A stretch of 64,000 nucleotides of DNA from Bryobacteraceae bacterium (lineage in GTDB: Bacteria > Acidobacteriota > Terriglobia > Bryobacterales > Bryobacteraceae). The position numbers and the translations under genes are program-made. The notes below the pieces were generated by a model that had not been told where the DNA came from, searched no databases, and was given only the letters and a program-made list of their open reading frames with translations. The DNA lies in the NCBI GenBank assembly GCA_025927575.1, contig JAICLJ010000002.1:1-64000 (forward strand), written 5' to 3'. Shown one piece after another: positions 1-64,000 of the stretch (within the stretch, counting starts at the first letter, position 1; the number at the start of each line of letters is the position of its first letter).

Positions 1-1
1 C

Positions 2-1183
2 TTCGCCTGGACTCCACTCCGCTCAACCAATACTGTGATTCGCGGGGGCTACGGCATTTTTTATAGTGGACAGGAAATTCGGACAGCCGCGCCGTTGCAA
101 CTTGCTTACAATCTGCCATTTTATTATCAGCCCTTTTTTATCAGCGACGGAATCAGTCCGGCGCTTACCGTTGACCAGGGATTTCCGTCCGTAGATCCCG
201 CCAATGCTGTAAATGCCCCAGTTACAAGCGTTGATCGCAGGTTAAAGACACCTTATTACCAGGAATGGAATTTTGCAATCCAGCAAGCCCTGCCGGCGGC
301 CATGTCGGTTGAAGTCGCGTATGCGGGATCAAAGGGAACACATTTACAAGTACTAACGGATCAGAATCAGGCGATCGCTCCAGGGCCGGGGGATATTCAA
401 TCGCGCCGTCCATACCCTAACTACGGCCCGTTTGCCGCGATTCAGAATCGCGGTAATTCCACTTATCACTCTCTTCAGTTGAAAGTTCAAAAACGCTACA
501 GCCAGGGATTGTCCTTTCTCAGCTCGTTCACTTATAGCAAAGCCATAAACGACTTACCGGAAATCTGCTGTGCCCAGCCGTATCCGCAGAACACTTACGA
601 CCTCCGCGCGGAGAAGGGCCCGGCGGACTTCGATCAGCGGCTTAGATGGGCACTGAGTTTTGATTATGAACTGCCTTTTGGGAAGGGACGCCAGTTCCTA
701 ACTAGTAACCGTCTGCTCGACCTTGCGTTCGGCGGGTGGCACTTAGGAGGCATTTATACGCTCGCGAGCGGATTCCCGTTCTCGGCGACGCTCGGCTACG
801 ATCCCTCTAATACCGGAGATCAAGGGCTGGTAAGGCCCAATCGTATTGGGGATGGCAACCTGCCCAGCGGACAGCGCAATCCGAATCTCTGGTTTGATAC
901 GAGCGCGTTTCCATTGCCGGCCGACTATACGTTCGGCAATGCCGGGCGGAACGTGTTGGTTGGACCCGGAGCCAACGTACTGGATGGATCCATTCGCAAG
1001 GAATTCGACGTGACGGAAGCTCAGAAGCTCGAATTTCGCGCAGAATTTTTCAACATGATCAACCACCCGAATTTCGCGCAGCCGGATGCATTCATAGATG
1101 ACGGCCCTGGCGCCGCCGGGACGATCACGTCCTTGGCGATTCCGATGCGTCAGGTTCAGTTTGCGTTGAAATACCGGTTCTAA
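2..1183 (+). CDS. TonB-dependent receptor / Oar-like outer-membrane protein, C-terminal part (5' end outside window)
   Basis: Frame is open from base 2 (FAWTPLRSTNTVIRGGYGIFY...); beta-barrel end ...KLEFRAEFFNMINHPNFAQPD...ALKYRF typical of acidobacterial Oar-like receptors. Confidence 0.85.
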   Translation, partial: FAWTPLRSTNTVIRGGYGIFYSGQEIRTAAPLQLAYNLPFYYQPFFISDGISPALTVDQGFPSVDPANAVNAPVTSVDRRLKTPYYQEWNFAIQQALPAAMSVEVAYAGSKGTHLQVLTDQNQAIAPGPGDIQSRRPYPNYGPFAAIQNRGNSTYHSLQLKVQKRYSQGLSFLSSFTYSKAINDLPEICCAQPYPQNTYDLRAEKGPADFDQRLRWALSFDYELPFGKGRQFLTSNRLLDLAFGGWHLGGIYTLASGFPFSATLGYDPSNTGDQGLVRPNRIGDGNLPSGQRNPNLWFDTSAFPLPADYTFGNAGRNVLVGPGANVLDGSIRKEFDVTEAQKLEFRAEFFNMINHPNFAQPDAFIDDGPGAAGTITSLAIPMRQVQFALKYRF

Positions 1184-1275
1184 TGCATTGCCTCGGGCTT
1201 GGCGCACCTATGTGTTTATGATTGGAACTGTTTCAGCCGTGCCGTTTCAGGCCCGTGAGAGATCCAATTCCAACC

Positions 1276-3624
1276 ATGAAAATTTGCAAGCTGGGAAATC
1301 TTGCGCGCGCATGCGCATTCTTAGCGTTCGCGGCGATTGCCGGCTGGTGCGCCGCCGTGCCTGCCGTGCAATGGAGCGCCGCGGGGTCTCGGGCACCAAG
1401 CGGCTTGAGCCTGACGCCGGGCCCCAATTCGCACTGGCAAGTCGAAGTGATTTCCGGAACACCGGTCGCGCGGCTCGATCCGGCGCGGGATTACTACTCG
1501 CGAGCGGCTTTCCTGGTACACATTGACCGTCCCGTCGCGGCGCGCTCCTGGCTTCGCGTGCGATATCTCGACCGCGGCTATGGCCTCATCGCCGTCAGCT
1601 ACGGCACCGATGGAGCACGGGGTGTTCCGCAGCCGAAACAGTGGGGTGTCGCGCGTTTGAACACCGGCAAGATCCGTGAGGCCGACTTCGAGCTTGACCC
1701 CGCGATGCTTCGCCATTCACGAAGCGCGGCGACGGATGTCGACTTCCGGATCGAAGGTTTGCCGTGGCTCGTGTCACTCACGCTCACGGAAAACGAGCCG
1801 CCGCACAGATCGGTCCCCGATGTGCCGTCGGCCATTGACTTTCGCGTGCCCGGCCAGCGCGTGATGAGCGCCGGAGCGGACGCCGATTCTCCAGAAGACA
1901 TTGACGATGCTCTGGCAAGCCTGCGCAATCTGCTCCCGCTTGCCCGCGCTCTCGGTTTCAACGGCATCGAGAGCTACGTGAAATGGGGTTTTGTCGAGCG
2001 CTCACCCGGAGTGTTTGATTGGAGTTATTACGATGCGGTAGTCGCCGAAGTGCAAAAGCACGGATTGAAATGGTTCCCACTGCTGATCGTGGGTTCCGCC
2101 TATGCGCTTCCGGACTGGTTTTATCACTCGTCCGAACATACCGGCTATGAGTGCCTGGAGCATCATATCGGCAACGACATTCCGAGTATCTTCAATAGAA
2201 ATCAGGACAAATATGTTCAGCGGTTTCTGAAAGAGTTCGGCAAGCACTACGCCAGCCGCGGCATCCTGCTCGGGGTGCGCCTTGGTCCCAGCGGTAATTA
2301 CGGCGAGGCCCAGTATCCGGCCACCGGGAATTGGGGTTATCACCGCAAGCCCCTGCACACACATCTGGGCTTCTGGGCGGCCGATCCATCGGCAGTGAGC
2401 GCGTTCCGAAAGGCGATGGAGGAACAGTACTCGGATATCGCGGCGCTCAATCATGCCTGGAGCACCGAGTACACGTCATTCGACGAGGTAACGACGTTTC
2501 TCCCCGTTTCCGCTCGCGATGCACGCATGCGACTCGATTTCGCCAATTGGTACATGGATTCGATGAGCGCCTGGTGCGCGCGCTGGGCAGAATGGGCGAA
2601 GGCGTCGATTCCCCATACGCAGATTTACCAATCGTCGGGAGGATGGGGTGCTGTTAGCATCGGCACCGACTATACAGCGCAGGCGCGCACGATGGGGAAA
2701 ATGAGAGAGGGGATCCGGCTCACCAACGAGACCGATGAGTATCCATTGAACTTCACGAACACTCGCATGGCTGCTTCCGCGGCGCGGTTTTATGGAGCGA
2801 GTATCGGCCTCGAACCTGCCAGCGTTGGTACGCTGCGCGGCGTGATGGGTAGGCTGTTTAACGCGGTGAGCAACGGCGCGGACCACCTGTTTTACTACTA
2901 CAATCATCTTCTGGGCCATGATGGTACAACTGAGGCGTGGATCGAGAACGCTTCGGCGCTGGACGAGCGTGCGTTGCCCGTTATCGACGTCGCTGCGTTC
3001 TATCCCGACACCTCAATTCGGCTGCACGGCGAGTTGCTTCGCTATCTTCGCGCATCCGCATGGATCCCTCGCGCCGAAGCGCTCCGCGCCGTTACCGACT
3101 ATGATTACGCCAGCGAGCAGATGATTCTCGATGGCGCGCTTTCCCGCTTCCGCGTGCTCGTTTTCCTCTGGGGGAATGAGACGGAGCGGCCGGTGCTCGA
3201 AAAGATCGATGCCTGGGTGCGAGGTGGCGGAATTGTCATCTATCCTCTGCGCCTGCAACTCCGTGAAGGATTGCTCGGGACGGTGGAAGGCGACCGCTCG
3301 ATCTCGGCGCGCTGGCGAAACGGAGCTACAGGGAAGGGTCGGGTCATCTACTTCGAGGGGCATCCGAGCATCCCGAATTACGCAGCGTTCCTCGCTGCGG
3401 AGCTGCGGAAATTGCCACTAAGGCCGCGTGTTCATCAAGCGTTAGAGATGCAGCGGCCATCGAGTGTGTACTGGAGCGTACTCGCAAACGGAAGCCTCGC
3501 GCTGTTCAACTTCGATGACAATGCAGCCGCAATCCGTCTCGCTGACAGTCGCGCGATCTTGTTGAAACCTTACGAAGTGAAGCTGGTCAGCGCAGACGGC
3601 CCGCTGAATGCGCTGACCGAATAA
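1276..3624 (+). CDS. Secreted glycoside hydrolase, GH42/GH14-like (beta-galactosidase-like)
   Basis: Signal peptide from MKICKLGNLARACAFLAFAAIAGWCAA; TIM-barrel-like ALGFNGIESYVKWGFVERSPGVFDWSYYDAVV..., GVRLGPSGNYGEAQYP. Confidence 0.65.
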   Translation: MKICKLGNLARACAFLAFAAIAGWCAAVPAVQWSAAGSRAPSGLSLTPGPNSHWQVEVISGTPVARLDPARDYYSRAAFLVHIDRPVAARSWLRVRYLDRGYGLIAVSYGTDGARGVPQPKQWGVARLNTGKIREADFELDPAMLRHSRSAATDVDFRIEGLPWLVSLTLTENEPPHRSVPDVPSAIDFRVPGQRVMSAGADADSPEDIDDALASLRNLLPLARALGFNGIESYVKWGFVERSPGVFDWSYYDAVVAEVQKHGLKWFPLLIVGSAYALPDWFYHSSEHTGYECLEHHIGNDIPSIFNRNQDKYVQRFLKEFGKHYASRGILLGVRLGPSGNYGEAQYPATGNWGYHRKPLHTHLGFWAADPSAVSAFRKAMEEQYSDIAALNHAWSTEYTSFDEVTTFLPVSARDARMRLDFANWYMDSMSAWCARWAEWAKASIPHTQIYQSSGGWGAVSIGTDYTAQARTMGKMREGIRLTNETDEYPLNFTNTRMAASAARFYGASIGLEPASVGTLRGVMGRLFNAVSNGADHLFYYYNHLLGHDGTTEAWIENASALDERALPVIDVAAFYPDTSIRLHGELLRYLRASAWIPRAEALRAVTDYDYASEQMILDGALSRFRVLVFLWGNETERPVLEKIDAWVRGGGIVIYPLRLQLREGLLGTVEGDRSISARWRNGATGKGRVIYFEGHPSIPNYAAFLAAELRKLPLRPRVHQALEMQRPSSVYWSVLANGSLALFNFDDNAAAIRLADSRAILLKPYEVKLVSADGPLNALTE

Positions 3625-3643
3625 GACCCCTATTTGGGGAAGC

Positions 3644-3677
3644 CCGGCTTGCGGACTGGTTCTACGAGGCAAGCCGG
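3644..3677. terminator. Inverted repeat between convergent genes, possible terminator
   Basis: ccggcttgc ... gcaagccgg, 9 bp arms, no clear U-tract. Confidence 0.35.
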
Positions 3678-3714
3678 CATTGCCCAAAATCCGAATGTCG
3701 GCGCGTACGAGTTA

Positions 3715-4296
3715 CTAGCTTGCCTTGCCGGTATCGGCTTTTAACGGCTTCGGTGAACCTTGTTGAGCAGCGAGAAGGTCGAGCATATCGTTCGCATGCT
3801 CCTCCTCGTTCGTCAGAATGCCCTCCATCATCACGCGCGTGGTGGGGTCTTTTTCGGCGAAGAAGCGAATCAGCTCGCGATAATGATCGCATGCAATTCG
3901 TTCGGCGACTAGATTTTCTTTGATCATGTCGATGAGATTACTTCCCTCAACATATTGCGATGCAGATCGTGTCGCCAATCCTTCCGGATTGAAGTTGGGG
4001 GTTCCGCCAAGCTGGTTGATGCGCTCGGCGACGGCCCTCATATGATCCTGCTCTTCTTTAGCGTGTTGTTCGAACTCCTGTCTGACGGACGCGCTCGATA
4101 CGCCCGTAGCGGCCACCGCGTTCATCGTGTAGCGAAGAACACAAACGATCTCAGTGGCCAGCACGGTTTGCAGGATGTCAACCGTTCGGTTAACGTCTCC
4201 TTCATAGTTGGATGTGACCGGACCTTGGTCTATATTCGCGCGGGCCTGGGCTCGCAATGTCTTGACGTCTGTGAGGAAGGGCTGCTCTTGTGCCAT
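3715..4296 (-). CDS. Ferritin-like / bacterioferritin-family protein
   Basis: EIVCVLRYTMNAVAATG...FEQHAKEEQDHMRAVAERINQLGG...LVAERIACDHYRELIRF...TNEEEHANDMLDLL, four-helix ferritin motifs. Confidence 0.8.
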   Translation of the reverse strand: MAQEQPFLTDVKTLRAQARANIDQGPVTSNYEGDVNRTVDILQTVLATEIVCVLRYTMNAVAATGVSSASVRQEFEQHAKEEQDHMRAVAERINQLGGTPNFNPEGLATRSASQYVEGSNLIDMIKENLVAERIACDHYRELIRFFAEKDPTTRVMMEGILTNEEEHANDMLDLLAAQQGSPKPLKADTGKAS

Positions 4297-4403
4297 ACAA
4301 TCATTCTCACCTATGGAGGCAAACCGAAACCGGACTAACGGGCCCGTTAAACCAACGAGGGAAGATAGATCGAATTCCGGTCAGAAGTGCCTTAAGGCCG
4401 AGT

Positions 4404-4961
4404 TCAATCCTCCGAAAGGTCGGCTGCGTACGCCAACCGCTTGCCACTCGCGATCAGCTTCAGGTCTCTGACAGGGCAAATGCGCTGCATGACATCTTCA
4501 ACCCGGCCCGGGTAATCCTCATTCGGATTATAAATGCGGAGTTTCGCATCCGTGTCGCGGTGACGGTAGAGGGACGACTTGCCGAGCTTGAAGGCTACCT
4601 CGGCAATTCCGGCACGAATGGTTGGGAAGCTGTACTCCCCATTAGCCCAACCGAAAATGTTGTTGTTCTTGAATGCCTTGCCGCCGCTCGATTCGATGAT
4701 GGAAATACTGGGCAGCAGGCGCCAATCGAGGTTGTTGTCGTCCGCCACCCGGATGAAATCTTCCGCAAGATTCTTAATCGGACAATGCAGCTTACTGAAG
4801 AACCGCTGTAACCGGACTGTTCGAGGATCGGCCGGTTTGGCGACGTCCTGGCGGGGCGGAGCGGGTCTGACGGGTGCGGGATGGTTCATTCGTACCGCTG
4901 TCACCGGGACAGCCAAAATTCCGGCTATCACCAACAGATTCTTCGATACAGAAAATTTCAC
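4404..4961 (-). CDS. Secreted/anchored lysozyme or glucosaminidase-like peptidoglycan hydrolase
   Basis: N-terminal signal MKFSVSKNLLVIAGILAVPVTA; DWRLLPSISIIESSGGKAFKNNNIFGWANGEYSF resembles GH73/lysozyme-like domains. Confidence 0.6.
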   Translation of the reverse strand: MKFSVSKNLLVIAGILAVPVTAVRMNHPAPVRPAPPRQDVAKPADPRTVRLQRFFSKLHCPIKNLAEDFIRVADDNNLDWRLLPSISIIESSGGKAFKNNNIFGWANGEYSFPTIRAGIAEVAFKLGKSSLYRHRDTDAKLRIYNPNEDYPGRVEDVMQRICPVRDLKLIASGKRLAYAADLSED

Positions 4962-5344
4962 TCGCTTCGATACTCCTTAGTCCTGAAATGTAAAGCTCGC
5001 GAACTCAGGCGGGGGAAGGATTGAAAAGCCGAGAGGACGCGGTCGGGTTGAAGCCTGCTGGCTACGAGGGGCAGCGACTATAACCAAAACGCATAGGGGC
5101 ATTGTATCAGATTTATACGACAAATCCAGCTTGAAATTCCGAAGCGTGCCGCAGGGAAGGTTGGCTCCAGAGAGAGGACGGAAGTACCGGTATTGCGCGT
5201 TCGATGCAGGGCAGTCACGGGTTTTACATTTTTTTATCTAGTTTATTTTCATACGTATAGCGGGATGTGCCGCCGGCCTCGACGATCCGTGACTGCTAGC
5301 TTTGTGTGCGTAACAGCATAGGTTGCGCAGAGATTACGAAGCAC

Positions 5345-5722
5345 ATGGGACGAATGATCAGGTTGAAAGATGACGAGCAAGGCCCGGCCGAGGGGGGGCG
5401 ACCGGGCGGGAGGGGTGGCAGCCTCACATCTGTCGGAAGAGGCGAGCGCCGATCGGGTCCGGAGTTAAGAAGAAGCGAGAAGCCGAGGACGGGTCCCGAC
5501 GGCGAGTATTACGAACCAGCGGCTCGAATGCAGGCGCCCAGCTTCGTGAAGAAATTCCGGCGGCGAATACAAGGTTTCCTTTGGAACCGGGCAGAGAAGC
5601 AAGGCGTGGCCGATTACTTGAAGATGATGGACGCGGAGCGTGAGACGGCAAAACGGGCTGTGCAGAAGCGGCCGAAAGAAGTCCGTGTGCTGTGGGTTCA
5701 CGAAGAGGCGAAGGAACAGTGA
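5345..5722 (+). CDS. Small basic protein, first gene of phage-like cluster (possible terminase small subunit; unproven)
   Basis: ORF immediately upstream of TerL, stop TGA overlapping the GTG start of TerL (gTGA). Confidence 0.45.
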   Translation: MGRMIRLKDDEQGPAEGGRPGGRGGSLTSVGRGERRSGPELRRSEKPRTGPDGEYYEPAARMQAPSFVKKFRRRIQGFLWNRAEKQGVADYLKMMDAERETAKRAVQKRPKEVRVLWVHEEAKEQ

Positions 5723-7002
5723 CGACCTGGCGCGTTAGCTTCGACCCGCTGCCTTCGCAACGGGCGTTCGTCAACTGCGCAGCGCGGTTCAAAGGTTTCT
5801 CCGGGCCCGTGGGCGCAGGCAAAAGCATGGCGCTGTGTTTTGCCGCGTTCCGGCTGGCAACGAAAAATCCGGGCTGCCAGGGTCTGCTGGGCGCCCCGAC
5901 CTATCGAATGATGAGGGACGTGACGCAGGTGGCGTTTTTGCGCTTGCTGGATGAAAGCGGTGTTCCTTACGAGTTTCACAAGTCGGAGAACACTATTCGG
6001 ATTGAGGAGATCGATTCCGAAATTCTGCTTCGCTCACTAGATGAACCGGAGCGCTTGCGCGGGACGAACCTGGCTTGGTTCGGAATCGATGAGCTGACAT
6101 TTACGACGGAAGAGGCGTGGACGCGTCTGGAGGCGAGGCTTCGCGAACCCAGGGCGCGGCGGCTATGCGGGTTTGGCGTTTGGACCCCGAATGGACATGA
6201 CTGGGTGTACCGGCGGTTCATCAAATCGACGATTCCAGGATATGCGTGCGTTCGGGCAAAGCCGCAGGAGAACAAGTTCATACTCGAGGCCAATCCGGAT
6301 TTCTATCAGCGGCTTGAGCATAGCTATGATCCCCGGTTTTACCGGCAGGAAGTGCTCGGTGAATATCTGAACATTCTGCAGGGGCGGGTGTATGAGTGCT
6401 TCGACCCGGAGCGAAATCTGGCGCCCGCCACTTACGATCCGAGGCAGCCTCTGCATTGGAGCCTCGATTTTAACGTGACGCCACTCTGCTCCGTGCTGGC
6501 GCAGAGGCGCGGCGAGGCGCTGTACGTTGTGGACGAGATTTCACTGCAGAACGCGACAGTGAGCGACGCGGTGGATGGGTTGAGGAATAAGGTGGCCAAT
6601 CTCGGTGCGCCGATCGTGATCACCGGGGATGCGAGCGGAAGGCAGCGATCGGTAAGCAGCGCGGGCGATGCCTACAGCGAGCTGAGGCACTACCTGAACA
6701 AAGCAGGGTTTCGCAACTACACAATGCGGATTGCTTCGCATAACCCGTCGGTGTTGCAGCGAGTGAAGCTTGTCAACGCTCAAATGCTAGATTCGCGCGG
6801 CGGCACGAATTTGTTTGTGGATCCACGCTGCAAAGAGTTGGTGAAAGACCTTGAAGAGGTCTTGTTCAAGCCGAATGAAGGCGTGATCGACAAGGCGAGA
6901 GACCCAGCGAGAACGCATATCTCGGATGCGCTGGGCTATCTGGTCTGGGAGTTATTCGGCGAGAAGCAGACCGTGGGCGAGATGAATAAGAGGTTGTTCT
7001 AG
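5719..7002 (+). CDS. Phage terminase large subunit
   Basis: Walker A GPVGAGKS, Walker B-like LAWFGIDELTF, RNaseH-like nuclease WSLDFNVTPL...ITGDASG. Confidence 0.85.
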   Translation: MTTWRVSFDPLPSQRAFVNCAARFKGFSGPVGAGKSMALCFAAFRLATKNPGCQGLLGAPTYRMMRDVTQVAFLRLLDESGVPYEFHKSENTIRIEEIDSEILLRSLDEPERLRGTNLAWFGIDELTFTTEEAWTRLEARLREPRARRLCGFGVWTPNGHDWVYRRFIKSTIPGYACVRAKPQENKFILEANPDFYQRLEHSYDPRFYRQEVLGEYLNILQGRVYECFDPERNLAPATYDPRQPLHWSLDFNVTPLCSVLAQRRGEALYVVDEISLQNATVSDAVDGLRNKVANLGAPIVITGDASGRQRSVSSAGDAYSELRHYLNKAGFRNYTMRIASHNPSVLQRVKLVNAQMLDSRGGTNLFVDPRCKELVKDLEEVLFKPNEGVIDKARDPARTHISDALGYLVWELFGEKQTVGEMNKRLF

Positions 7003-7037
7003 GGTGTTCAGAGTTGCGGCAGACCAGTAGAGGGGAA

Positions 7038-8435
7038 ATGAATATGTTTGATATCGACAGGGAGCATCCCGAATACCGACAGCGAAAACAGATGTGGCGC
7101 TGGTATCGCGACTTGTATGCCGGCGGCCAGCAGATGAAGGACAACGCGGCCGAGTACCTGACGCGCCGGCAAAGGGAGCCGCTGGATGTTTATGGCGAAC
7201 GGCTGCTGCGCGTCTTCTATGAGAACCATATTGGATCGATTGTCGACTGGTATGCGGCTACTCTGTTTCGCCGTGAACCGCTGATTGGTTTTGAGGGCGA
7301 AAGCGAATTCGGCCGCGCCTTCTTTTCGAACTTCTGCGACAACTGCGATTTGAAGGGAACCGGACTTACGGATTTCTTCCGGCAGTGCTTTATCGACACG
7401 TTAGTCGGCGGAACAAGCCATATCTTAGTAGACTTTCCGCGATTAGACCGGCAGCCAGTGAACCGCGCGGAGGAGGAAGCCGCGGGCCTATCGCGGGCTT
7501 ACCTTTCGCGGCACCGGGCCGAAGAATTGATCAACTGGAGCAACGACGAACAAGGGCAATACGAGTGGGTGGTGCTGCGCAGGACGCAAAAGCGGCAACC
7601 CAGCGTCGAGAGCGCCGAAATTGTAGAAGAAACCTATTGGTACTACTTCGACAAGCAGACGTTTCGTGTTTACCGGCGGGAGCGGCGCAACGAGCAAGGC
7701 CAGGCCGAACTGGTGGCTGAAGGTCCGCACGGTCTGGCGAAACTAGAGCGAGTGCCGCTATTTACGATGCGGACAAGCGAAGGGCTCTGGTTGATGAACA
7801 AATCGGCGCTGCTTCAACTGGAGCACTTCAACAAATCGAATGCGCTCGGGTGGGCCATCACGATGGGGTTGTTCGCGATGCCGGTGATTTATTCGGACCG
7901 GGCGTGGAACCAGATAGTTGGGGAATCGTATTACATCCAGCTTGGCGCGCAGGACCGCTTCGGGTGGACGGAACCGGAGGGAAAAGTCTACCAGATTGCA
8001 GTCGATAACTTGTCGCGGCTGCGGGATGAGATCTATCGCGTGTGCTACCTGTCGCAAGCGTCGGGTGAGCTATCGGGCGGCCAGTCGCAATCGGCACTTA
8101 GCAAAATGCGGGACTTCGCGATTACGAACGAAGTCCTGCGTTCGTATGGCGATGTAGTGAAGGACACGGTGCGGAAGGTGCTGGAGGCGATCAGCATTGC
8201 TCGTGAAGATGGCGTCACAGTATCAGTTTCGGGACTTGACGAATTCGATGTCGGCGATTTCGGAACTGAGCTGAAAGATGCTCAGACACTGCTGCAGCTC
8301 GGGATTGATTCGCCGACGCTCAAGCAACAGATCCATCAGAAGCTGGCTTTGAAGTATCTGTGCGACGTCCGCCAGGACGTGAAGGAACAGATTGCGAGCG
8401 AGATCGAGGAAGCGGTGGGAAAGCAAATTGAATAG
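7038..8435 (+). CDS. Phage portal protein
   Basis: Size (465 aa), position after TerL, portal-like sequence MNMFDIDREHPEYRQRKQMWRWYRDLYAGGQQMKDNAAEYL... Confidence 0.75.
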   Translation: MNMFDIDREHPEYRQRKQMWRWYRDLYAGGQQMKDNAAEYLTRRQREPLDVYGERLLRVFYENHIGSIVDWYAATLFRREPLIGFEGESEFGRAFFSNFCDNCDLKGTGLTDFFRQCFIDTLVGGTSHILVDFPRLDRQPVNRAEEEAAGLSRAYLSRHRAEELINWSNDEQGQYEWVVLRRTQKRQPSVESAEIVEETYWYYFDKQTFRVYRRERRNEQGQAELVAEGPHGLAKLERVPLFTMRTSEGLWLMNKSALLQLEHFNKSNALGWAITMGLFAMPVIYSDRAWNQIVGESYYIQLGAQDRFGWTEPEGKVYQIAVDNLSRLRDEIYRVCYLSQASGELSGGQSQSALSKMRDFAITNEVLRSYGDVVKDTVRKVLEAISIAREDGVTVSVSGLDEFDVGDFGTELKDAQTLLQLGIDSPTLKQQIHQKLALKYLCDVRQDVKEQIASEIEEAVGKQIE

Positions 8436-8442
8436 GCAGCGG

Positions 8443-8458
8443 GCGAGGCATGCCTCGC
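8443..8458. repeat. 16-bp perfect palindrome gcgaggcatgcctcgc, REP-like
   Basis: Perfect palindrome in the portal/scaffold gap. Confidence 0.6.
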
Positions 8459-8499
8459 TCCTACAGAGACCCTGCGCTGTGGAAAGAACTGAGGAGTGT

Positions 8500-9084
8500 A
8501 TGTCCGAACAGATTGAAAACGAAGAGACAGTATCAACGCCCGGCATTCGCGACGTTGTGCGAGACGTGATTGAGGAATTTGTCAGAGCCGAGCAGAGCAA
8601 AGCCGAGCCGGCTTACAAGACGGAGCTGCTCGAAGAACGCAGAAAGCGAGAGGCTTTGGAGACGCGCCTGAATCATCTTGTAGAAGAAAACAAACGAGCC
8701 CAGGCCGCCGTCGAAGAAGCGGACCGGCATTCGCAGATCCGGGCGGAGCTGCAGCGGATGGGCGTGTCCAAACTCGACCTGGCGTTTCGAGCGGTGAAGG
8801 ACGACATCATCCGGGGCGAAGACGGGCGATTGATCGCTCGCGACGCCCAGGATCAGAAGCCTGTGAACGAATATCTGCGAAAGTTCGTCGAAGAAAATCC
8901 GGAACTGCTGCCGGCCCGTATCGCGGGCGGAAGCGGGGTGCATTCCACAACGCGCAACGCCGTTGCGAACACCCAAACCGTCGTGGATATCGACAAGATC
9001 AAGCCGGGCATGGGTAAGGACGAGCTGGAGCGGATTCGCCAGGAAGTGGCGCGGTTCGCGGCGCAAAGTTTGCGGGGGGCCTAG
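8500..9084 (+). CDS. Putative capsid scaffolding protein
   Basis: Charged coiled-coil protein (ELLEERRKREALETRLNHLVEENKRAQAAVEEADRHS) directly upstream of coat gene. Confidence 0.55.
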   Translation: MSEQIENEETVSTPGIRDVVRDVIEEFVRAEQSKAEPAYKTELLEERRKREALETRLNHLVEENKRAQAAVEEADRHSQIRAELQRMGVSKLDLAFRAVKDDIIRGEDGRLIARDAQDQKPVNEYLRKFVEENPELLPARIAGGSGVHSTTRNAVANTQTVVDIDKIKPGMGKDELERIRQEVARFAAQSLRGA

Positions 9085-9109
9085 AAGCACGTCGGCAACC
9101 TCACGAGAA

Positions 9110-9243
9110 CGCCCGAAGGGGCGTATGAAGGGCTGAGCCGTAGTCGTTAGGACGAGCGGCAACAGCTTTTTGGGTCCCGGAATAAAGGGACCTGCAGAGC
9201 CGCGCAGAAACGCGGCGCAGTACACGGGCAGCTTCGGCTGCCC
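9110..9243 (+). ncRNA. Highly structured leader / candidate cis-RNA upstream of coat gene
   Basis: Hairpins CGCCC-GAAG-GGGCG (9110-9123); GCTG.GCCG..TCGT-tagg-ACGA.CGGC..CAGC (9132-9166); GGTCCC-N8-GGGACC (9173-9192); GCCGCG-cagaaa-CGCGGC (9199-9216); GGGCAGC-TTCG-GCTGCCC (9226-9243). Confidence 0.55.
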
Positions 9244-9253
9244 ATTTTTATTT
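9226..9253 (+). terminator. UUCG-loop terminator/attenuator-like hairpin just before coat-gene SD
   Basis: GGGCAGCTTCGGCTGCCC followed by ATTTTTATTT then AGGAG SD. Confidence 0.6.
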
Positions 9254-9262
9254 AGGAGAGAT

Positions 9263-10174
9263 ATGTCAACCATTACATCTGCCAATCTGGCAAATGCGAT
9301 CGTCAAGCTAGTGGCCGCGGACGCATTGCCGGCACTGGTAAGCAATCTGGTCATGGGCAACCTGGTAAACCGGGACTACGAGCCGGTGCTTGCCAACGCC
9401 GGTGACACGGTCAACGTACCGATTCCACCGACCCTGGTGGCCAACAACATTGCCGAAGGCGGTACGGTTACGCCGCAGACCCCGAACCTGGGGAATGCGC
9501 AGATCGTTCTGAATACGCATGCCGAGGCGACCTTCCAGATTCCGGACGTGACGAAGTGCCTGGCTGTTCCCGACCTGATGAAGGTCTACATGCAGCCGGC
9601 CGTTGTTGCGATTGCGGAAAAGATTGAGGGCGATCTGCTGAATCTGTACAGCAGTTTCTCGGCGAACACTCCGGTGGGCACCGCCGGCACGGCAGTCACG
9701 GAAGCGACGATTGACGCGGCGGAGACGGCGCTGTTCCAGGCGAAAGTTCCGGCCAGCGAGCCGAAGTATCTGGTGGTCGATTCGTCCACCTATTCGCAGA
9801 TTCGGCAGATTCCGCGATTCAGCGAGTATTATTCGGCGGGCGACGCGGGTTTGCGCGCTCTCGTCGAGGGCAATGTCGGCAAGATGAAGGATTTCTTTAT
9901 CTTCCGTTCGCAGCTTGTTGCGAAGACCGGCATGAGCACGGTGAACGTTCACAACCTCGCTTTCAGCCGCGATGCAATCGGGCTGGTTCTTCGCCGGCTT
10001 CCTCAGCCACTGCCTGGTACCGGCGCGATCGCGGAGTACGCCGAGATGGGGAATTTCGGAATTCGCGTGGTGATGAGCTACCAGCCGAATACCTTGTCGC
10101 AACAGTTCACGGTGGATGTGCTGTACGGCTGCGGCGTATTGCGGAACAACTTTGGCGTTCAGGTGAACAGCTAA
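9263..10174 (+). CDS. Major capsid protein, P22 gp5-like
   Basis: MSTITSANLANAIVKLVAADALPALVSNLVMGNLVNRDYEPVLANAGDTVNVPIPPT... typical P22-coat family start. Confidence 0.8.
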   Translation: MSTITSANLANAIVKLVAADALPALVSNLVMGNLVNRDYEPVLANAGDTVNVPIPPTLVANNIAEGGTVTPQTPNLGNAQIVLNTHAEATFQIPDVTKCLAVPDLMKVYMQPAVVAIAEKIEGDLLNLYSSFSANTPVGTAGTAVTEATIDAAETALFQAKVPASEPKYLVVDSSTYSQIRQIPRFSEYYSAGDAGLRALVEGNVGKMKDFFIFRSQLVAKTGMSTVNVHNLAFSRDAIGLVLRRLPQPLPGTGAIAEYAEMGNFGIRVVMSYQPNTLSQQFTVDVLYGCGVLRNNFGVQVNS

Positions 10175-10237
10175 TTACAAAGTGGGGGGCGAGTCGATCT
10201 CGCCCCCTGAAAGATTGTTGCGCAAAAGCAAGGAAGA

Positions 10238-10273
10238 GGCGGCCTGCGAGGCCGCCGCAGGCCGAGGGCCTGC
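10238..10273. repeat. Two adjacent perfect GC hairpins, REP-like element
   Basis: ggcggcct-gcg-aggccgcc (10238-10256) and gcaggcc-gag-ggcctgc (10257-10273). Confidence 0.6.
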
Positions 10274-10327
10274 CCCACCCGTTTCGTGCGAGCGAGTACA
10301 CGGTTCCGAGGATTAGAAGAGGAAGCT

Positions 10328-10654
10328 ATGGACTTACGACAGTTTTACAAGAAGATACGCGATGTGGAAGCGACGATTCCAGACCAGTTCCCGTTTGTGG
10401 TCAGCCTGGAAACTTCGGATGGCGGAAAGCCTGGCGTGATTACCGAGGCGCCTCGCTATCAGGCTGCCCGAATGATCGTTGAGGGAAGCGTGAGGCTTGC
10501 ATCCGAAGAGGAGAAGCAGGTTTTTCTTGAACAATGCGGGGCCGCGCAAAAGGCCGCTGAGGAAGTGGAAGCGGCCAGGCGTCTGCACTGGAGTTTGTTT
10601 GCGGGCCATGAAGCGCGGCCGCCGGTGACGCCCCAGCGGCCTTCTAAGAAATAG
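10328..10654 (+). CDS. Small phage cluster protein, unknown
   Basis: MDLRQFYKKIRDVEATIPDQFPFVVSLETSDGGKPG..., in collinear cluster. Confidence 0.6.
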   Translation: MDLRQFYKKIRDVEATIPDQFPFVVSLETSDGGKPGVITEAPRYQAARMIVEGSVRLASEEEKQVFLEQCGAAQKAAEEVEAARRLHWSLFAGHEARPPVTPQRPSKK

Positions 10655-10664
10655 GAATAATGCC

Positions 10665-11492
10665 ATGGCTCTCTTCAACGATGCAGGATTGATCGGGATT
10701 GCAGACCTCGAGGCTTACGAAGTTAGCCTGAGCAAGGTCGCTTCGACGCACGGCATCAATATAGATACAAAAACGGCGATGACGCTGGACCAGGTTGGCG
10801 ACCGGCTTCTGCAAAGACTGGTGCGAGCGGGAGCGGCGGATTCGCAGTGCGTCGATTCCGTCTTAAGTGGAGCCGCCTCGATCTACTCCCTGCCGCCGCA
10901 GCAAGGCTGGCTATTCACACTCAGCAATGTAGTTGTTACGCCGCCGCTACGCCGCTGGATCTGCTTTGAGGTGCTCTCACAGATTTTCGCGGAAGCATAC
11001 AACACTCAGCTAAACGATCGGTTTAAAGGCAAGTGGACCGAATACATGGCGCGGTCGGCCGATGCGGAGTATAGCGTTTCGCAGTTGGGAATAGGCGTCG
11101 TTCATAATCCGCTCGCGCGGCCCGCGGAAGCGCAGGTGACGGTAGGCGCGGGATCGATTTCCGCAGGAATCGTCGTGGTGCAGACCGCGTGGGTGGATGG
11201 TCGCGGAAATGAAGGGGCGCTGAGTCCGCTCGTGCCGGTTACCTTGTCCGATTCATCTTCGATCACGGTCGAGATAGCCAACGGCGTGAATCAATCGCCG
11301 GCGTCGGCTAGTGGTTGGAACGTTTACATCGGATGGGACGGCGCGGGCCCATCCCGCCAGAATCTGGCGCCTCTCGCGAAGGGCGAATCCTGGCCGACGC
11401 CAGGGACAGGCTTCGTGTCCGGCCCTGCGCCTCTTAATGGGCAAGAACCGGAATTCTACATTGTGGATCCACACAAGCTGAGGAGGGGATAG
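10665..11492 (+). CDS. Putative head-tail connector protein with Ig/FN3-like segment
   Basis: Position between coat and tail genes; C-terminal VQTAWVDGRGNEGALSPLVPV...SGWNVYIGWDG. Confidence 0.5.
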   Translation: MALFNDAGLIGIADLEAYEVSLSKVASTHGINIDTKTAMTLDQVGDRLLQRLVRAGAADSQCVDSVLSGAASIYSLPPQQGWLFTLSNVVVTPPLRRWICFEVLSQIFAEAYNTQLNDRFKGKWTEYMARSADAEYSVSQLGIGVVHNPLARPAEAQVTVGAGSISAGIVVVQTAWVDGRGNEGALSPLVPVTLSDSSSITVEIANGVNQSPASASGWNVYIGWDGAGPSRQNLAPLAKGESWPTPGTGFVSGPAPLNGQEPEFYIVDPHKLRRG

Positions 11493-11495
11493 CCG

Positions 11496-11993
11496 ATGGC
11501 GCCGATCACATTGCAGGCGGCACAAAAGGTAGCCGCTCTGTTCACGAATAACTCCGCTATCGAAAGTGAAGTGAACTCAATTGCGACGGGGAGTTCCTAC
11601 ATAGTGCCGGTGATCCCGGCATCGCAGGTCTATCTCACTTCAACTTCGATAAATATGGCAGACGTGCAGCAACAACTGGCTTACCCGCGAATCAGCGTGT
11701 TCTGCAGCCGCTTGGTCAATCAGCACCGCGAGAAGTTCCGGTCGCTTTCCGGAACGTTGGCGATCACGGTGGAGATTGCGGCGACGGCGGATCTGATCGA
11801 TCTTGTCGAGTACTGGATGCACTACTACGTCGAAGCGGCGAGCAACATTCTTCGGAGGGGCGCCGGGGACATGGGAGACGGCGTTTTTTTTCCGGGCACA
11901 TATCAAGTTGACGTTCAGCTCGCTCAGATAGGGGGCAGCGGCTTCCTGCAATTGGCGCAGGTGACTTGCGAACTGGGCGTGAGCCGCAATTAG
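11496..11993 (+). CDS. Putative tail completion / head-tail joining protein
   Basis: 165 aa protein located directly upstream of putative tail-tube gene. Confidence 0.5.
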   Translation: MAPITLQAAQKVAALFTNNSAIESEVNSIATGSSYIVPVIPASQVYLTSTSINMADVQQQLAYPRISVFCSRLVNQHREKFRSLSGTLAITVEIAATADLIDLVEYWMHYYVEAASNILRRGAGDMGDGVFFPGTYQVDVQLAQIGGSGFLQLAQVTCELGVSRN

Positions 11994-12004
11994 GAGGTTG
12001 CAGA

Positions 12005-13174
12005 ATGGCAAACTATATCTCGTCAAACGCGAATCGGTTCTATGCGGCGATTGAGCCTTCGTACGGGCAAGCGGCTCTTGTGTCCGCGGCAAACCGGTTT
12101 CCCGCGGTAAGCATGATGATCCAGCAAGGATTGGAACAGAGCCGCCGGCACGATAAGACCGGTTCACGGACTTTTAGAGGAACTCCGAAGACATCTCGCC
12201 GCGTCACTGCCTTTGAAACACAAACGTATCTGACCTCATGGAATGGAACGGGATCGCCCGCTTACGGGCCGCTGTTCCAAGCAGCATTCGGAGGACAGCC
12301 GTTGCTGAACGGCGGGTTGACAATCCAGAGCATTCCACAGGCCGCGGCAATCCAAACAAACGCTCCGCATGGCTTAACTGTAGGGTCCGCAGTGTCGTTT
12401 AATAATGAGATCCGGTTTGTAGCGAGTGTGGTGGACACGCAAACAGTTCTTCTGAATGCGGGATTCAGCGCCACGCCTTCCCCCGGTTCCGGCTTAACTC
12501 CGGCGATTACCTACCGGTTATCGACCAATTTGCCGAGCTTGACCCTGTACGACTATTGGGACCCAATCACGGCGGTGCAGCGAGCGGTGGTGGGCGTTGC
12601 CGTGGATACCCTCGATATTTCGGTGAACGGCGATTTTCACGAGTTTACGTTCCGGGGGCCGGCTGCCGACGTTCTGGACTCGCAGACGTTCGCCGCAGGA
12701 ACGGCGGGACTCAGCCAGTTTCCAGCGGAGCCGCCCCTTGGCTCGTTCGATTACTCGCTGGTGCCAGGCCACCTGGGGCAAGCGTGGATTGGCGCGCCGG
12801 CGAATCAATTCTTTACTCTCATCACGGCGAGCGTTCGTCTCAACAACAATCTCGCGGCGCGGAATCGCGAATTCGGAACGGCGATTCCGCGAGGGATCTC
12901 GCCGGGGGCCCGCCATGTATTAGCTCATCTCAGCGTGTTAGCGCAGGATGACGCGCAGACAACGGGCCTCTTTCAGGCGGCTCGATCGCGAACAGCGCTT
13001 CCAGCCATGTTGCAGTTGGGACAACAACAGGGGCAGTTGATGGGCATTTACATGCCGAGTGTAACCCCGGAGCTTCCGCGCTACAACGATGGGCAGCCGG
13101 AGCTGCAGTGGGACTTTCAGAATTGCCAGGCACAGGGACAAGCCGATGATGAGATCTTTATCGCGTTTGCATAG
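12005..13174 (+). CDS. Putative major tail (tube) protein
   Basis: Position before tail chaperone; beta-rich 389 aa protein MANYISSNANRFYAAIEPSYGQAA... Confidence 0.55.
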   Translation: MANYISSNANRFYAAIEPSYGQAALVSAANRFPAVSMMIQQGLEQSRRHDKTGSRTFRGTPKTSRRVTAFETQTYLTSWNGTGSPAYGPLFQAAFGGQPLLNGGLTIQSIPQAAAIQTNAPHGLTVGSAVSFNNEIRFVASVVDTQTVLLNAGFSATPSPGSGLTPAITYRLSTNLPSLTLYDYWDPITAVQRAVVGVAVDTLDISVNGDFHEFTFRGPAADVLDSQTFAAGTAGLSQFPAEPPLGSFDYSLVPGHLGQAWIGAPANQFFTLITASVRLNNNLAARNREFGTAIPRGISPGARHVLAHLSVLAQDDAQTTGLFQAARSRTALPAMLQLGQQQGQLMGIYMPSVTPELPRYNDGQPELQWDFQNCQAQGQADDEIFIAFA

Positions 13175-13544
13175 GCCCGTTCGATTCGAGAGCTCGCGCT
13201 GGTTCGACAGCGAGACGGTCGCGGGAGTTCGCTTCGCTGTAAGAAAGCCGTCGCTTGGGCAGCGGCTCGAGCTTACTCGCCGTGTTCACGAACTAACGCT
13301 GCGGCATGAATTTCTGAAAGCCGGCAGCGAAACGGAAAAGCTGGAAGAGGCGCTCGGCGAACTGATGGTTCAGCAACTGTATATCGAGTGGGGCCTTAAG
13401 ACAATCGAGGGACTCGAAATCGATGGCGAACCGGCAACCCCTGCGGCGCTGATCGACAGCGGGCCCGAAGAGCTTGCAGTCGAAATCGCATCCTGTGTCG
13501 TTCGCGAGTGCGGATTGACTGAGGACGAACGAAAAAACTTTTAG
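13146..13544 (+). CDS. Tail assembly chaperone, short (G-like) product
   Basis: Small acidic protein between tail tube and tape measure ending ...LTEDERKNF*; slippery A_AAA_AAC at 13532-13538 in the correct frame. Confidence 0.65.
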   Translation: MMRSLSRLHRPVRFESSRWFDSETVAGVRFAVRKPSLGQRLELTRRVHELTLRHEFLKAGSETEKLEEALGELMVQQLYIEWGLKTIEGLEIDGEPATPAALIDSGPEELAVEIASCVVRECGLTEDERKNF

Positions 13545-13873
13545 TCGCTTTCCACTTCCAGCGTTCAGGCCGGGCCGCATGGAATTGCGACGATTGCAGG
13601 CGACGCGGCCTGGTCGAGTTACGAAACTGCGGATTTCAGCGCGAGGGAGCCATGGCCCGGAATACACCGGTCTGGGCGCGCGGCGGCGTGTCAACGACCC
13701 AGTGCCCTAAATCGCTAATTTCGGCCGAGAGCCTGGTGTTTCTGGAGGAGTTCAACATCTGGGGGCGATTCGGGTGCGGAGATGCACGGCGGATGAATGC
13801 CCGAGTGGCTGATGCCATCGCTCTGCTTGAAGACGAGTTGAAGCGGGAAGTTGAACGAAGCGCTGGTGAATAG
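13538..13873 (+). CDS. Tail assembly chaperone, T-like extension reached by -1 frameshift
   Basis: The -1 frame is open from 13538 through 13873 (LLVAFHFQRSGRAAWNCDDCRRRG...EVERSAGE*), which includes the annotated 13652 ORF. Confidence 0.6.
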   Translation, partial: LLVAFHFQRSGRAAWNCDDCRRRGLVELRNCGFQREGAMARNTPVWARGGVSTTQCPKSLISAESLVFLEEFNIWGRFGCGDARRMNARVADAIALLEDELKREVERSAGE

Positions 13874-13929
13874 GGAACAAGGCACGCCTTATCCGGGACA
13901 AGCACCAGGAAACTGGCGGGAGGACGGTC

Positions 13930-14475
13930 ATGAAGAAGAAAACGAGTTCAAGTTCATTTAAGACGTCATTAACAAAACTAACTGGTTCCGGGTTCACCGG
14001 GGGTAAGTTGAGCGGCTTGTCGAAGTCGGCCAGGTTGTCGCAGGGCATCAATTTCGGAAAGGCGCCTAACAGCGCGACGCTGGCTCCCAATTCGAGTTCG
14101 AGCGGAGGATGGCAAAAATATGCTTCGCAACTCGCTTCCGGCGGTGCTGCCAGCATTCTAACGGGCAGCTATGGAACCGGCACTTTCGGAGGATTCGGCC
14201 TCGCCCCGATCGTTTCCGGAATTCTCGGACTCTTGGGGAGCAAGCATAAAAACCCGCCCGTACTTCAGCCTTTCAGTCTGCCGGGCCCGAGTCATCAGAC
14301 CGTTCACCTGGGAGGCGGCAACTCGAGCGCAAGCGGGCCAAGTAGTGTCGTGCATGTGCACGTAAAGGCGATGGATTCGCAGTCGTTCATGGACCGCTCG
14401 AACGAGATTGCTAACGCGGTTAAGAGCGCGATGTTGAATTCGCATTCACTCAACGACGTGGTTTCGGAGGTCTAG
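13930..14475 (+). CDS. Short tape-measure-like protein
   Basis: Position after chaperone; Ser/Gly-rich N-term, hydrophobic LAPIVSGILGLLG, C-term VVHVHVKAMDSQSFMDRSNEIANAVKSAML similar in style to tape measure C-termini of GTA-like clusters. Confidence 0.5.
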   Translation: MKKKTSSSSFKTSLTKLTGSGFTGGKLSGLSKSARLSQGINFGKAPNSATLAPNSSSSGGWQKYASQLASGGAASILTGSYGTGTFGGFGLAPIVSGILGLLGSKHKNPPVLQPFSLPGPSHQTVHLGGGNSSASGPSSVVHVHVKAMDSQSFMDRSNEIANAVKSAMLNSHSLNDVVSEV

Positions 14476-14835
14476 ATGGCAACCTTTCCCGTTTTGTCAA
14501 CCGGAGCTGTCGGACAGTATCCGATGGCGAGAGGGGTCAGCTACAACGTGGAGGTCATCCGCTTCATGGACGGCTCCGATCAACGATACCTGACACGCGG
14601 TAAGCCGTTACGGCGATGGCTGATCAAACTGGATCAATTGACCGAGGCGGAACTTGGGCGACTGGAGCAGTTTTTCGACAGCGCGCAGGGGAACTTTGAG
14701 TCATTTGATTTCCTTGATCCTTTCAGCGGGATGCCTATTCCGAACTGCCGGATTGCGAATCCTTACCTCCTGACGGAGTATGTGGCAGCAGGAAGTGGAA
14801 GCGCCGCGCTGATGGTGGAGGAGTCAAGTGTCTAA
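14476..14835 (+). CDS. Distal tail-like protein 1 (DUF2460-like)
   Basis: PVLSTGAVGQYPMARGVSYNVEVIRFMDGSDQRYL...FDFLDPFSG. Confidence 0.5.
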   Translation: MATFPVLSTGAVGQYPMARGVSYNVEVIRFMDGSDQRYLTRGKPLRRWLIKLDQLTEAELGRLEQFFDSAQGNFESFDFLDPFSGMPIPNCRIANPYLLTEYVAAGSGSAALMVEESSV

Positions 14836-15571
14836 TATGTTTTTCCCACAGCTTTTGACTGGAGCGCTCGCGCAGTATCCCATCAACCGGACCAAGTTCA
14901 TGCATACGGTTGTGAACAGCATGGAGGACGGATCGAGAATTTCGTATTTCGATCCGGACGGCTCGACCTTAATTTGGAATCTAACTTACCTGGGATTGAC
15001 TCAAGGAGAGGTGGACGCGATACAGTCTCTTTTCGACGGGTGTTGCGGACCGCTTCGCGCGTTTACCTTCATCGATCCGACTGCCAATCTCCTCTCTCCG
15101 ATGTGGCAGCACTCTCCCCTGATTACTTTGCAGGGATCAGCGTACACGAACCGGTCGAACTCTGTCCTGGAAATAAGCCAAACGTTTGCGATACCCGCCG
15201 GATATCAATATTGCCTTTCAGTTGCAAGCGGTGAGACAAACGGCACGGGTGAATCGGTTGCATTGATCCGGCGAGGGCCGAATACCCAGCAGCGCAATCA
15301 GTTGCCTGTCGCACAGGGTCAGATGGTCAGCAGTGGAGCACTCGCCGACAGCGGCGTGGGCTTCACGGTAGCTATCGAGCTGCAGCCAGGGCAAGTGTTT
15401 GATTTGGGCCAGGCCCAACTTGAAGCACAGGTGGCACCCTCGGACTTCCGGCCGGCTTCGAACCTGGGCGGGATCTATCAAAAAGCGCACTGGGCCGTGA
15501 ACGAACTTCTGTTTCAGGCCGACGCACTCGATTCCTTTAGTGTGAATTTCACGATCGAGACATACGCATAG
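14828..15571 (+). CDS. Distal tail-like protein 2, paralogue of upstream gene with C-terminal extension
   Basis: FPQLLTGALAQYPINRTKFMHTVVNSMEDGSRISYFD...FTFIDPTANLL aligns by eye with 14476-14835 product. Confidence 0.5.
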   Translation: MSNMFFPQLLTGALAQYPINRTKFMHTVVNSMEDGSRISYFDPDGSTLIWNLTYLGLTQGEVDAIQSLFDGCCGPLRAFTFIDPTANLLSPMWQHSPLITLQGSAYTNRSNSVLEISQTFAIPAGYQYCLSVASGETNGTGESVALIRRGPNTQQRNQLPVAQGQMVSSGALADSGVGFTVAIELQPGQVFDLGQAQLEAQVAPSDFRPASNLGGIYQKAHWAVNELLFQADALDSFSVNFTIETYA

Positions 15572-15579
15572 GATTTCAA

Positions 15580-18500
15580 ATGTCGACTATCAACGTAGTG
15601 AAAGAAATGGCGGAGGCCGACAGCCCCCTGCTGCTCTTCGAATGCCTGCTGCCGAATGGAGCTTACCAGCGCGTGAGCACGCAGACGATTGTGTTCGCCG
15701 GCAACATGTACTCGGCTCGGGTGCTGAAGCACAATCTATTTACGCTTCAGCTCTCCGCAGACGATGCGATGGACGGCATGGCTCAGCTTTCGCTTACGCT
15801 GGCGAATGCCGACTCGGCACTCTCGCAGATTCAGTCGACCGCGGGTTGGAAGGGGACACAACTCACGGTGTATTTCGTGTTCGCGGATCTGGTAACGGGA
15901 ACCACGACGACCGAAAGCACAATTCTATTTCGCGGCCTTGCCGGCGATCCCGACGAAATCGGCGAAGACACGATGAAGATCAGCTTCGCGAATAAACTGA
16001 GTCTGCTTCGAGTGGGTCTTCCGGAGATTCGGATTCAGCGCTTGTGTCCCTGGAATTTTCCGACGACGGCCGGGCAGCGCACCGCGGCAGGTACAGGCGA
16101 TAAATATTCGCGTTATTTCCGATGCGGCTATTCCGCGGACGTTTCCGGCGGCTTCGGGAACTTGAGCGACGGCCAGCCATTCACCACGTGTGACCACACG
16201 CGCGCAAGCTGCGAACAGCGAGGGATGTTCAGCAAGGATAGCAGCGGCAAAGCGACGGCGCGATTTGGCGGATTCGAATTCGTTCCGTCGAGCACGCTGG
16301 TGCGCGGGTACGGGCAAAAAACGGCGCAGCCGGCCGCCGTCCTCGACAATTCGGCGAAGTACAACGACTATGTGCCGATGGTCTATGGCACGGGCTGGGT
16401 AGCGGCGCCGGTTATTCTTGCGCGAAACGACGGCAACCTGACGCACATGGAACTGCTGCTCGGATCTGGATCAATCGATAGTGTGTTGAAGGTAATCGTC
16501 AACGATATTGAGATCCCGCTGGCGGTCTCAGGTGCGGACATGACCGGAACCGGCTGGTACAACATCGTGACGCCGGGGACCGCGCAGGGATCGTTCAATT
16601 TAGACTTCGTCGATTCCGACAATCAACCGGTGGGCGATCCATACGGAAGCGTTGCTGTGATTTCGGTGGTTGTGCCGAACAGGATCAGCGGCGGCGGAAG
16701 CCTGCCTCACGTGGAAATCCTGATGCAGGGTCTGCATCTGGATCGCTACAACCTAGATGCGAGTTTTCGGGATACTACGTTTACAAACAATCCGGCCTGG
16801 ATCATTCTGGATATTCTGAGGCGCGCGGGTTGGTCTCGGAGCGACATCAACATAGCGAGCTTCGCGAGCGCGGCCGCGTATTGCGACGAGCTGATCGCGA
16901 CAACCGACATCAATGGCAATGCAATCCATATTGCCCGATATCGATGCAACCTGATTCTAACGAAACGCAAGAGCGCGGCGGACGTAATCCGGAGCGTCCG
17001 TGTCGCGTGCGGTTTAATGCTGCGATATGGCGCAAGCGGGCTACTGGAACTGCTACCGGAAACTTCGCTCGCACTACAGCATCCGACACTGCCCGATGGA
17101 AGCAATGTTGTGGAAAGTGTGAATGGGGGCTGGCCCGCTTATGAATTCAGCGACGGCTCAGGGATGTCCTCGGGGATCGCACGGAATCCGGACGGAAGCT
17201 CAACGGTACGGCTGGTTTCGAAAGGGATCTCGGAAAGTTCGAACCGGCTGACGGTGGAATTCCAGGATGAAGCGAACGAATATCAGCAGGACACGCTTTC
17301 GGTACTAAGCGACGACGATCAGGCGCTCATCGGATATGAAGTCGGCAGCACGTCGACTGCGTTGGGTCTACCAAATTTCAACCAGGCGCTGAGGATCTTG
17401 AGCCGGCAAATCGGAAAGGCGACAAAAGGAAATCGGTTCATCGAATTTGGAACCAGCTTTCGAGCACTGAAGGTGAGGCCGGGAGATATCATTGCGCTGA
17501 CTTATTTGAAGGAAGGGCTAACGCGTACGCAGTTTCGCGTCGTAAAACTGGCGCCATCGGTCAATTACAGGAACGTTGCGATTCTGGCGCAGGTTCATGA
17601 CGACAGTTGGTATAACGATGACCCGGGAAACGGCAGCGGAGGAGGGCGCCAGCCGGGAGCAGGCGCGGCGCTGCCACGGCCACTGCTTGGTCCCGTATTC
17701 GGCGCCGACGGAAGCACGCAATTCAGCATTAGCGAGAGCACTACGTCCCGAACGGACGGAGGCGCGGCCACAATATTGACGGCTGGCTTTGTGAAACCTA
17801 CTCAATCGCTGGCCGGCGCGCCCATCGTTCCTTTACTCAGCCTCGCTCCACAAGTTTTGACCGCGGGAGGAAGTCTGAAGGGCGGCGTGAACTACTATTA
17901 CGCGCTCACGGCCAACGATGGCGCCGGAAACGAAGGCTCGTTGTCGTTCACGATTCGAGCGGCGATTCCGCAAGGGAACGACACAAACTCAGTCGGGTTA
18001 ACGGGTTTGAGTCTGCCGTCGACGGCGGCATCTTTCAATGTCTATCGTGGGACCAGTCCACAGCTTCTCTATCGAATTGCCTCTAACCAGCCGATTGCAA
18101 CGGCGTTCACGGATAGCGGCTTTTCGGCCCAGCCGTTGGGACCGCCCGATGCCAGTTTCGACCACGCGAATTTCTACTACCGGCCGGAGATAGCGGGACC
18201 CATTGTTGCGAATGTGTTTTCCTCAACGACAATCGGTTGTTCCGATATGAACGCCACCATTTCGGCTTACTCCGGCATGTTGGTGAGAATCATTGCGGGT
18301 ACCGGCGCCGGACAAGAGCGTAGGATCAGTTTCAACGACGAATCCACCCTCACGGTTTTCCCAGCATGGTCAATTGCGCCCGATACGACGAGCAATTTTG
18401 TTGTTGTGGAATCCACCTGGCAATTTGGCGCCGCAACAAGAACGAGCCCCGTGCAGTTTGAGGTTCCGAACCAGAAGGGTACGGTGGTGCAGATTTCCGG

Positions 18501-19494
18501 CCGGGGAGCGAATGTCAACGACATCGAAGGCTCGCCGGAGCTTTGCCCGGTAATCCGCTGGGTTGTAGGCGGCGCAGCGGGAAGTGAACTGGATCTCGAT
18601 ACGCCGAGCCCGCCAACATACGCATTGGCGGCGACAGGGCAGGGCCGCGTCACGTTGTCGCAGGTCGGATTTACGAGCTTGACGAATACGCGATCCGTCA
18701 CGGCCGGGACTCTGCAACTCGTTTACTTTGACGAACTGCAAACGCCAACTCCTTATAAACTCGAAAGCGCAATCGATGCCATCACGCCGATTGTCGCGAT
18801 AACATCCACGCTCTCCGGAAACCCCGCAGTGTTGCAGGTTGGAGCTGAACTGATGGCGGTGCAGTCGTTTAATGCCACGACCAATACCTGTACCGTAACT
18901 CGCGGCGCGCTGGGCTCCATGGCTTCGACTCATAATGCCAACGACCCGGTATGGCTGCTTTCGAAGATCACGTTTGTCCTTTCATTCGCGCGGGACTTTT
19001 TCGAGAATCCGGCATCTCAAAATTTCGCGCATACCGTCACGCTGCCGGATGTTCGTGTAGCAGCATCGCAGTTTTACGTCACAAACTCGCGGGGCGACAG
19101 TACGACCAGCGTTCAATGCTACACGTCACTTCCCGATGGAGGGTTGCGAACTTGCTCCGGCGGCCAGTTTGCGATTCAGGTAGGCGGTTACCTTGCCGTC
19201 CAACAAAATGCCGCACCGCCGCTGTTTGTGGAGGCAACACACTCAGTACGCGATTTGCGGGCCAGTGTCAGCGAGGCGCCGGCCGGGACTGCGGTTCTTC
19301 TCAACTTATTGCAAAGCGGAACAGTCTACAGCCAGCTTGCAATTCCAGCGGGCCAGACCGCTTCTAACGTGGTCAATGGCGTGGATCTGCCGCCCTTGAG
19401 AGAAGGCGATGCCGTGAGCCTGGACATCGTGCAGGTGGGGCAAGCTCAACAAGATTCGCCCGGACGCGATTTGACTTTGACCATCCGGCTTTAA
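15580..19494 (+). CDS. Tail hub/tip fusion protein (N-terminal DUF2163/gpL-like, then tip-like and FN3-like segments)
   Basis: N-terminal hub region with Cys set RLCPWNF...YFRCGYS...CDHTRASCEQRGMF...ARFGGFEFVP; later ILRRAGWSRSDINIASFASAAAYCDELIATT (tip-like). Confidence 0.65.
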   Translation: MSTINVVKEMAEADSPLLLFECLLPNGAYQRVSTQTIVFAGNMYSARVLKHNLFTLQLSADDAMDGMAQLSLTLANADSALSQIQSTAGWKGTQLTVYFVFADLVTGTTTTESTILFRGLAGDPDEIGEDTMKISFANKLSLLRVGLPEIRIQRLCPWNFPTTAGQRTAAGTGDKYSRYFRCGYSADVSGGFGNLSDGQPFTTCDHTRASCEQRGMFSKDSSGKATARFGGFEFVPSSTLVRGYGQKTAQPAAVLDNSAKYNDYVPMVYGTGWVAAPVILARNDGNLTHMELLLGSGSIDSVLKVIVNDIEIPLAVSGADMTGTGWYNIVTPGTAQGSFNLDFVDSDNQPVGDPYGSVAVISVVVPNRISGGGSLPHVEILMQGLHLDRYNLDASFRDTTFTNNPAWIILDILRRAGWSRSDINIASFASAAAYCDELIATTDINGNAIHIARYRCNLILTKRKSAADVIRSVRVACGLMLRYGASGLLELLPETSLALQHPTLPDGSNVVESVNGGWPAYEFSDGSGMSSGIARNPDGSSTVRLVSKGISESSNRLTVEFQDEANEYQQDTLSVLSDDDQALIGYEVGSTSTALGLPNFNQALRILSRQIGKATKGNRFIEFGTSFRALKVRPGDIIALTYLKEGLTRTQFRVVKLAPSVNYRNVAILAQVHDDSWYNDDPGNGSGGGRQPGAGAALPRPLLGPVFGADGSTQFSISESTTSRTDGGAATILTAGFVKPTQSLAGAPIVPLLSLAPQVLTAGGSLKGGVNYYYALTANDGAGNEGSLSFTIRAAIPQGNDTNSVGLTGLSLPSTAASFNVYRGTSPQLLYRIASNQPIATAFTDSGFSAQPLGPPDASFDHANFYYRPEIAGPIVANVFSSTTIGCSDMNATISAYSGMLVRIIAGTGAGQERRISFNDESTLTVFPAWSIAPDTTSNFVVVESTWQFGAATRTSPVQFEVPNQKGTVVQISGRGANVNDIEGSPELCPVIRWVVGGAAGSELDLDTPSPPTYALAATGQGRVTLSQVGFTSLTNTRSVTAGTLQLVYFDELQTPTPYKLESAIDAITPIVAITSTLSGNPAVLQVGAELMAVQSFNATTNTCTVTRGALGSMASTHNANDPVWLLSKITFVLSFARDFFENPASQNFAHTVTLPDVRVAASQFYVTNSRGDSTTSVQCYTSLPDGGLRTCSGGQFAIQVGGYLAVQQNAAPPLFVEATHSVRDLRASVSEAPAGTAVLLNLLQSGTVYSQLAIPAGQTASNVVNGVDLPPLREGDAVSLDIVQVGQAQQDSPGRDLTLTIRL

Positions 19495-19497
19495 CCC

Positions 19498-22473
19498 ATG
19501 GCAGAACAACTTTTTAAACTGAGTCCACACCGGGATCTACAGTGCTACTTCTATCAACCTTCGGCGATTGCGGCACTGAGCGACGCGACCGAGAGCGGCT
19601 TTACTCTTTCCGGAACCTGGCGGCAGCAGTTCGACTGGGCGGTCGTCGAGTGGAACCGTGACAATGTGTTTGAGCATCCGGCATTGCGCTACTTGCCGGA
19701 CGGCAATTTGAGTGGGCTCACTTTAAGCTATATCGAGCAGCGCACGAATTGCTTGCCGGTCGAATCGGACGTTTATCCCTCCGTGGAGTGGCCGTACTTG
19801 CGGCTGTGGGCGGAGGGGCCGGATGGCGATGAGCACGTTTATTATGTCCGCTTGAAGGATCACGCGGCGCCCGTGGATGGCAGTGAATACCGGAACGCCT
19901 CGGCCACGTTGACGCTGACAGGATCACCGACGGAGGGAAAGGCCGCCGGCGTCAGCTTTGAGGGACTCTTCACGACGCAGAGCCAACCGATGGCCGAGCA
20001 GCACTTTTACTACTTAGTGCAGAGTGGCGATTCTCTAGCCGACGTTGCTCGCCAACTTGCAGCAAACATCAATGGCTTTCCGGCCTTCGGTATTCAGGCG
20101 GCGAGTTCCGGGCCGTCCATCACATTTGAGTACATCGGTACCGACGTGCTTGCCGGGAAAACGGGCTCCAACGCGAACCGGCTTGGTGTCTACGGATACG
20201 TCGATGCAGGCTCACAGCTTGGCTGGACACAGCTGTCGGCTGCCTTCGGCGGTGGCGACTTTCCTAACGAATATCGCGTTTCGTTAGATTTTGGGAATCT
20301 GCGAGGCGCGATGGACGATCCAGCACAATTCGGGCAACTGAACTTTCAGCCCGTCTCGATTCCGACGCAGAAGGTCCGGAAAGTGCGCTGGACCTGGGCT
20401 GCGGGCCTGCAACCGGGATCATTCGAGAGAAGCGAGTTCAGCGTCGTCGTTTCGAGTTGGACCGTGACGGGCAGCGCGCGGCAATACTTTCTTGCCGGGC
20501 CCGGCAGCCGCCGCATTGAGGACGACGATCTGACGGTTGCTTACAGCTCTACCGGCGCCGTCAGCGATTGGGCGGCGCAGGGTCCTGGTAATTATTCCGG
20601 CGGCCGTATTCATTTAACGAAGACGGAAGGGGCTACGTGCATCGTCAAATACAACGAACCGATCGGGCATCAACTTTACCTGGGAACGAGGGCGCTCGCC
20701 GGTGGCGCGGTTGCCGAAGTCTCAGTAGATGGCGGTCCACCACGGATTTTCAACCTGGAGTTGAAGGGAGAAGATGTACTGCTTCGCTTGTTTATCGGCT
20801 CGGTAGCAGCGGGATCGCACACGGTGACAATTGTGCACTTCGGAGCACCGGCGGGTTCGCCGCCGAATGCGATCGCCGATCTATATTTTGACTTCCTTGA
20901 GCTTGCGTATCCCTCCGCCGATCTCCCCGATTTTGCTCCTCAGCCTCAACTGGCGATGGCTACCGATTGGGATACTCTGCATTCCCAGTCCTTACCAGCA
21001 GAACGAACTGCCTGGCTGCTGTGGAAGCTTGGCTTCCACGGAAGGGTAAACCACTATGTTGGAGCCATCTGGTTCTACGAACTATTTCGCCCGGGCCACC
21101 AATATGCACAACTCACTATGACCGTCTCTACGGCGGCAGGGGAGCCCACCGGGTATACGGAACTGGACATCGGAAGCGACCTCTCGAAACTTCAACAAGG
21201 AATCGATACTTCGAAAGTTACGATTCAACATCAAAACTTAGCGGCTGATACGGACGCCACGATCGCGCAGGCTCTCGCGCTGCTGATCAATCGGAACTCA
21301 GGCGCGATCTGGGCCAGCGCCAGCGGGAACGTGGTCACCATTACGGCGCGAACCATGGGAACGGCGGGGAATGGCCTTGCGTTTCTGCCGTACTCCGCCC
21401 CGGGAAACAACGTTGTCCTTACCCTCTCCTCAAATGCGCTCATAGGAGGCGTCGACGGTGTGGATGCCGCTTTCGATCCCGCCGATCCAAATGCCGTTAC
21501 GCTCGACGCCTTCACTCAGTTTTGGCGGACCGATCTGAATGCTACGCTGCGGCTAAACCGCGCCTGCCGGGACTGGTCAAAAGCTTTTTTTCGCGCCCTG
21601 GTGAGTTACGGACTCGATGGCGTGGCATCGTTCAGTACCGAGCTGGCTCACGTGGATCCCACTTCCAGCGCGGGAATGGCGCAGCGGTACTCAGATGGCA
21701 GCCCAGTCGTTCTGAATACTCCGGCGGTGCAAACCAACTTTTCGCCCGTCAGCCTCTCCTTCTGGCAGGAAGTTTACCTTGAAATGGCCGTGCTGCAGGC
21801 CAGCGCGGGGCTTGTCCCTTATCTGCAATCGGGAGAGGTGCAATGGTGGTATTTCGCAAAGCACACATGGGAGAAAAACAATGGGGCGTGGGTGGATCTG
21901 GGAGACGCTCAAGTCGGAATGCCGCTTTATGACGACTACACAAAGCAGCAGTTTGAAGCTGCCTACGGGAGGGCTATGCAGATCATCCAGGCCGACGCCG
22001 ACCCCGCAAATTACCCAAGCGAAACGGCTTTTCTGCCTACGTTGATCGGTGGATACACGGTGGCGATTCGGAATGCGTTGAAGCAGCACTATGCGAGTGC
22101 CCGCTTCGAAGTTTTGTATCCGACCGATGTCAACAACACTCCACTCAACCGGATTATCAATTACCCGGGGAACGACTGGGCGCCGCAGAACCTGGATTGC
22201 CTGAAAACAGAGGCCCTCTCCTATACTGCCGGCTGCGATCTGGATGCCGGCGCAACCTCGATTCGTTTCAGCGCGGTGAAAGGATTCTCAACGAATCAGC
22301 GAAGTCACCTTATCGGCATAAGCGATCGGAAAACGTCCTGGATGAAGGAAGCGAATCTGGCGCGAGCGCAGGGCTTGGAATCGGTTGTGCTATTTGCGCT
22401 TGATCAGTTCTGTCTCATCGGCTATCCCCCGCCTCCATTTGTCGATCAGCGATGGAGCCGCCGGGCTGCATAA
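19498..22473 (+). CDS. Large tail/host-interaction protein, possibly with glycoside-hydrolase-like TIM-barrel region
   Basis: Last gene of the cluster; 991 aa; WAVVEWNRDNVFEHP..., C-term ...ARAQGLESVVLFALDQFCLIGYP. Confidence 0.5.
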   Translation: MAEQLFKLSPHRDLQCYFYQPSAIAALSDATESGFTLSGTWRQQFDWAVVEWNRDNVFEHPALRYLPDGNLSGLTLSYIEQRTNCLPVESDVYPSVEWPYLRLWAEGPDGDEHVYYVRLKDHAAPVDGSEYRNASATLTLTGSPTEGKAAGVSFEGLFTTQSQPMAEQHFYYLVQSGDSLADVARQLAANINGFPAFGIQAASSGPSITFEYIGTDVLAGKTGSNANRLGVYGYVDAGSQLGWTQLSAAFGGGDFPNEYRVSLDFGNLRGAMDDPAQFGQLNFQPVSIPTQKVRKVRWTWAAGLQPGSFERSEFSVVVSSWTVTGSARQYFLAGPGSRRIEDDDLTVAYSSTGAVSDWAAQGPGNYSGGRIHLTKTEGATCIVKYNEPIGHQLYLGTRALAGGAVAEVSVDGGPPRIFNLELKGEDVLLRLFIGSVAAGSHTVTIVHFGAPAGSPPNAIADLYFDFLELAYPSADLPDFAPQPQLAMATDWDTLHSQSLPAERTAWLLWKLGFHGRVNHYVGAIWFYELFRPGHQYAQLTMTVSTAAGEPTGYTELDIGSDLSKLQQGIDTSKVTIQHQNLAADTDATIAQALALLINRNSGAIWASASGNVVTITARTMGTAGNGLAFLPYSAPGNNVVLTLSSNALIGGVDGVDAAFDPADPNAVTLDAFTQFWRTDLNATLRLNRACRDWSKAFFRALVSYGLDGVASFSTELAHVDPTSSAGMAQRYSDGSPVVLNTPAVQTNFSPVSLSFWQEVYLEMAVLQASAGLVPYLQSGEVQWWYFAKHTWEKNNGAWVDLGDAQVGMPLYDDYTKQQFEAAYGRAMQIIQADADPANYPSETAFLPTLIGGYTVAIRNALKQHYASARFEVLYPTDVNNTPLNRIINYPGNDWAPQNLDCLKTEALSYTAGCDLDAGATSIRFSAVKGFSTNQRSHLIGISDRKTSWMKEANLARAQGLESVVLFALDQFCLIGYPPPPFVDQRWSRRAA

Positions 22474-22508
22474 AAAAATCCCTGGGCCGGTGAGGCCCAG
22501 GGATTTTT
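22472..22508. terminator. Bidirectional rho-independent terminator ending phage-like cluster
   Basis: aaaaaaatccctgggcc-ggtga-ggcccagggattttt, overlapping the stop codon of the 19498-22473 CDS. Confidence 0.9.
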
Positions 22509-22543
22509 CGCGGATATTAATCTTCAGTCTGTCTGCAACGGGC

Positions 22544-23932
22544 TTACCGCTTGCGACGTCTGGGGGCGGGATGAGCCGCTTTTACGCCCGGGATCTCAGG
22601 ATCCTTAAAGGTAAGCATGTACGGGTCTTTGGTAAAGCTATCGCCGACGCCGGAGAATTGAACCGGCTGGCCAACCTTGGCCGCGTCGGCGGGAATCGGA
22701 TTTGAGAACACAAGGGTCGCATCGGGTTTGGTCGGATCAAGCACGCCGAGCACAACCTTCGTAGGATGGTCCGGTGGATCGACGGAGATCACGGTTCCCG
22801 TGAACGTCTTGACGTTATTGGCCCCCCCCGGAATCTCGGCATCTTTCACGCTGTTGGTGAAGAACGAATCTCCCTGATCGCCGATGAGATTCTGCTTGAT
22901 GCTGTACCACAGAGCCAATGCCGGGTCGCTCTGCAATTTTTGGGTAAGTTGCTGCGCCTGCTGGTTGGCGAGTTGCTGCGCGCTAACGATTTTGAAATCG
23001 GGTGGCGGCAGAGCGGAGTTCTTGGCCTGTGCCAAAAGTTGATCGGCACCCTCATCGCTGCCGTGGTACTGCTTGTAGACTTTCTGGAAGTACGCCAACA
23101 CTGCTGGTCGTTTGTCAGCCGTGATTGCCTGGGGACCATCATAGGATGCGGCGCGAGCGAAAGACCAGAGTGCTTGCGGGTAAAGATCCGGCTTTTGTTC
23201 AGCGATTAGTATCTGTCCCAGTTGGTACGAGACGTTTGCATTATTCGGATTCGCCTTCAGATAGGCTTCGAACTCTTTCTGGGCAGTTGGATAATCTTTC
23301 TTTGCGTTCGCTGCCCAAGCCAGAGAGTAATGAGCCAGAGCAACAACGTCATTCTTTGCCTTAGTCCAATCCGCCGCAGACGTGGTGGCCGGCTTCTTCG
23401 AATCCGCGAACGTGGCATCAACCTGCTGGAGAAGGCCATTACCGGCCGTCTCCGCCTCACTGATCTGATCGGGGGAGGGCGAGGCGCCCCCGGTGGCCGG
23501 GATATCGATAGCTAGCCAATAGAGCGCTTGAAAGTCATTGGGCTTTTCTTGCAGAGCCTTCTTCGCGGCATCAATCGCTTTTGGACGATAAGTCGGATCC
23601 TGCTGGCCCAGCGGTCCGAGCGTCGCTACGTAAACCTGGCTCCTAAGCGCCTCAAAGTCGGTCTTTGGATATTTCTGCGTCCATTCATCGAGCAGGTCCA
23701 AGCGTTTCTTGAGATCTGTCTCGTGCGCGATTTTGTTGTACAAGTCGTACTCGGCGCGATCTTTCCAATTCGGCTGTCCAGCCTTTTGCTGGCCAGCGGC
23801 CTCTTGGCCCGCTGCGGGCTGCTGGCTGGCTTCCTGTGCGTAACCCGAAACGGCGGCAGGACCAGCCAGGGCGAAGGCAAACGCGGCCAAAGACGCAGCC
23901 GACTTCGTTGCTCTCAGAAAATGAAACGGCAC
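22544..23932 (-). CDS. Secreted TPR-containing hypothetical protein
   Basis: Signal peptide, Ala/Gln-rich linker, TPR-like helices (AKKDYPTAQKEFEAYLKANPNNANVSYQLGQILIAEQK). Confidence 0.7.
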   Translation of the reverse strand: MPFHFLRATKSAASLAAFAFALAGPAAVSGYAQEASQQPAAGQEAAGQQKAGQPNWKDRAEYDLYNKIAHETDLKKRLDLLDEWTQKYPKTDFEALRSQVYVATLGPLGQQDPTYRPKAIDAAKKALQEKPNDFQALYWLAIDIPATGGASPSPDQISEAETAGNGLLQQVDATFADSKKPATTSAADWTKAKNDVVALAHYSLAWAANAKKDYPTAQKEFEAYLKANPNNANVSYQLGQILIAEQKPDLYPQALWSFARAASYDGPQAITADKRPAVLAYFQKVYKQYHGSDEGADQLLAQAKNSALPPPDFKIVSAQQLANQQAQQLTQKLQSDPALALWYSIKQNLIGDQGDSFFTNSVKDAEIPGGANNVKTFTGTVISVDPPDHPTKVVLGVLDPTKPDATLVFSNPIPADAAKVGQPVQFSGVGDSFTKDPYMLTFKDPEIPGVKAAHPAPRRRKR

Positions 23933-24393
23933 GACAACCTCCCCGAAAAATTAACGAATCTCTTTATATTCACATTCCCCTTCTCGATGAACGTGAGCAG
24001 GGGAATCTGCAGCCGACGGGAATCACATGCAAACGCCAGTTGTGCTGCAAAAGCGGAGTATACCGGAATCGATTGTAAACCCGCAACTTTCTATAGAGTT
24101 AGATGCGATCTTGGCGGAAGTTGTTCCCGCGTTAAGACGGTAAGTTGTGGCGAAGCGGCGTTCCCGCCGAACTTTGCCTTGGGGCGAATGCATTGCGAAT
24201 TCCACTCCCGGAAACTTTTTGTTTCACGCGGCTTGGGGGAGGTGATTGTTCAGCCCAAAGCGCAATCGATCAAAAAAGGAGCCAGCGGCGCGATGTAGAA
24301 ATCCGCAGGCCGCCCGCACATCGCTCATCTATAAAGCAAAAGCCTTTCTTGACAGTGCCGATACCCCGCCGGATACTAAAAGATGAGCTGCAA

Positions 24394-24693
24394 ATGACTT
24401 TCAAGAAGAGGAATCGGACGGCAGCCAGCCAGAAGCGCCCAGCTACGCTAGCAGAGCTACGTAATGGGGAAGAAGGCATACTGGACCGTCTGGATCTTCC
24501 CGACGATATCGCGCGCCGCTTGATGGAATTGGGTTTTCTTCCGGGAAACCCAGTTATTCCTGCCAGAACCGCCCCCGGCGGTGGAGCGCGCGTATTTCGG
24601 GTCGATGGCAGTGAAATAGCGCTGAGGGACGACACCGCGTCCCGGCTCTTCATGCGCTTGCAGCTTACGCACATCAAAGCAGTGACACCTTGA
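24394..24693 (+). CDS. feoA: Ferrous iron transport protein A
   Basis: RLMELGFLPGNPVIPARTAPGG...RVDGSEIALRDDTASRL, upstream of feoB. Confidence 0.85.
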   Translation: MTFKKRNRTAASQKRPATLAELRNGEEGILDRLDLPDDIARRLMELGFLPGNPVIPARTAPGGGARVFRVDGSEIALRDDTASRLFMRLQLTHIKAVTP

Positions 24694-24697
24694 GACC

Positions 24698-26626
24698 ATG
24701 AGCAACTGCCACGACTGCGGCTCTCGCAAGGGCCTGCTCCCAAATCCGACCATTCCGGTCCCACATGCGGTCAACGACCGGCCGCTGATTGTGGCAATCA
24801 TCGGGCCTCCAAATTCCGGTAAATCCACACTGTTCAATCGCCTGACCGGCCTTCGCCAGAAGGTGGCGAACTTCCCGGGCGTGACAGTGGAGCACCGGAT
24901 GGGGAAGGCCAAACTAAAGAATCGGCAAGAGGTTTTTCTCGTCGATCTGCCTGGAGTCTATAGCTTGCATCCCCGGTCGGAAGACGAGCAGGTCGCCAAC
25001 GACATTTTAAAGGGAGTCCGGCCGGGTTTCGCGAAACCGGACGCGGTCGTTTTGATTCTGGACGTCACAAATCTGGGGCGTCACCTGGTTCTGGCTGCGC
25101 CGGTCCTGAGCCTGGGGCTGCCTACTCTGGTGGCGTTAAACATGGCAGACGACCTGGCGGTTCGCGGCGGCGAGGTGGATGTGGCGGCGCTATCGCACGA
25201 ACTGGGCGCGCCGGTCGTGTTGGTCAGCGCGTCGAAAGGAACCGGAGTCGACCGTATTCAGCAATTTTTGTCGGGTACGGCCGCAAATCTCGCGGCCGCG
25301 AAACCAGCTCGGGTCGAGTTACCGGTTTTGAACGACGTACCAAAGTGCCGCCAGTGGGCGACCAAGCTCAACAATAGCGCGTCGTACCGGGCTCCGGCGC
25401 CGCCAATCTGGACGCGCCGGCTTGACGCTGTTTTCTTGCATCCCCTTTTCGGCCCGCTCATTTTTGCGGCCGTTGTGGTGGCCGTTTTCCAAAGCATCTT
25501 TTCCTGGGCGCAGCCGATCATGGACGGCATGACCTACGCGGTAGCGGTGTCGGGGCAGTGGATGGGCATGGTGCTGCCGAACGGCGTGGTGCGATCGCTT
25601 GTCGTAAACGGAATCTGGGCGGGCGTCGGCTCGGTATTGGTTTTTCTGCCGCAGATCCTGTTGCTCTTCTTGTTTATTGGTGTTCTCGAGGATTCCGGTT
25701 ATATGGCGCGCGCGGCCCTGATCGCGGATCGAACGATGGCGAAATTCGGCCTACAGGGAAAATCCTTCATTCCGCTGCTATCGGCATATGCCTGCGCGGT
25801 TCCGGCCATCATGGCGACGCGCGTCATTGAAAACAAGCGCGACCGGATCGCAACCATCATGATCGCGCCGTTGATGACATGTTCCGCGCGCCTGCCCGTC
25901 TACACGCTGATCATTGCGGCGTTCGTGCCGAACATTGCGCTGGCGCCCGGCGTCCTTTCGCTGCCTGCCGCGACCATGCTGCTGTTGTACCTTCTGGGCT
26001 TTGTCGCGGCGGTGATCACCGCGCGCCTCCTGAAATCGACAGTGCTCAAGAGCCAGCGGTCCTCATTCATCCTGGAAATGCCGCCTTATCGCTTGCCCAC
26101 ACTGCAATCCCTCAGTCTGCGGCTGGTCGACCGCGGGAAAGTATTTCTCCGCCGGGCAGGCACCGTGATTCTGACCGTGTCGATCGTCCTTTGGATACTG
26201 GCCAATTTACCGCTCTCGCACGGTAAGATGCCGGAAATCGAGAACAGCTATGCCGGCATGGTGGGCAAGACGATCGAGCCGGCTATCAAGCCGCTCGGGT
26301 TCAACTGGAAAATCGGCATCGGCCTGATTACCTCGCTGGCGGCCCGCGAGGTAATTGTCGGGACCCTCGGCACTATTTACGGGATTGAGAGCGACGGAAA
26401 CTCCGAAGGGTTGCAGAAGGCCTTACACGCCGACCTGACGCCCGCCGGGGCGGTGGCGCTGCTCGTCTTTTTCGCATTCGCCATGCAGTGTTTTTCAACC
26501 ATCGCTGTCGTTCGCCGGGAGACCGGCGGGTGGAAGTGGCCGATCTTTCAATTCAGCTATATGCTGGCCCTGGCGTACGGAGGTTCGCTGGTGGCCTATC
26601 GCGTTACGAATCTTTTCCTTCACTAG
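24698..26626 (+). CDS. feoB: Ferrous iron transport protein B
   Basis: G1 GPPNSGKSTLFNRLTG, VANFPGVTVEHRMG, DLPGVYSL; transmembrane C-terminus. Confidence 0.95.
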   Translation: MSNCHDCGSRKGLLPNPTIPVPHAVNDRPLIVAIIGPPNSGKSTLFNRLTGLRQKVANFPGVTVEHRMGKAKLKNRQEVFLVDLPGVYSLHPRSEDEQVANDILKGVRPGFAKPDAVVLILDVTNLGRHLVLAAPVLSLGLPTLVALNMADDLAVRGGEVDVAALSHELGAPVVLVSASKGTGVDRIQQFLSGTAANLAAAKPARVELPVLNDVPKCRQWATKLNNSASYRAPAPPIWTRRLDAVFLHPLFGPLIFAAVVVAVFQSIFSWAQPIMDGMTYAVAVSGQWMGMVLPNGVVRSLVVNGIWAGVGSVLVFLPQILLLFLFIGVLEDSGYMARAALIADRTMAKFGLQGKSFIPLLSAYACAVPAIMATRVIENKRDRIATIMIAPLMTCSARLPVYTLIIAAFVPNIALAPGVLSLPAATMLLLYLLGFVAAVITARLLKSTVLKSQRSSFILEMPPYRLPTLQSLSLRLVDRGKVFLRRAGTVILTVSIVLWILANLPLSHGKMPEIENSYAGMVGKTIEPAIKPLGFNWKIGIGLITSLAAREVIVGTLGTIYGIESDGNSEGLQKALHADLTPAGAVALLVFFAFAMQCFSTIAVVRRETGGWKWPIFQFSYMLALAYGGSLVAYRVTNLFLH

Positions 26627-26726
26627 CTCATCAAATGAGCCGCCTTTGTGAGGACAGGATTCAGGTGAATCGTCTGTTAGCATGACCATTTAGCCTGGAC
26701 CTCCCCCGAAGGCTTCCAATCTATTC

Positions 26727-27653
26727 ATGCGAAAAGTCGTCATACTAGGCACGGGATGTGCCGGCAACACTGCTGCGATCTATGCCGCCCGGGCGAATTT
26801 AAAGCCGCTGGTTTTCGAAGGGCACGAGCCGGGAGGGCAGCTCTCCATCACCACTGAAGTTGAGAATTTTCCCGGATTTTCCGAAGGCATCCAGGGGCCT
26901 GAACTCGTCGAGAACATGAAGAAGCAGGCACAGCGCTTCGGAGCCGAATACCGGCATGGCCGCGTGGTGGAGGCGCATCTTCGGCAGAAACCGCTTACGG
27001 TGAAGCTGGAAGACGGTGAAGTGTTTGAAACGCGCACGCTGATTATCGCGACTGGCGCATCCGCGCGCTGGCTGAACCTTCCTAACGAGCAGAAGCTGAT
27101 CGGCTATGGCGTGAGTTCATGCGCGACCTGCGATGGCTTCTTCTTCCGGGACAAGCAGATTATGGTGATTGGCGGCGGCGATTCGGCAATGGAGGAAGCC
27201 AACTTCCTCACCCGTTTTGGACAAAAAGTGATGCTGGTGCACCGGCGCGAGGCATTTCGGGCCTCAAAGATCATGTTCGAGCGCGTGAAGAACAATCCAA
27301 AAATCGAGCTGATTCTGAACACCATCGTCGAAGACATCTACGACGTCGAAAAGGGACAAGTCACGGGCGTGAAGCTGCGGAACATTGTGACGGATACGGT
27401 AAGCGAGCGGCCGGTCGACGGGTTCTTTGTGGCTATCGGGCACATTCCGAACACGCTTCCGTTTGTCGGCCAACTCGATCTCGATCCGGACGGATATATC
27501 CTTTCGCACGGCGGCGCGCGGACGAACATCGCCGGCGTATTCCATGCAGGCGATGTGCAGGATCGCACGTACCGCCAAGCCATTACGGCTGCCGGCGCCG
27601 GCTGTATGGCCGCGATTGAAGCGGAGCGGTTCTTGGAAGCGGAAGGGAAGTAA
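26727..27653 (+). CDS. trxB: Thioredoxin reductase
   Basis: GTGCAGNTAAIYAARA, redox CATCDG, GGGDSAMEEA, FHAGDVQDRTYRQAITAAGAGCMAA. Confidence 0.92.
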   Translation: MRKVVILGTGCAGNTAAIYAARANLKPLVFEGHEPGGQLSITTEVENFPGFSEGIQGPELVENMKKQAQRFGAEYRHGRVVEAHLRQKPLTVKLEDGEVFETRTLIIATGASARWLNLPNEQKLIGYGVSSCATCDGFFFRDKQIMVIGGGDSAMEEANFLTRFGQKVMLVHRREAFRASKIMFERVKNNPKIELILNTIVEDIYDVEKGQVTGVKLRNIVTDTVSERPVDGFFVAIGHIPNTLPFVGQLDLDPDGYILSHGGARTNIAGVFHAGDVQDRTYRQAITAAGAGCMAAIEAERFLEAEGK

Positions 27654-27732
27654 GCGCAAAACGCCGCGGCGCTGAGCTCATTCGTGAATGCTTTAGAGTT
27701 CTACAAAGCGGGCGCACTGCCCATCAGCGGAA

Positions 27733-28200
27733 CTAGAACGGAACGTCGTCGTCCGTAATACCCATCTCGGGAGGCTCATCCGGAGCCGATGCAGACGGCC
27801 TTGGGCGCTGGGCCTGGGCGCGGGGGGCGGACGCCATGCCCGATCCTTCTTCCGCCGGGCCAGCGTCGCCGCGGCCGCCAAGCAGCAGAATGTCCTCGGC
27901 GATGACGTCGGTCGCGTAGACCTTCTTGCCGTCCTTGTCATCGTAGCTGCGGGTCTGGAGACGGCCCTCCACGTAGACTTGCTTGCCCTTCGTGAGATAG
28001 TTGGCGAGATTTTCCTGGCGCCAGACTGTGACATTCGTCCAGTTCGTCTCGTCCTTCCATTCGCCGCTTTGCTGGTCTTTCCAACGGCGTGTGGTGGCGA
28101 GGGGAAAGCGCGTGACGGATATGCCGGAAGGTGTGAACTTCGTTTCCGCATCGCGGCCGAGATTTCCAATGAGAATGACTTTGTTTACGCTGCGGGCCAT
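27733..28200 (-). CDS. ssb: Single-stranded DNA-binding protein
   Basis: MARSVNKVILIGNLGRDAETKFTPSG...; acidic tail DDDVPF. Confidence 0.95.
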   Translation of the reverse strand: MARSVNKVILIGNLGRDAETKFTPSGISVTRFPLATTRRWKDQQSGEWKDETNWTNVTVWRQENLANYLTKGKQVYVEGRLQTRSYDDKDGKKVYATDVIAEDILLLGGRGDAGPAEEGSGMASAPRAQAQRPRPSASAPDEPPEMGITDDDVPF

Positions 28201-28255
28201 GGCTCTCGCAATGTAGCACAACGGCGACGGCGAGTCCGCGGGCATTTCTACCGGA

Positions 28256-30964
28256 TCATTCCGACCGCAGCGCGGTTTGAGGATCGATGCGCGCCGCCGA
28301 GAGCGCTGGCAGGAAGCCGGCGAAGAGCGTCACGCCGAGCAGGAGAGCCGCGGAGGCTAGCCAGACCCAGGGATCGTTCGGAGCAATTCCGTACAATTCA
28401 GACCGGATGAGGCCGCCGGCCGCGAAAACAACCGGCAGGGCGCACGCCACGCCCGCCAAACCCAATAGCGCGGATTCAGATAGCACCATGCGCAGTACGA
28501 GGCCGGGACGCGCGCCAAGGGCCATGCGAATGCCGATTTCGCGATACCGGCGCGCGACGGAATACGACATCACGCCATAGAGCCCAACAATCGAAAGCAA
28601 AGTGGCCAGAATTCCGAACGCCAGCGACAAAAGGCCCAGGCTTCGTTCCGCAAACAACGATTCGTTAATCACCTCGGTCATGGAGCTGAGGTTATAAACC
28701 GGCAGCCTGGGATCGAAGCGCCGCACCAGTCCGCGGACATGATCCATTACCGCGGCTTCGCTGGTTTTCGTGCGCGCATAGAACGTGAGCGCGGTCAGTC
28801 CTCCGTCCATCAGATAGGGCTGATACAGGAATGGAAAGATGGTGTCCTGTAGTCCGCCGTGGTGGCTGTCGGCGACTACACCGACGATGGTCCAATCCAG
28901 TTTCTTTTGATTCGAACCGATCGCCATGTGCAGCCCCAGCGGATTTTGTCCTGCTAAAAACCGCCGGCAAAACGTTTCGTTCACGACAACTACTTTGGGA
29001 GCACCCGCTATCTCTCTCGCGCTGATTCCTCGGCCCTCCAGAATCGGAATGTGCATTGTGGCGAAGTAATTGGCTCCCACGGCATTGCGGCGGACCTCAT
29101 TATTTTCGCCGTCTCGCATCGGATGTCCTTCTATCGTGACGCCGCCGCCTACGTAGTTGCCTTCGAGGACGGGCACGGTTGCAACGGATGCGCCGGCGAC
29201 GCCGGGCGTTGCATCGAGAGCCGCGCGGATCTGCTCCCCAAGCTGCCTGATTCGCTGCTGCGAATAGTCGGCCTCGGCCGGATTGATACTGAATGTGACG
29301 AGGTGGTCCGTCTGAAATCCTGGGCTAATGTTCATCAGGTTGTGGAAACTCAAGGTGAACAGGATGGAAGCCACGACGAGCACGAGTGAGAGCGCGATCT
29401 GTCCGATTACCAGGACACGCCGGAGCCAGATGGAGCGGCCGGCTTGCGATGCGCCGCTTTCGGTCTTCAGCACGCTTGAGAGTTCCGCCCGCGTGGATTG
29501 CAGAGCGGGCAAAAGACCGAACGCCAGGCCCGTGACAATGGAGACGATTGCCGCGAAAGCGAACACCTGCCAGTCCGGATGAGCCATCAGGCTGGAATCG
29601 CTCAAATCCATTTTCAAGACTCGCAGCAGCAGCGGCGTACCCGTGAAGGCAAGAGCGAATCCAAGCGCTCCCCCGGACACCGCCAGCATCAGGCTCTCGA
29701 CGAGCAACTGGCGGATAAGCACGCGGCGCGCGGCGCCGACCGAGAGGCGAATCGCCATCTCGCGCTGGCGCGCTACACCGCGCGCAATCAGCAGGTTCGC
29801 CAGATTGACGGCGGTAATCACCAGCACCAGCGCAACCATGACCATCAGCACCCGAAGAGGATTGCCGAGGCTCTCCCGCAGATCGGTGTACCCGCGTCCG
29901 CCGGGAGTCAGTCCGATCGTTTTTCGTTTGAACTGCTCCTCGGAGGCCTGGGACCCGGGGCGTATCAAAGTCAGGTCCAGGTCGCGCAAAGGCGGATAAA
30001 TGACGCTCAATGCGGCGGAAGCTCTTTGCAAAGTAACGCCGGGCCGCAATTTCGCAATGAGGTTGGCCCAGTGATTGAGGCGGTCGTTGAGCCCGTCCCA
30101 GCCCGGCGTCATCTGCGCCTTCATCGCCATCGGAACAAACACGTCGGCGCGTTGGCTGATGTCGATGCCGTAGAACGCGGGCGCGGCGATGCCAACCACG
30201 ACGTAGGGACTTCGATTCAAGAGGATCTTCTGGTTTAAAATCACCGGATTGCCAGCGAACTGCTGCTTCCAAAAGCCGTAGCCGAGAACAACCACGGGAT
30301 GGGCGCCGGGTTTTCCGTCATCGGCAGAGGTGAACACACGGCCTCGCCACGGGCGGGCGCCGAGCACCTGAAAGTAGTTTCCGGAAACGATCTCGCCGTG
30401 AATCCGCTGTGTCTGTTCCGCCGTGGTGAGACTGACGGTAATGGGATAGCGCGCCAGAATATCGTCAAAAATGTTCTTCGCGTGCGATTGTAAATTTCGA
30501 TAGAGCGGATACGAAAAACTGCTCCTCATTCCGTTAGAAGATTCGTGCCCGAGCTCCGGTTCGGTGTTGTGCAGGATCACCAGGCGCTTTGCGTCGGGAA
30601 CGGGCAGCGAATCGAGCACCACCTGTTTCATCAACGTGAACACGACGGTGTTCGCGCCGATGCCGAGCGCAAGAGACAGGATCGCCATTGCCGTTACTCC
30701 CGGCGGACGCCTCAGCATTCGTGCGGCCAGCCGGATATCACGCTTCAGCGCCTCCAGCCAGAGGACGATGTCGGCTTCGGCCGTCTGTTCACCGGCCAGC
30801 GTGCGGTTTCCGAACCTGCGCTTGGCATCGCGCGAAGCCTCCTCGGGACTCATGCCGGCGCGTAGGTTGTCCGCCGTCCGCTGCTCTACGTGGTAGGCAA
30901 TCTCGTCATCGGCATCGGCATGTAGCGATCGAAAGCTGTTGCGGATCTTCTTAAAGATACTCAT
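28256..30964 (-). CDS. ADOP-type MacB-like ABC transporter permease
   Basis: N-terminal EIAYHVEQRTADNLRAGMSPEEASRDAKRRFGN plus duplicated FtsX/MacB permease regions. Confidence 0.9.
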   Translation of the reverse strand: MSIFKKIRNSFRSLHADADDEIAYHVEQRTADNLRAGMSPEEASRDAKRRFGNRTLAGEQTAEADIVLWLEALKRDIRLAARMLRRPPGVTAMAILSLALGIGANTVVFTLMKQVVLDSLPVPDAKRLVILHNTEPELGHESSNGMRSSFSYPLYRNLQSHAKNIFDDILARYPITVSLTTAEQTQRIHGEIVSGNYFQVLGARPWRGRVFTSADDGKPGAHPVVVLGYGFWKQQFAGNPVILNQKILLNRSPYVVVGIAAPAFYGIDISQRADVFVPMAMKAQMTPGWDGLNDRLNHWANLIAKLRPGVTLQRASAALSVIYPPLRDLDLTLIRPGSQASEEQFKRKTIGLTPGGRGYTDLRESLGNPLRVLMVMVALVLVITAVNLANLLIARGVARQREMAIRLSVGAARRVLIRQLLVESLMLAVSGGALGFALAFTGTPLLLRVLKMDLSDSSLMAHPDWQVFAFAAIVSIVTGLAFGLLPALQSTRAELSSVLKTESGASQAGRSIWLRRVLVIGQIALSLVLVVASILFTLSFHNLMNISPGFQTDHLVTFSINPAEADYSQQRIRQLGEQIRAALDATPGVAGASVATVPVLEGNYVGGGVTIEGHPMRDGENNEVRRNAVGANYFATMHIPILEGRGISAREIAGAPKVVVVNETFCRRFLAGQNPLGLHMAIGSNQKKLDWTIVGVVADSHHGGLQDTIFPFLYQPYLMDGGLTALTFYARTKTSEAAVMDHVRGLVRRFDPRLPVYNLSSMTEVINESLFAERSLGLLSLAFGILATLLSIVGLYGVMSYSVARRYREIGIRMALGARPGLVLRMVLSESALLGLAGVACALPVVFAAGGLIRSELYGIAPNDPWVWLASAALLLGVTLFAGFLPALSAARIDPQTALRSE

Positions 30965-30973
30965 GCCGGCCTC

Positions 30974-31306
30974 CTAGACGAAACGCAGAACTTTCGTGAC
31001 AGCAGCGGTCAGCTTGTCCCAATTGCCTTCTTCAAGAGCAAGTTGACGCTTTCCCTTTACGGTTAGGCGATAGTAACGAACCCGTCGGTTGGTATCGGAA
31101 ATCGCCCATTCGGAGGCAATCCAGCCTTCCTGTTCCATGCGGTGCAGGGCGGGATAGAGAGATCCCTCTTCTACCTGCAGAACGTCGTCAGAGATGGCTT
31201 GAATATGTGTGGTGATTCCATAGCCGTGCAGTGGTCCGCGGCTGAGAGTCTTGAGGATAAGAAGACTCAGAGAACCTTGCAAACTCTTCGACAACACGCG
31301 GCTCAT
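30974..31306 (-). CDS. PadR-family transcriptional regulator
   Basis: LILKTLSRGPLHGYGITTHIQ...EEGSLYPALHRMEQEGWIASEW...RYYRLTVKGKRQL. Confidence 0.92.
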   Translation of the reverse strand: MSRVLSKSLQGSLSLLILKTLSRGPLHGYGITTHIQAISDDVLQVEEGSLYPALHRMEQEGWIASEWAISDTNRRVRYYRLTVKGKRQLALEEGNWDKLTAAVTKVLRFV

Positions 31307-31818
31307 GGCAATCGCCTCCAAAGCATCGAAATCTATGCCTAGCGTCTCTCGGATCGTGCGCCATGTCAATAACTAATTCTTCGAAAAGCCATCGAGTCGT
31401 AAGTTCGTCGGATGGACAGCCATGTCCGCCACCAGGCGGCGGCCTATTCCGAGTGGAGGGAACTAACGTGAAAAAATGCCGGGATGCTTCCAAACGTATT
31501 TCGCAAAAAATCTTGTCGAATAGCATTGATATAAAGAACCACCGTGCAGCCAAGCACCGAGGCCGGTCATTAATCTTGTGTATGGTCTGCGCGTCAGCGG
31601 CTCTCTCAACTGTTGTTAATAGGCGTATGGCGGCGCCTCTGGGGCAAGGCAGCCCTACGTAATCCGGCTTTATAGATAGTACTGTGTTACTCGGATTTAG
31701 GATCTCCAGTACGGTATTCACAAGAAAGCGCCGCCCTTTCTGTGCTTTTCTAACAACCCGCATGCAATACTTATGCTGTAAATTCGTTCGGAGGGCGTAG
31801 TCGTCGAACGACGACAAT

Positions 31819-34530
31819 TTGAAGCGGCGGAGCGTAGTGGCATCACGTCAGATCGCACAGCGGGTTTTATCTGTAGGTGGGTTTATAGCGAACCACGCTG
31901 CGATTACTCCTACTGCCATCGCTGTCGAGTGCTGTGGGCGGCGTCTCACCTACAGTGAACTGCATGATAGGGCAGGCGCCCTGGCGTACGATCTTCGCCA
32001 GACCGGCATCGAGCGCGAGGTCCTCGTCGGCGTTTTGATGGAACGTTCGGTGGACGTGGCGACTGCTATCGCCGGCATTTTGGCCGCGGACGGCGCCTAC
32101 CTGCCGCTTGATTCACGAGCCCCTGCGGAGCGGCTGCGGTGGATGATCGAGGATTCGGGTGCTGCGGCAGTTATCGTGGATCGCCACTTGGCTGGTTTGG
32201 CGCGTAGTCTGAATGCCGCGGCCCGCATCATTGTTCTGGACGATGTCCTTGACGAGGGAATGCGCTCCACACCACATGACCTCGATCCGGAGCCGGCTTG
32301 CCCGGACCAGCTCGCCTATGTGATCTACACGTCCGGATCGACTGGCCAACCGAAGGGTGTGGAGGTCCTTGCCCACAGTTTGATTCATTTCCTGAACTGC
32401 ATGCGGCGGGAATTGGATTTTCGGCCTGCCGATACGATGCTTGCCATCGCGCCCCTATCGTTTGATGTCGCCGTATTTGAGCTCTTGCTGCCACTATACT
32501 GCGGGGGGCGGGTGGTAATCCTCCCTTGGCCGACGGGAGCGGACGGAGAGTCGCTGGCCGCTGCGATCGATACCTACGATGCGTCGGTCGTCCTCGCCAC
32601 GCCCACTACATGGCAACTATTGCTGGATGCAGGATGGAAGGGCAACTCACGGTTGCGCGCGGTTTGTGGCGGTGAGATCATGCATCCCTCGCTCGCAGGA
32701 CGGCTGGCGTCGCTGACCGGAGAACTATGGAACCATTACGGACCCACGGAGACAACCATCGCGGCCAGTACGTACCGGGTCCTAGGCGATGAGCGGAGTG
32801 TTCCGATTGGCCGTGCCCTTGATGGCATTCGGTTCTTCGTGCTCGATCCGAATGGGAACGCCGTTCCTTCAGGCGAGACGGGAGAGCTGTATATCGGCGG
32901 AGTTCAACTCGCGAGAGGATATCGGAACCGAAGGGAACTTACCGCGCAAGCGTTCGTAAACGTTGCGGCTGACGGAAACCCGATGCGGGCATACCGGACC
33001 GGTGATCTGGTGAGGTACGACGACCATGGCGCTCTTCACTTTCTCGGCCGCGCCGATAACCAGATCAAAATTCGTGGCTACCGGATGGAACTGGAGGAGA
33101 TCGAGGCATTCCTCTCCCAGCATCCGGATGTCAAGCAGGCTGCGGTTCTTGCGCGAGACTGCACTGAGGGCGATATCCGCCTGGTTGCGTTCGTTACCGT
33201 CAAAGATGGCGCGATTCCAGACACTGTGAGCTTGATCGACTTCCTTGCCGAACGCTTGCCTGCTTACATGGTTCCGCGGCAGGTCTTTTATGTGGACAGT
33301 CTGCCGAAGACATCACATGGCAAAATTGATCGCACTGCGCTTGCCGCCTGGCCCTTGGCGGAACCGGATGCGCGCGGGGGCCACGAATCTGGCAGCGAAC
33401 ACGCGGTTGAGTCGGAATTGCTTGCGATTTGGCGGCGGCTCCCCGGCTTCGAATCGATCGGCGTCAATGACAGTTTCTTTGACTTTGGGGGCCACTCCAT
33501 TCTGGCCGCCAGGCTCATGAAGGACGTGCGGGTGAGGTTCGGGATGGCGCTCCCTCTGTCTGCGCTGTTTGATTCACCGACGGTGAAGGATCTGGCGGGG
33601 GTGATTTGCAGCACGGACACTCCTAAAGCGTGGTCGCCGCTCGTAGCGATTCGGGCTGCGGGTGCGCGCCCACCGCTGTTCTGCGTCCACGGGATCAATG
33701 GCAACGTGCTGAATTTCGAACCACTGGCCCGTCACTTACCTGGCGACCAGCCGGTCTATGCGCTGGAGTCCCGGGGGCTGAATGGGGGTACGCCGCATAG
33801 AAGCATCGAGGAGATGGCCCGCTGTTACATTGACGCCGTGCGCGGCGTGCAGCGTGTGGGCCCGTATGTGGTAGTAGGCTTTTCGGCCGGGGGAGTAGTT
33901 GCGTTCGAGATGGCGCGGCAGTTGCGCGACAGCGGGGAACGCGTGGCGTTATTGGGCTTGCTGGACTCAGCCGTATACTCGCGGCCGGCCGAGGCGGCCG
34001 TCGATCCTGCCGCTGGCCGTCGTAGTGGGAAATTGCGAAAGATCACGAGACCTCTCCAGCGGTTTTGTACGATGTCGCTCTCGGACCAGCGTGCTGCACT
34101 GCTCCGGAACCGGTCGCACTATTGGCAGTTGGTTGCGATTTCCGCGCGTGCGCGCGGCGAGGCCTTGGCAAGGCGTTGCGGCATTCCTGTGCAGGGGCCC
34201 GCCAAGATGAAAGACGCTTTTTTGTTAGCTCTGCGGCGGTACCATCCTTCGAAGTTTCCTGGGACCGTTACGCTATATCGGGCAAGCAGCGGCGTAGGGC
34301 GGGACGATGAACGGCCTGCCATGGGCTGGGACTTGATCGCCCCCAAAGTAGTTGTGGAAGTGATTGACGCCGGCCACCCCGGCATACTCACGGAGCCCGC
34401 CGTGATCGCCGTCGCGCGCTCTCTCAACGAGCATATTTGTGAAGCGCTGGCATGTGATGGCGAGGCATGGAATGAAGCGCTTGCGTTCCATGCCGGTCAG
34501 AGCCGCGGGGCCTCGACAACCACAACCTAG
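31819..34530 (+). CDS. Stand-alone nonribosomal peptide synthetase, A-T-TE
   Basis: LAYVIYTSGSTGQPKGVEV, NHYGPTETTI, YRTGDLVR, FDFGGHSILAARLM (T domain), GPYVVVGFSAGGVVAFEMARQL (TE); TTG start proposed, in-frame stop at 31798. Confidence 0.9.
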   Translation: MKRRSVVASRQIAQRVLSVGGFIANHAAITPTAIAVECCGRRLTYSELHDRAGALAYDLRQTGIEREVLVGVLMERSVDVATAIAGILAADGAYLPLDSRAPAERLRWMIEDSGAAAVIVDRHLAGLARSLNAAARIIVLDDVLDEGMRSTPHDLDPEPACPDQLAYVIYTSGSTGQPKGVEVLAHSLIHFLNCMRRELDFRPADTMLAIAPLSFDVAVFELLLPLYCGGRVVILPWPTGADGESLAAAIDTYDASVVLATPTTWQLLLDAGWKGNSRLRAVCGGEIMHPSLAGRLASLTGELWNHYGPTETTIAASTYRVLGDERSVPIGRALDGIRFFVLDPNGNAVPSGETGELYIGGVQLARGYRNRRELTAQAFVNVAADGNPMRAYRTGDLVRYDDHGALHFLGRADNQIKIRGYRMELEEIEAFLSQHPDVKQAAVLARDCTEGDIRLVAFVTVKDGAIPDTVSLIDFLAERLPAYMVPRQVFYVDSLPKTSHGKIDRTALAAWPLAEPDARGGHESGSEHAVESELLAIWRRLPGFESIGVNDSFFDFGGHSILAARLMKDVRVRFGMALPLSALFDSPTVKDLAGVICSTDTPKAWSPLVAIRAAGARPPLFCVHGINGNVLNFEPLARHLPGDQPVYALESRGLNGGTPHRSIEEMARCYIDAVRGVQRVGPYVVVGFSAGGVVAFEMARQLRDSGERVALLGLLDSAVYSRPAEAAVDPAAGRRSGKLRKITRPLQRFCTMSLSDQRAALLRNRSHYWQLVAISARARGEALARRCGIPVQGPAKMKDAFLLALRRYHPSKFPGTVTLYRASSGVGRDDERPAMGWDLIAPKVVVEVIDAGHPGILTEPAVIAVARSLNEHICEALACDGEAWNEALAFHAGQSRGASTTTT

Positions 34531-34613
34531 CCAAGTCGTTGTCCGCGCTCTTAGCCTGGTGTGGTTCCTGGAATTAAGACGAACTACGTGGAGAACACGA
34601 CCTATTTACAATC

Positions 34614-36059
34614 TCAATATTTCGGGACCGTGGGATCTACCTTGTCGCTCCATGCAAGAATGCCGCCTGTCATGTTGCGAACGTTCTTGAAGCCGTTCTG
34701 TTTTAACAGATTAACCGCTTTATGGCTACGGGCCCCGCTCCTGCAGTAGGCGACAATGTAGGCGTTGCGGTCCAGTTCGTTCAAGTGCTTCGGCAGTTCT
34801 CCGAGTGGAATCAGCTTTCCGCCGGGAATACGGCAGATCTGATCTTCATACGGTTCGCGTACGTCGACTAGAACGAAATCGTCTCCACGATCGAGCTTCT
34901 TCTTCACGTCCACTGGATCGATTACATCGGCACTGGCGGCAACCGGCGCCGCGGTCGCAGGGGGATGGATCCCGCAGAACGCCTGGTAGTCGATTAGCTT
35001 CGTGACAGTCGGATGGTCGCCACAAACCGGGCAAGCCGTATCGCGTCGCAATTTCAGCTCCCGAAACGCCATGTTCATGGCGTCATATAGCAACAAACGG
35101 CCTTTCAGCGTTGTGCCTTCACCCAAAATGATCTTCACGGCCTCGGTCGCCTGGATGATCCCGATCATGCCGGGGAGAATGCCCAGCACGCCTCCTTCGG
35201 CGCAGCTTGGAACAAGCCCTGGGGGAGGCGGCTCAGGGTAGAGGCAGCGGTAGCAGGGTCCGTCTTCATAAGCGAACACGGTAGCCTGGCCCTCGAAACG
35301 ATAGATCGATCCGTAGATGTTTGGCTTCTTCAACAAGACGCACGCGTCGTTGACCAGATAGCGGGTCGGGAAGTTATCGGTCCCGTCGATCACGATATCG
35401 TAATCGCTCAATATTTCCAGCGCGTTCTCACTGGTCAAGGCAACATCGTATTTATCGATCTGCAGATGCGGATTGATGTCCTGCATCTTGTCCGCTGCCG
35501 AGTCGAGTTTTTTGCGGCCGAGGTCGCCGGTGCCGTGAATAACCTGGCGCTGGAGGTTGGACACATCCACAACATCGAAATCCACAATGCCGACACGCCC
35601 CACGCCCACCGCTGCGAGATACAGACCCAAGGGCGCGCCCAATCCACCAGCGCCGATGAGAATGATCTTGGCTTTCTTCAGCTTTAGCTGGCCTCCCATG
35701 CCAACTTCCGGCAGGATCAGGTGGCGGCTGTAACGCATTACTTCTTCGTTCGAGAGCGCAACTTCTTCAGCGTCCGCAACAGATGTGGAGCCGCCGGCGA
35801 TGCTGGGAACGATTGAAAGCGTGTCGTCGCCTTTCAGCTTGGTGGCGTCTTTCTCCAGATAGCGAATGTCCTCGTCATTGACGTACACGTTGACGAAGCT
35901 GCGGAGTTTACCTTGATCGCTAAATAAGTTCTTCCTCACATCCGGAAATTTTTCGGTCAGCGCATGCAATGCCTCGCTGACGGTTCCGGCAGTCACCTCC
36001 ACGGCATCATGCTGGCCGGTGAATTGACGCAGTGCTGTCGGGATTAGGATTTTGGCCAT
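34614..36059 (-). CDS. Fusion of MoaD/CysO-like sulfur carrier + MoeB/ThiF E1-like adenylyltransferase + rhodanese
   Basis: N-term ubiquitin-like ending SIVPSIAGG; E1 IILIGAGGLGAPLGLYLAAVGVGRVGIVDFD, CYRCLYPEPPPPGLVPSCAEGGVLG, CPVCG; rhodanese AYCRSGARSHKAVNLL. Confidence 0.92.
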   Translation of the reverse strand: MAKILIPTALRQFTGQHDAVEVTAGTVSEALHALTEKFPDVRKNLFSDQGKLRSFVNVYVNDEDIRYLEKDATKLKGDDTLSIVPSIAGGSTSVADAEEVALSNEEVMRYSRHLILPEVGMGGQLKLKKAKIILIGAGGLGAPLGLYLAAVGVGRVGIVDFDVVDVSNLQRQVIHGTGDLGRKKLDSAADKMQDINPHLQIDKYDVALTSENALEILSDYDIVIDGTDNFPTRYLVNDACVLLKKPNIYGSIYRFEGQATVFAYEDGPCYRCLYPEPPPPGLVPSCAEGGVLGILPGMIGIIQATEAVKIILGEGTTLKGRLLLYDAMNMAFRELKLRRDTACPVCGDHPTVTKLIDYQAFCGIHPPATAAPVAASADVIDPVDVKKKLDRGDDFVLVDVREPYEDQICRIPGGKLIPLGELPKHLNELDRNAYIVAYCRSGARSHKAVNLLKQNGFKNVRNMTGGILAWSDKVDPTVPKY

Positions 36060-36469
36060 ATAAGTTCCTCTTTGTCTGCCTTGGTTTGGTCCAAGTCCGG
36101 CAGAAAGCTATTGGCGTGATCGAGCTTGCCGTTCTTGATGGATAAGACCACAAACGAAAACCACGGGCACGAATTCTTCAGGTCGGTCTCGGAGAAGTAG
36201 GCGTCACAATCCGGATGCGAGTGGAAAATGCCCAGCAGATCGAGATTTTGCGCGCGGGCCGCTTTGTCGGCTCCGAGCAGATCCTCCGGGCGGAGCTCGT
36301 AGCGCTCGCCCTGCTCGCCGGAAAACGAGTTCACGAGCGGAACCGAGCGGGTAACAACCCTTTTCCCGTCTTCGGTGCGGCCCAGCATGGCTCCAACACA
36401 CTCATTGGGATACGTAGATTCGGCATGGCGGACCATGTCGTTCCACGGCTGTTGCTCAATCTCAATCAT
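36044..36469 (-). CDS. JAMM/Mov34 metallopeptidase (Mec+-like)
   Basis: GIFHSHPDCDAYFSETD matches HxHPx6SxxD; overlaps neighbours by 16 bp and 8 bp. Confidence 0.85.
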   Translation of the reverse strand: MIEIEQQPWNDMVRHAESTYPNECVGAMLGRTEDGKRVVTRSVPLVNSFSGEQGERYELRPEDLLGADKAARAQNLDLLGIFHSHPDCDAYFSETDLKNSCPWFSFVVLSIKNGKLDHANSFLPDLDQTKADKEELIWPKS

Positions 36470-37397
36470 TCCAGAAATGTTCGCTGAGGTATTTGATGCC
36501 GCTGTCACACAAAATCGTGACGATGGTGGCTGTTTTACCTGACTGATGAATCTGGAGGGCCAGACGATTCGCCGCCACTACATTTGCCGCCGCTGAAACG
36601 CCGACTAACAGACCTTCCTCACGAGCCAGGCGCCGCGCCATTTCGTAGGCGTCCTCGGTCTCGACCCACACATTGTCATCGGCGAGATCGGCGTCGTAAA
36701 TTCCAGGTTTAATCGAGGCCGGCATGTGCTTTGTGCCCTCGATCCCATGCATCGGCGAGGCAGGCTGGACGGAGATGCATCGGACGCCCGGCAATTCCCG
36801 GCGGAGTCCGAGCGTTGTGCCCGTGAACGTGCCGCTGGTCCCCAGGATTGCAAGGAAATGCGTGATTTGCCCGTCTGTTTGCTCGATGATCTCAGGCGCC
36901 GTGGTTTCGTAATGCGCTTTCCAGTTGGCCGGGTTGTTGTACTGGTCCGGATAGAAGTACATCTCCGGGTTCTCGGCGTAAATGCCTTGGCAAATGCGGA
37001 TGGCGCCGTCCGAGCTTTCTCCGGGATCGGTGAGTACGAGTTCAGCGCCGTACGCCCGCAGAATCTGTTTCCGCTCCGGAGAGGCGTTTGCCGGCAGGCA
37101 CAACTTGACTCGGTAGCCGCGGTGCGCGCAAATCATGGCGTAGGCAATGCCCGTGTTTCCGCTCGTCGAATCGAGCAAAACCTTTTCACGCGTCAGTTTC
37201 CCGGTACGCTCTCCTTCGAGGATCATGTTCAACCCGGGCCGGTCCTTTACGGAACCGCCAGGGTTAAAAAACTCAGCCTTACCTAAGACCTCGACGTTCG
37301 GAAAGCTCGCCAGACGGATTTTGAGAAGAGGCGTGTGACCGATTCGGGCAAGGAGGTCGGTATTGTTTCCTTTACGGCTTACGGAGACGACAGACAT
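36462..37397 (-). CDS. cysM: Cysteine synthase, CysM-type
   Basis: IGHTPLLKI, FFNPGGSVKDRPGLNMI, DSTSGNTGIAYAMICA, GTSGTFTGT. Confidence 0.88.
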   Translation of the reverse strand: MSVVSVSRKGNNTDLLARIGHTPLLKIRLASFPNVEVLGKAEFFNPGGSVKDRPGLNMILEGERTGKLTREKVLLDSTSGNTGIAYAMICAHRGYRVKLCLPANASPERKQILRAYGAELVLTDPGESSDGAIRICQGIYAENPEMYFYPDQYNNPANWKAHYETTAPEIIEQTDGQITHFLAILGTSGTFTGTTLGLRRELPGVRCISVQPASPMHGIEGTKHMPASIKPGIYDADLADDNVWVETEDAYEMARRLAREEGLLVGVSAAANVVAANRLALQIHQSGKTATIVTILCDSGIKYLSEHFWND

Positions 37398-37688
37398 GCC
37401 TGCTTTTATTCTATCGCCCCAAAGCCTACCGGACAAATAGGATTTGAGATCTCCTTGGTGCTGCAAGTGATGCTGAATAGGCTACTGTACCCCTATTCCC
37501 GAGAGGGCACATCGAAAAATTGTACGATTTCTGGTAACGGATATCACATTGTGACGCCTATACGGCAATCGGTAAGACACTTATTTTTTCGAGGTGGCGT
37601 CTAAGCCGTCAGAGGCTTTCCCAATGAGAGAGCTGAACAGACTCAGACGGGTTGAGGTTGCCAGGCTGGGTGGAGGAGTGATTTAAAC

Positions 37689-38732
37689 ATGAAAATGACA
37701 AACAGAACAATTCGGCATTTGGCGGCGGTACTGGGGTGCGCCTTTGTGTTCGGGACGGCGGCGCTGGCGGTAGAGAATCCCACGCGCGCGATTCCAAGTG
37801 GTGAGAAACAGAAGGTTTCCGGCATAATTCAGGGCCGAGATGGCGAAAACCTGAGGGTTCGCACGGAGGACAACTCGGTTGTCGTTGTCGATCTGACCGA
37901 TCAAACGAAGGTCGAGATGAAGAAAGGCCTTTTCCATTGGGGCCACAAGAAAATGGACGTCACTGCGCTGGTCCCCGGTTTGCGGGTGGAAGCAAATGGC
38001 GAAGGAAACGCGCAAGGCCAACTCGTCGCATCGAAGGTAGTTTTCGATCCAAGCTCTTACAAATCATCACGGGCAATCGATACGAGGGTGTCGCCGATAG
38101 AATCCAAGACGAGCCAACTCGAAGCGAAGCAGGGACAGTTGGAGACCAAGGCGGGGCAACTTGAAGCCAAAGCCGGTGAACTCGAGACCAAAGCAGGGCA
38201 GTTATCTGACCAGCAAAAGCAGGATGAGCAAACGGTCGGCCAGGTCAAGTCTTCGGCCGATCAAGCCAACCAGGGCGTCAGCACGGTAAACCAGCGCGTG
38301 TCTAGTCTGGACGACTATGACCAGAAGTACGCGAAGACGGTTTACTTCAAGATCAACAGCGCCAAACTCTCCGATGAGGCCCAGAAAGATCTCGACGACT
38401 TGATTCAAAAGTCGAAGGAACTCAAGGGCTACATGATCGAGGTGGCGGGGTTCACCGATACGACCGGAAGCCAGGCTCTAAATGAAGCGCTCAGCGAGAA
38501 GCGAGCCGATGCGGTGGTTCACTACCTTCAGATGAACGAAGTGCCGCTTCGCCGCATCCTTGCTCCGGCGGGCCTGGGCGAGTCTCACGGCGTAGCTGAT
38601 AATGACACGTCGGCAGGGCGTAAGCTGAACCGCCGTGTGGAGGTGAAAGTACTCGTCAACAAGGCAATCGAAGGCCCGACTTCCGCAATGAACCAGCAGA
38701 CGCCCCCGCCGGCTGGCGCTGAATCTCATTAA
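37689..38732 (+). CDS. OmpA-family protein with coiled-coil heptad spacer
   Basis: C-terminal OmpA domain VYFKINSAKLSDEAQKDLDDL...VAGFTDTTGSQALNEALSEKRADAVVHYL. Confidence 0.88.
   Translation: MKMTNRTIRHLAAVLGCAFVFGTAALAVENPTRAIPSGEKQKVSGIIQGRDGENLRVRTEDNSVVVVDLTDQTKVEMKKGLFHWGHKKMDVTALVPGLRVEANGEGNAQGQLVASKVVFDPSSYKSSRAIDTRVSPIESKTSQLEAKQGQLETKAGQLEAKAGELETKAGQLSDQQKQDEQTVGQVKSSADQANQGVSTVNQRVSSLDDYDQKYAKTVYFKINSAKLSDEAQKDLDDLIQKSKELKGYMIEVAGFTDTTGSQALNEALSEKRADAVVHYLQMNEVPLRRILAPAGLGESHGVADNDTSAGRKLNRRVEVKVLVNKAIEGPTSAMNQQTPPPAGAESH
38115..38198 (+). repeat. Four 21-bp units encoding heptads [QE]LE[AT]K[QA]G
   Basis: QLEAKQG QLETKAG QLEAKAG ELETKAG. Confidence 0.8.
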
Positions 38733-38757
38733 ATACTGCCGATTCACTCAATAAAAC

Positions 38758-38784
38758 GGCCGCGCGTCTTTGAAACGCGCGGCC
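38758..38784. terminator. Terminator between convergent OmpA and rpoD genes
   Basis: ggccgcgcgt-ctttgaa-acgcgcggcc with flanking A and T rich tracts. Confidence 0.8.
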
Positions 38785-38839
38785 ATTATCTGTTTAGCTC
38801 GAACTCGGCCCGGCGGTCGGGCCCGAGTGCCGCCTCACG

Positions 38840-40378
38840 TTAGCGGGCGGCGAGCAACGCCCGCAAATGCCGGGCACGTTCCGGGGAACGAAGCTGGCGC
38901 AATGCCTTGGCCTCGATTTGGCGGATACGCTCGCGCGTGACATCGAACTCCTGTCCGATCTCTTCAAGCGTATGTTCTCGCTCGCAACCGATGCCAAAGC
39001 GTAGCCGGATCACCTTTTCTTCTTTTGGTGACAGCGTTTTCAGGATGTTGGCCGTTTCGTCGCGGACATTGGAGTCGATGACTGCGTCGACAGGCGAACC
39101 CACCCAGCGATCCTCGATCAGATCTCCCAGAGCCGATTCGCCGTCGCGGCCCACCGGTGTTTCGAGCGACACCGGATCGCGAGAGATGGTCTTGAGCTTT
39201 TGGACCTTCTCGACCGGAATATCCATTCGTTTCGAGATCTCATCGTTGGTCGGCACACGGCCGAGTTCCTTTTCGAGCTCCCGGGTGGCGCGCAGGAACT
39301 TGTTCATGCTCTCGTTCATGTGCACGGGAATACGAATAGTGCGGGACTGATCGGCAATCGCCCGTGTGATCGCCTGCCGGATCCACCAAGTGGCGTAGGT
39401 CGAGAATTTGAAGCCGCGGCGGAACTCGAATTTGTCCGCGGCGCGCATGAGGCCGATATTGCCCTCCTGTATGAGATCCAGGAGATGCAGACCGCGGTTT
39501 ACATATTTTTTCGCGACGGAAACGACCAGGCGCAGGTTGGCTTCGACCAGATCTTTCTTGGCTCGCTCGGCTTCCACTTCGCCGTGGCGGATGACGGACA
39601 GGCTGTGGCGCAGGTCGGTGAGGGGGGCGCCGGCGTCCTGCTCTTTCTTCTTCAGTTCCCGCTTGAGCTCCTTGACTCGCGCCTGCGCGGACTGGGAATT
39701 CCGGCCTTCCAGTTTCTTGATCTCGGTGTCGAACGAAACCATCTCCTCGGCTGTATTCTCGATGGCCCTGACAAATTCCTTCCAGCGTACGAGTAGAAAC
39801 GGGATAGCGCGAAGCGCCAGCGAGAGCTCCACCCTTGCGCGGACCACCTTGCCTGCCCATTTCTTACGCAGTTTCCTGTTGCTTGCAGGCACGGCGTTGT
39901 ATTTGTCGACTGTCTGCTGGACTTTCTTATGAGCCGCGAGGTATGCGCTAAAGAGTTCCTTCACCTCGTTACGCCGCTTCAGATCGGCGGCGCCGCCGTC
40001 TTCCGGATCCGCCTGACCGAGGTCGACGAACGCATCCAGATCTTCGAGGTCTTTCCTGATTTGCTCCGCAAATTCATAGACCGCTGTTTGAATGATGGGC
40101 GAACGGCTGATCGCCTTTTGCATGCGCAGCTTACCGCGTTCCATTTTCCGGGCCAGGTTTACCTCGCCCTCACGCGTTAGCAGCGGTACCGAACCCATTT
40201 CGCGCAGATACACCCGTACCGGATCGTCGGTATAAATCGATTCTTCGACGTGTTGCGCGCCATGAAAGTCATCGCCGTCTTGAATCTCCTCCGGGTGGAA
40301 GAAATTGGCATCCTCATCGAAAGGAATGCTTAGCGGTTCATGACTCTCACCTGAATATTGGTCCTCGAACTGATCCAC
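38840..40378 (-). CDS. rpoD: RNA polymerase primary sigma factor (RpoD)
   Basis: [58 protein letters not shown]; region 4.2 HTH. Confidence 0.95.
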
Positions 40379-40730
40379 CTTACTTATTCACCTCAGCCTA
40401 AACGGCGCAACTAGAGTGTTGCCACTCCTTCCGGGAACGGTGGCTATCACTTTGGTCATCTGCCGCAGGGGTATTTTTTGACGTTTTGCCTCGGCCCAGA
40501 ACGGGAATGAAGAGACAGTAATCCTGAGCTTCGCCTGTTTGTGCGCCCCTGATTATACCGTGATTCTTAGTCGAAGTGTAGCCCCACTTGAGAAGATGTC
40601 CCCGAAAGTGATTGGTTACTAAAATGTTAGCTTGGGCAGGGACGCATTCCGAGCCTTAAGATATTAGACGACCGCCGCGTTTGATCGGTTACAAATCTGT
40701 GCAATTCACTTCCGCATTCTTCCCAAAAAA

Positions 40731-41192
40731 TTACGATTTTCGGGTGAGATCGACGTTTTTCAATTCGTTGACAAATTCCTCGACATCCTGGAAGTCCCTG
40801 TAGACTGAAGCGAACCGTACATATGCAATCTTATCGATCGTTCTAAGCCGGTCTATGAGGCGCTCTCCTATCAGAGTGGTGGGAATCTCACGTTCCGGGT
40901 TTTCCAGCAAAACCGATTCTATTTCATCCACCAATTCTGCGAGCCGGCCCATGCTGATCGGCCGTTTCTCCGAAGCTCTCAGCAGGCCATTTAACACTTT
41001 TTGACGGTCGAATTTTTCGCGCCGTCCGTCTTTTTTGATGACCATATACGGCACTTCGTCGCAGCGTTCGTAGGTGGTGAAGCGGCGTTCGCATGAAAGG
41101 CACTGGCGACGGCGCCGGATTGAATCACCTTCTTTGCTTTCCCGCGAATCGATCACTTTGTCTTCCCGGAAACCGCAGAATGGGCAAGTCAT
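40731..41192 (-). CDS. nrdR: Transcriptional repressor NrdR
   Basis: MTCPFCGFREDKVIDSRESKEGDSIRRRRQCLSCERRFTTYER and ATP-cone. Confidence 0.95.
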   Translation of the reverse strand: MTCPFCGFREDKVIDSRESKEGDSIRRRRQCLSCERRFTTYERCDEVPYMVIKKDGRREKFDRQKVLNGLLRASEKRPISMGRLAELVDEIESVLLENPEREIPTTLIGERLIDRLRTIDKIAYVRFASVYRDFQDVEEFVNELKNVDLTRKS

Positions 41193-41528
41193 GACGAATC
41201 CTTGTTGACAGTTAACTGGTTAACGCAATCAAACGAATGAGCAAAATAGCTTGCCAGGGTGACGAAGAAAATACGAAACTAAAGAAAATAGTCTGGCGTC
41301 TGCGCTCCTTCCTAGAGTGCGACAGGCCAAACTCCGGTTCGGAAAGGCAGGTGTTTTGCGAACAGCGATGCATGCCCTAGAATGTAACCCAAGCATCCAG
41401 TCGATTGGACGGTTTAAGTTGAACTATTCCGGGCTGTGTTGCGTTTTCAGAGGTGTAAGCCGATGCGGATCACACCTACTGAAAACGGCAGCGCCGGACG
41501 GTAGGGCGAGGCGCAGCGGCTCGGAGAG

Positions 41529-42197
41529 ATGGGCATGTCAGCCGCGGCAGTCGCGCAAATTTCGTTCAGTACAAACGCATCGGGTAGGACCTGGGCGTTA
41601 GCTGTGACAGCCACGGGGACTGCAAGGGTTTTGGACGCGGATTCACAACTGGTCGAGCAGTGTCTCGCCGGGGATCAGGGCGCCTGGGAAGATCTGATAA
41701 AGGCGCATACCCGACGTGTATTCGCGATCTGTTATCGTTTTACCGGGAAAGACGCCGAGGCGCAGGACCTCGCGCAAGACGTATTTCTCCGTGTCTTCAA
41801 GACACTGGGCAGCTTCCGCGCGGGAGAAGGATCGTTTAGCGTCTGGCTGACCCGCCTCACGAGAAACCTTCTAATCGATCATTACCGCCGCACCCGGCTC
41901 GACCGGGCCACGGATTCTATTGAGGATCAACTGGCGGTGCTCGAGGAACGAACCTCGATGCATAGCCGGACCGATGGGTTACTGGCAGGCCGCGAGGCGA
42001 GCGAGATGTTGCAAGCGGGACTGCAGAAGCTATCGCCGGAACTGCGCGAGGCGGTTATCCTGCGGGACCTCGAGGAACTGGAGTATCGGGAAATTGCGAA
42101 GGTGCTGAATGTACCTGAGGGCACCGTGAAGTCGCGGCTGAATCGCGGCCGCGCTGAACTGGCGCGTGTGCTGAAGCGGTACAAGGTTGCGGTATGA
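41529..42197 (+). CDS. ECF-family RNA polymerase sigma factor (start uncertain)
   Basis: YRFTGKDAEAQDLAQDVFLRVFKTL...LSPELREAVILRDLEELEYREIAKVLNVPEGTVKSRLNRGRAEL. Confidence 0.92.
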   Translation: MGMSAAAVAQISFSTNASGRTWALAVTATGTARVLDADSQLVEQCLAGDQGAWEDLIKAHTRRVFAICYRFTGKDAEAQDLAQDVFLRVFKTLGSFRAGEGSFSVWLTRLTRNLLIDHYRRTRLDRATDSIEDQLAVLEERTSMHSRTDGLLAGREASEMLQAGLQKLSPELREAVILRDLEELEYREIAKVLNVPEGTVKSRLNRGRAELARVLKRYKVAV

Positions 42198-42802
42198 ATT
42201 GCGCGGAATTTGAAATTCTGTTGAGCGACTATGTCGACGGGACCGTCAACATCGAGCAGCGCCGCGCGATTGAAGCTCATGCCGACAGTTGTCCCGCCTG
42301 CCGTGAGTTTCTCCGCGACGTTTTCCAGGCCGTCTCGTTTCTGGACAGCGCGGAAGAAGTGGCGCCGCCGCCCGAACTCATCACGCGGATTGTCTATCAT
42401 GCGCCGCGGGGCCGCATCCGGGATGAATCCGAATATCGGGGGTTTTTCAGCCGTGTTTATGCTAAATGGCTGCAGCCGGCGCTTCAGCCGCGCTTTGCAA
42501 TGGGCATGGCGATGACCATCTTGTCCTTCGCGATGCTGGGGCGCTGCACGGGCGTGCAAGTGCAGCAGATCAGCCCTGCCGACCTGAGCCCCGCCAGAGT
42601 GTGGAACAACGTCGAAGACAAGGCGTATCGTAGCTGGAACCGTACCGTGAAATATTACGAGAATCTCCGGTTGGTGTATGAAATAGAAACCAGATTACAG
42701 GAGATCCGCGATCAGCAAGATAAAATGCCGGCGCCAAATGCCGCCACTCAGAGTGGGGAATCGAGCGCGGCGCGGCAAAACAAGGGGACAACGCAACAAT
42801 GA
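42194..42802 (+). CDS. Anti-sigma factor with zinc-finger HC2-like domain
   Basis: MNCAEFEILLSDYVDGTVNIEQRRAIEAHADSCPACREFL; ATGA overlap with sigma gene. Confidence 0.88.
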   Translation: MNCAEFEILLSDYVDGTVNIEQRRAIEAHADSCPACREFLRDVFQAVSFLDSAEEVAPPPELITRIVYHAPRGRIRDESEYRGFFSRVYAKWLQPALQPRFAMGMAMTILSFAMLGRCTGVQVQQISPADLSPARVWNNVEDKAYRSWNRTVKYYENLRLVYEIETRLQEIRDQQDKMPAPNAATQSGESSAARQNKGTTQQ

Positions 42803-43536
42803 ACTGCTATCAGCATCCGGATATTCCGGCAGTAGCCTTCTGCCGTAACTGCGGACAAGGATTATGCGCCGCCTGTGAGCGGCCTGCCGAAGGCACCGTC
42901 TTTTGCCAGGAGCATCTACCCGCGGCGAACTCTTCAACAGCCACGCCACGGCCGGACCCTGGGCCCAACCCGTACTTCCAGCCTTCTGCTTCCGCCGTAC
43001 CCATCCGGACTTCGCCCGGTTTAGCCTTCATCCTGGGGCTGATCCCTGGAGTGGGCGCCATTTACAACGGCCAGTATTTGAAAGGTTTCATCCATGCCGC
43101 CGTTTTCGGGTTGTTGATGAGCATCTCGAGTTCGATGAGCGGCGATGCCGGCCAGAGTTTGCTGGTTGCTCTCGTCATGGGCTGGTATTTTTATATGCCC
43201 TTCGAGGCGTATCACACAGCTAAGAAGCGGCAAATGGGCATTCCGGTCGATGAGTGGTCCAGCCTTGTGTCGAGCCGGTCCTGGGACGGCGGCCGTCTTC
43301 CGGTGGGGCCTGTGTTGTTGATCGTGCTCGGCGTCGTATTCCTCCTGGACGAGCTCAACATTCTCCCCATCAGGGATCTTGTGCGGTTCTGGCCGGTGAT
43401 TTTGATTGCGCTGGGCATCTACCTGCTTTATAGCCGCCTTTCCGGGCCCGCGCGGCTTCCTGCGGCGCCCCCACCGCCCGTATCAGCGCCTCCCGCGGCC
43501 ACCGGCAATGTGATGGGGGCTCCCAATGAACACTAG
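42799..43536 (+). CDS. B-box zinc-finger-like / membrane protein
   Basis: MNCYQHPDIPAVAFCRNCGQGLCAACERPAEGTVFCQEH plus TM segments; ATGA overlap. Confidence 0.8.
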   Translation: MNCYQHPDIPAVAFCRNCGQGLCAACERPAEGTVFCQEHLPAANSSTATPRPDPGPNPYFQPSASAVPIRTSPGLAFILGLIPGVGAIYNGQYLKGFIHAAVFGLLMSISSSMSGDAGQSLLVALVMGWYFYMPFEAYHTAKKRQMGIPVDEWSSLVSSRSWDGGRLPVGPVLLIVLGVVFLLDELNILPIRDLVRFWPVILIALGIYLLYSRLSGPARLPAAPPPPVSAPPAATGNVMGAPNEH

Positions 43537-43861
43537 GCGAGCTGCCTTTCTCCAATCGATTCGGGGGCCCGTCCTGCTGATCACCCTGGGGATTCTGTTT
43601 GCGATCCATCAAGCGGGGATCCTCAGCTTTTCGCGCACCTGGCCGTTGCTCATTATTGTGATCGGGGTCATGAAACTGTTGGAGCGCTCGTCGGAGCCCG
43701 CCCTGGTGATGCAGGGAGAATATCCCGGCCGAGGGCCTCTCCCGCCGCAGGGAGACTATTCTCAACACCGGGCCTACGTGCCTCGGCAACAGCCATGGCC
43801 ACAGCAGCAACCACCGGCACAGAATCCGCCGCAAACACCTCCGGGAGGCGACGTGAAATGA
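43526..43861 (+). CDS. LiaI/LiaF-like transmembrane protein (DUF5668-like)
   Basis: GPVLLITLGILFAIHQAGILSFSRTWPLLIIVIGVMKLLERS; overlaps neighbour genes. Confidence 0.7.
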   Translation: MNTRRAAFLQSIRGPVLLITLGILFAIHQAGILSFSRTWPLLIIVIGVMKLLERSSEPALVMQGEYPGRGPLPPQGDYSQHRAYVPRQQPWPQQQPPAQNPPQTPPGGDVK

Positions 43862-45342
43862 AATCACGCGGCTCAATTATCGGCCCGCTTATCCTGATCA
43901 CGATTGGAGTCTTGTTCCTGCTACGGACCGTCTGGCCGGGCTTCTCGGTGTTCGAGGTTTTCGCGGTGTACTGGCCCTATTTGCTGATCGCGTGGGGCGT
44001 CCTGCAGATCATCGAAATCTCGGTTCGCGCGCGAGGCAGAAGACCGATTCCGGGGAACGGCATTACGGCGGGCGGCTGGTTTCTGGTTCTGCTGATCTGC
44101 CTTGTGGGCTTCACGATGTTCGAAGTGCATGGACCTGATACCTGGTGGCGTCGCGTCAGCTTCAGCCAGGGAATGGATTGGTTTGGCGAAGCTCACGATT
44201 ATTCGATCGCCAACCAGACGCAGGCCACCGGCAGCTCACCGCATCTGGTTATTCAGGACTTCCGCGGAAATGCCAAGATCACCGGTGCGGATGTCTCGGA
44301 CATCGAGTTGAGCGGCCATAAAACGATTCGTGCGTTGAAAGGTTCTGAAGCGCATCGGGCAGACGAATCTACGCCGGTTCTACTGGTGGCCGATGGCAAC
44401 GTCGTGACGGTGCGTACAAATCAGCAAAAGGCGCCGAATAATGTGCGCATTTCCACGGATCTGGAGATTACGGTGCCGAGAGGGACGAGCGTGGACGCGG
44501 TAGGACGCCTCGGCGATTTCGATATCAGCAACATTACGGGAAACGTGTCGCTCTCGAGCGAGAACGCGGGCATCCGGCTGCAGAACATTGGCGGCAACGT
44601 GACGGTTGAGACGCGCCGCGGCGATGTCGTGCGCTGCTCCGACGTGAAGGGTAATGTCGATCTGAAGGGGCGTAGCTCGGATGTGGAATTAGAGAAGATT
44701 GCGGGCCAGGTGACCATCAACGGCGCCTATTCGGGCGCCATTACGCTGCGCGATTTGGCGAAACCGCTCCGGGTCGACAATTTCCATACGGTTCTAGTCG
44801 TTCAGAAAGTCAACGGCCAAATCATCATGGACCGCGGTAGTTTGTCGGCGCAAGGCATAGTCGGGCCCTCGCAATTTACGATGCACGCGACCGATGTCGA
44901 TGTGACAGGTTTCACCCAGCCGCTCGAAGTCAACGTCGACAAAGGCGACATCAGCCTCCGGCCGGGAAAGGGCCCACTTGGGAGAATGGTCGTCCGTACC
45001 GGGGCGGGGAACATAGACCTGGCTCTGCCGGAAGCTTCAAAGTTCGATCTGAAGGCCACGACCGATCACGGTGATATTGAGAATGAATTCGGCCAACCGC
45101 TACAGCTTGAAACCGCCGGCAGGGGCGCGAAGCTCACCGGGATGGTCGGCGGCGGGCCGAACCTGAACCTGACGACGGACCGCGGCGCGATTACCGTCCG
45201 CAAGGCGACCGCGGAAGACCTGCAGCCACCGGTTACCGCGCATTCGCAACAGGGCGATGAAGACGTGGAAACGGAGCCGAAACCTCCGAAGACTCCCAAA
45301 GCGCCTCCGCCCCCCAGCGCGCCGCATACGGTGGTGCTGTAG
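43858..45342 (+). CDS. DUF4097-like putative adhesin / beta-helix protein with LiaI-like TM N-terminus
   Basis: MKSRGSIIGPLILITIGVLFLLRTVWPGF; later ISNITGNVSLSSENAGIRLQNIGGNVTVETRRGDV repeats. Confidence 0.8.
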   Translation: MKSRGSIIGPLILITIGVLFLLRTVWPGFSVFEVFAVYWPYLLIAWGVLQIIEISVRARGRRPIPGNGITAGGWFLVLLICLVGFTMFEVHGPDTWWRRVSFSQGMDWFGEAHDYSIANQTQATGSSPHLVIQDFRGNAKITGADVSDIELSGHKTIRALKGSEAHRADESTPVLLVADGNVVTVRTNQQKAPNNVRISTDLEITVPRGTSVDAVGRLGDFDISNITGNVSLSSENAGIRLQNIGGNVTVETRRGDVVRCSDVKGNVDLKGRSSDVELEKIAGQVTINGAYSGAITLRDLAKPLRVDNFHTVLVVQKVNGQIIMDRGSLSAQGIVGPSQFTMHATDVDVTGFTQPLEVNVDKGDISLRPGKGPLGRMVVRTGAGNIDLALPEASKFDLKATTDHGDIENEFGQPLQLETAGRGAKLTGMVGGGPNLNLTTDRGAITVRKATAEDLQPPVTAHSQQGDEDVETEPKPPKTPKAPPPPSAPHTVVL

Positions 45343-45353
45343 AATTCAGCTGT

Positions 45354-45604
45354 TCAGTCGCGATACGCTTCTTTGCGATGCCTAACGCGACGGATCTCGA
45401 TAGTGCCATCGCTGGCGTGAACAAAGAAGAGCCGGTAGTCGCCTATGCGGAGCCGTAGCTCCTCAAATTCGCCCTTAGCGCTTTGAGATCGCCGCTTCCC
45501 GATTCGACGAACCGGTGCAACTCGTGAAGGACGCGCATAGCAGTCTGTCGATCGAGCGCACGGATATCGGCCCTGGCCTGATCGGTCCAGACAATTTGCT
45601 TCAA
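45354..45604 (-). pseudogene. ParE/RelE-family toxin remnant, 1-nt frameshift
   Basis: Frame A LKQIVWTDQARADIRALDRQTAMRVLHELHRFVESGSGDLKALR, then frame B GEFEELRLRIGDYRLFFVHASDGTIEIRRVRHRKEAYRD; break in G run near 45471-45474; TTG start overlaps antitoxin stop. Confidence 0.75.
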
Positions 45605-45891
45605 GCCCTGCCCCTGTAGTTCTCGATCTCGTCTTGCGTCATACCAAGCTCGTCGAGTACCTGGTCATGCGGAATCCCTTGGTTACGCTTCAACCATTCG
45701 CGAGCTTCGTGAAGAGCGTTCTCGTCGTCTTGCGTTAGTGGTTCGCTCTCCACCGGCGCATGGGCAATAGCACGGGAAACCGGGTCTACCATGACCTTCA
45801 GCAAGCTTACAAGGGCAGATAGCTCTTCAGGAGCGAGCAGATCTACCATTGCGTGCGCTTGCCGTTTTTGCTGAACGGTATCGGTTGCCAT
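45601..45891 (-). CDS. Antitoxin of RelE/ParE-type module
   Basis: 96 aa, ...NALHEAREWLKRNQGIPHDQVLDELGMTQDEIENYRGRA, coupled to toxin remnant. Confidence 0.65.
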   Translation of the reverse strand: MATDTVQQKRQAHAMVDLLAPEELSALVSLLKVMVDPVSRAIAHAPVESEPLTQDDENALHEAREWLKRNQGIPHDQVLDELGMTQDEIENYRGRA

Positions 45892-46012
45892 CAGGTTCTC
45901 TTTTCTTCAGGCCGGCGGATTTCGCAAGGCCTCTGGGGATAAATGCGGAAGAGAAGACTTTATGCCATTGTACTTCTCGAACGCTCGCGTGTGGTATTTT
46001 CCCTTACTGTCG

Positions 46013-47096
46013 ATGACACGGCGCGATTTCCTGGGAACAGCCGCTTCCACCGTCGCCCCGCGCCTGCAGGCGACCGAGGCGAACGCCTCCTATCAAAAAA
46101 TGGGGCTGAACACCTACTGTTTGCGCGCCTTCAAATGGACTGACAAGCAGCTATTGGACTATGCCGAGTCTCTGAAACTGGATGGCGTGTTCTTGCAGGA
46201 CTCTCTCGATCCGGATCGCGAGAAGCTCGAGCATTGGCGCGAAATTGGAGCCCACGCGCGTCAACTAAAGCTGCATATCGAGACGGGCGTTGGCGCGGTG
46301 CTGCCGCGGTCTTCTGGAAATGTAGAGGCCAGCCGGCAACAGCTTCTGCTCGGCCTTGCGCGGTCGCATGCCTGCGGTTCGCCGCTGGTCCGCTGCCTGC
46401 TGGCAGGAGATCGCGCGCATCTTCCCCCCGGTTTCCGATGCGCAGAATATTTCAGCGATGGTGAAGCTGCTGAAATCCGTGGAGTCGCAGTTTCGCGACG
46501 CCGGCATCAAGGTCGCGATCGAGAATCATAAAGACCTGCGGGCTTGGGAGACTCGCGAAGTGATCGAGGCCGCCGGGAAGGATTGGGTTGGCTCCTATCT
46601 CGACACCGGCAACCCGGTGTTTGTGGTCGAGAATCCTTTGACGACCGTCGAAGTGCTCGGCTCCTACGCGCTGTGCGTCCACCTGCGCGATTCCGTGGTG
46701 TATGAATGCCTTACTGGCGCAATGGTGCAATGGGTTCCGCTCGGGCAGGGAAATATCAATTTTCACGAAATCGCGCGGCGCGTACACACACTGAAGCCGG
46801 ACGTGTACGTCTACATCAAGCCAATCACGGGCCGCCCGCCGCATTTAATGCCGTACCTTGACAGCAATTTTTGGAAGGGCTATCCCGATGCGCGGGCGTT
46901 CGAGTTTGCACGGTTTGCGGCCCTTGCAAAACAGGGCCGTCCCTATGAGAAGGCGATGGTGATCGAAGATATTCCCGGGCGTCAAACTCCAGAGCCGTTC
47001 GTCGCCGCCCTTCGCTATCAGCAGCGCGAGCACATGGAAGCGAGCGTCGAGTACGCAAAGAAGTCGCTGAACCTGGGCGTGCGTTGGCGGGCATGA
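46013..47096 (+). pseudogene. Tat-signal sugar phosphate isomerase/epimerase-like protein split by homopolymer frameshift
   Basis: MTRRDFLGTAASTVAPRL...CLLAGDRAHLPP | VSDAQNISAMVKLLKSVESQFRDAGIKVAIENHKD...; break at C6 run 46424-46429. Confidence 0.75.
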
Positions 47097-47174
47097 CCCG
47101 AGCAAATGTCCGGCCGGCGCTCCGTACACTTCAGCGGTTCCGCCGCGCTCCGGCCCATCCGGTGTTGAACGCAA

Positions 47175-48371
47175 CTAGGGAATAAAGAGTTGCACCTGCA
47201 CGGAGTAGGTGACGGACTCGCCCGGCTTCAGTATCACCATTCCGGTGTTCTTGCCCTTCCATTCCTTTCCGAACGGATCACCCCAATTGAACTGAGCCTC
47301 AAATGCGACGAATTGCTTATCCACGGGAGCATAAGCCTGGAACGCTGAAATCTGTGGCGAGATGCCGATGACGCGCACGCCATACTTAGCCGCCGGGTCC
47401 GTGATTTCCGCCGTCACATGGCCGTTTGCATCTCTATCGAGATCGACGAAGCAGTCGTCGAGGAACGTCCCATCGAGCGCGAGGCCGCCCGGCTTGTTGA
47501 ACGCGTACTTGCCTTTCAACGGAAGCAGCTTGCCGGTCGGGAACACGTCGTCATAGTTGTTCACCTGGGCCATCATTTTGGCGGGGATGGAGAGCCGTGC
47601 CTGTTCGCGGTTGCCGCTCGGAAACGCGAAGTACGGATGCCAGCCGATGCCCACCGGGTCGTCTTGATCTCCAGTGTTCTTCACGGTAACGGTGAACCCG
47701 AACCCCTGACCGTTCAGCGTGGCCGTGACACTCACGTTCGATTTTGAAAGCCAGTGTCCACCGAAATCGCCGGCATCTAAGTCGCCACTCACGGTGGCTG
47801 CATCATCTCCCGATTGCAGGTTTACAGTGTCCATAGCGCGATTGAGAATCAACCCGTGCATCGCGTGCGGTTCGGCATGAGGCTTTTTCCCATGCGAGTT
47901 TGCGTTCAGCACGACCTTCTTGCCGAGGATTGTCGTTTCAATTGTCTTGCCGTCATGGGAAACCCTGCCTCGGATACGATTTGCAAAGGGGACGAGGATC
48001 GCCCCGCCGGCCGAGTACGAAGCCTGGCCGTACTGGTCGGCAGATCCGCCGTTGAGGAGTTCGGGCGCCTGATCGAGGGGTGGGCCGACAAGCACGTCGA
48101 TGACGCCCTTGCCCGGCACGAAGGCCTTAATCTTAAAGATATTCATGCCGCGGCCGGGTAAAATGTCCGCGCTCAATATCTGGGGCTTGGTCGTGTCCGC
48201 GGATTGAGGCCGGCTCAGTTCAACGGCCTTTTTTCCATTTACGGTGACATCAGTCTCCTTGGCCTGAAAACGGTGCTGGGGCTGAGCTGTTTGAGATTCC
48301 GGAGGTTTCGAGGAAGAGCAACCTGCAAGCGTCAATACAAAAGCAATGGGGAAACACAGTTTCGCATTCAT
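47175..48371 (-). CDS. Lipoprotein aldose 1-epimerase-like protein
   Basis: Lipobox LTLAGCSSS; GHWLSKSNVSVTATLNGQGFGFTVTVKNTGDQDDPVGIGWHPYFAF. Confidence 0.8.
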   Translation of the reverse strand: MNAKLCFPIAFVLTLAGCSSSKPPESQTAQPQHRFQAKETDVTVNGKKAVELSRPQSADTTKPQILSADILPGRGMNIFKIKAFVPGKGVIDVLVGPPLDQAPELLNGGSADQYGQASYSAGGAILVPFANRIRGRVSHDGKTIETTILGKKVVLNANSHGKKPHAEPHAMHGLILNRAMDTVNLQSGDDAATVSGDLDAGDFGGHWLSKSNVSVTATLNGQGFGFTVTVKNTGDQDDPVGIGWHPYFAFPSGNREQARLSIPAKMMAQVNNYDDVFPTGKLLPLKGKYAFNKPGGLALDGTFLDDCFVDLDRDANGHVTAEITDPAAKYGVRVIGISPQISAFQAYAPVDKQFVAFEAQFNWGDPFGKEWKGKNTGMVILKPGESVTYSVQVQLFIP

Positions 48372-48514
48372 TTATGATCGAGTCCTTATCGGCGTCGCTC
48401 CGCAATCATATCGCGGCGGGTTGCCGGTTCTCGCCGGCCGAGCGGCAATCCCGCATGGAAAATATCGCGCTTTTGCCTTCCGCGTCAATCCCGGTCGCTG
48501 ATTTCTGAAAGCCG

Positions 48515-48823
48515 ATGAGGCACAATAATAGAAATATGTATCCAGCCCTTTACGCCTTGGCGGGTCTGATCGTCGGGATCATCGCCGATTTTGCTTACGA
48601 GATGCATGCGAGGATGGGCGTCGCCTTCCCCTACACCATGCCGCCGGTTGAACACAGCAGCGTAATTGTTCGCGCGCTGATCGGGATGGTGTTCGGTTTC
48701 GGCTTCGCGATGATCGGCAAAGCTCTCGGTTGGTACAAGCACGACGATGAGATCTGCGGCGTCGCCGTCTCGGCGATTCTCGCCCTTGTCCCGATCTATA
48801 TGTACAACCAGTGGCTCATCTGA
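48515..48823 (+). CDS. Small membrane protein, unknown
   Basis: 102 aa with three hydrophobic segments; start may be 48536. Confidence 0.6.
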   Translation: MRHNNRNMYPALYALAGLIVGIIADFAYEMHARMGVAFPYTMPPVEHSSVIVRALIGMVFGFGFAMIGKALGWYKHDDEICGVAVSAILALVPIYMYNQWLI

Positions 48824-48826
48824 CGC

Positions 48827-49192
48827 CTACTCGAAAAATCCGGCGGCGCGCAGATCGTTGAGCAATTCCCCGCTCGCATTGCGCGGATAGCCGAAGTCCC
48901 AGAAAGGGTTGCTGTCCGCGCTCTCCCAAACGCGGAACTCCGATCCGGTTAGCATCTGCTTCAAGCGCTCGTCCGCATCCGCGATGCCGGGCTCAGCCTC
49001 CAGGCCGAGCATGGCGATCACTCCGCGTAAATCCAAGTCGTTCCGGTAATCGTGCAACCGGTAGCGGTACCCTCGTTCCACTTCCGATACAAACTCTTGC
49101 CAGCGTTTCACGAGTCCGGCCCTTCCGGCGCGCACAATATGCGGTGGGTAGCCGTTGTCTTCGAGGTATCCAGTGATTTCATCGTCCGTCAT
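48827..49192 (-). CDS. Hypothetical protein
   Basis: 121 aa; ATG overlaps upstream TGA (ATGA). Confidence 0.65.
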   Translation of the reverse strand: MTDDEITGYLEDNGYPPHIVRAGRAGLVKRWQEFVSEVERGYRYRLHDYRNDLDLRGVIAMLGLEAEPGIADADERLKQMLTGSEFRVWESADSNPFWDFGYPRNASGELLNDLRAAGFFE

Positions 49193-49794
49193 GGTTTTTC
49201 CGCCGTTTGACGGGCCGTGCCTAACTGGCTCGCTAACGCAGCCGCCTGCTCTGTCTTGCCTTCCGCGGACAACAACTGGCTGTAGCTTTGAAGCGCATCT
49301 CTGAGCGTAACCGCGGAGGCTTTTCGCTGTGGTGCATTCGCGGCATGACGCACAGCCGTATCCAAATCGCGCACTGCCGCGCGATACGCTTCTTGCGCTT
49401 CTTCCAGTCTTCCCAGGCCTTCATCGCAGCGGGCGCGCTGGTAACGGACTGCGCCGCGCAGCGTGTCCGTGGCAGGCAGACTCGTTTGCGCCAGCTTTGA
49501 AGCCGGGTCCGCGAAGTTGAAGGCGTCCTCCGGCAAGCCGAGATCCAGGTAGATTTGGGCCGCCAGGCTATTGGCGATGATTCTTTCCCGCTTGGCCGCC
49601 GCGGGCAGCCGCCCGGCTAGCTGGACCGCTTCGCGGCAGGAGCGTTCCGCTTCGCGGGTTCGGGATTCGTTCACCAGAAAGCGGCACCGGTCCAAGGCTT
49701 GCCGATAGTGCTCGAACCGGCTGCCGGCAGATTCGCCTGCGAGAGCCGCGCACGCGAGGACCGCTATGCACCCGAACCGGCCGATGTGCCCCAT
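49189..49794 (-). CDS. Secreted TPR-like hypothetical protein
   Basis: Signal peptide then helical repeats; coupled to downstream gene. Confidence 0.65.
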   Translation of the reverse strand: MGHIGRFGCIAVLACAALAGESAGSRFEHYRQALDRCRFLVNESRTREAERSCREAVQLAGRLPAAAKRERIIANSLAAQIYLDLGLPEDAFNFADPASKLAQTSLPATDTLRGAVRYQRARCDEGLGRLEEAQEAYRAAVRDLDTAVRHAANAPQRKASAVTLRDALQSYSQLLSAEGKTEQAAALASQLGTARQTAEKP

Positions 49795-49975
49795 CCTGCT
49801 TCGATGATAGCGAGCGTGATATTCTCAATCCCGACTCCTCCCCCGCCGATAAGCCGAACTAGAAGTACCGCCCAGGACCGTCAATGAAACATTTCTACGC
49901 TTCTGTGTTTAATCGGTGCTATAACCGAAAGGTGCGTGGTTTGGTTCGCCGCCAAGGGCATCAGGAGCAATCGTC

Positions 49976-50746
49976 ATCGTTAAAGTTTGTGTACTAGCGA
50001 GTAGCAGTTCGGGCAACTCGGCATTCATCGCCACGAGTGGAACGCGTGTACTTGTCGATGCGGGCTTGAGCCGGCGCGAGATCACTAAAAGGCTGGCGGC
50101 CATCGGCGAGGAAGTCGAACAACTGGACGCCATTCTGATCACGCATGAGCACAGCGACCATATCTGTGGACTGGTATCACTTGCTAAGAAGTTTGATATC
50201 CCGATCTATCTCACCCACCGGACCGCGCCCTCGATCGACTGGGGTGAAGTCACGCCGCGGCTCGAATGCTTTCAGGCGGGTTGCCGGTTTCCCGTGGGCG
50301 AATTTGAGGTCGCCAGCTTCACCATCCCGCACGATGCCATCGATCCCGTCGGTTATACAATCGCGGCGGAAGGCATTCGCGTTGGCGTCGTCACGGATCT
50401 GGGCTATGTAACCGACTCCATCAAGGTTCATTTGCGCGGCATGAACCTACTGCTGCTTGAATCGAATCACGACTTGGGCATGCTGAAAGACGGGCCCTAT
50501 CCATGGTCGGTGAAGCAGCGGGTGATGAGCCGCCGCGGGCACCTCTCGAATGAAGTGGTCGCCGACTTCATTCGGGACGATCTCGATGGCACGGTGACCA
50601 CGCTGATTCTGGGCCATCTCAGCGAACACAATAATCATCCCGAGCTCGCCCGCCAGAGCGCCATCCGCGCGCTGGACGGCCGGACTTTGTTCACCAGCCT
50701 GGTCGTCGCCGAGCCGGGCGTGCAGTCCGACGTGTTTACGTACTGA
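49976..50746 (+). CDS. YycJ/WalJ-like metallo-beta-lactamase-fold hydrolase with non-canonical start
   Basis: VKVCVLASSSSGNSAFIATSGTRVLVDAGLSRRE...ILITHEHSDHICGL; no ATG/GTG/TTG in frame between stop at 49922 and TTG at 50066; AGGAG at 49963-49967. Confidence 0.75.
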   Translation: MVKVCVLASSSSGNSAFIATSGTRVLVDAGLSRREITKRLAAIGEEVEQLDAILITHEHSDHICGLVSLAKKFDIPIYLTHRTAPSIDWGEVTPRLECFQAGCRFPVGEFEVASFTIPHDAIDPVGYTIAAEGIRVGVVTDLGYVTDSIKVHLRGMNLLLLESNHDLGMLKDGPYPWSVKQRVMSRRGHLSNEVVADFIRDDLDGTVTTLILGHLSEHNNHPELARQSAIRALDGRTLFTSLVVAEPGVQSDVFTY

Positions 50747-50856
50747 CGCCCGGCGGCTAGCGCCCTGAACTGAGCAGACTGGACCGGTGAGTCAGTGTGC
50801 CTCTGAAAGACACTTGCGCCTTCTTCGGCTACAGTGGAAACAGAGGCCGTTTTCGT

Positions 50857-51102
50857 ATGGATATGATTCCCGTCAAGCCTGAGCGAAAAGCGCAACTGGA
50901 AGATTACGCCCAGCGGCACGGACAGGATACCGCTGCCGCGCTTGACGACGTCCTGTCGGCCTATCTGGAATGGGAACGCCAAGACTTTCAGGAAGCGGTG
51001 GAAGGAATTAGAGAGGGTTATGAGGACATGAAGGCGGGGCGCACGCAACCCGCCGGTGAAGCCTTCGAAGATTTACGCGAGAAGCATGGCCTTTCGCGTT
51101 GA
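50857..51102 (+). CDS. Antitoxin, ParD/CopG-like
   Basis: MDMIPVKPERKAQLEDYAQRHGQDTAAALDDVLSAYLEWERQDFQEAVEGIREGYEDMKAGRTQPAGEAFEDLREKHGL. Confidence 0.75.
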   Translation: MDMIPVKPERKAQLEDYAQRHGQDTAAALDDVLSAYLEWERQDFQEAVEGIREGYEDMKAGRTQPAGEAFEDLREKHGLSR

Positions 51103-51409
51103 GATAACCGCAAGGGCAAAAAGCGATGTAGGTCTCATACTGCGGTGGCTGCTCTCTCAACAAGCCGGTGTTGCCGCGCAGCGCTGGTTCGAAGGATTAA
51201 CAGATGCGGTAGCGTCGCTTTCGAATTTTCCCAGCCGCTGCCCGTTGGCTCCCGAAAGTGCCATCGTTCCTTTCGAAGTAAGGCAGTTGATCTATGGCCG
51301 TAAGCCCCATCCATATCGAGTGCTGTTCACGACTGAAGGCGATGTGGTAATTGTTCACCACATTCGGCATGGCCGGCAGAAATCGCCCCTCGTCATTGAT
51401 CGACCATAA
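51086..51409 (+). CDS. ParE/RelE-family toxin
   Basis: MAFRVEITARAKSDVGLILRWL...EVRQLIYGRKPHPYRVLFTTEGDVVIVHHIRHGRQ; overlaps antitoxin. Confidence 0.82.
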   Translation: MAFRVEITARAKSDVGLILRWLLSQQAGVAAQRWFEGLTDAVASLSNFPSRCPLAPESAIVPFEVRQLIYGRKPHPYRVLFTTEGDVVIVHHIRHGRQKSPLVIDRP

Positions 51410-51473
51410 TAGAAAGCCATTTTGGACGAACCATGCGCATGCTTCACAGGCGGGTGGCCGGCGTGCAGGCGGG

Positions 51474-52472
51474 TCATTGACGTTTGGCATTTTCAAGAAC
51501 TGGCAAACCGTCAACGGTGTCTTCCCTGCTCGGAAATCCGTGGATTTTCACAATGTCCGATCGAGAATACCGCTCGACCGTTTTATAGGTCGCGAATTCC
51601 GACTCATTTGCGAATCCGAATTTCCAATGAAGTTTGCAATCCGTGATGTCCGTAGTTGGTTTAAGTAGGACATCTCCGCCCATTGCAATCACTAGGCAAC
51701 CTGAGAGTTCGATGGCTTTAGGTTGCGAATCCCCGGGCGGCGTAGCCTTAACAATAATCGAGACAGGGATTTCGCCGCCCATGCCAAGCATTCGTAAAAC
51801 TAGCCCACCTAAGAACGGTGCACCCGGCCATAGGAATAGGAAACCGAAGACTAATGAGGCATAAATCAGTAGTAACGTCTTCCAGGTGTCAACCAAGGTC
51901 GCAATCAAAGGTGGCACTAACATACAGCCCAGGATGAAGACCCGAACGCTCTTGGATCGCTCGTATGAAAATAAGGAAACCAAGGTCGAGAACCATAGCA
52001 GACAAAGACCTGTAGGCATCACTAGATCCAAGAGTGGAACTGTGGGCTGTGCCTTCCTGCGCTTTAAGCACCAGACGCGGAACACAATCGCGCATACCAT
52101 GAAGCTGGAAATGGTGCACACATAATTTTCGAGCCGAGTCATCCCCAGCGCGAGATATGTCAAGGGGCCAGAGACTATCGTAAAGTACAGCCCAAAATAC
52201 AAGAAACCTTCGCGTATGACTGCCGAGAAATCTGAGCCCGCCCTGAAACGAGCACGGCCGTTTGCCAGTCTGCTGTATGCGGGCATAAGAACAAGGCTCG
52301 CCAATGCGGTTGTCATAAACACGAATACGACAGTTATGATTGACAGCACGGTTGCGAGCGAAGCATCGAGAGCGGGCGCCGGTGCGTTCTCACTTTGCAG
52401 ATACGAGATCAGAAGCCACGCCCCGCAAGGTACCGATTTAGCTGCTCCTAATTTGGTTACGTCAACGGCCAA
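51474..52472 (-). CDS. Polytopic membrane protein, unknown function
   Basis: 332 aa with several TM segments followed by soluble C-terminal domain. Confidence 0.6.
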   Translation of the reverse strand: MAVDVTKLGAAKSVPCGAWLLISYLQSENAPAPALDASLATVLSIITVVFVFMTTALASLVLMPAYSRLANGRARFRAGSDFSAVIREGFLYFGLYFTIVSGPLTYLALGMTRLENYVCTISSFMVCAIVFRVWCLKRRKAQPTVPLLDLVMPTGLCLLWFSTLVSLFSYERSKSVRVFILGCMLVPPLIATLVDTWKTLLLIYASLVFGFLFLWPGAPFLGGLVLRMLGMGGEIPVSIIVKATPPGDSQPKAIELSGCLVIAMGGDVLLKPTTDITDCKLHWKFGFANESEFATYKTVERYSRSDIVKIHGFPSREDTVDGLPVLENAKRQ

Positions 52473-52676
52473 TCAGCTAACGCGTGAATGCGTTTGCGCA
52501 GATGCTCAGCGCGTGATCGAGAGGTAATTGCGGGTTCAGATTCGGTCGAGGCCGAATGGACTTCGCTTATTGAGTTGAAGGAAGACATTGGAGCGGGATT
52601 ACTCTAGCACAACCCCGATGTAAGCAGTCGAGATCACCTGGACGCGTTTAGTTTTATCTCGAACTCGCCAGCTAAT

Positions 52677-52820
52677 TCATCGGTTGCGCGCCGGACGGCA
52701 GGTCTGGAGAATGGGTAAGAGGCGCTCGAAGATCTCCGGGATCTCTGGATCTTTCTTGGAAAGCCGCTTAATACTCCGACCGAACGCAGCCGTGGACAGC
52801 ACGCGATGGGCGGAGTGCAT
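52677..52820 (-). pseudogene. Truncated RelE-like toxin remnant
   Basis: MHSAHRVLSTAAFGRSIKRLSKKDPEIPEIFERLLPILQTCRPARNR*, ATG 1 nt after antitoxin TAA. Confidence 0.4.
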
Positions 52821-52821
52821 G

Positions 52822-53133
52822 TTAGGCGCGCTTGCGAGCTGACTTTTGCGCTCTGCCTTTTACCTTGAGGTCGGCGAGAAGTTCGGAGGCATTACGAACG
52901 CGTCCGGCTTCAACATCTTTGCGGCTCGCGGCGATCTGCTTCTTTACCTTGGGATCGCGTGCTTCGAGGTAATCCTCAAGCTCGTCGGCATCCATGATGC
53001 CGGCGATAGGAATGCCGCCCTTCTCCAGGATGAAGTACTCGCCGCCAAGGTGAACTCGTTTCACAACGGCGCCGAGATTGACGCGGGCCTTGGTTATAGG
53101 AATTCGATGGACTGTGGCGGTGAGAGTTTTCAT
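52822..53133 (-). CDS. Phd/YefM-like antitoxin
   Basis: IPITKARVNLGAVVKRVHLGGEYFILEKGGIPIAGIMDADELEDYLE. Confidence 0.8.
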   Translation of the reverse strand: MKTLTATVHRIPITKARVNLGAVVKRVHLGGEYFILEKGGIPIAGIMDADELEDYLEARDPKVKKQIAASRKDVEAGRVRNASELLADLKVKGRAQKSARKRA

Positions 53134-53237
53134 GAGAACCTCTTGTATAACATCGATTAAGATTACTCAACCTACCTCACGATTACCATGATTACGGAGT
53201 TCTTCAAGCTGTTCCCGCTTGGGTGATCTTCCATGGC

Positions 53238-53651
53238 TCACTTCGGCGCGCGCTCCAGTGGACTGACGAAGATATGCCGCTCGCTCAGATAGAAGTTCAG
53301 CAGGGCGCAAGCGCAGATGGCGATGAGATTCGCCATGAGATACGGCCACTTGAAAAGTCCTGCGAATAGCCACATTAGAAGTAGATTCCCCAATAGCGAA
53401 ACCATTCCGTTCGCGAGGTTGAAACGGATAAGCCGCCACAATCGCTGGCTGAGGCTCTCCGACAGGCCGACTCCTCTCCAGGTAAAGACCTCATGCCAAA
53501 TGAAGTTATGCAGAAGAGCGGTTTCGACAGCCATCGCGGTGGCCCAAAGGTATTGCAACTTCAGCCCGCGCGTGAGCGCTTCCAGAACGGCAAGCTGGAC
53601 CACGGCTCCAAGAACTCCGACGAGGTTGAACTTGAGCCAGCGCCGAAACAC
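53238..53651 (-). CDS. GtrA-like family protein
   Basis: RRWLKFNLVGVLGAVVQLAVLEALTRG...NFIWHEVFTWR...FYLSERHIF. Confidence 0.85.
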   Translation of the reverse strand: MFRRWLKFNLVGVLGAVVQLAVLEALTRGLKLQYLWATAMAVETALLHNFIWHEVFTWRGVGLSESLSQRLWRLIRFNLANGMVSLLGNLLLMWLFAGLFKWPYLMANLIAICACALLNFYLSERHIFVSPLERAPK

Positions 53652-53653
53652 GT

Positions 53654-54331
53654 CTACTGAAGCCTTTCCTCAACAAATAGTTGCCGGGTGTGCCGTATGG
53701 CAAGCACGATGAACATTCCTCCCATGACGGCAATGGCGCAGACCCCGCCCACATCCAACGACAGATAATCCGTACCAAAGATATGCGCTCGAGGCCACCG
53801 TATTAAAGCCAGAACGCCGGCGGCTATCAGGATACGCAGTTCCGTTGGTGAGAAATAGCCAACGGAGATATTGAACCGCCCCAGAGTATACGCCGCGAGG
53901 TAGGCCTCGACAGAGAGCATCAGAAATGCGATGACGACTCCCATCGCTATGGCCGGTGTCATTAATCCGCTGAGCGCCATTCCGGTCGCGATGAATACCG
54001 TGGACAGGCAATCGCAGATATGGTCGACATAAAAGCCGTAGCGCGGGCGCTGCTGGTTGCGGTACCGGGCGAGTGTTCCGTCGGTGGAATCGCCAAACCA
54101 GTTTAGGGCGAGAGCAAAGGGAACCGCGAGCAGCCAAAGAATGTTGTCTCTTGCGCCCCAGAAGCACAGGCCTGCGCCGAACATAGAGAGAATGGCAAGA
54201 AGTGTCAGATGGTCGGACTTCACCCATGCAGGAAAATGGCGAACCAGCCATTGCAGGGCGGGGCGTTCGAGGGGAGCAAGAAGACTCTCCTGTTTCCGCT
54301 TGGCGTGCGTGAAAGTCCCGGTTTGCTTCAT
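53654..54331 (-). CDS. CDP-alcohol phosphatidyltransferase-family protein
   Basis: NWFGDSTDGTLARYRNQQRPRYGFYVDHICDCLS (CDP-alcohol transferase motif). Confidence 0.88.
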   Translation of the reverse strand: MKQTGTFTHAKRKQESLLAPLERPALQWLVRHFPAWVKSDHLTLLAILSMFGAGLCFWGARDNILWLLAVPFALALNWFGDSTDGTLARYRNQQRPRYGFYVDHICDCLSTVFIATGMALSGLMTPAIAMGVVIAFLMLSVEAYLAAYTLGRFNISVGYFSPTELRILIAAGVLALIRWPRAHIFGTDYLSLDVGGVCAIAVMGGMFIVLAIRHTRQLFVEERLQ

Positions 54332-54402
54332 CTGGCTGATTCTACGACGTCTGCCCCCGAACCGCTTCTTTGGACGCTCGTGCCACAATCGAAGTTCACG
54401 CA

Positions 54403-55722
54403 ATGATTGCCCGCTACACGCGTCCCGAAATGGGCGCCATCTGGACCGACCAAAAGAAATATGAGTGCTGGCTCGAAGTCGAATTGGCGGCTTCGCAGAG
54501 TCTTGCCGAACTTGGTGAGGTGCCCGAGGACGCGGCGGCTGCGCTGCGGTCGAACGCAGGATTCGATCTTCGCCGCATCCAGGAAATCGAACGTGAAGTC
54601 CGGCACGATGTGATCGCGTTTACGACGGCGGTTGCGGAAACTATGAAAGCCAAAGGCGCGGGCGACGCATCGCGCTGGCTGCATTACGGGTTAACTTCGA
54701 ACGACGTCGTCGATACCGCGCAAGCTCTCCAGATCAAAGCGGCTTCGGCGCTGATCGCGAAAGGGCTGGACGAGCTTTCCAGGGCGTTGAAAGCATCCGC
54801 TCTTCGGTATCAACATGCGTTTCAAATCGGGCGGACGCACGGAATTCACGCCGAGCCCATTACCTTCGGTCTGAAACTCGCCATCTGGTGGGATGAGGTC
54901 CAGCGCCATCGCGCGCGTTTCGCCGAAGCGGCGGAAGAGCTTCGTTTGGGCAAAATATCGGGCGCTGTTGGGACCTTTGCGCACATCGGACCTGAGGCGG
55001 AGGAGAAGATCTGCGCACGGCTTGGCTTGAAGGCCGCGCCGATTTCGTCGCAGGTCCTCTCGCGCGATCTGCACGCCCATTACATCGCCACGCTGGCCGG
55101 AATTGCCGCCTCGCTCGAAAAGATCGCGCTTGAAATCCGCCACCTGCAAAGAACGGAAGTTCGCGAAGCGGAAGAACCGTTCGCGGCGGGACAAAAGGGC
55201 AGCTCCGCCATGCCGCATAAGCGCAACCCTGTGACCTGCGAGCAGATCTGCGGCCTTGCGCGGGTTGTTCGCGGCAACGCGGAGCCCGCTTTTGAGAACG
55301 TGGCGCTTTGGCACGAGCGCGACATCTCGCATTCGTCTGTGGAGCGCATCATTCTGCCGGATTCGACAATCCTGGTCGACTACCTGCTCGCGAAGACCAC
55401 TTGGCTGATCTCAGGACTCCGGGTCAATGTGGACCGCATGCGACGAAATATCGATCTGACCCGCGGGCTGATCTTCTCCGGTCAGTTGCTGCTCGACCTT
55501 GCGGCGGCCGGAATGCTCCGTGAGGACGCTTACCGTCTTGTCCAGAGTCACGCCATGCGGTCCTGGGAAAGCGAGGGAGACTTTCGCGGCGCCGTCGCGG
55601 GCGATCCAATCGTCCAGAAATATTTGACGCCCGGCGATCTCGACCGGACCTTCTCGCTTGAGCGCCAGTTACGACACCTCGATGTGGTTTTCGACCGTGT
55701 GTTTGGCAAGACCCAGCACTGA
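54403..55722 (+). CDS. purB: Adenylosuccinate lyase
   Basis: MIARYTRPEMGAIWTDQKKYECWLEVELA...GQKGSSAMPHKRNPVTCEQICGLARV. Confidence 0.95.
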   Translation: MIARYTRPEMGAIWTDQKKYECWLEVELAASQSLAELGEVPEDAAAALRSNAGFDLRRIQEIEREVRHDVIAFTTAVAETMKAKGAGDASRWLHYGLTSNDVVDTAQALQIKAASALIAKGLDELSRALKASALRYQHAFQIGRTHGIHAEPITFGLKLAIWWDEVQRHRARFAEAAEELRLGKISGAVGTFAHIGPEAEEKICARLGLKAAPISSQVLSRDLHAHYIATLAGIAASLEKIALEIRHLQRTEVREAEEPFAAGQKGSSAMPHKRNPVTCEQICGLARVVRGNAEPAFENVALWHERDISHSSVERIILPDSTILVDYLLAKTTWLISGLRVNVDRMRRNIDLTRGLIFSGQLLLDLAAAGMLREDAYRLVQSHAMRSWESEGDFRGAVAGDPIVQKYLTPGDLDRTFSLERQLRHLDVVFDRVFGKTQH

Positions 55723-55883
55723 GAATCACCGGGACGCGGTTTTCTGGTACAGGCGCAACTGTAATTTTGATCGCCGATCGCCTTCGGATGGTTACGGTAT
55801 TCTCGTTTGGCGAGAATTTAAGAAATTATACTGTACGAAATCGCCTGTTTACGTTTACACTGTAGTGGGACCAAAGGAGTCAC

Positions 55884-56312
55884 ATGGCCGCGAGCATTCG
55901 AAAAACGTCAGAATTGGAGTTTGAACTAGCTCGTGTTTTGCTGGTCGACGATGACATGACCTCGCGGCTGACGCTACAAACCGTTCTCGAAGCGGGTGGG
56001 TATGCTGTTGATTCGGCGGCTTCGGCTGCTGAAGCGGTCGGAAAACTGGACGAGAGCCAGTACGAGCTCGTGTTGAGCGACTTGCAAATGGAATCTCCGG
56101 AGGCGGGGCTTAAGGTCCTGGCGTACGCGCGGCTGATGGATTACAAACCGGCGACGGCGCTGTTCACCAGTTATCACGATAGCCGCCCCAATCACCACCG
56201 TTCTGTGCTCATCAAGCCGGAGGATGTGCCGGGATTGCTAGGTAAAGTTGCCGATCTGATCAGCCAGCGAGCGGCTCGCATTGTGGCCCGACAACTTCGC
56301 CGCCTTAATTAG
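55884..56312 (+). CDS. Single-domain response regulator
   Basis: RVLLVDDDMTSRLTLQTVLEAGGY...YELVLSDLQM...VLIKPEDV. Confidence 0.85.
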   Translation: MAASIRKTSELEFELARVLLVDDDMTSRLTLQTVLEAGGYAVDSAASAAEAVGKLDESQYELVLSDLQMESPEAGLKVLAYARLMDYKPATALFTSYHDSRPNHHRSVLIKPEDVPGLLGKVADLISQRAARIVARQLRRLN

Positions 56313-56358
56313 CCTTCGGGTCAGCCGGCCCGACTTCTCTCTTGACAATGGGTTTTTC

Positions 56359-57267
56359 ATGGATGCGCCGGCGCTCAGTCTCTCTCTGTTTCCTTACAGG
56401 CTGCGCTTTCGGGCCTCTGAAACCATAGATTTCCCAGCTGTCGGCGCGAGCAATATTGTTCGCGGCGCTTTGGGAATCGTCCTGCGAAAAGCGTGCGGCG
56501 AGGAGCCGGCTTATTCCCGGCTTTTTGCCCCGGTAAAGATCGGCGGAGCTAGTGGCTTCGCAGATCCGCCACGCCCGTTCGTGTTACGGGCGGCGGCGCT
56601 TAACGGGCGGCGCATCGAGCGGGGCGAATATTTCCATTTCGATCTACATTTATTCGAGCACAACGAGCAGGCGCTGCCCCAACTCGCGCTGGCTTTCAGC
56701 GGGCTCGCGCAGGAGGGTCTTGGTCCCCATCGCGCCCGCGTTGCGCTGCAATCCATCGAATTGCTCGATGAGACTGGCCGGCCGTCACAGACGGTTTTTG
56801 CGAACAATCGAATCGAGGCCCGTCGTTCAGGCCCCCTCGTGCTGCCGCTCTCGGGCGAGAGCGCGCCAGTTTCGCGAATACAAGTCACGTTTGCCACGCC
56901 GACGGAACTGAAGAGCGAAGGACTTCTGGTGAGTACTCCCGAATTTGGCGTTCTGTTCGCGCGATTGCGCGATCGCATTGCCGCGTTGTGCGATCTGTAC
57001 GGTAGTGGAACGCTTCCCGTCGATTTCCGCGGCATGGGCGAGCGAGCTGCCTTGGTGCGTTTAATCGATTCTGACCTCGAATGGCATGCTCAGGAACGGC
57101 GTAGCTCGCGAACCGGTCAGACGCACCCGCTGGGAGGATTCACCGGGACCGCGACGTACCAGGGCAGCCTTGCGGAGTTTTTGCCTTGGCTCAGGGCCGG
57201 GTATTGGACCGGCGTGGGACGGCAAACAGTCTGGGGAAAGGGCGTGATTACCTTGCCGTCGCGGTGA
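56359..57267 (+). CDS. Cas6-like RAMP protein (putative CRISPR pre-crRNA endoribonuclease), orphan
   Basis: N-term YRLRFRASETIDFPAVGASNIVRGALGIVLRK; C-term GGFTGTATYQGSLAEFLPWLRAGYWTGVGRQTVWGKGVI. Confidence 0.75.
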   Translation: MDAPALSLSLFPYRLRFRASETIDFPAVGASNIVRGALGIVLRKACGEEPAYSRLFAPVKIGGASGFADPPRPFVLRAAALNGRRIERGEYFHFDLHLFEHNEQALPQLALAFSGLAQEGLGPHRARVALQSIELLDETGRPSQTVFANNRIEARRSGPLVLPLSGESAPVSRIQVTFATPTELKSEGLLVSTPEFGVLFARLRDRIAALCDLYGSGTLPVDFRGMGERAALVRLIDSDLEWHAQERRSSRTGQTHPLGGFTGTATYQGSLAEFLPWLRAGYWTGVGRQTVWGKGVITLPSR

Positions 57268-57306
57268 TTGCAATTTGCGATACAATCGAGCGGGAGATTG
57301 CACTAA

Positions 57307-57690
57307 ATGCCGCTGGCAAAACTGCTTTTTCTGCCGGTTGTGGCGCTCCTCGCCCTACAGATTCAGGTTGTAGCCGCGGAGCTTCCTCTCAGTATGAAGA
57401 CCGGCATTGAACGGTTTGCGCAGACGCACAGTGGAATCTCCGCAGGGCCGGCAAAGGCCCCTATCGCAAACCTGCCTCTGTCGATGTTGTCAGCGCGCAA
57501 CTGGTGGGTGCGCCCAGGGCCGGCGGACTCAACGGCCGTATGCTCCATTCCATTGCGCGAGATGCCGATCGACCACCCGGAGCGGTTCGCTAGCCGAGAG
57601 GCGGAGCTTCCCGGAACCCTCGATGAAATGCCGCGAACCGCAGGGCCGGCGCCGGTTTGTGGGGCGAAATTTACCGCCGGCCTGCGGTAG
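57307..57690 (+). CDS. Secreted hypothetical protein
   Basis: Signal peptide MPLAKLLFLPVVALLALQIQVVAA. Confidence 0.5.
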   Translation: MPLAKLLFLPVVALLALQIQVVAAELPLSMKTGIERFAQTHSGISAGPAKAPIANLPLSMLSARNWWVRPGPADSTAVCSIPLREMPIDHPERFASREAELPGTLDEMPRTAGPAPVCGAKFTAGLR

Positions 57691-57725
57691 CTGGAACTAC
57701 AGAATCGTCCGACAGAGGAGCAAGC

Positions 57726-58658
57726 ATGACGAGTAATCCAACTGAACTCGATTTTTGGCCGCCATTGCCCTGGGATGAATGGAAAGACACTGCATCCACG
57801 CTTCACATGTGGACTCAGATCGTCGGAAAAACGCGTCTGGCGCTCACGCCGATGGTAAACCACTGGTGGAATGTGCCCCTCTATGTCAGCGCATATGGTC
57901 TGTCCACTTCGGCAATGCCTTACGAAGGCGACCAGTTCGAAGTCGAATTCGATTTCGTCCACCATCAATTGCATGTTCGCGTGAGCTCGGGAGCGGCCCG
58001 GTCCGTCGCGCTCCGCCCTCAGTCGGTCGCGTCATTTTATGACGAATACATGTCGGTGCTTCAATCGCTCGGCATCGAAGTGACGATCCACGCGATTCCC
58101 GATGAAGTCAGCGACCCGATTCCTTTTCGCCAGGACGACAAGCACGCTTCTTACGACAGCGAGTATGCTCATCGCTTCTGGCTCATCCTTTCCAGGGCCG
58201 ATGTCTTGCTCAAGCGCTTTCGAGCGCACTTCATCGGCAAATCCAGTCCGGTGCATTTCTTTTGGGGCAGTTTCGATTTGGCGGTGACTCGATTTTCCGG
58301 CCGCCCCGCGCCTCCACGACCCAATGCGGACGCCATCACGCGGGAGGCTTACTCGCACGAGGTGATCAGCGCCGGGTTTTGGCCTGGCAACGGTGGATTT
58401 GGCACGCCGGCGTTTTACTGCTATGCCGCGCCGGAACCTCCCGGCCTCGATCACCAGTCAATCCGGCCCGAACAGGCGTTTTATAGCAGGGATTTGAAGC
58501 AGTTCATTCTCAAATACGACGATGTACGCGCGGCAAACTCTCCGGAACACGCCGTAATGGAATTTCTGCAGAGCTCCTATGAGGCCGCGGCGATACTAGC
58601 CGGTTGGGATCGCCGGTCGCTTGAGCGTTCGGTTCTTCCGGAAAGTACGACGGCCTGA
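57726..58658 (+). CDS. DUF5996-like protein
   Basis: LDFWPPLPWDEWKDTASTLHMWTQIVGKTRLALTPMVNHWWNVPLYVSAYGLSTSAMPY. Confidence 0.8.
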   Translation: MTSNPTELDFWPPLPWDEWKDTASTLHMWTQIVGKTRLALTPMVNHWWNVPLYVSAYGLSTSAMPYEGDQFEVEFDFVHHQLHVRVSSGAARSVALRPQSVASFYDEYMSVLQSLGIEVTIHAIPDEVSDPIPFRQDDKHASYDSEYAHRFWLILSRADVLLKRFRAHFIGKSSPVHFFWGSFDLAVTRFSGRPAPPRPNADAITREAYSHEVISAGFWPGNGGFGTPAFYCYAAPEPPGLDHQSIRPEQAFYSRDLKQFILKYDDVRAANSPEHAVMEFLQSSYEAAAILAGWDRRSLERSVLPESTTA

Positions 58659-58660
58659 GA

Positions 58661-58981
58661 GTGAGCCGCGAACTAGGGTTTTTTACTGCCGACATTGCCG
58701 GCGGACTGCTCATTATCCACGGGTTGCCGGCGACGCTTAGCTTTGTGCCTCGCGATACCCAGAATAATGCCTATAACGTTGGCGGCACGGTGACCGTTGG
58801 GGTTTTTGATGATGTGGATCAGGCGATTCAGGCTGCTGCCCAGCAATATCCAGTCTCGCCCGAACAATGGGGCTGGAGCGCTGCTCTGCCGTTCGAGTTT
58901 GAAAGCGGAATGCGAACCGAGGTGCACGTGCCGGAGGTCGACGGCCATAAGATACTGCGGCATGGCCATCCGTGGAAGTAG
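58661..58981 (+). CDS. Hypothetical protein
   Basis: 106 aa ORF directly following DUF5996-like gene on the same strand. Confidence 0.4.
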   Translation: MSRELGFFTADIAGGLLIIHGLPATLSFVPRDTQNNAYNVGGTVTVGVFDDVDQAIQAAAQQYPVSPEQWGWSAALPFEFESGMRTEVHVPEVDGHKILRHGHPWK

Positions 58982-59001
58982 CATCTTACCAAGTGGCGCG
59001 C

Positions 59002-59500
59002 TTATCCCATCAACTTCGAAATACGCGTATACCCGCTTTGGCTCACCGGCAGCTTCGTGCCGTTTTGCAGAATCAAAACCCGGCTATCCTTCGTATACGG
59101 CTCGATCCGAGTGACGCGTTCGACGTTCACAATGTAAGAACGATGAATGCGAATGAACTGGCCCGGATCCAAAGCTTCTTCCAGGCTCGAGAGCGTCTGC
59201 TGCTTTAGATGCTGTTTCCCGGCGGCATGGACCGCCACGTAATCGTCCTGGGCTTCGAGGTAATCGATCTGGGCCGCGGGGATGACATGCACACGTGCGC
59301 CATCTTTAATGACGAGCCGCTCTAAATGTTGGGAAGGAGTTCGCGCGGCTGCCGCGAGTTCCGTCGCGGAAGGCGTCCTTTGATGTAATCTCTCTTTCGC
59401 GCGCGTTAGGGCTGCATCGAAGCGCTCCGCGCTGAACGGCTTTAAGAGGTAATCGACCGCGTGAACTTCGAACGCTTTCATTGCGTACACGCCACCGGTG
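59002..59500 (-). pseudogene. LytTR response regulator, receiver domain truncated
   Basis: YAMKAFEVHAVDYLLKPFSAERFDAALTRAKERL then LytTR DNA-binding domain (VIPAAQIDYLEAQDDYVAVHAAGKQHL...FIRIHRSYIVNVERVTRIEP); phospho-Asp part absent. Confidence 0.75.
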
Positions 59501-59652
59501 AGTAGAGAACATCCGTGCGCAACGGGCACTAAGTCATTTCGCAGGCCTTCGCGGCAGTCGCGGTCATTAAAGAAGGTAAATGATAAAGGCGTATCTAAAT
59601 CTGTATAATATGATCCAGTTTCCGTGAGTTTATACGGGATTGAGGGGGAATA

Positions 59653-62600
59653 TTGCAGGGAAAATCGGTTCGTATCGGACTCGTGTGCGTCCTTCTCGCG
59701 CTTGCCGCGAGCTTGGCCAGGGCGCAGGCGTCGGCATCGGTCCGGGGTCACGTGACCGACCCGTCGGGAGCGGCCGTGCCGCAGGCGAACGTAAAGCTGA
59801 CGCGATTGGACACAAATACTTCGCGTGACGCGACGACGGATGACTCGGGCTTTTATGAAATATTGCAGGCCGCTCCAGGGAATTACTCGATCGTGGTTAC
59901 GGCCAACGGCTTTGCGCCGGTGAACCGCGCGAATATCGCGCTTCTGGTGAACTTGCCCGTGACCGCGGATTTTCATTTAGAAATCTCCGGATCCAGCCAG
60001 AAGGTGGACGTAAACGAGGCGGGCGCGCCGATGGTAAATACGACTGATGCTTCGCTTGGCAACGTCTTCGATACGAAACAGGTGGAACAGCTGCCGATTG
60101 AAGCGCGCAATGTAGTCGAACTCCTTAGCCTGCAACCAGGCGTGGTTTTTCTGGGAAACCGCCTCGATCAAGATAGCGATACGCGCTCCGGCGCTGTTAA
60201 TGGAACGCGGAGCGATCAGTCGAACGTCACGCTGGATGGCGTGGACGTCAACGACCAAAATAATGGATATGCGTTCACCAGCGTGCTGCGGAATACCCAG
60301 GATTCGGTGGAAGAATTCCGCGTAACTACGTCGAACGCGAATGCGGACGCAGGCCGCTCCTCCGGCGCGCAGGTCGCTCTGGTGACCAAGAGCGGAACGA
60401 ACTCGTTTCACGGGTCTGTCTACGAATACAACCGGAACACCATATTCGCGGCCAACGAGTACTTCCTGAAAGCTTCTGAACTGGACGCCGGACAGCCGAA
60501 TGAGCGTTCGAAGTTGATCCGCAATGTGTATGGCGCCTCGCTCGGTGGCCCCTTTGTGAAGAACCGGCTGTTCTTTTTTCTCAACTATGAGGGACGGCGA
60601 GACCGCGAGGCGGCGAGCGAAGTGCGCACGGTGCCGACCGCCGCCTACCGTCAGGGTTTCCTCACCTATCAAAACGCGGAAGGCGGCACGACGACTCTGA
60701 ACCCCGCGCAGATCAGACAAATGGATCCGCTAGGAATCGGAGAGAATGGAGCGATCGGCTCCATTCTGCAAAGTTATCCGCTGCCGAACGATCCCAGTAC
60801 GGGCGATGGCTTTAATACCTCCGGCTACCGATTCGCCGCTAACGAAAAGCGCAAATTCGACACTTATATCGGACGCATCGACTATAACCTTACGGCCGAT
60901 GGGCGGCACACGATCTTCTGGCGCGGCAATTTGCAGAACGATAACTCCGGTGGAGCGCCCCAATTTCCGGGGCAACCTCCCGCTTCTACGCTGCTCGACA
61001 ACAGCAAGGGTTTCGCGCTGGGCTATACGGCGGTTCTAGCGTCGAACAAAGTCAACACCTTTCATTGGGGCTTTACGCGGCAGGGAGGCGAAAACGCCGG
61101 CGTTTCAGTTGACCCGGAAGTGACGCTCGCGGGGCTCGATTCTTCCGTATCGTTCTCGCGCTCCGGCAAGTATCTGACGCCCGTACATAATCTGCTGGAC
61201 GACTTCTCCTGGGTCAAAGGGTCGCACACACTCCAATTCGGAGCGAATATCCGCATCATCGACAGCGAGCGCTCGAATGATTACAACTCCTTCCCGACAG
61301 CCCACGTTAATCTGGGTTGGCTAGTAAACTCCGGAATCGCCAACCGTAATGTTCCCTTCGATCCGGCGCTATCGGGGTATGCGCCGGTGTCCGACGGCTT
61401 CTCGCGCCAATACGACAACACGCTGATGACGCTGGTGGGCATGGTGACGGAAGGAGATGCGGTTTACAATTACGACAAAACCGGACAAGCGCTTGCGTTG
61501 GGCGATCCGCTGGTGCGGAAATTTCGCTGGAATGAATACGAATGGTATGGGCAGGATTCCTGGAAGATATCGAAGAATCTCACCCTGACCTATGGCTTGC
61601 GCTGGACGCTGCTGCAACCCCCCGCTGAAACCAATGGCACGCAAGTGGGCGCCTGTGTGTTGAACGGGAATACGTGCTCGCCTCTCAGCTTGACGGATTG
61701 GCTGAATGAGAGCGCCGCGCAGGGAGCGACCGGCGGCGCGGCGATCAACGCGCCGCACATCTCGTTTGCACCGAACGGCCGAGTAAACGGCAAGTCGGAT
61801 TTTTGGAATTGGGAAAAGAACGACTTTGCGCCCCGCATATCGATCGCGTGGGCGCCCGATTTCGGTGGCGGCTGGCTTGCGCATATCTTTGGGCAGAAGG
61901 GCCAAACCTCGATCCGAGGCGGCTACTCACTGGTGTACGATCACTTTGGCGCGGCAACCGTCAACTCGTACGATTCGGCCGGTTCTTACGGCCTATCGAG
62001 CCAGGTGACCAACATACCCGGTTCCGTAAGTGTTTCCTCCGCCCCACGGTTCACCGGATTAACGGAAATTCCGCCAGACTTGCTGCCGCCCGCGCCCCCC
62101 GGCGGCTTTCCGGCAACGCCGCCTGACGACGCGTTCGCGATTAGCTGGGGACTCGACCGGAGCATGCAAACGCCATACTCACACGCGATTGATTTTTCTA
62201 TCTCGCGTGAGCTGACGCACGATATGTCGCTCGATGTGGCTTACGTCGGGCGTTTCTCGCGGCGTTTGCCGGAACAGGAAGACGTTGCCATGCCGCTGAA
62301 TTTGAAAGATCCAAAGAGCGGAATGGATTATTTTACAGCCGCCACAATGCTTTCGAAGCTGGGCTATGCGGGAACGCCTGTGCAGAACGTGAAACCGATT
62401 CCCTATTTCGAAAACGTGTTTGGGCCGTTGACAGGGACGGATCTCGGCAACGGTCCGCTATCTGCTACACAAACCGTTTACAGCCAGATCCTGAATAACC
62501 TCGGCAACGAAACATATGCCTTGTCCCTGCTGGACTTGCCCGACAGCCAATCGGGCGCCGGCCTGAATGTTCCCGGGCACAGCTATCAGCCGTACCGCTT

Positions 62601-63411
62601 TTATCACGATCAATATTCCGCGCTGTACACGTGGCGCACAATCGGCAAAGCAGACTACAACGCTCTGCAAGTGACACTGCATAAACGTTTCAGCCGTGGC
62701 CTGCAGGGCGATTTCAATTACACGTGGTCGAAATCGATCGACTGGACGTCGCAGGCTGAGCGTATTCCGACTTCGGGCGGCAATAACGGCGCGCAGATTA
62801 TCAACACATGGTCGCCGGAACAGCTTCGCGGTTTGTCAGACTTCGATGCCACTCATCAGATCAATGCGAACTGGATCTTCGATCTCCCGGTGGGACGGGG
62901 CCGCGCCTTCGCGCCGCACGCGAATCGGTGGCTTGACGCGCTGATCGGCGGATGGCAGTTGAATGGATTGTTCCGCTGGACAAGCGGATTCCCATTTACG
63001 ATCGGCGAAGGATCCACTTGGCCGACTAATTGGGATATTGAGGGCTTTGCCATGTTTCAGACGGCGCTAACCGGCAGTGATTTGAAGCGCGGCTCTGGAC
63101 CGATGGCCTTTGCCAATCAACAGACCGTTTACGACGCATTCCGCGTCGACTACCCTGGGGAATCGGGCTCCAGAAATCCATTGCGCGGTGATGGATATTT
63201 CGGGCTCGATGCCGGATTGTCTAAGGTGTTTCAACCGATCGAACGGATGAGAGTGCGACTGCGCTGGGACGTATTCAACGTTACGAACAGCGTACGGTTT
63301 GATGTCGGATCGATCGGCCGCCGCTTGGATCAACCGACGACATTCGGGTATTACACGCAGACGCTGACGAATCCGCGTGTGATGCAGGTAGCGCTTCGAG
63401 TGGAATTCTAA
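59653..63411 (+). CDS. TonB-dependent receptor, Oar-like, full length
   Basis: Signal peptide, carboxypeptidase-regulatory domain (VRGHVTDPSGAAVPQANVKLTRLDTN), plug, barrel end RVMQVALRVEF. Confidence 0.92.
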   Translation: MQGKSVRIGLVCVLLALAASLARAQASASVRGHVTDPSGAAVPQANVKLTRLDTNTSRDATTDDSGFYEILQAAPGNYSIVVTANGFAPVNRANIALLVNLPVTADFHLEISGSSQKVDVNEAGAPMVNTTDASLGNVFDTKQVEQLPIEARNVVELLSLQPGVVFLGNRLDQDSDTRSGAVNGTRSDQSNVTLDGVDVNDQNNGYAFTSVLRNTQDSVEEFRVTTSNANADAGRSSGAQVALVTKSGTNSFHGSVYEYNRNTIFAANEYFLKASELDAGQPNERSKLIRNVYGASLGGPFVKNRLFFFLNYEGRRDREAASEVRTVPTAAYRQGFLTYQNAEGGTTTLNPAQIRQMDPLGIGENGAIGSILQSYPLPNDPSTGDGFNTSGYRFAANEKRKFDTYIGRIDYNLTADGRHTIFWRGNLQNDNSGGAPQFPGQPPASTLLDNSKGFALGYTAVLASNKVNTFHWGFTRQGGENAGVSVDPEVTLAGLDSSVSFSRSGKYLTPVHNLLDDFSWVKGSHTLQFGANIRIIDSERSNDYNSFPTAHVNLGWLVNSGIANRNVPFDPALSGYAPVSDGFSRQYDNTLMTLVGMVTEGDAVYNYDKTGQALALGDPLVRKFRWNEYEWYGQDSWKISKNLTLTYGLRWTLLQPPAETNGTQVGACVLNGNTCSPLSLTDWLNESAAQGATGGAAINAPHISFAPNGRVNGKSDFWNWEKNDFAPRISIAWAPDFGGGWLAHIFGQKGQTSIRGGYSLVYDHFGAATVNSYDSAGSYGLSSQVTNIPGSVSVSSAPRFTGLTEIPPDLLPPAPPGGFPATPPDDAFAISWGLDRSMQTPYSHAIDFSISRELTHDMSLDVAYVGRFSRRLPEQEDVAMPLNLKDPKSGMDYFTAATMLSKLGYAGTPVQNVKPIPYFENVFGPLTGTDLGNGPLSATQTVYSQILNNLGNETYALSLLDLPDSQSGAGLNVPGHSYQPYRFYHDQYSALYTWRTIGKADYNALQVTLHKRFSRGLQGDFNYTWSKSIDWTSQAERIPTSGGNNGAQIINTWSPEQLRGLSDFDATHQINANWIFDLPVGRGRAFAPHANRWLDALIGGWQLNGLFRWTSGFPFTIGEGSTWPTNWDIEGFAMFQTALTGSDLKRGSGPMAFANQQTVYDAFRVDYPGESGSRNPLRGDGYFGLDAGLSKVFQPIERMRVRLRWDVFNVTNSVRFDVGSIGRRLDQPTTFGYYTQTLTNPRVMQVALRVEF

Positions 63412-63449
63412 CCCGCCCCGGGTTTTTCCCGTTGGCTACAATTGAGCCT

Positions 63450-63926
63450 ATGCAAGGTAAGCCGAATGTAGTCGCACTCTTGAATGAGGCTTTAAAGGAA
63501 GAGCTAACCGCGATAAGTCAATATTTTCTCCATGCCGAGATGTGTGAGAACTGGCACTACAGCCGGCTTGGGGACTACATCAAAAAACAATCTATCGATG
63601 AGATGAAGCATGCGGAGGCGTTGATCGAGAGAATCCTTTTTCTCGACGCAACTCCCAATATGACCGAGCTTCTTCATCTCACCGTTGGACAAAACGTAAA
63701 GGCTCAGCTTGAAAGCGATCTTAAGCTGGAAATAGCGGCGGTCGACATGTATAACCGCGCCGTTCAAGTTTGCCGGGAAGAGGGCGATAACGCTTCGCGC
63801 GAGTTATTCGAGCGCCTACTCAAGGATGAGGAGGAGCACGTCGACTGGCTGGAAGCGCAGATGCACCAGATTCACGAGATCAGCTACGAACGTTATCTGG
63901 CCCAACAAATCAAAGACGCTTCCTAA
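63450..63926 (+). CDS. bfr: Bacterioferritin
   Basis: MQGKPNVVALLNEALKEELTAISQYFLHAEMCENWHYSRLGDYIKKQSIDEMKHAEALIERILFLD. Confidence 0.94.
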   Translation: MQGKPNVVALLNEALKEELTAISQYFLHAEMCENWHYSRLGDYIKKQSIDEMKHAEALIERILFLDATPNMTELLHLTVGQNVKAQLESDLKLEIAAVDMYNRAVQVCREEGDNASRELFERLLKDEEEHVDWLEAQMHQIHEISYERYLAQQIKDAS

Positions 63927-64000
63927 AAACTGTTGCCGGCGCAGCGAACCAGGGCTAGCGCCGATTCCGGTAAACGGCGCCGATGGTCCTTTGCGCCCGC

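Follow-up and report, generated by a model that had tools for sequence, protein, structure and literature searches.

The locus at positions 5345-22508 raises a question of ownership. Do its virus-derived genes belong to a virus that resides in the chromosome, or to a particle that the bacterium itself uses? The window, meaning the whole stretch of DNA that was analyzed, is 64,000 nt long. An earlier note had taken its host for an acidobacterium, and the host is indeed a member of the Acidobacteriota, family Bryobacteraceae. The note had also described a collinear + strand cluster of about 17 kb with packaging, head and tail functions only, a description borne out by HMM matches. TerL, the portal, the P22-type coat, tail genes, a distal tail protein, a tail-tip protein and a terminal tail-sheath-like protein were matched, and together with the reading of open reading frames (ORFs) in the window all cluster genes were placed on the + strand and in line. 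The analysis confirmed that about 16 virus-derived genes form a complete packaging, head and tail cluster, in the following order.

5345..5722, + strand: probable small terminase (TerS), 125 aa, from its position upstream of TerL and a low-confidence model
5719..7002, + strand: large terminase (TerL), phrog_2 1.7e-36; GTG start overlaps the TerS stop
7014..8435, + strand: portal protein, phrog_145 1.3e-52; true start probably 7038-7044
8500..9084, + strand: scaffolding protein, from a weak PF06810 match (E 0.02) and its position before the coat gene
9263..10174, + strand: P22-type major coat protein, 303 aa, PF11651 7.3e-18, phrog_283 9.1e-41
10331..10654, + strand: small head-tail connector candidate (g6), position and length kept in ~30 loci, function by position
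10665..11492, + strand: connector candidate (g7), weak match to phrog_8040 head closure (0.0035), kept in ~30 loci, function by position
11496..11993, + strand: connector or tail completion candidate (g8), position and length kept, function by position
12008..13174, + strand: tail tube protein of the P74-26 / T5 pb6 type, phrog_290 1.7e-14
13146..13544, + strand: tail assembly chaperone gpG, kept in ~30 loci
13532..13538, + strand: A AAA AAC slippery heptamer for a -1 frameshift (gpGT), in register near the gpG stop
13538..13873, + strand: gpT part of gpGT, frame -1; the partner ORF is always in the -1 frame where detected
13930..14475, + strand: very short tape measure protein, 181 aa, weak match to tape-measure phrog_3779 (0.0016)
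14476..14835, + strand: distal tail protein, DUF2460, PF09343 2.1e-8
14828..15571, + strand: second distal-tail-like protein, 99.6% and E 2e-23 against the DUF2460 gene in a profile comparison
15580..19494, + strand: large tail-tip / central fibre protein, Phage-tail_3, J-like, 1304 aa, PF13550 1.6e-8, phrog_31 8.4e-22
19498..22473, + strand: non-contractile tail sheath-like TIM-barrel protein, 991 aa, PF23845 1.7e-14, phrog_6040 3.9e-23
22478..22508, + strand: intrinsic terminator, TCCCTGGGCC-GGTGA-GGCCCAGGGATTTTTT, read directly; a pattern scan did not list 22478-22508

The gene order had been given before as starting at TerL. This order held, but 5345-5722 is an additional conserved gene at its head, the probable TerS. 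In nearly all loci with sequence there, a homologue precedes TerL and overlaps the TerL start. The TerS candidate has a variable N-terminus, basic in many genera, then a helical hairpin and a C-terminal PKEIxVxWVEP-like segment, which is the only part kept. A low-confidence AF2 model showed a disordered stretch and then two helices, and no helix-turn-helix was seen in the sequence or in this model. In TerL, Walker A, the Walker B residues D133-E134 and the nuclease residues D259, D313 and D412 were nearly invariant over ~30 genera (numbers counted from the ORF start at 5692). A P22-type coat with a scaffold had been proposed. For the coat, with its start corrected to 9263, this was upheld by PF11651 and phrog_283; the score of 65 bits, compared with a curated cut-off of 24, makes it a member of the P22-type coat protein family PF11651. 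The scaffold is assigned from the weak PF06810 match and position. Profile searches revealed neither a prohead protease gene among the cluster genes nor any peptidoglycan peptidase, NlpC-type ones included, in the cluster, in agreement with the earlier reading.

The AF2 model of the tube protein (pLDDT 84) was matched by Foldseek to the P74-26 tail tube (E 1e-13) and the T5 tube (7e-13). The frameshift site claimed at 13532 proved to be conserved. In 26 of 30 loci, A AAA AAC lies in register and at most 12 nt from the gpG stop, and elsewhere in cluster genes it was found once in 145,122 codons. The tape measure had a length of 141-255 aa in other loci, with the exception of G044 (601 aa). The product of 14828-15571 had been called a hub, which had to be revised: profile comparison with the DUF2460 gene identified a second distal-tail-like protein instead, and judged by that comparison the two distal tail genes (14476..14835 and 14828..15571) are paralogues. 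The C-terminal part of the second one weakly resembles carbohydrate-binding modules, with weak matches (~0.01) to a xylanase chain and the RcGTA head-spike. No useful match came from PDB sequence searches, whether the query was the tail-tip protein, the sheath-like protein, or an alignment of the tube or of TerS. Tail genes and a sheath-like last gene could also belong to a tailocin or contractile injection device. However, the locus also has conserved TerL, portal, scaffold and coat genes, and its tube belongs to the siphophage T5/P74-26 type; we regard such a device as highly improbable. A homologue of the sheath-like gene (19498-22473) was not found in L097, L098, L099, L102 and L104. In the several genera lacking it, the tail-tip gene directly abuts host genes, for example a Wzt-like ATPase.

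Next to the cluster, the annotation showed the ordinary host genes that had been expected on both flanks, namely an OMP barrel, GH14/42, a ferritin-like protein, a TPR protein, FeoB, an oxidoreductase and MacB. The single strong terminator claimed for the cluster end was recovered as a perfect GC stem followed by T6 at 22478-22508. Base composition of the cluster was similar to the rest of the window. No tRNAs were found in the 64,000 nt, and a simple promoter scan revealed no excess of promoter-like sites. Upstream, two 10-bp arms (GCAGTCACGG at 5211-5220, CCGTGACTGC at 5287-5296) form a perfect inverted repeat, which was dropped as a candidate, being absent from isolate KBS 96. In other genera, too, the flanking genes look like ordinary host genes. 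Against expectation, no single fixed chromosomal site was found: a given neighbour is shared by some subset of genera only. A Wzt-like ATPase, for example, adjoins 8 of 23 loci, and ilv genes adjoin 5 of 57.

Uninterrupted ORFs had been taken to suggest selection, and the dN/dS check supported this. Values were 0.03-0.18 for every cluster gene at dS 0.3-1.0 (window compared with KBS 96), with 0.03 for the coat, 0.04 for the portal and 0.18 for the TerS candidate, and a neighbouring host gene was similar. Every cluster gene is under purifying selection. Gene lengths were constant in ~30 loci, and the ORFs were full length in ~30 genera. Over genera, the median identity was 58% (portal), 55% (scaffold), 49% (TerL) and 47% (tail-tip protein). 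The coat (9263-10174; mean column identity 85% in 13 rows) evolves far slower, at 77% over genera versus 30-58% for other structural genes. A decaying prophage remnant would account for the missing lysogeny and replication genes, but is refuted by the full-length ORFs in ~30 genera, the dN/dS of 0.03-0.18 and the kept frameshift site; we give it practically no weight.

The cluster is widespread in the family. The coat gene was detected in 198 of 237 Bryobacteraceae genomes and 70 of 76 genera, nearly always as a single copy. Among high-quality genomes it was present in 124 of 148 and absent in 24. Of the well-assembled genomes that lack it, 11 were checked for the portal; ten had none, and the one exception, G571, showed a portal at the end of a contig. 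Most genomes are metagenome assemblies, and absences and odd stops may therefore be artefacts. Outside the family, the coat gene occurred in two members of a second and one member of a third family of the same order, and in one genome of another family of the same class. There was no other close homologue in a sample of 396 genomes of the phylum. Named genomes with the coat gene belong to Bryobacteraceae/Bryobacterales, Acidobacteriota subdivision 3. The closest is isolate KBS 96 (coat 98% identical), which is also a cultured carrier, as are strains with complete genomes in genera g283 and g292.

Synteny across related genomes was among the proposed checks and was passed, with ~30 loci across genera collinear. 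Gene order was kept, almost always without inserted genes, in 34 loci from 33 other genomes. The exceptions were G032, with a divergent second copy, and the out-of-family G044, with additional DNA. The G032 copy (L103, G032:C144) duplicates the head and tube genes and has additional genes after g7 and before the tube gene; identity is 72% for its coat and 33% for its portal. In G044 (L116), 4.9 kb lie between the tube and distal tail genes and hold the 601-aa ORF. Perhaps this arrangement is an older, longer-tailed state.

Descent was examined with rpoB trees. The tree of concatenated cluster proteins shared 13 of 26 splits with the rpoB tree, compared with a mean of 0.31 and a maximum of 3 in label shuffles, and so the cluster also passed the proposed check of vertical phylogeny. 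Head and tail halves had 18 splits in common. Cluster and rpoB distances were correlated (Mantel r 0.72, p 0.001), also when the closest and the out-of-family taxa were left out, and two out-of-family genomes fell outside in both trees. Two strongly supported rpoB splits contradict the cluster tree. Therefore descent is mostly, not strictly, vertical, and from these few well-supported conflicts some exchange or tree error exists. Stable inheritance with the host under purifying selection is a trait of gene transfer agents (GTAs), and domestication of the cluster is well supported. Its retention by nearly all members of the family, intact and with unchanged gene order, points to the bacteria rather than a virus as users of the particle.

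We then weighed an ordinary temperate prophage family specific to Bryobacterales. All genes of the cluster are phage-like, and second, related copies exist in some genomes. In addition, a 2025 study described 'group (i)' proviruses that are specific to Bryobacterales, with KBS 96, Ca. Solibacter usitatus and Paludibaculum fermentans among the carriers (PMC11924767). Our locus probably corresponds to this group: compared by description, the two agree in the order, in shared isolates (KBS 96, Paludibaculum) and in a conserved gene order. The study differs in that it describes the loci as proviruses; domestication tests and a GTA proposal are absent from the accessible text (PMC11924767). An earlier study, from 2018, arrived at four prophages for KBS 96 (PMC5900883).

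The genes around the cluster speak against a prophage family. The cluster consists of structural genes only, and in line with the earlier note no integrase, replication gene or tRNA was found. The contig of the window contains no tyrosine integrase or resolvase. In ten genomes neither was found within ~40 kb of the cluster. The nearest integrase or resolvase was at ~40 kb in G005, at 70-80 kb in G576 and G044, and hundreds of kb or more away in G001, G577, G028 and G623; in G026 and G057 the whole cluster contig had none. Integrase, repressor, replication and lysis genes and att sites, the traits of a temperate prophage, were not seen with the cluster (repressor and att sites judged by annotation). 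The cluster has no replication, excision or integration genes of its own, as is typical of GTAs, and no lysis genes. The mostly vertical descent and a coat gene in 84% of Bryobacteraceae also argue against a prophage family.

Nearly 600 'viral' contigs in IMG/VR encode the cluster coat protein. The best 80 (L014-L093) were 75-95% identical. None was longer than 23 kb, and the contig nearest to the window carries the same host flank; both points further weaken the prophage reading. The contigs examined were short, collinear with the cluster and in some cases equipped with host flanks, so that they are probably chromosomal fragments. A degenerate DNA pattern scan of viral contigs found nothing. 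No close isolated phage was found: the best coat match was 28% and the best TerL match 32% identical, and the tail-tip protein had no match. Genome G630 allows a direct comparison, as it carries a normal cluster and a related prophage (L239, L240 at G630:C1:848900-888899, and L242). In this prophage TerL is 32% and the coat 67% identical, a very long ORF of 1145 aa takes the tape-measure position, and exonuclease and lysozyme genes are present; in these respects it differs from the cluster. To the left of this prophage are primase, helicase and integrase genes, with the integrase at 824 kb; they belong either to it or to a neighbouring prophage. A third coat copy in G630 (59%), accompanied by the primase and helicase genes, is located next to the prophage. 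In the coat-protein tree, the related prophage copies were not cleanly separated but occupied long branches within the tree. On balance, we consider an ordinary prophage family unlikely.

The cluster was next compared with known systems. The gene order had been said to parallel the GTA of Rhodobacter capsulatus (RcGTA, Rhodogtaviriformidae). This holds for architecture but not for homology, since coat, scaffold and tube types differ. Both are compact, vertically inherited structural clusters. The TerS candidate, assigned by position and a low-confidence model, may correspond to RcGTA gp1 in its conserved C-terminus and in showing no visible helix-turn-helix; gp1 begins with a coiled coil and appears to be without a DNA-binding domain (PMC6854486). 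A distal tail protein and a large tail-tip protein follow in the same order, and tail proteins are duplicated. The tape measure has 181 aa, compared with ~216 in RcGTA (PMC7296036). Two GTA-like traits, the probable TerS without visible helix-turn-helix and the very short tape measure, go beyond the earlier note. In contrast to RcGTA, the cluster has a P22-type coat with a scaffold and no prohead protease, a T5/P74-26-type tube and a frameshifted gpGT chaperone, and no NlpC-type peptidase was found. The coat gave no match to RcGTA capsid chains in a PDB search, and the homologous HK97-type major capsid protein and prohead protease that define Rhodogtaviriformidae are lacking. Because coat and head maturation differ, the cluster stands outside the RcGTA family.

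P22-type-coat phages (PF11651; Streptomyces phage Galactica and others) share the coat family, and the nearest phage coats are 24-28% identical over most of their length. These are complete phages, however, and the tail-tip protein of the window has no phage match. FpGTA of Faecalibacterium (PMC12946183), compared by description, is likewise a compact candidate GTA operon outside Alphaproteobacteria. It differs in being podovirus-like and backed by packaged-DNA reads.

Taken together, we consider it probable that the locus encodes a phage-derived particle that belongs to its Bryobacteraceae hosts and is passed on mostly by vertical descent, and that it is a GTA of independent origin. From the sequence we infer, as the best reading, a GTA function, that is random packaging and transfer of DNA. 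The cell would assemble a P22-type head on the scaffold, and TerS and TerL would pump DNA through the portal. A stubby tube-type tail, its length set by the ~200-residue tape measure, would then be added. Fragments of host DNA may be packaged without site preference and passed to relatives, as suggested by the missing replication, excision and integration genes and by a probable TerS without visible site-recognition domain. Particle formation, random packaging and DNA delivery would be the successive steps. A further GTA trait, a capsid too small for the whole cluster, is conjectural here, as P22-type coats often form heads holding ~40 kb, more than the 17-kb cluster. This point weighs against the GTA reading, as do the missing lysis and peptidoglycan peptidase genes, the conflicting tree splits, the 24 high-quality genomes without the coat gene and the low confidence of the TerS model. 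Release would have to use lysis genes located elsewhere; RcGTA lysis genes also lie outside its cluster (PMC6854486). DNA from RcGTA is imported by competence proteins (PMC7296036). ComEC, a competence protein found in relatives, scored over its cut-off in nine of ten genomes. It is common in bacteria, and its presence is permissive only for transfer.

A domesticated phage particle with a different function would account for all the conservation data just as well. It would package DNA randomly like PBSX and kill competitors, or serve some other role, without gene transfer. PBSX of Bacillus packages evenly dispersed chromosomal DNA in 13-kb pieces (PMC12946183). Compared by description, PBSX-like defective phages resemble our cluster in being host-borne phage particles with packaging genes; they package chromosomal DNA, as the cluster would. 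The terminal sheath-like gene varies between genera, which would also suit such a role. On the other hand, conservation of the tail-tip protein matches that of TerL (median 47% versus 49%), there is no obvious hypervariable receptor-binding gene, and a full DNA-packaging motor is kept under strong selection. Transfer-free use of this kind appears possible, but doubtful.

GTAs are well studied in a few lineages only, mostly Alphaproteobacteria. In the mostly open-access literature searched, we found no proposal of a GTA for Acidobacteriota. If the GTA reading is true, this would be the first in the phylum and among the most widely conserved known. The results further point to a chromosomal origin, in Bryobacteraceae, of hundreds of contigs listed as 'viral' in public databases. 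Since cultured strains carry the cluster, the GTA question is directly testable. For the family itself, we lean towards the view that Bryobacteraceae, which are widespread in soil, carry an ancient, independent GTA whose origin lies no later than that of the family and by which random host DNA passes from cell to cell. Such a near-core and vertically kept cluster in a major soil family would offer an independent case in which to test why bacteria retain these systems, and it may be a route of gene flow in soil.
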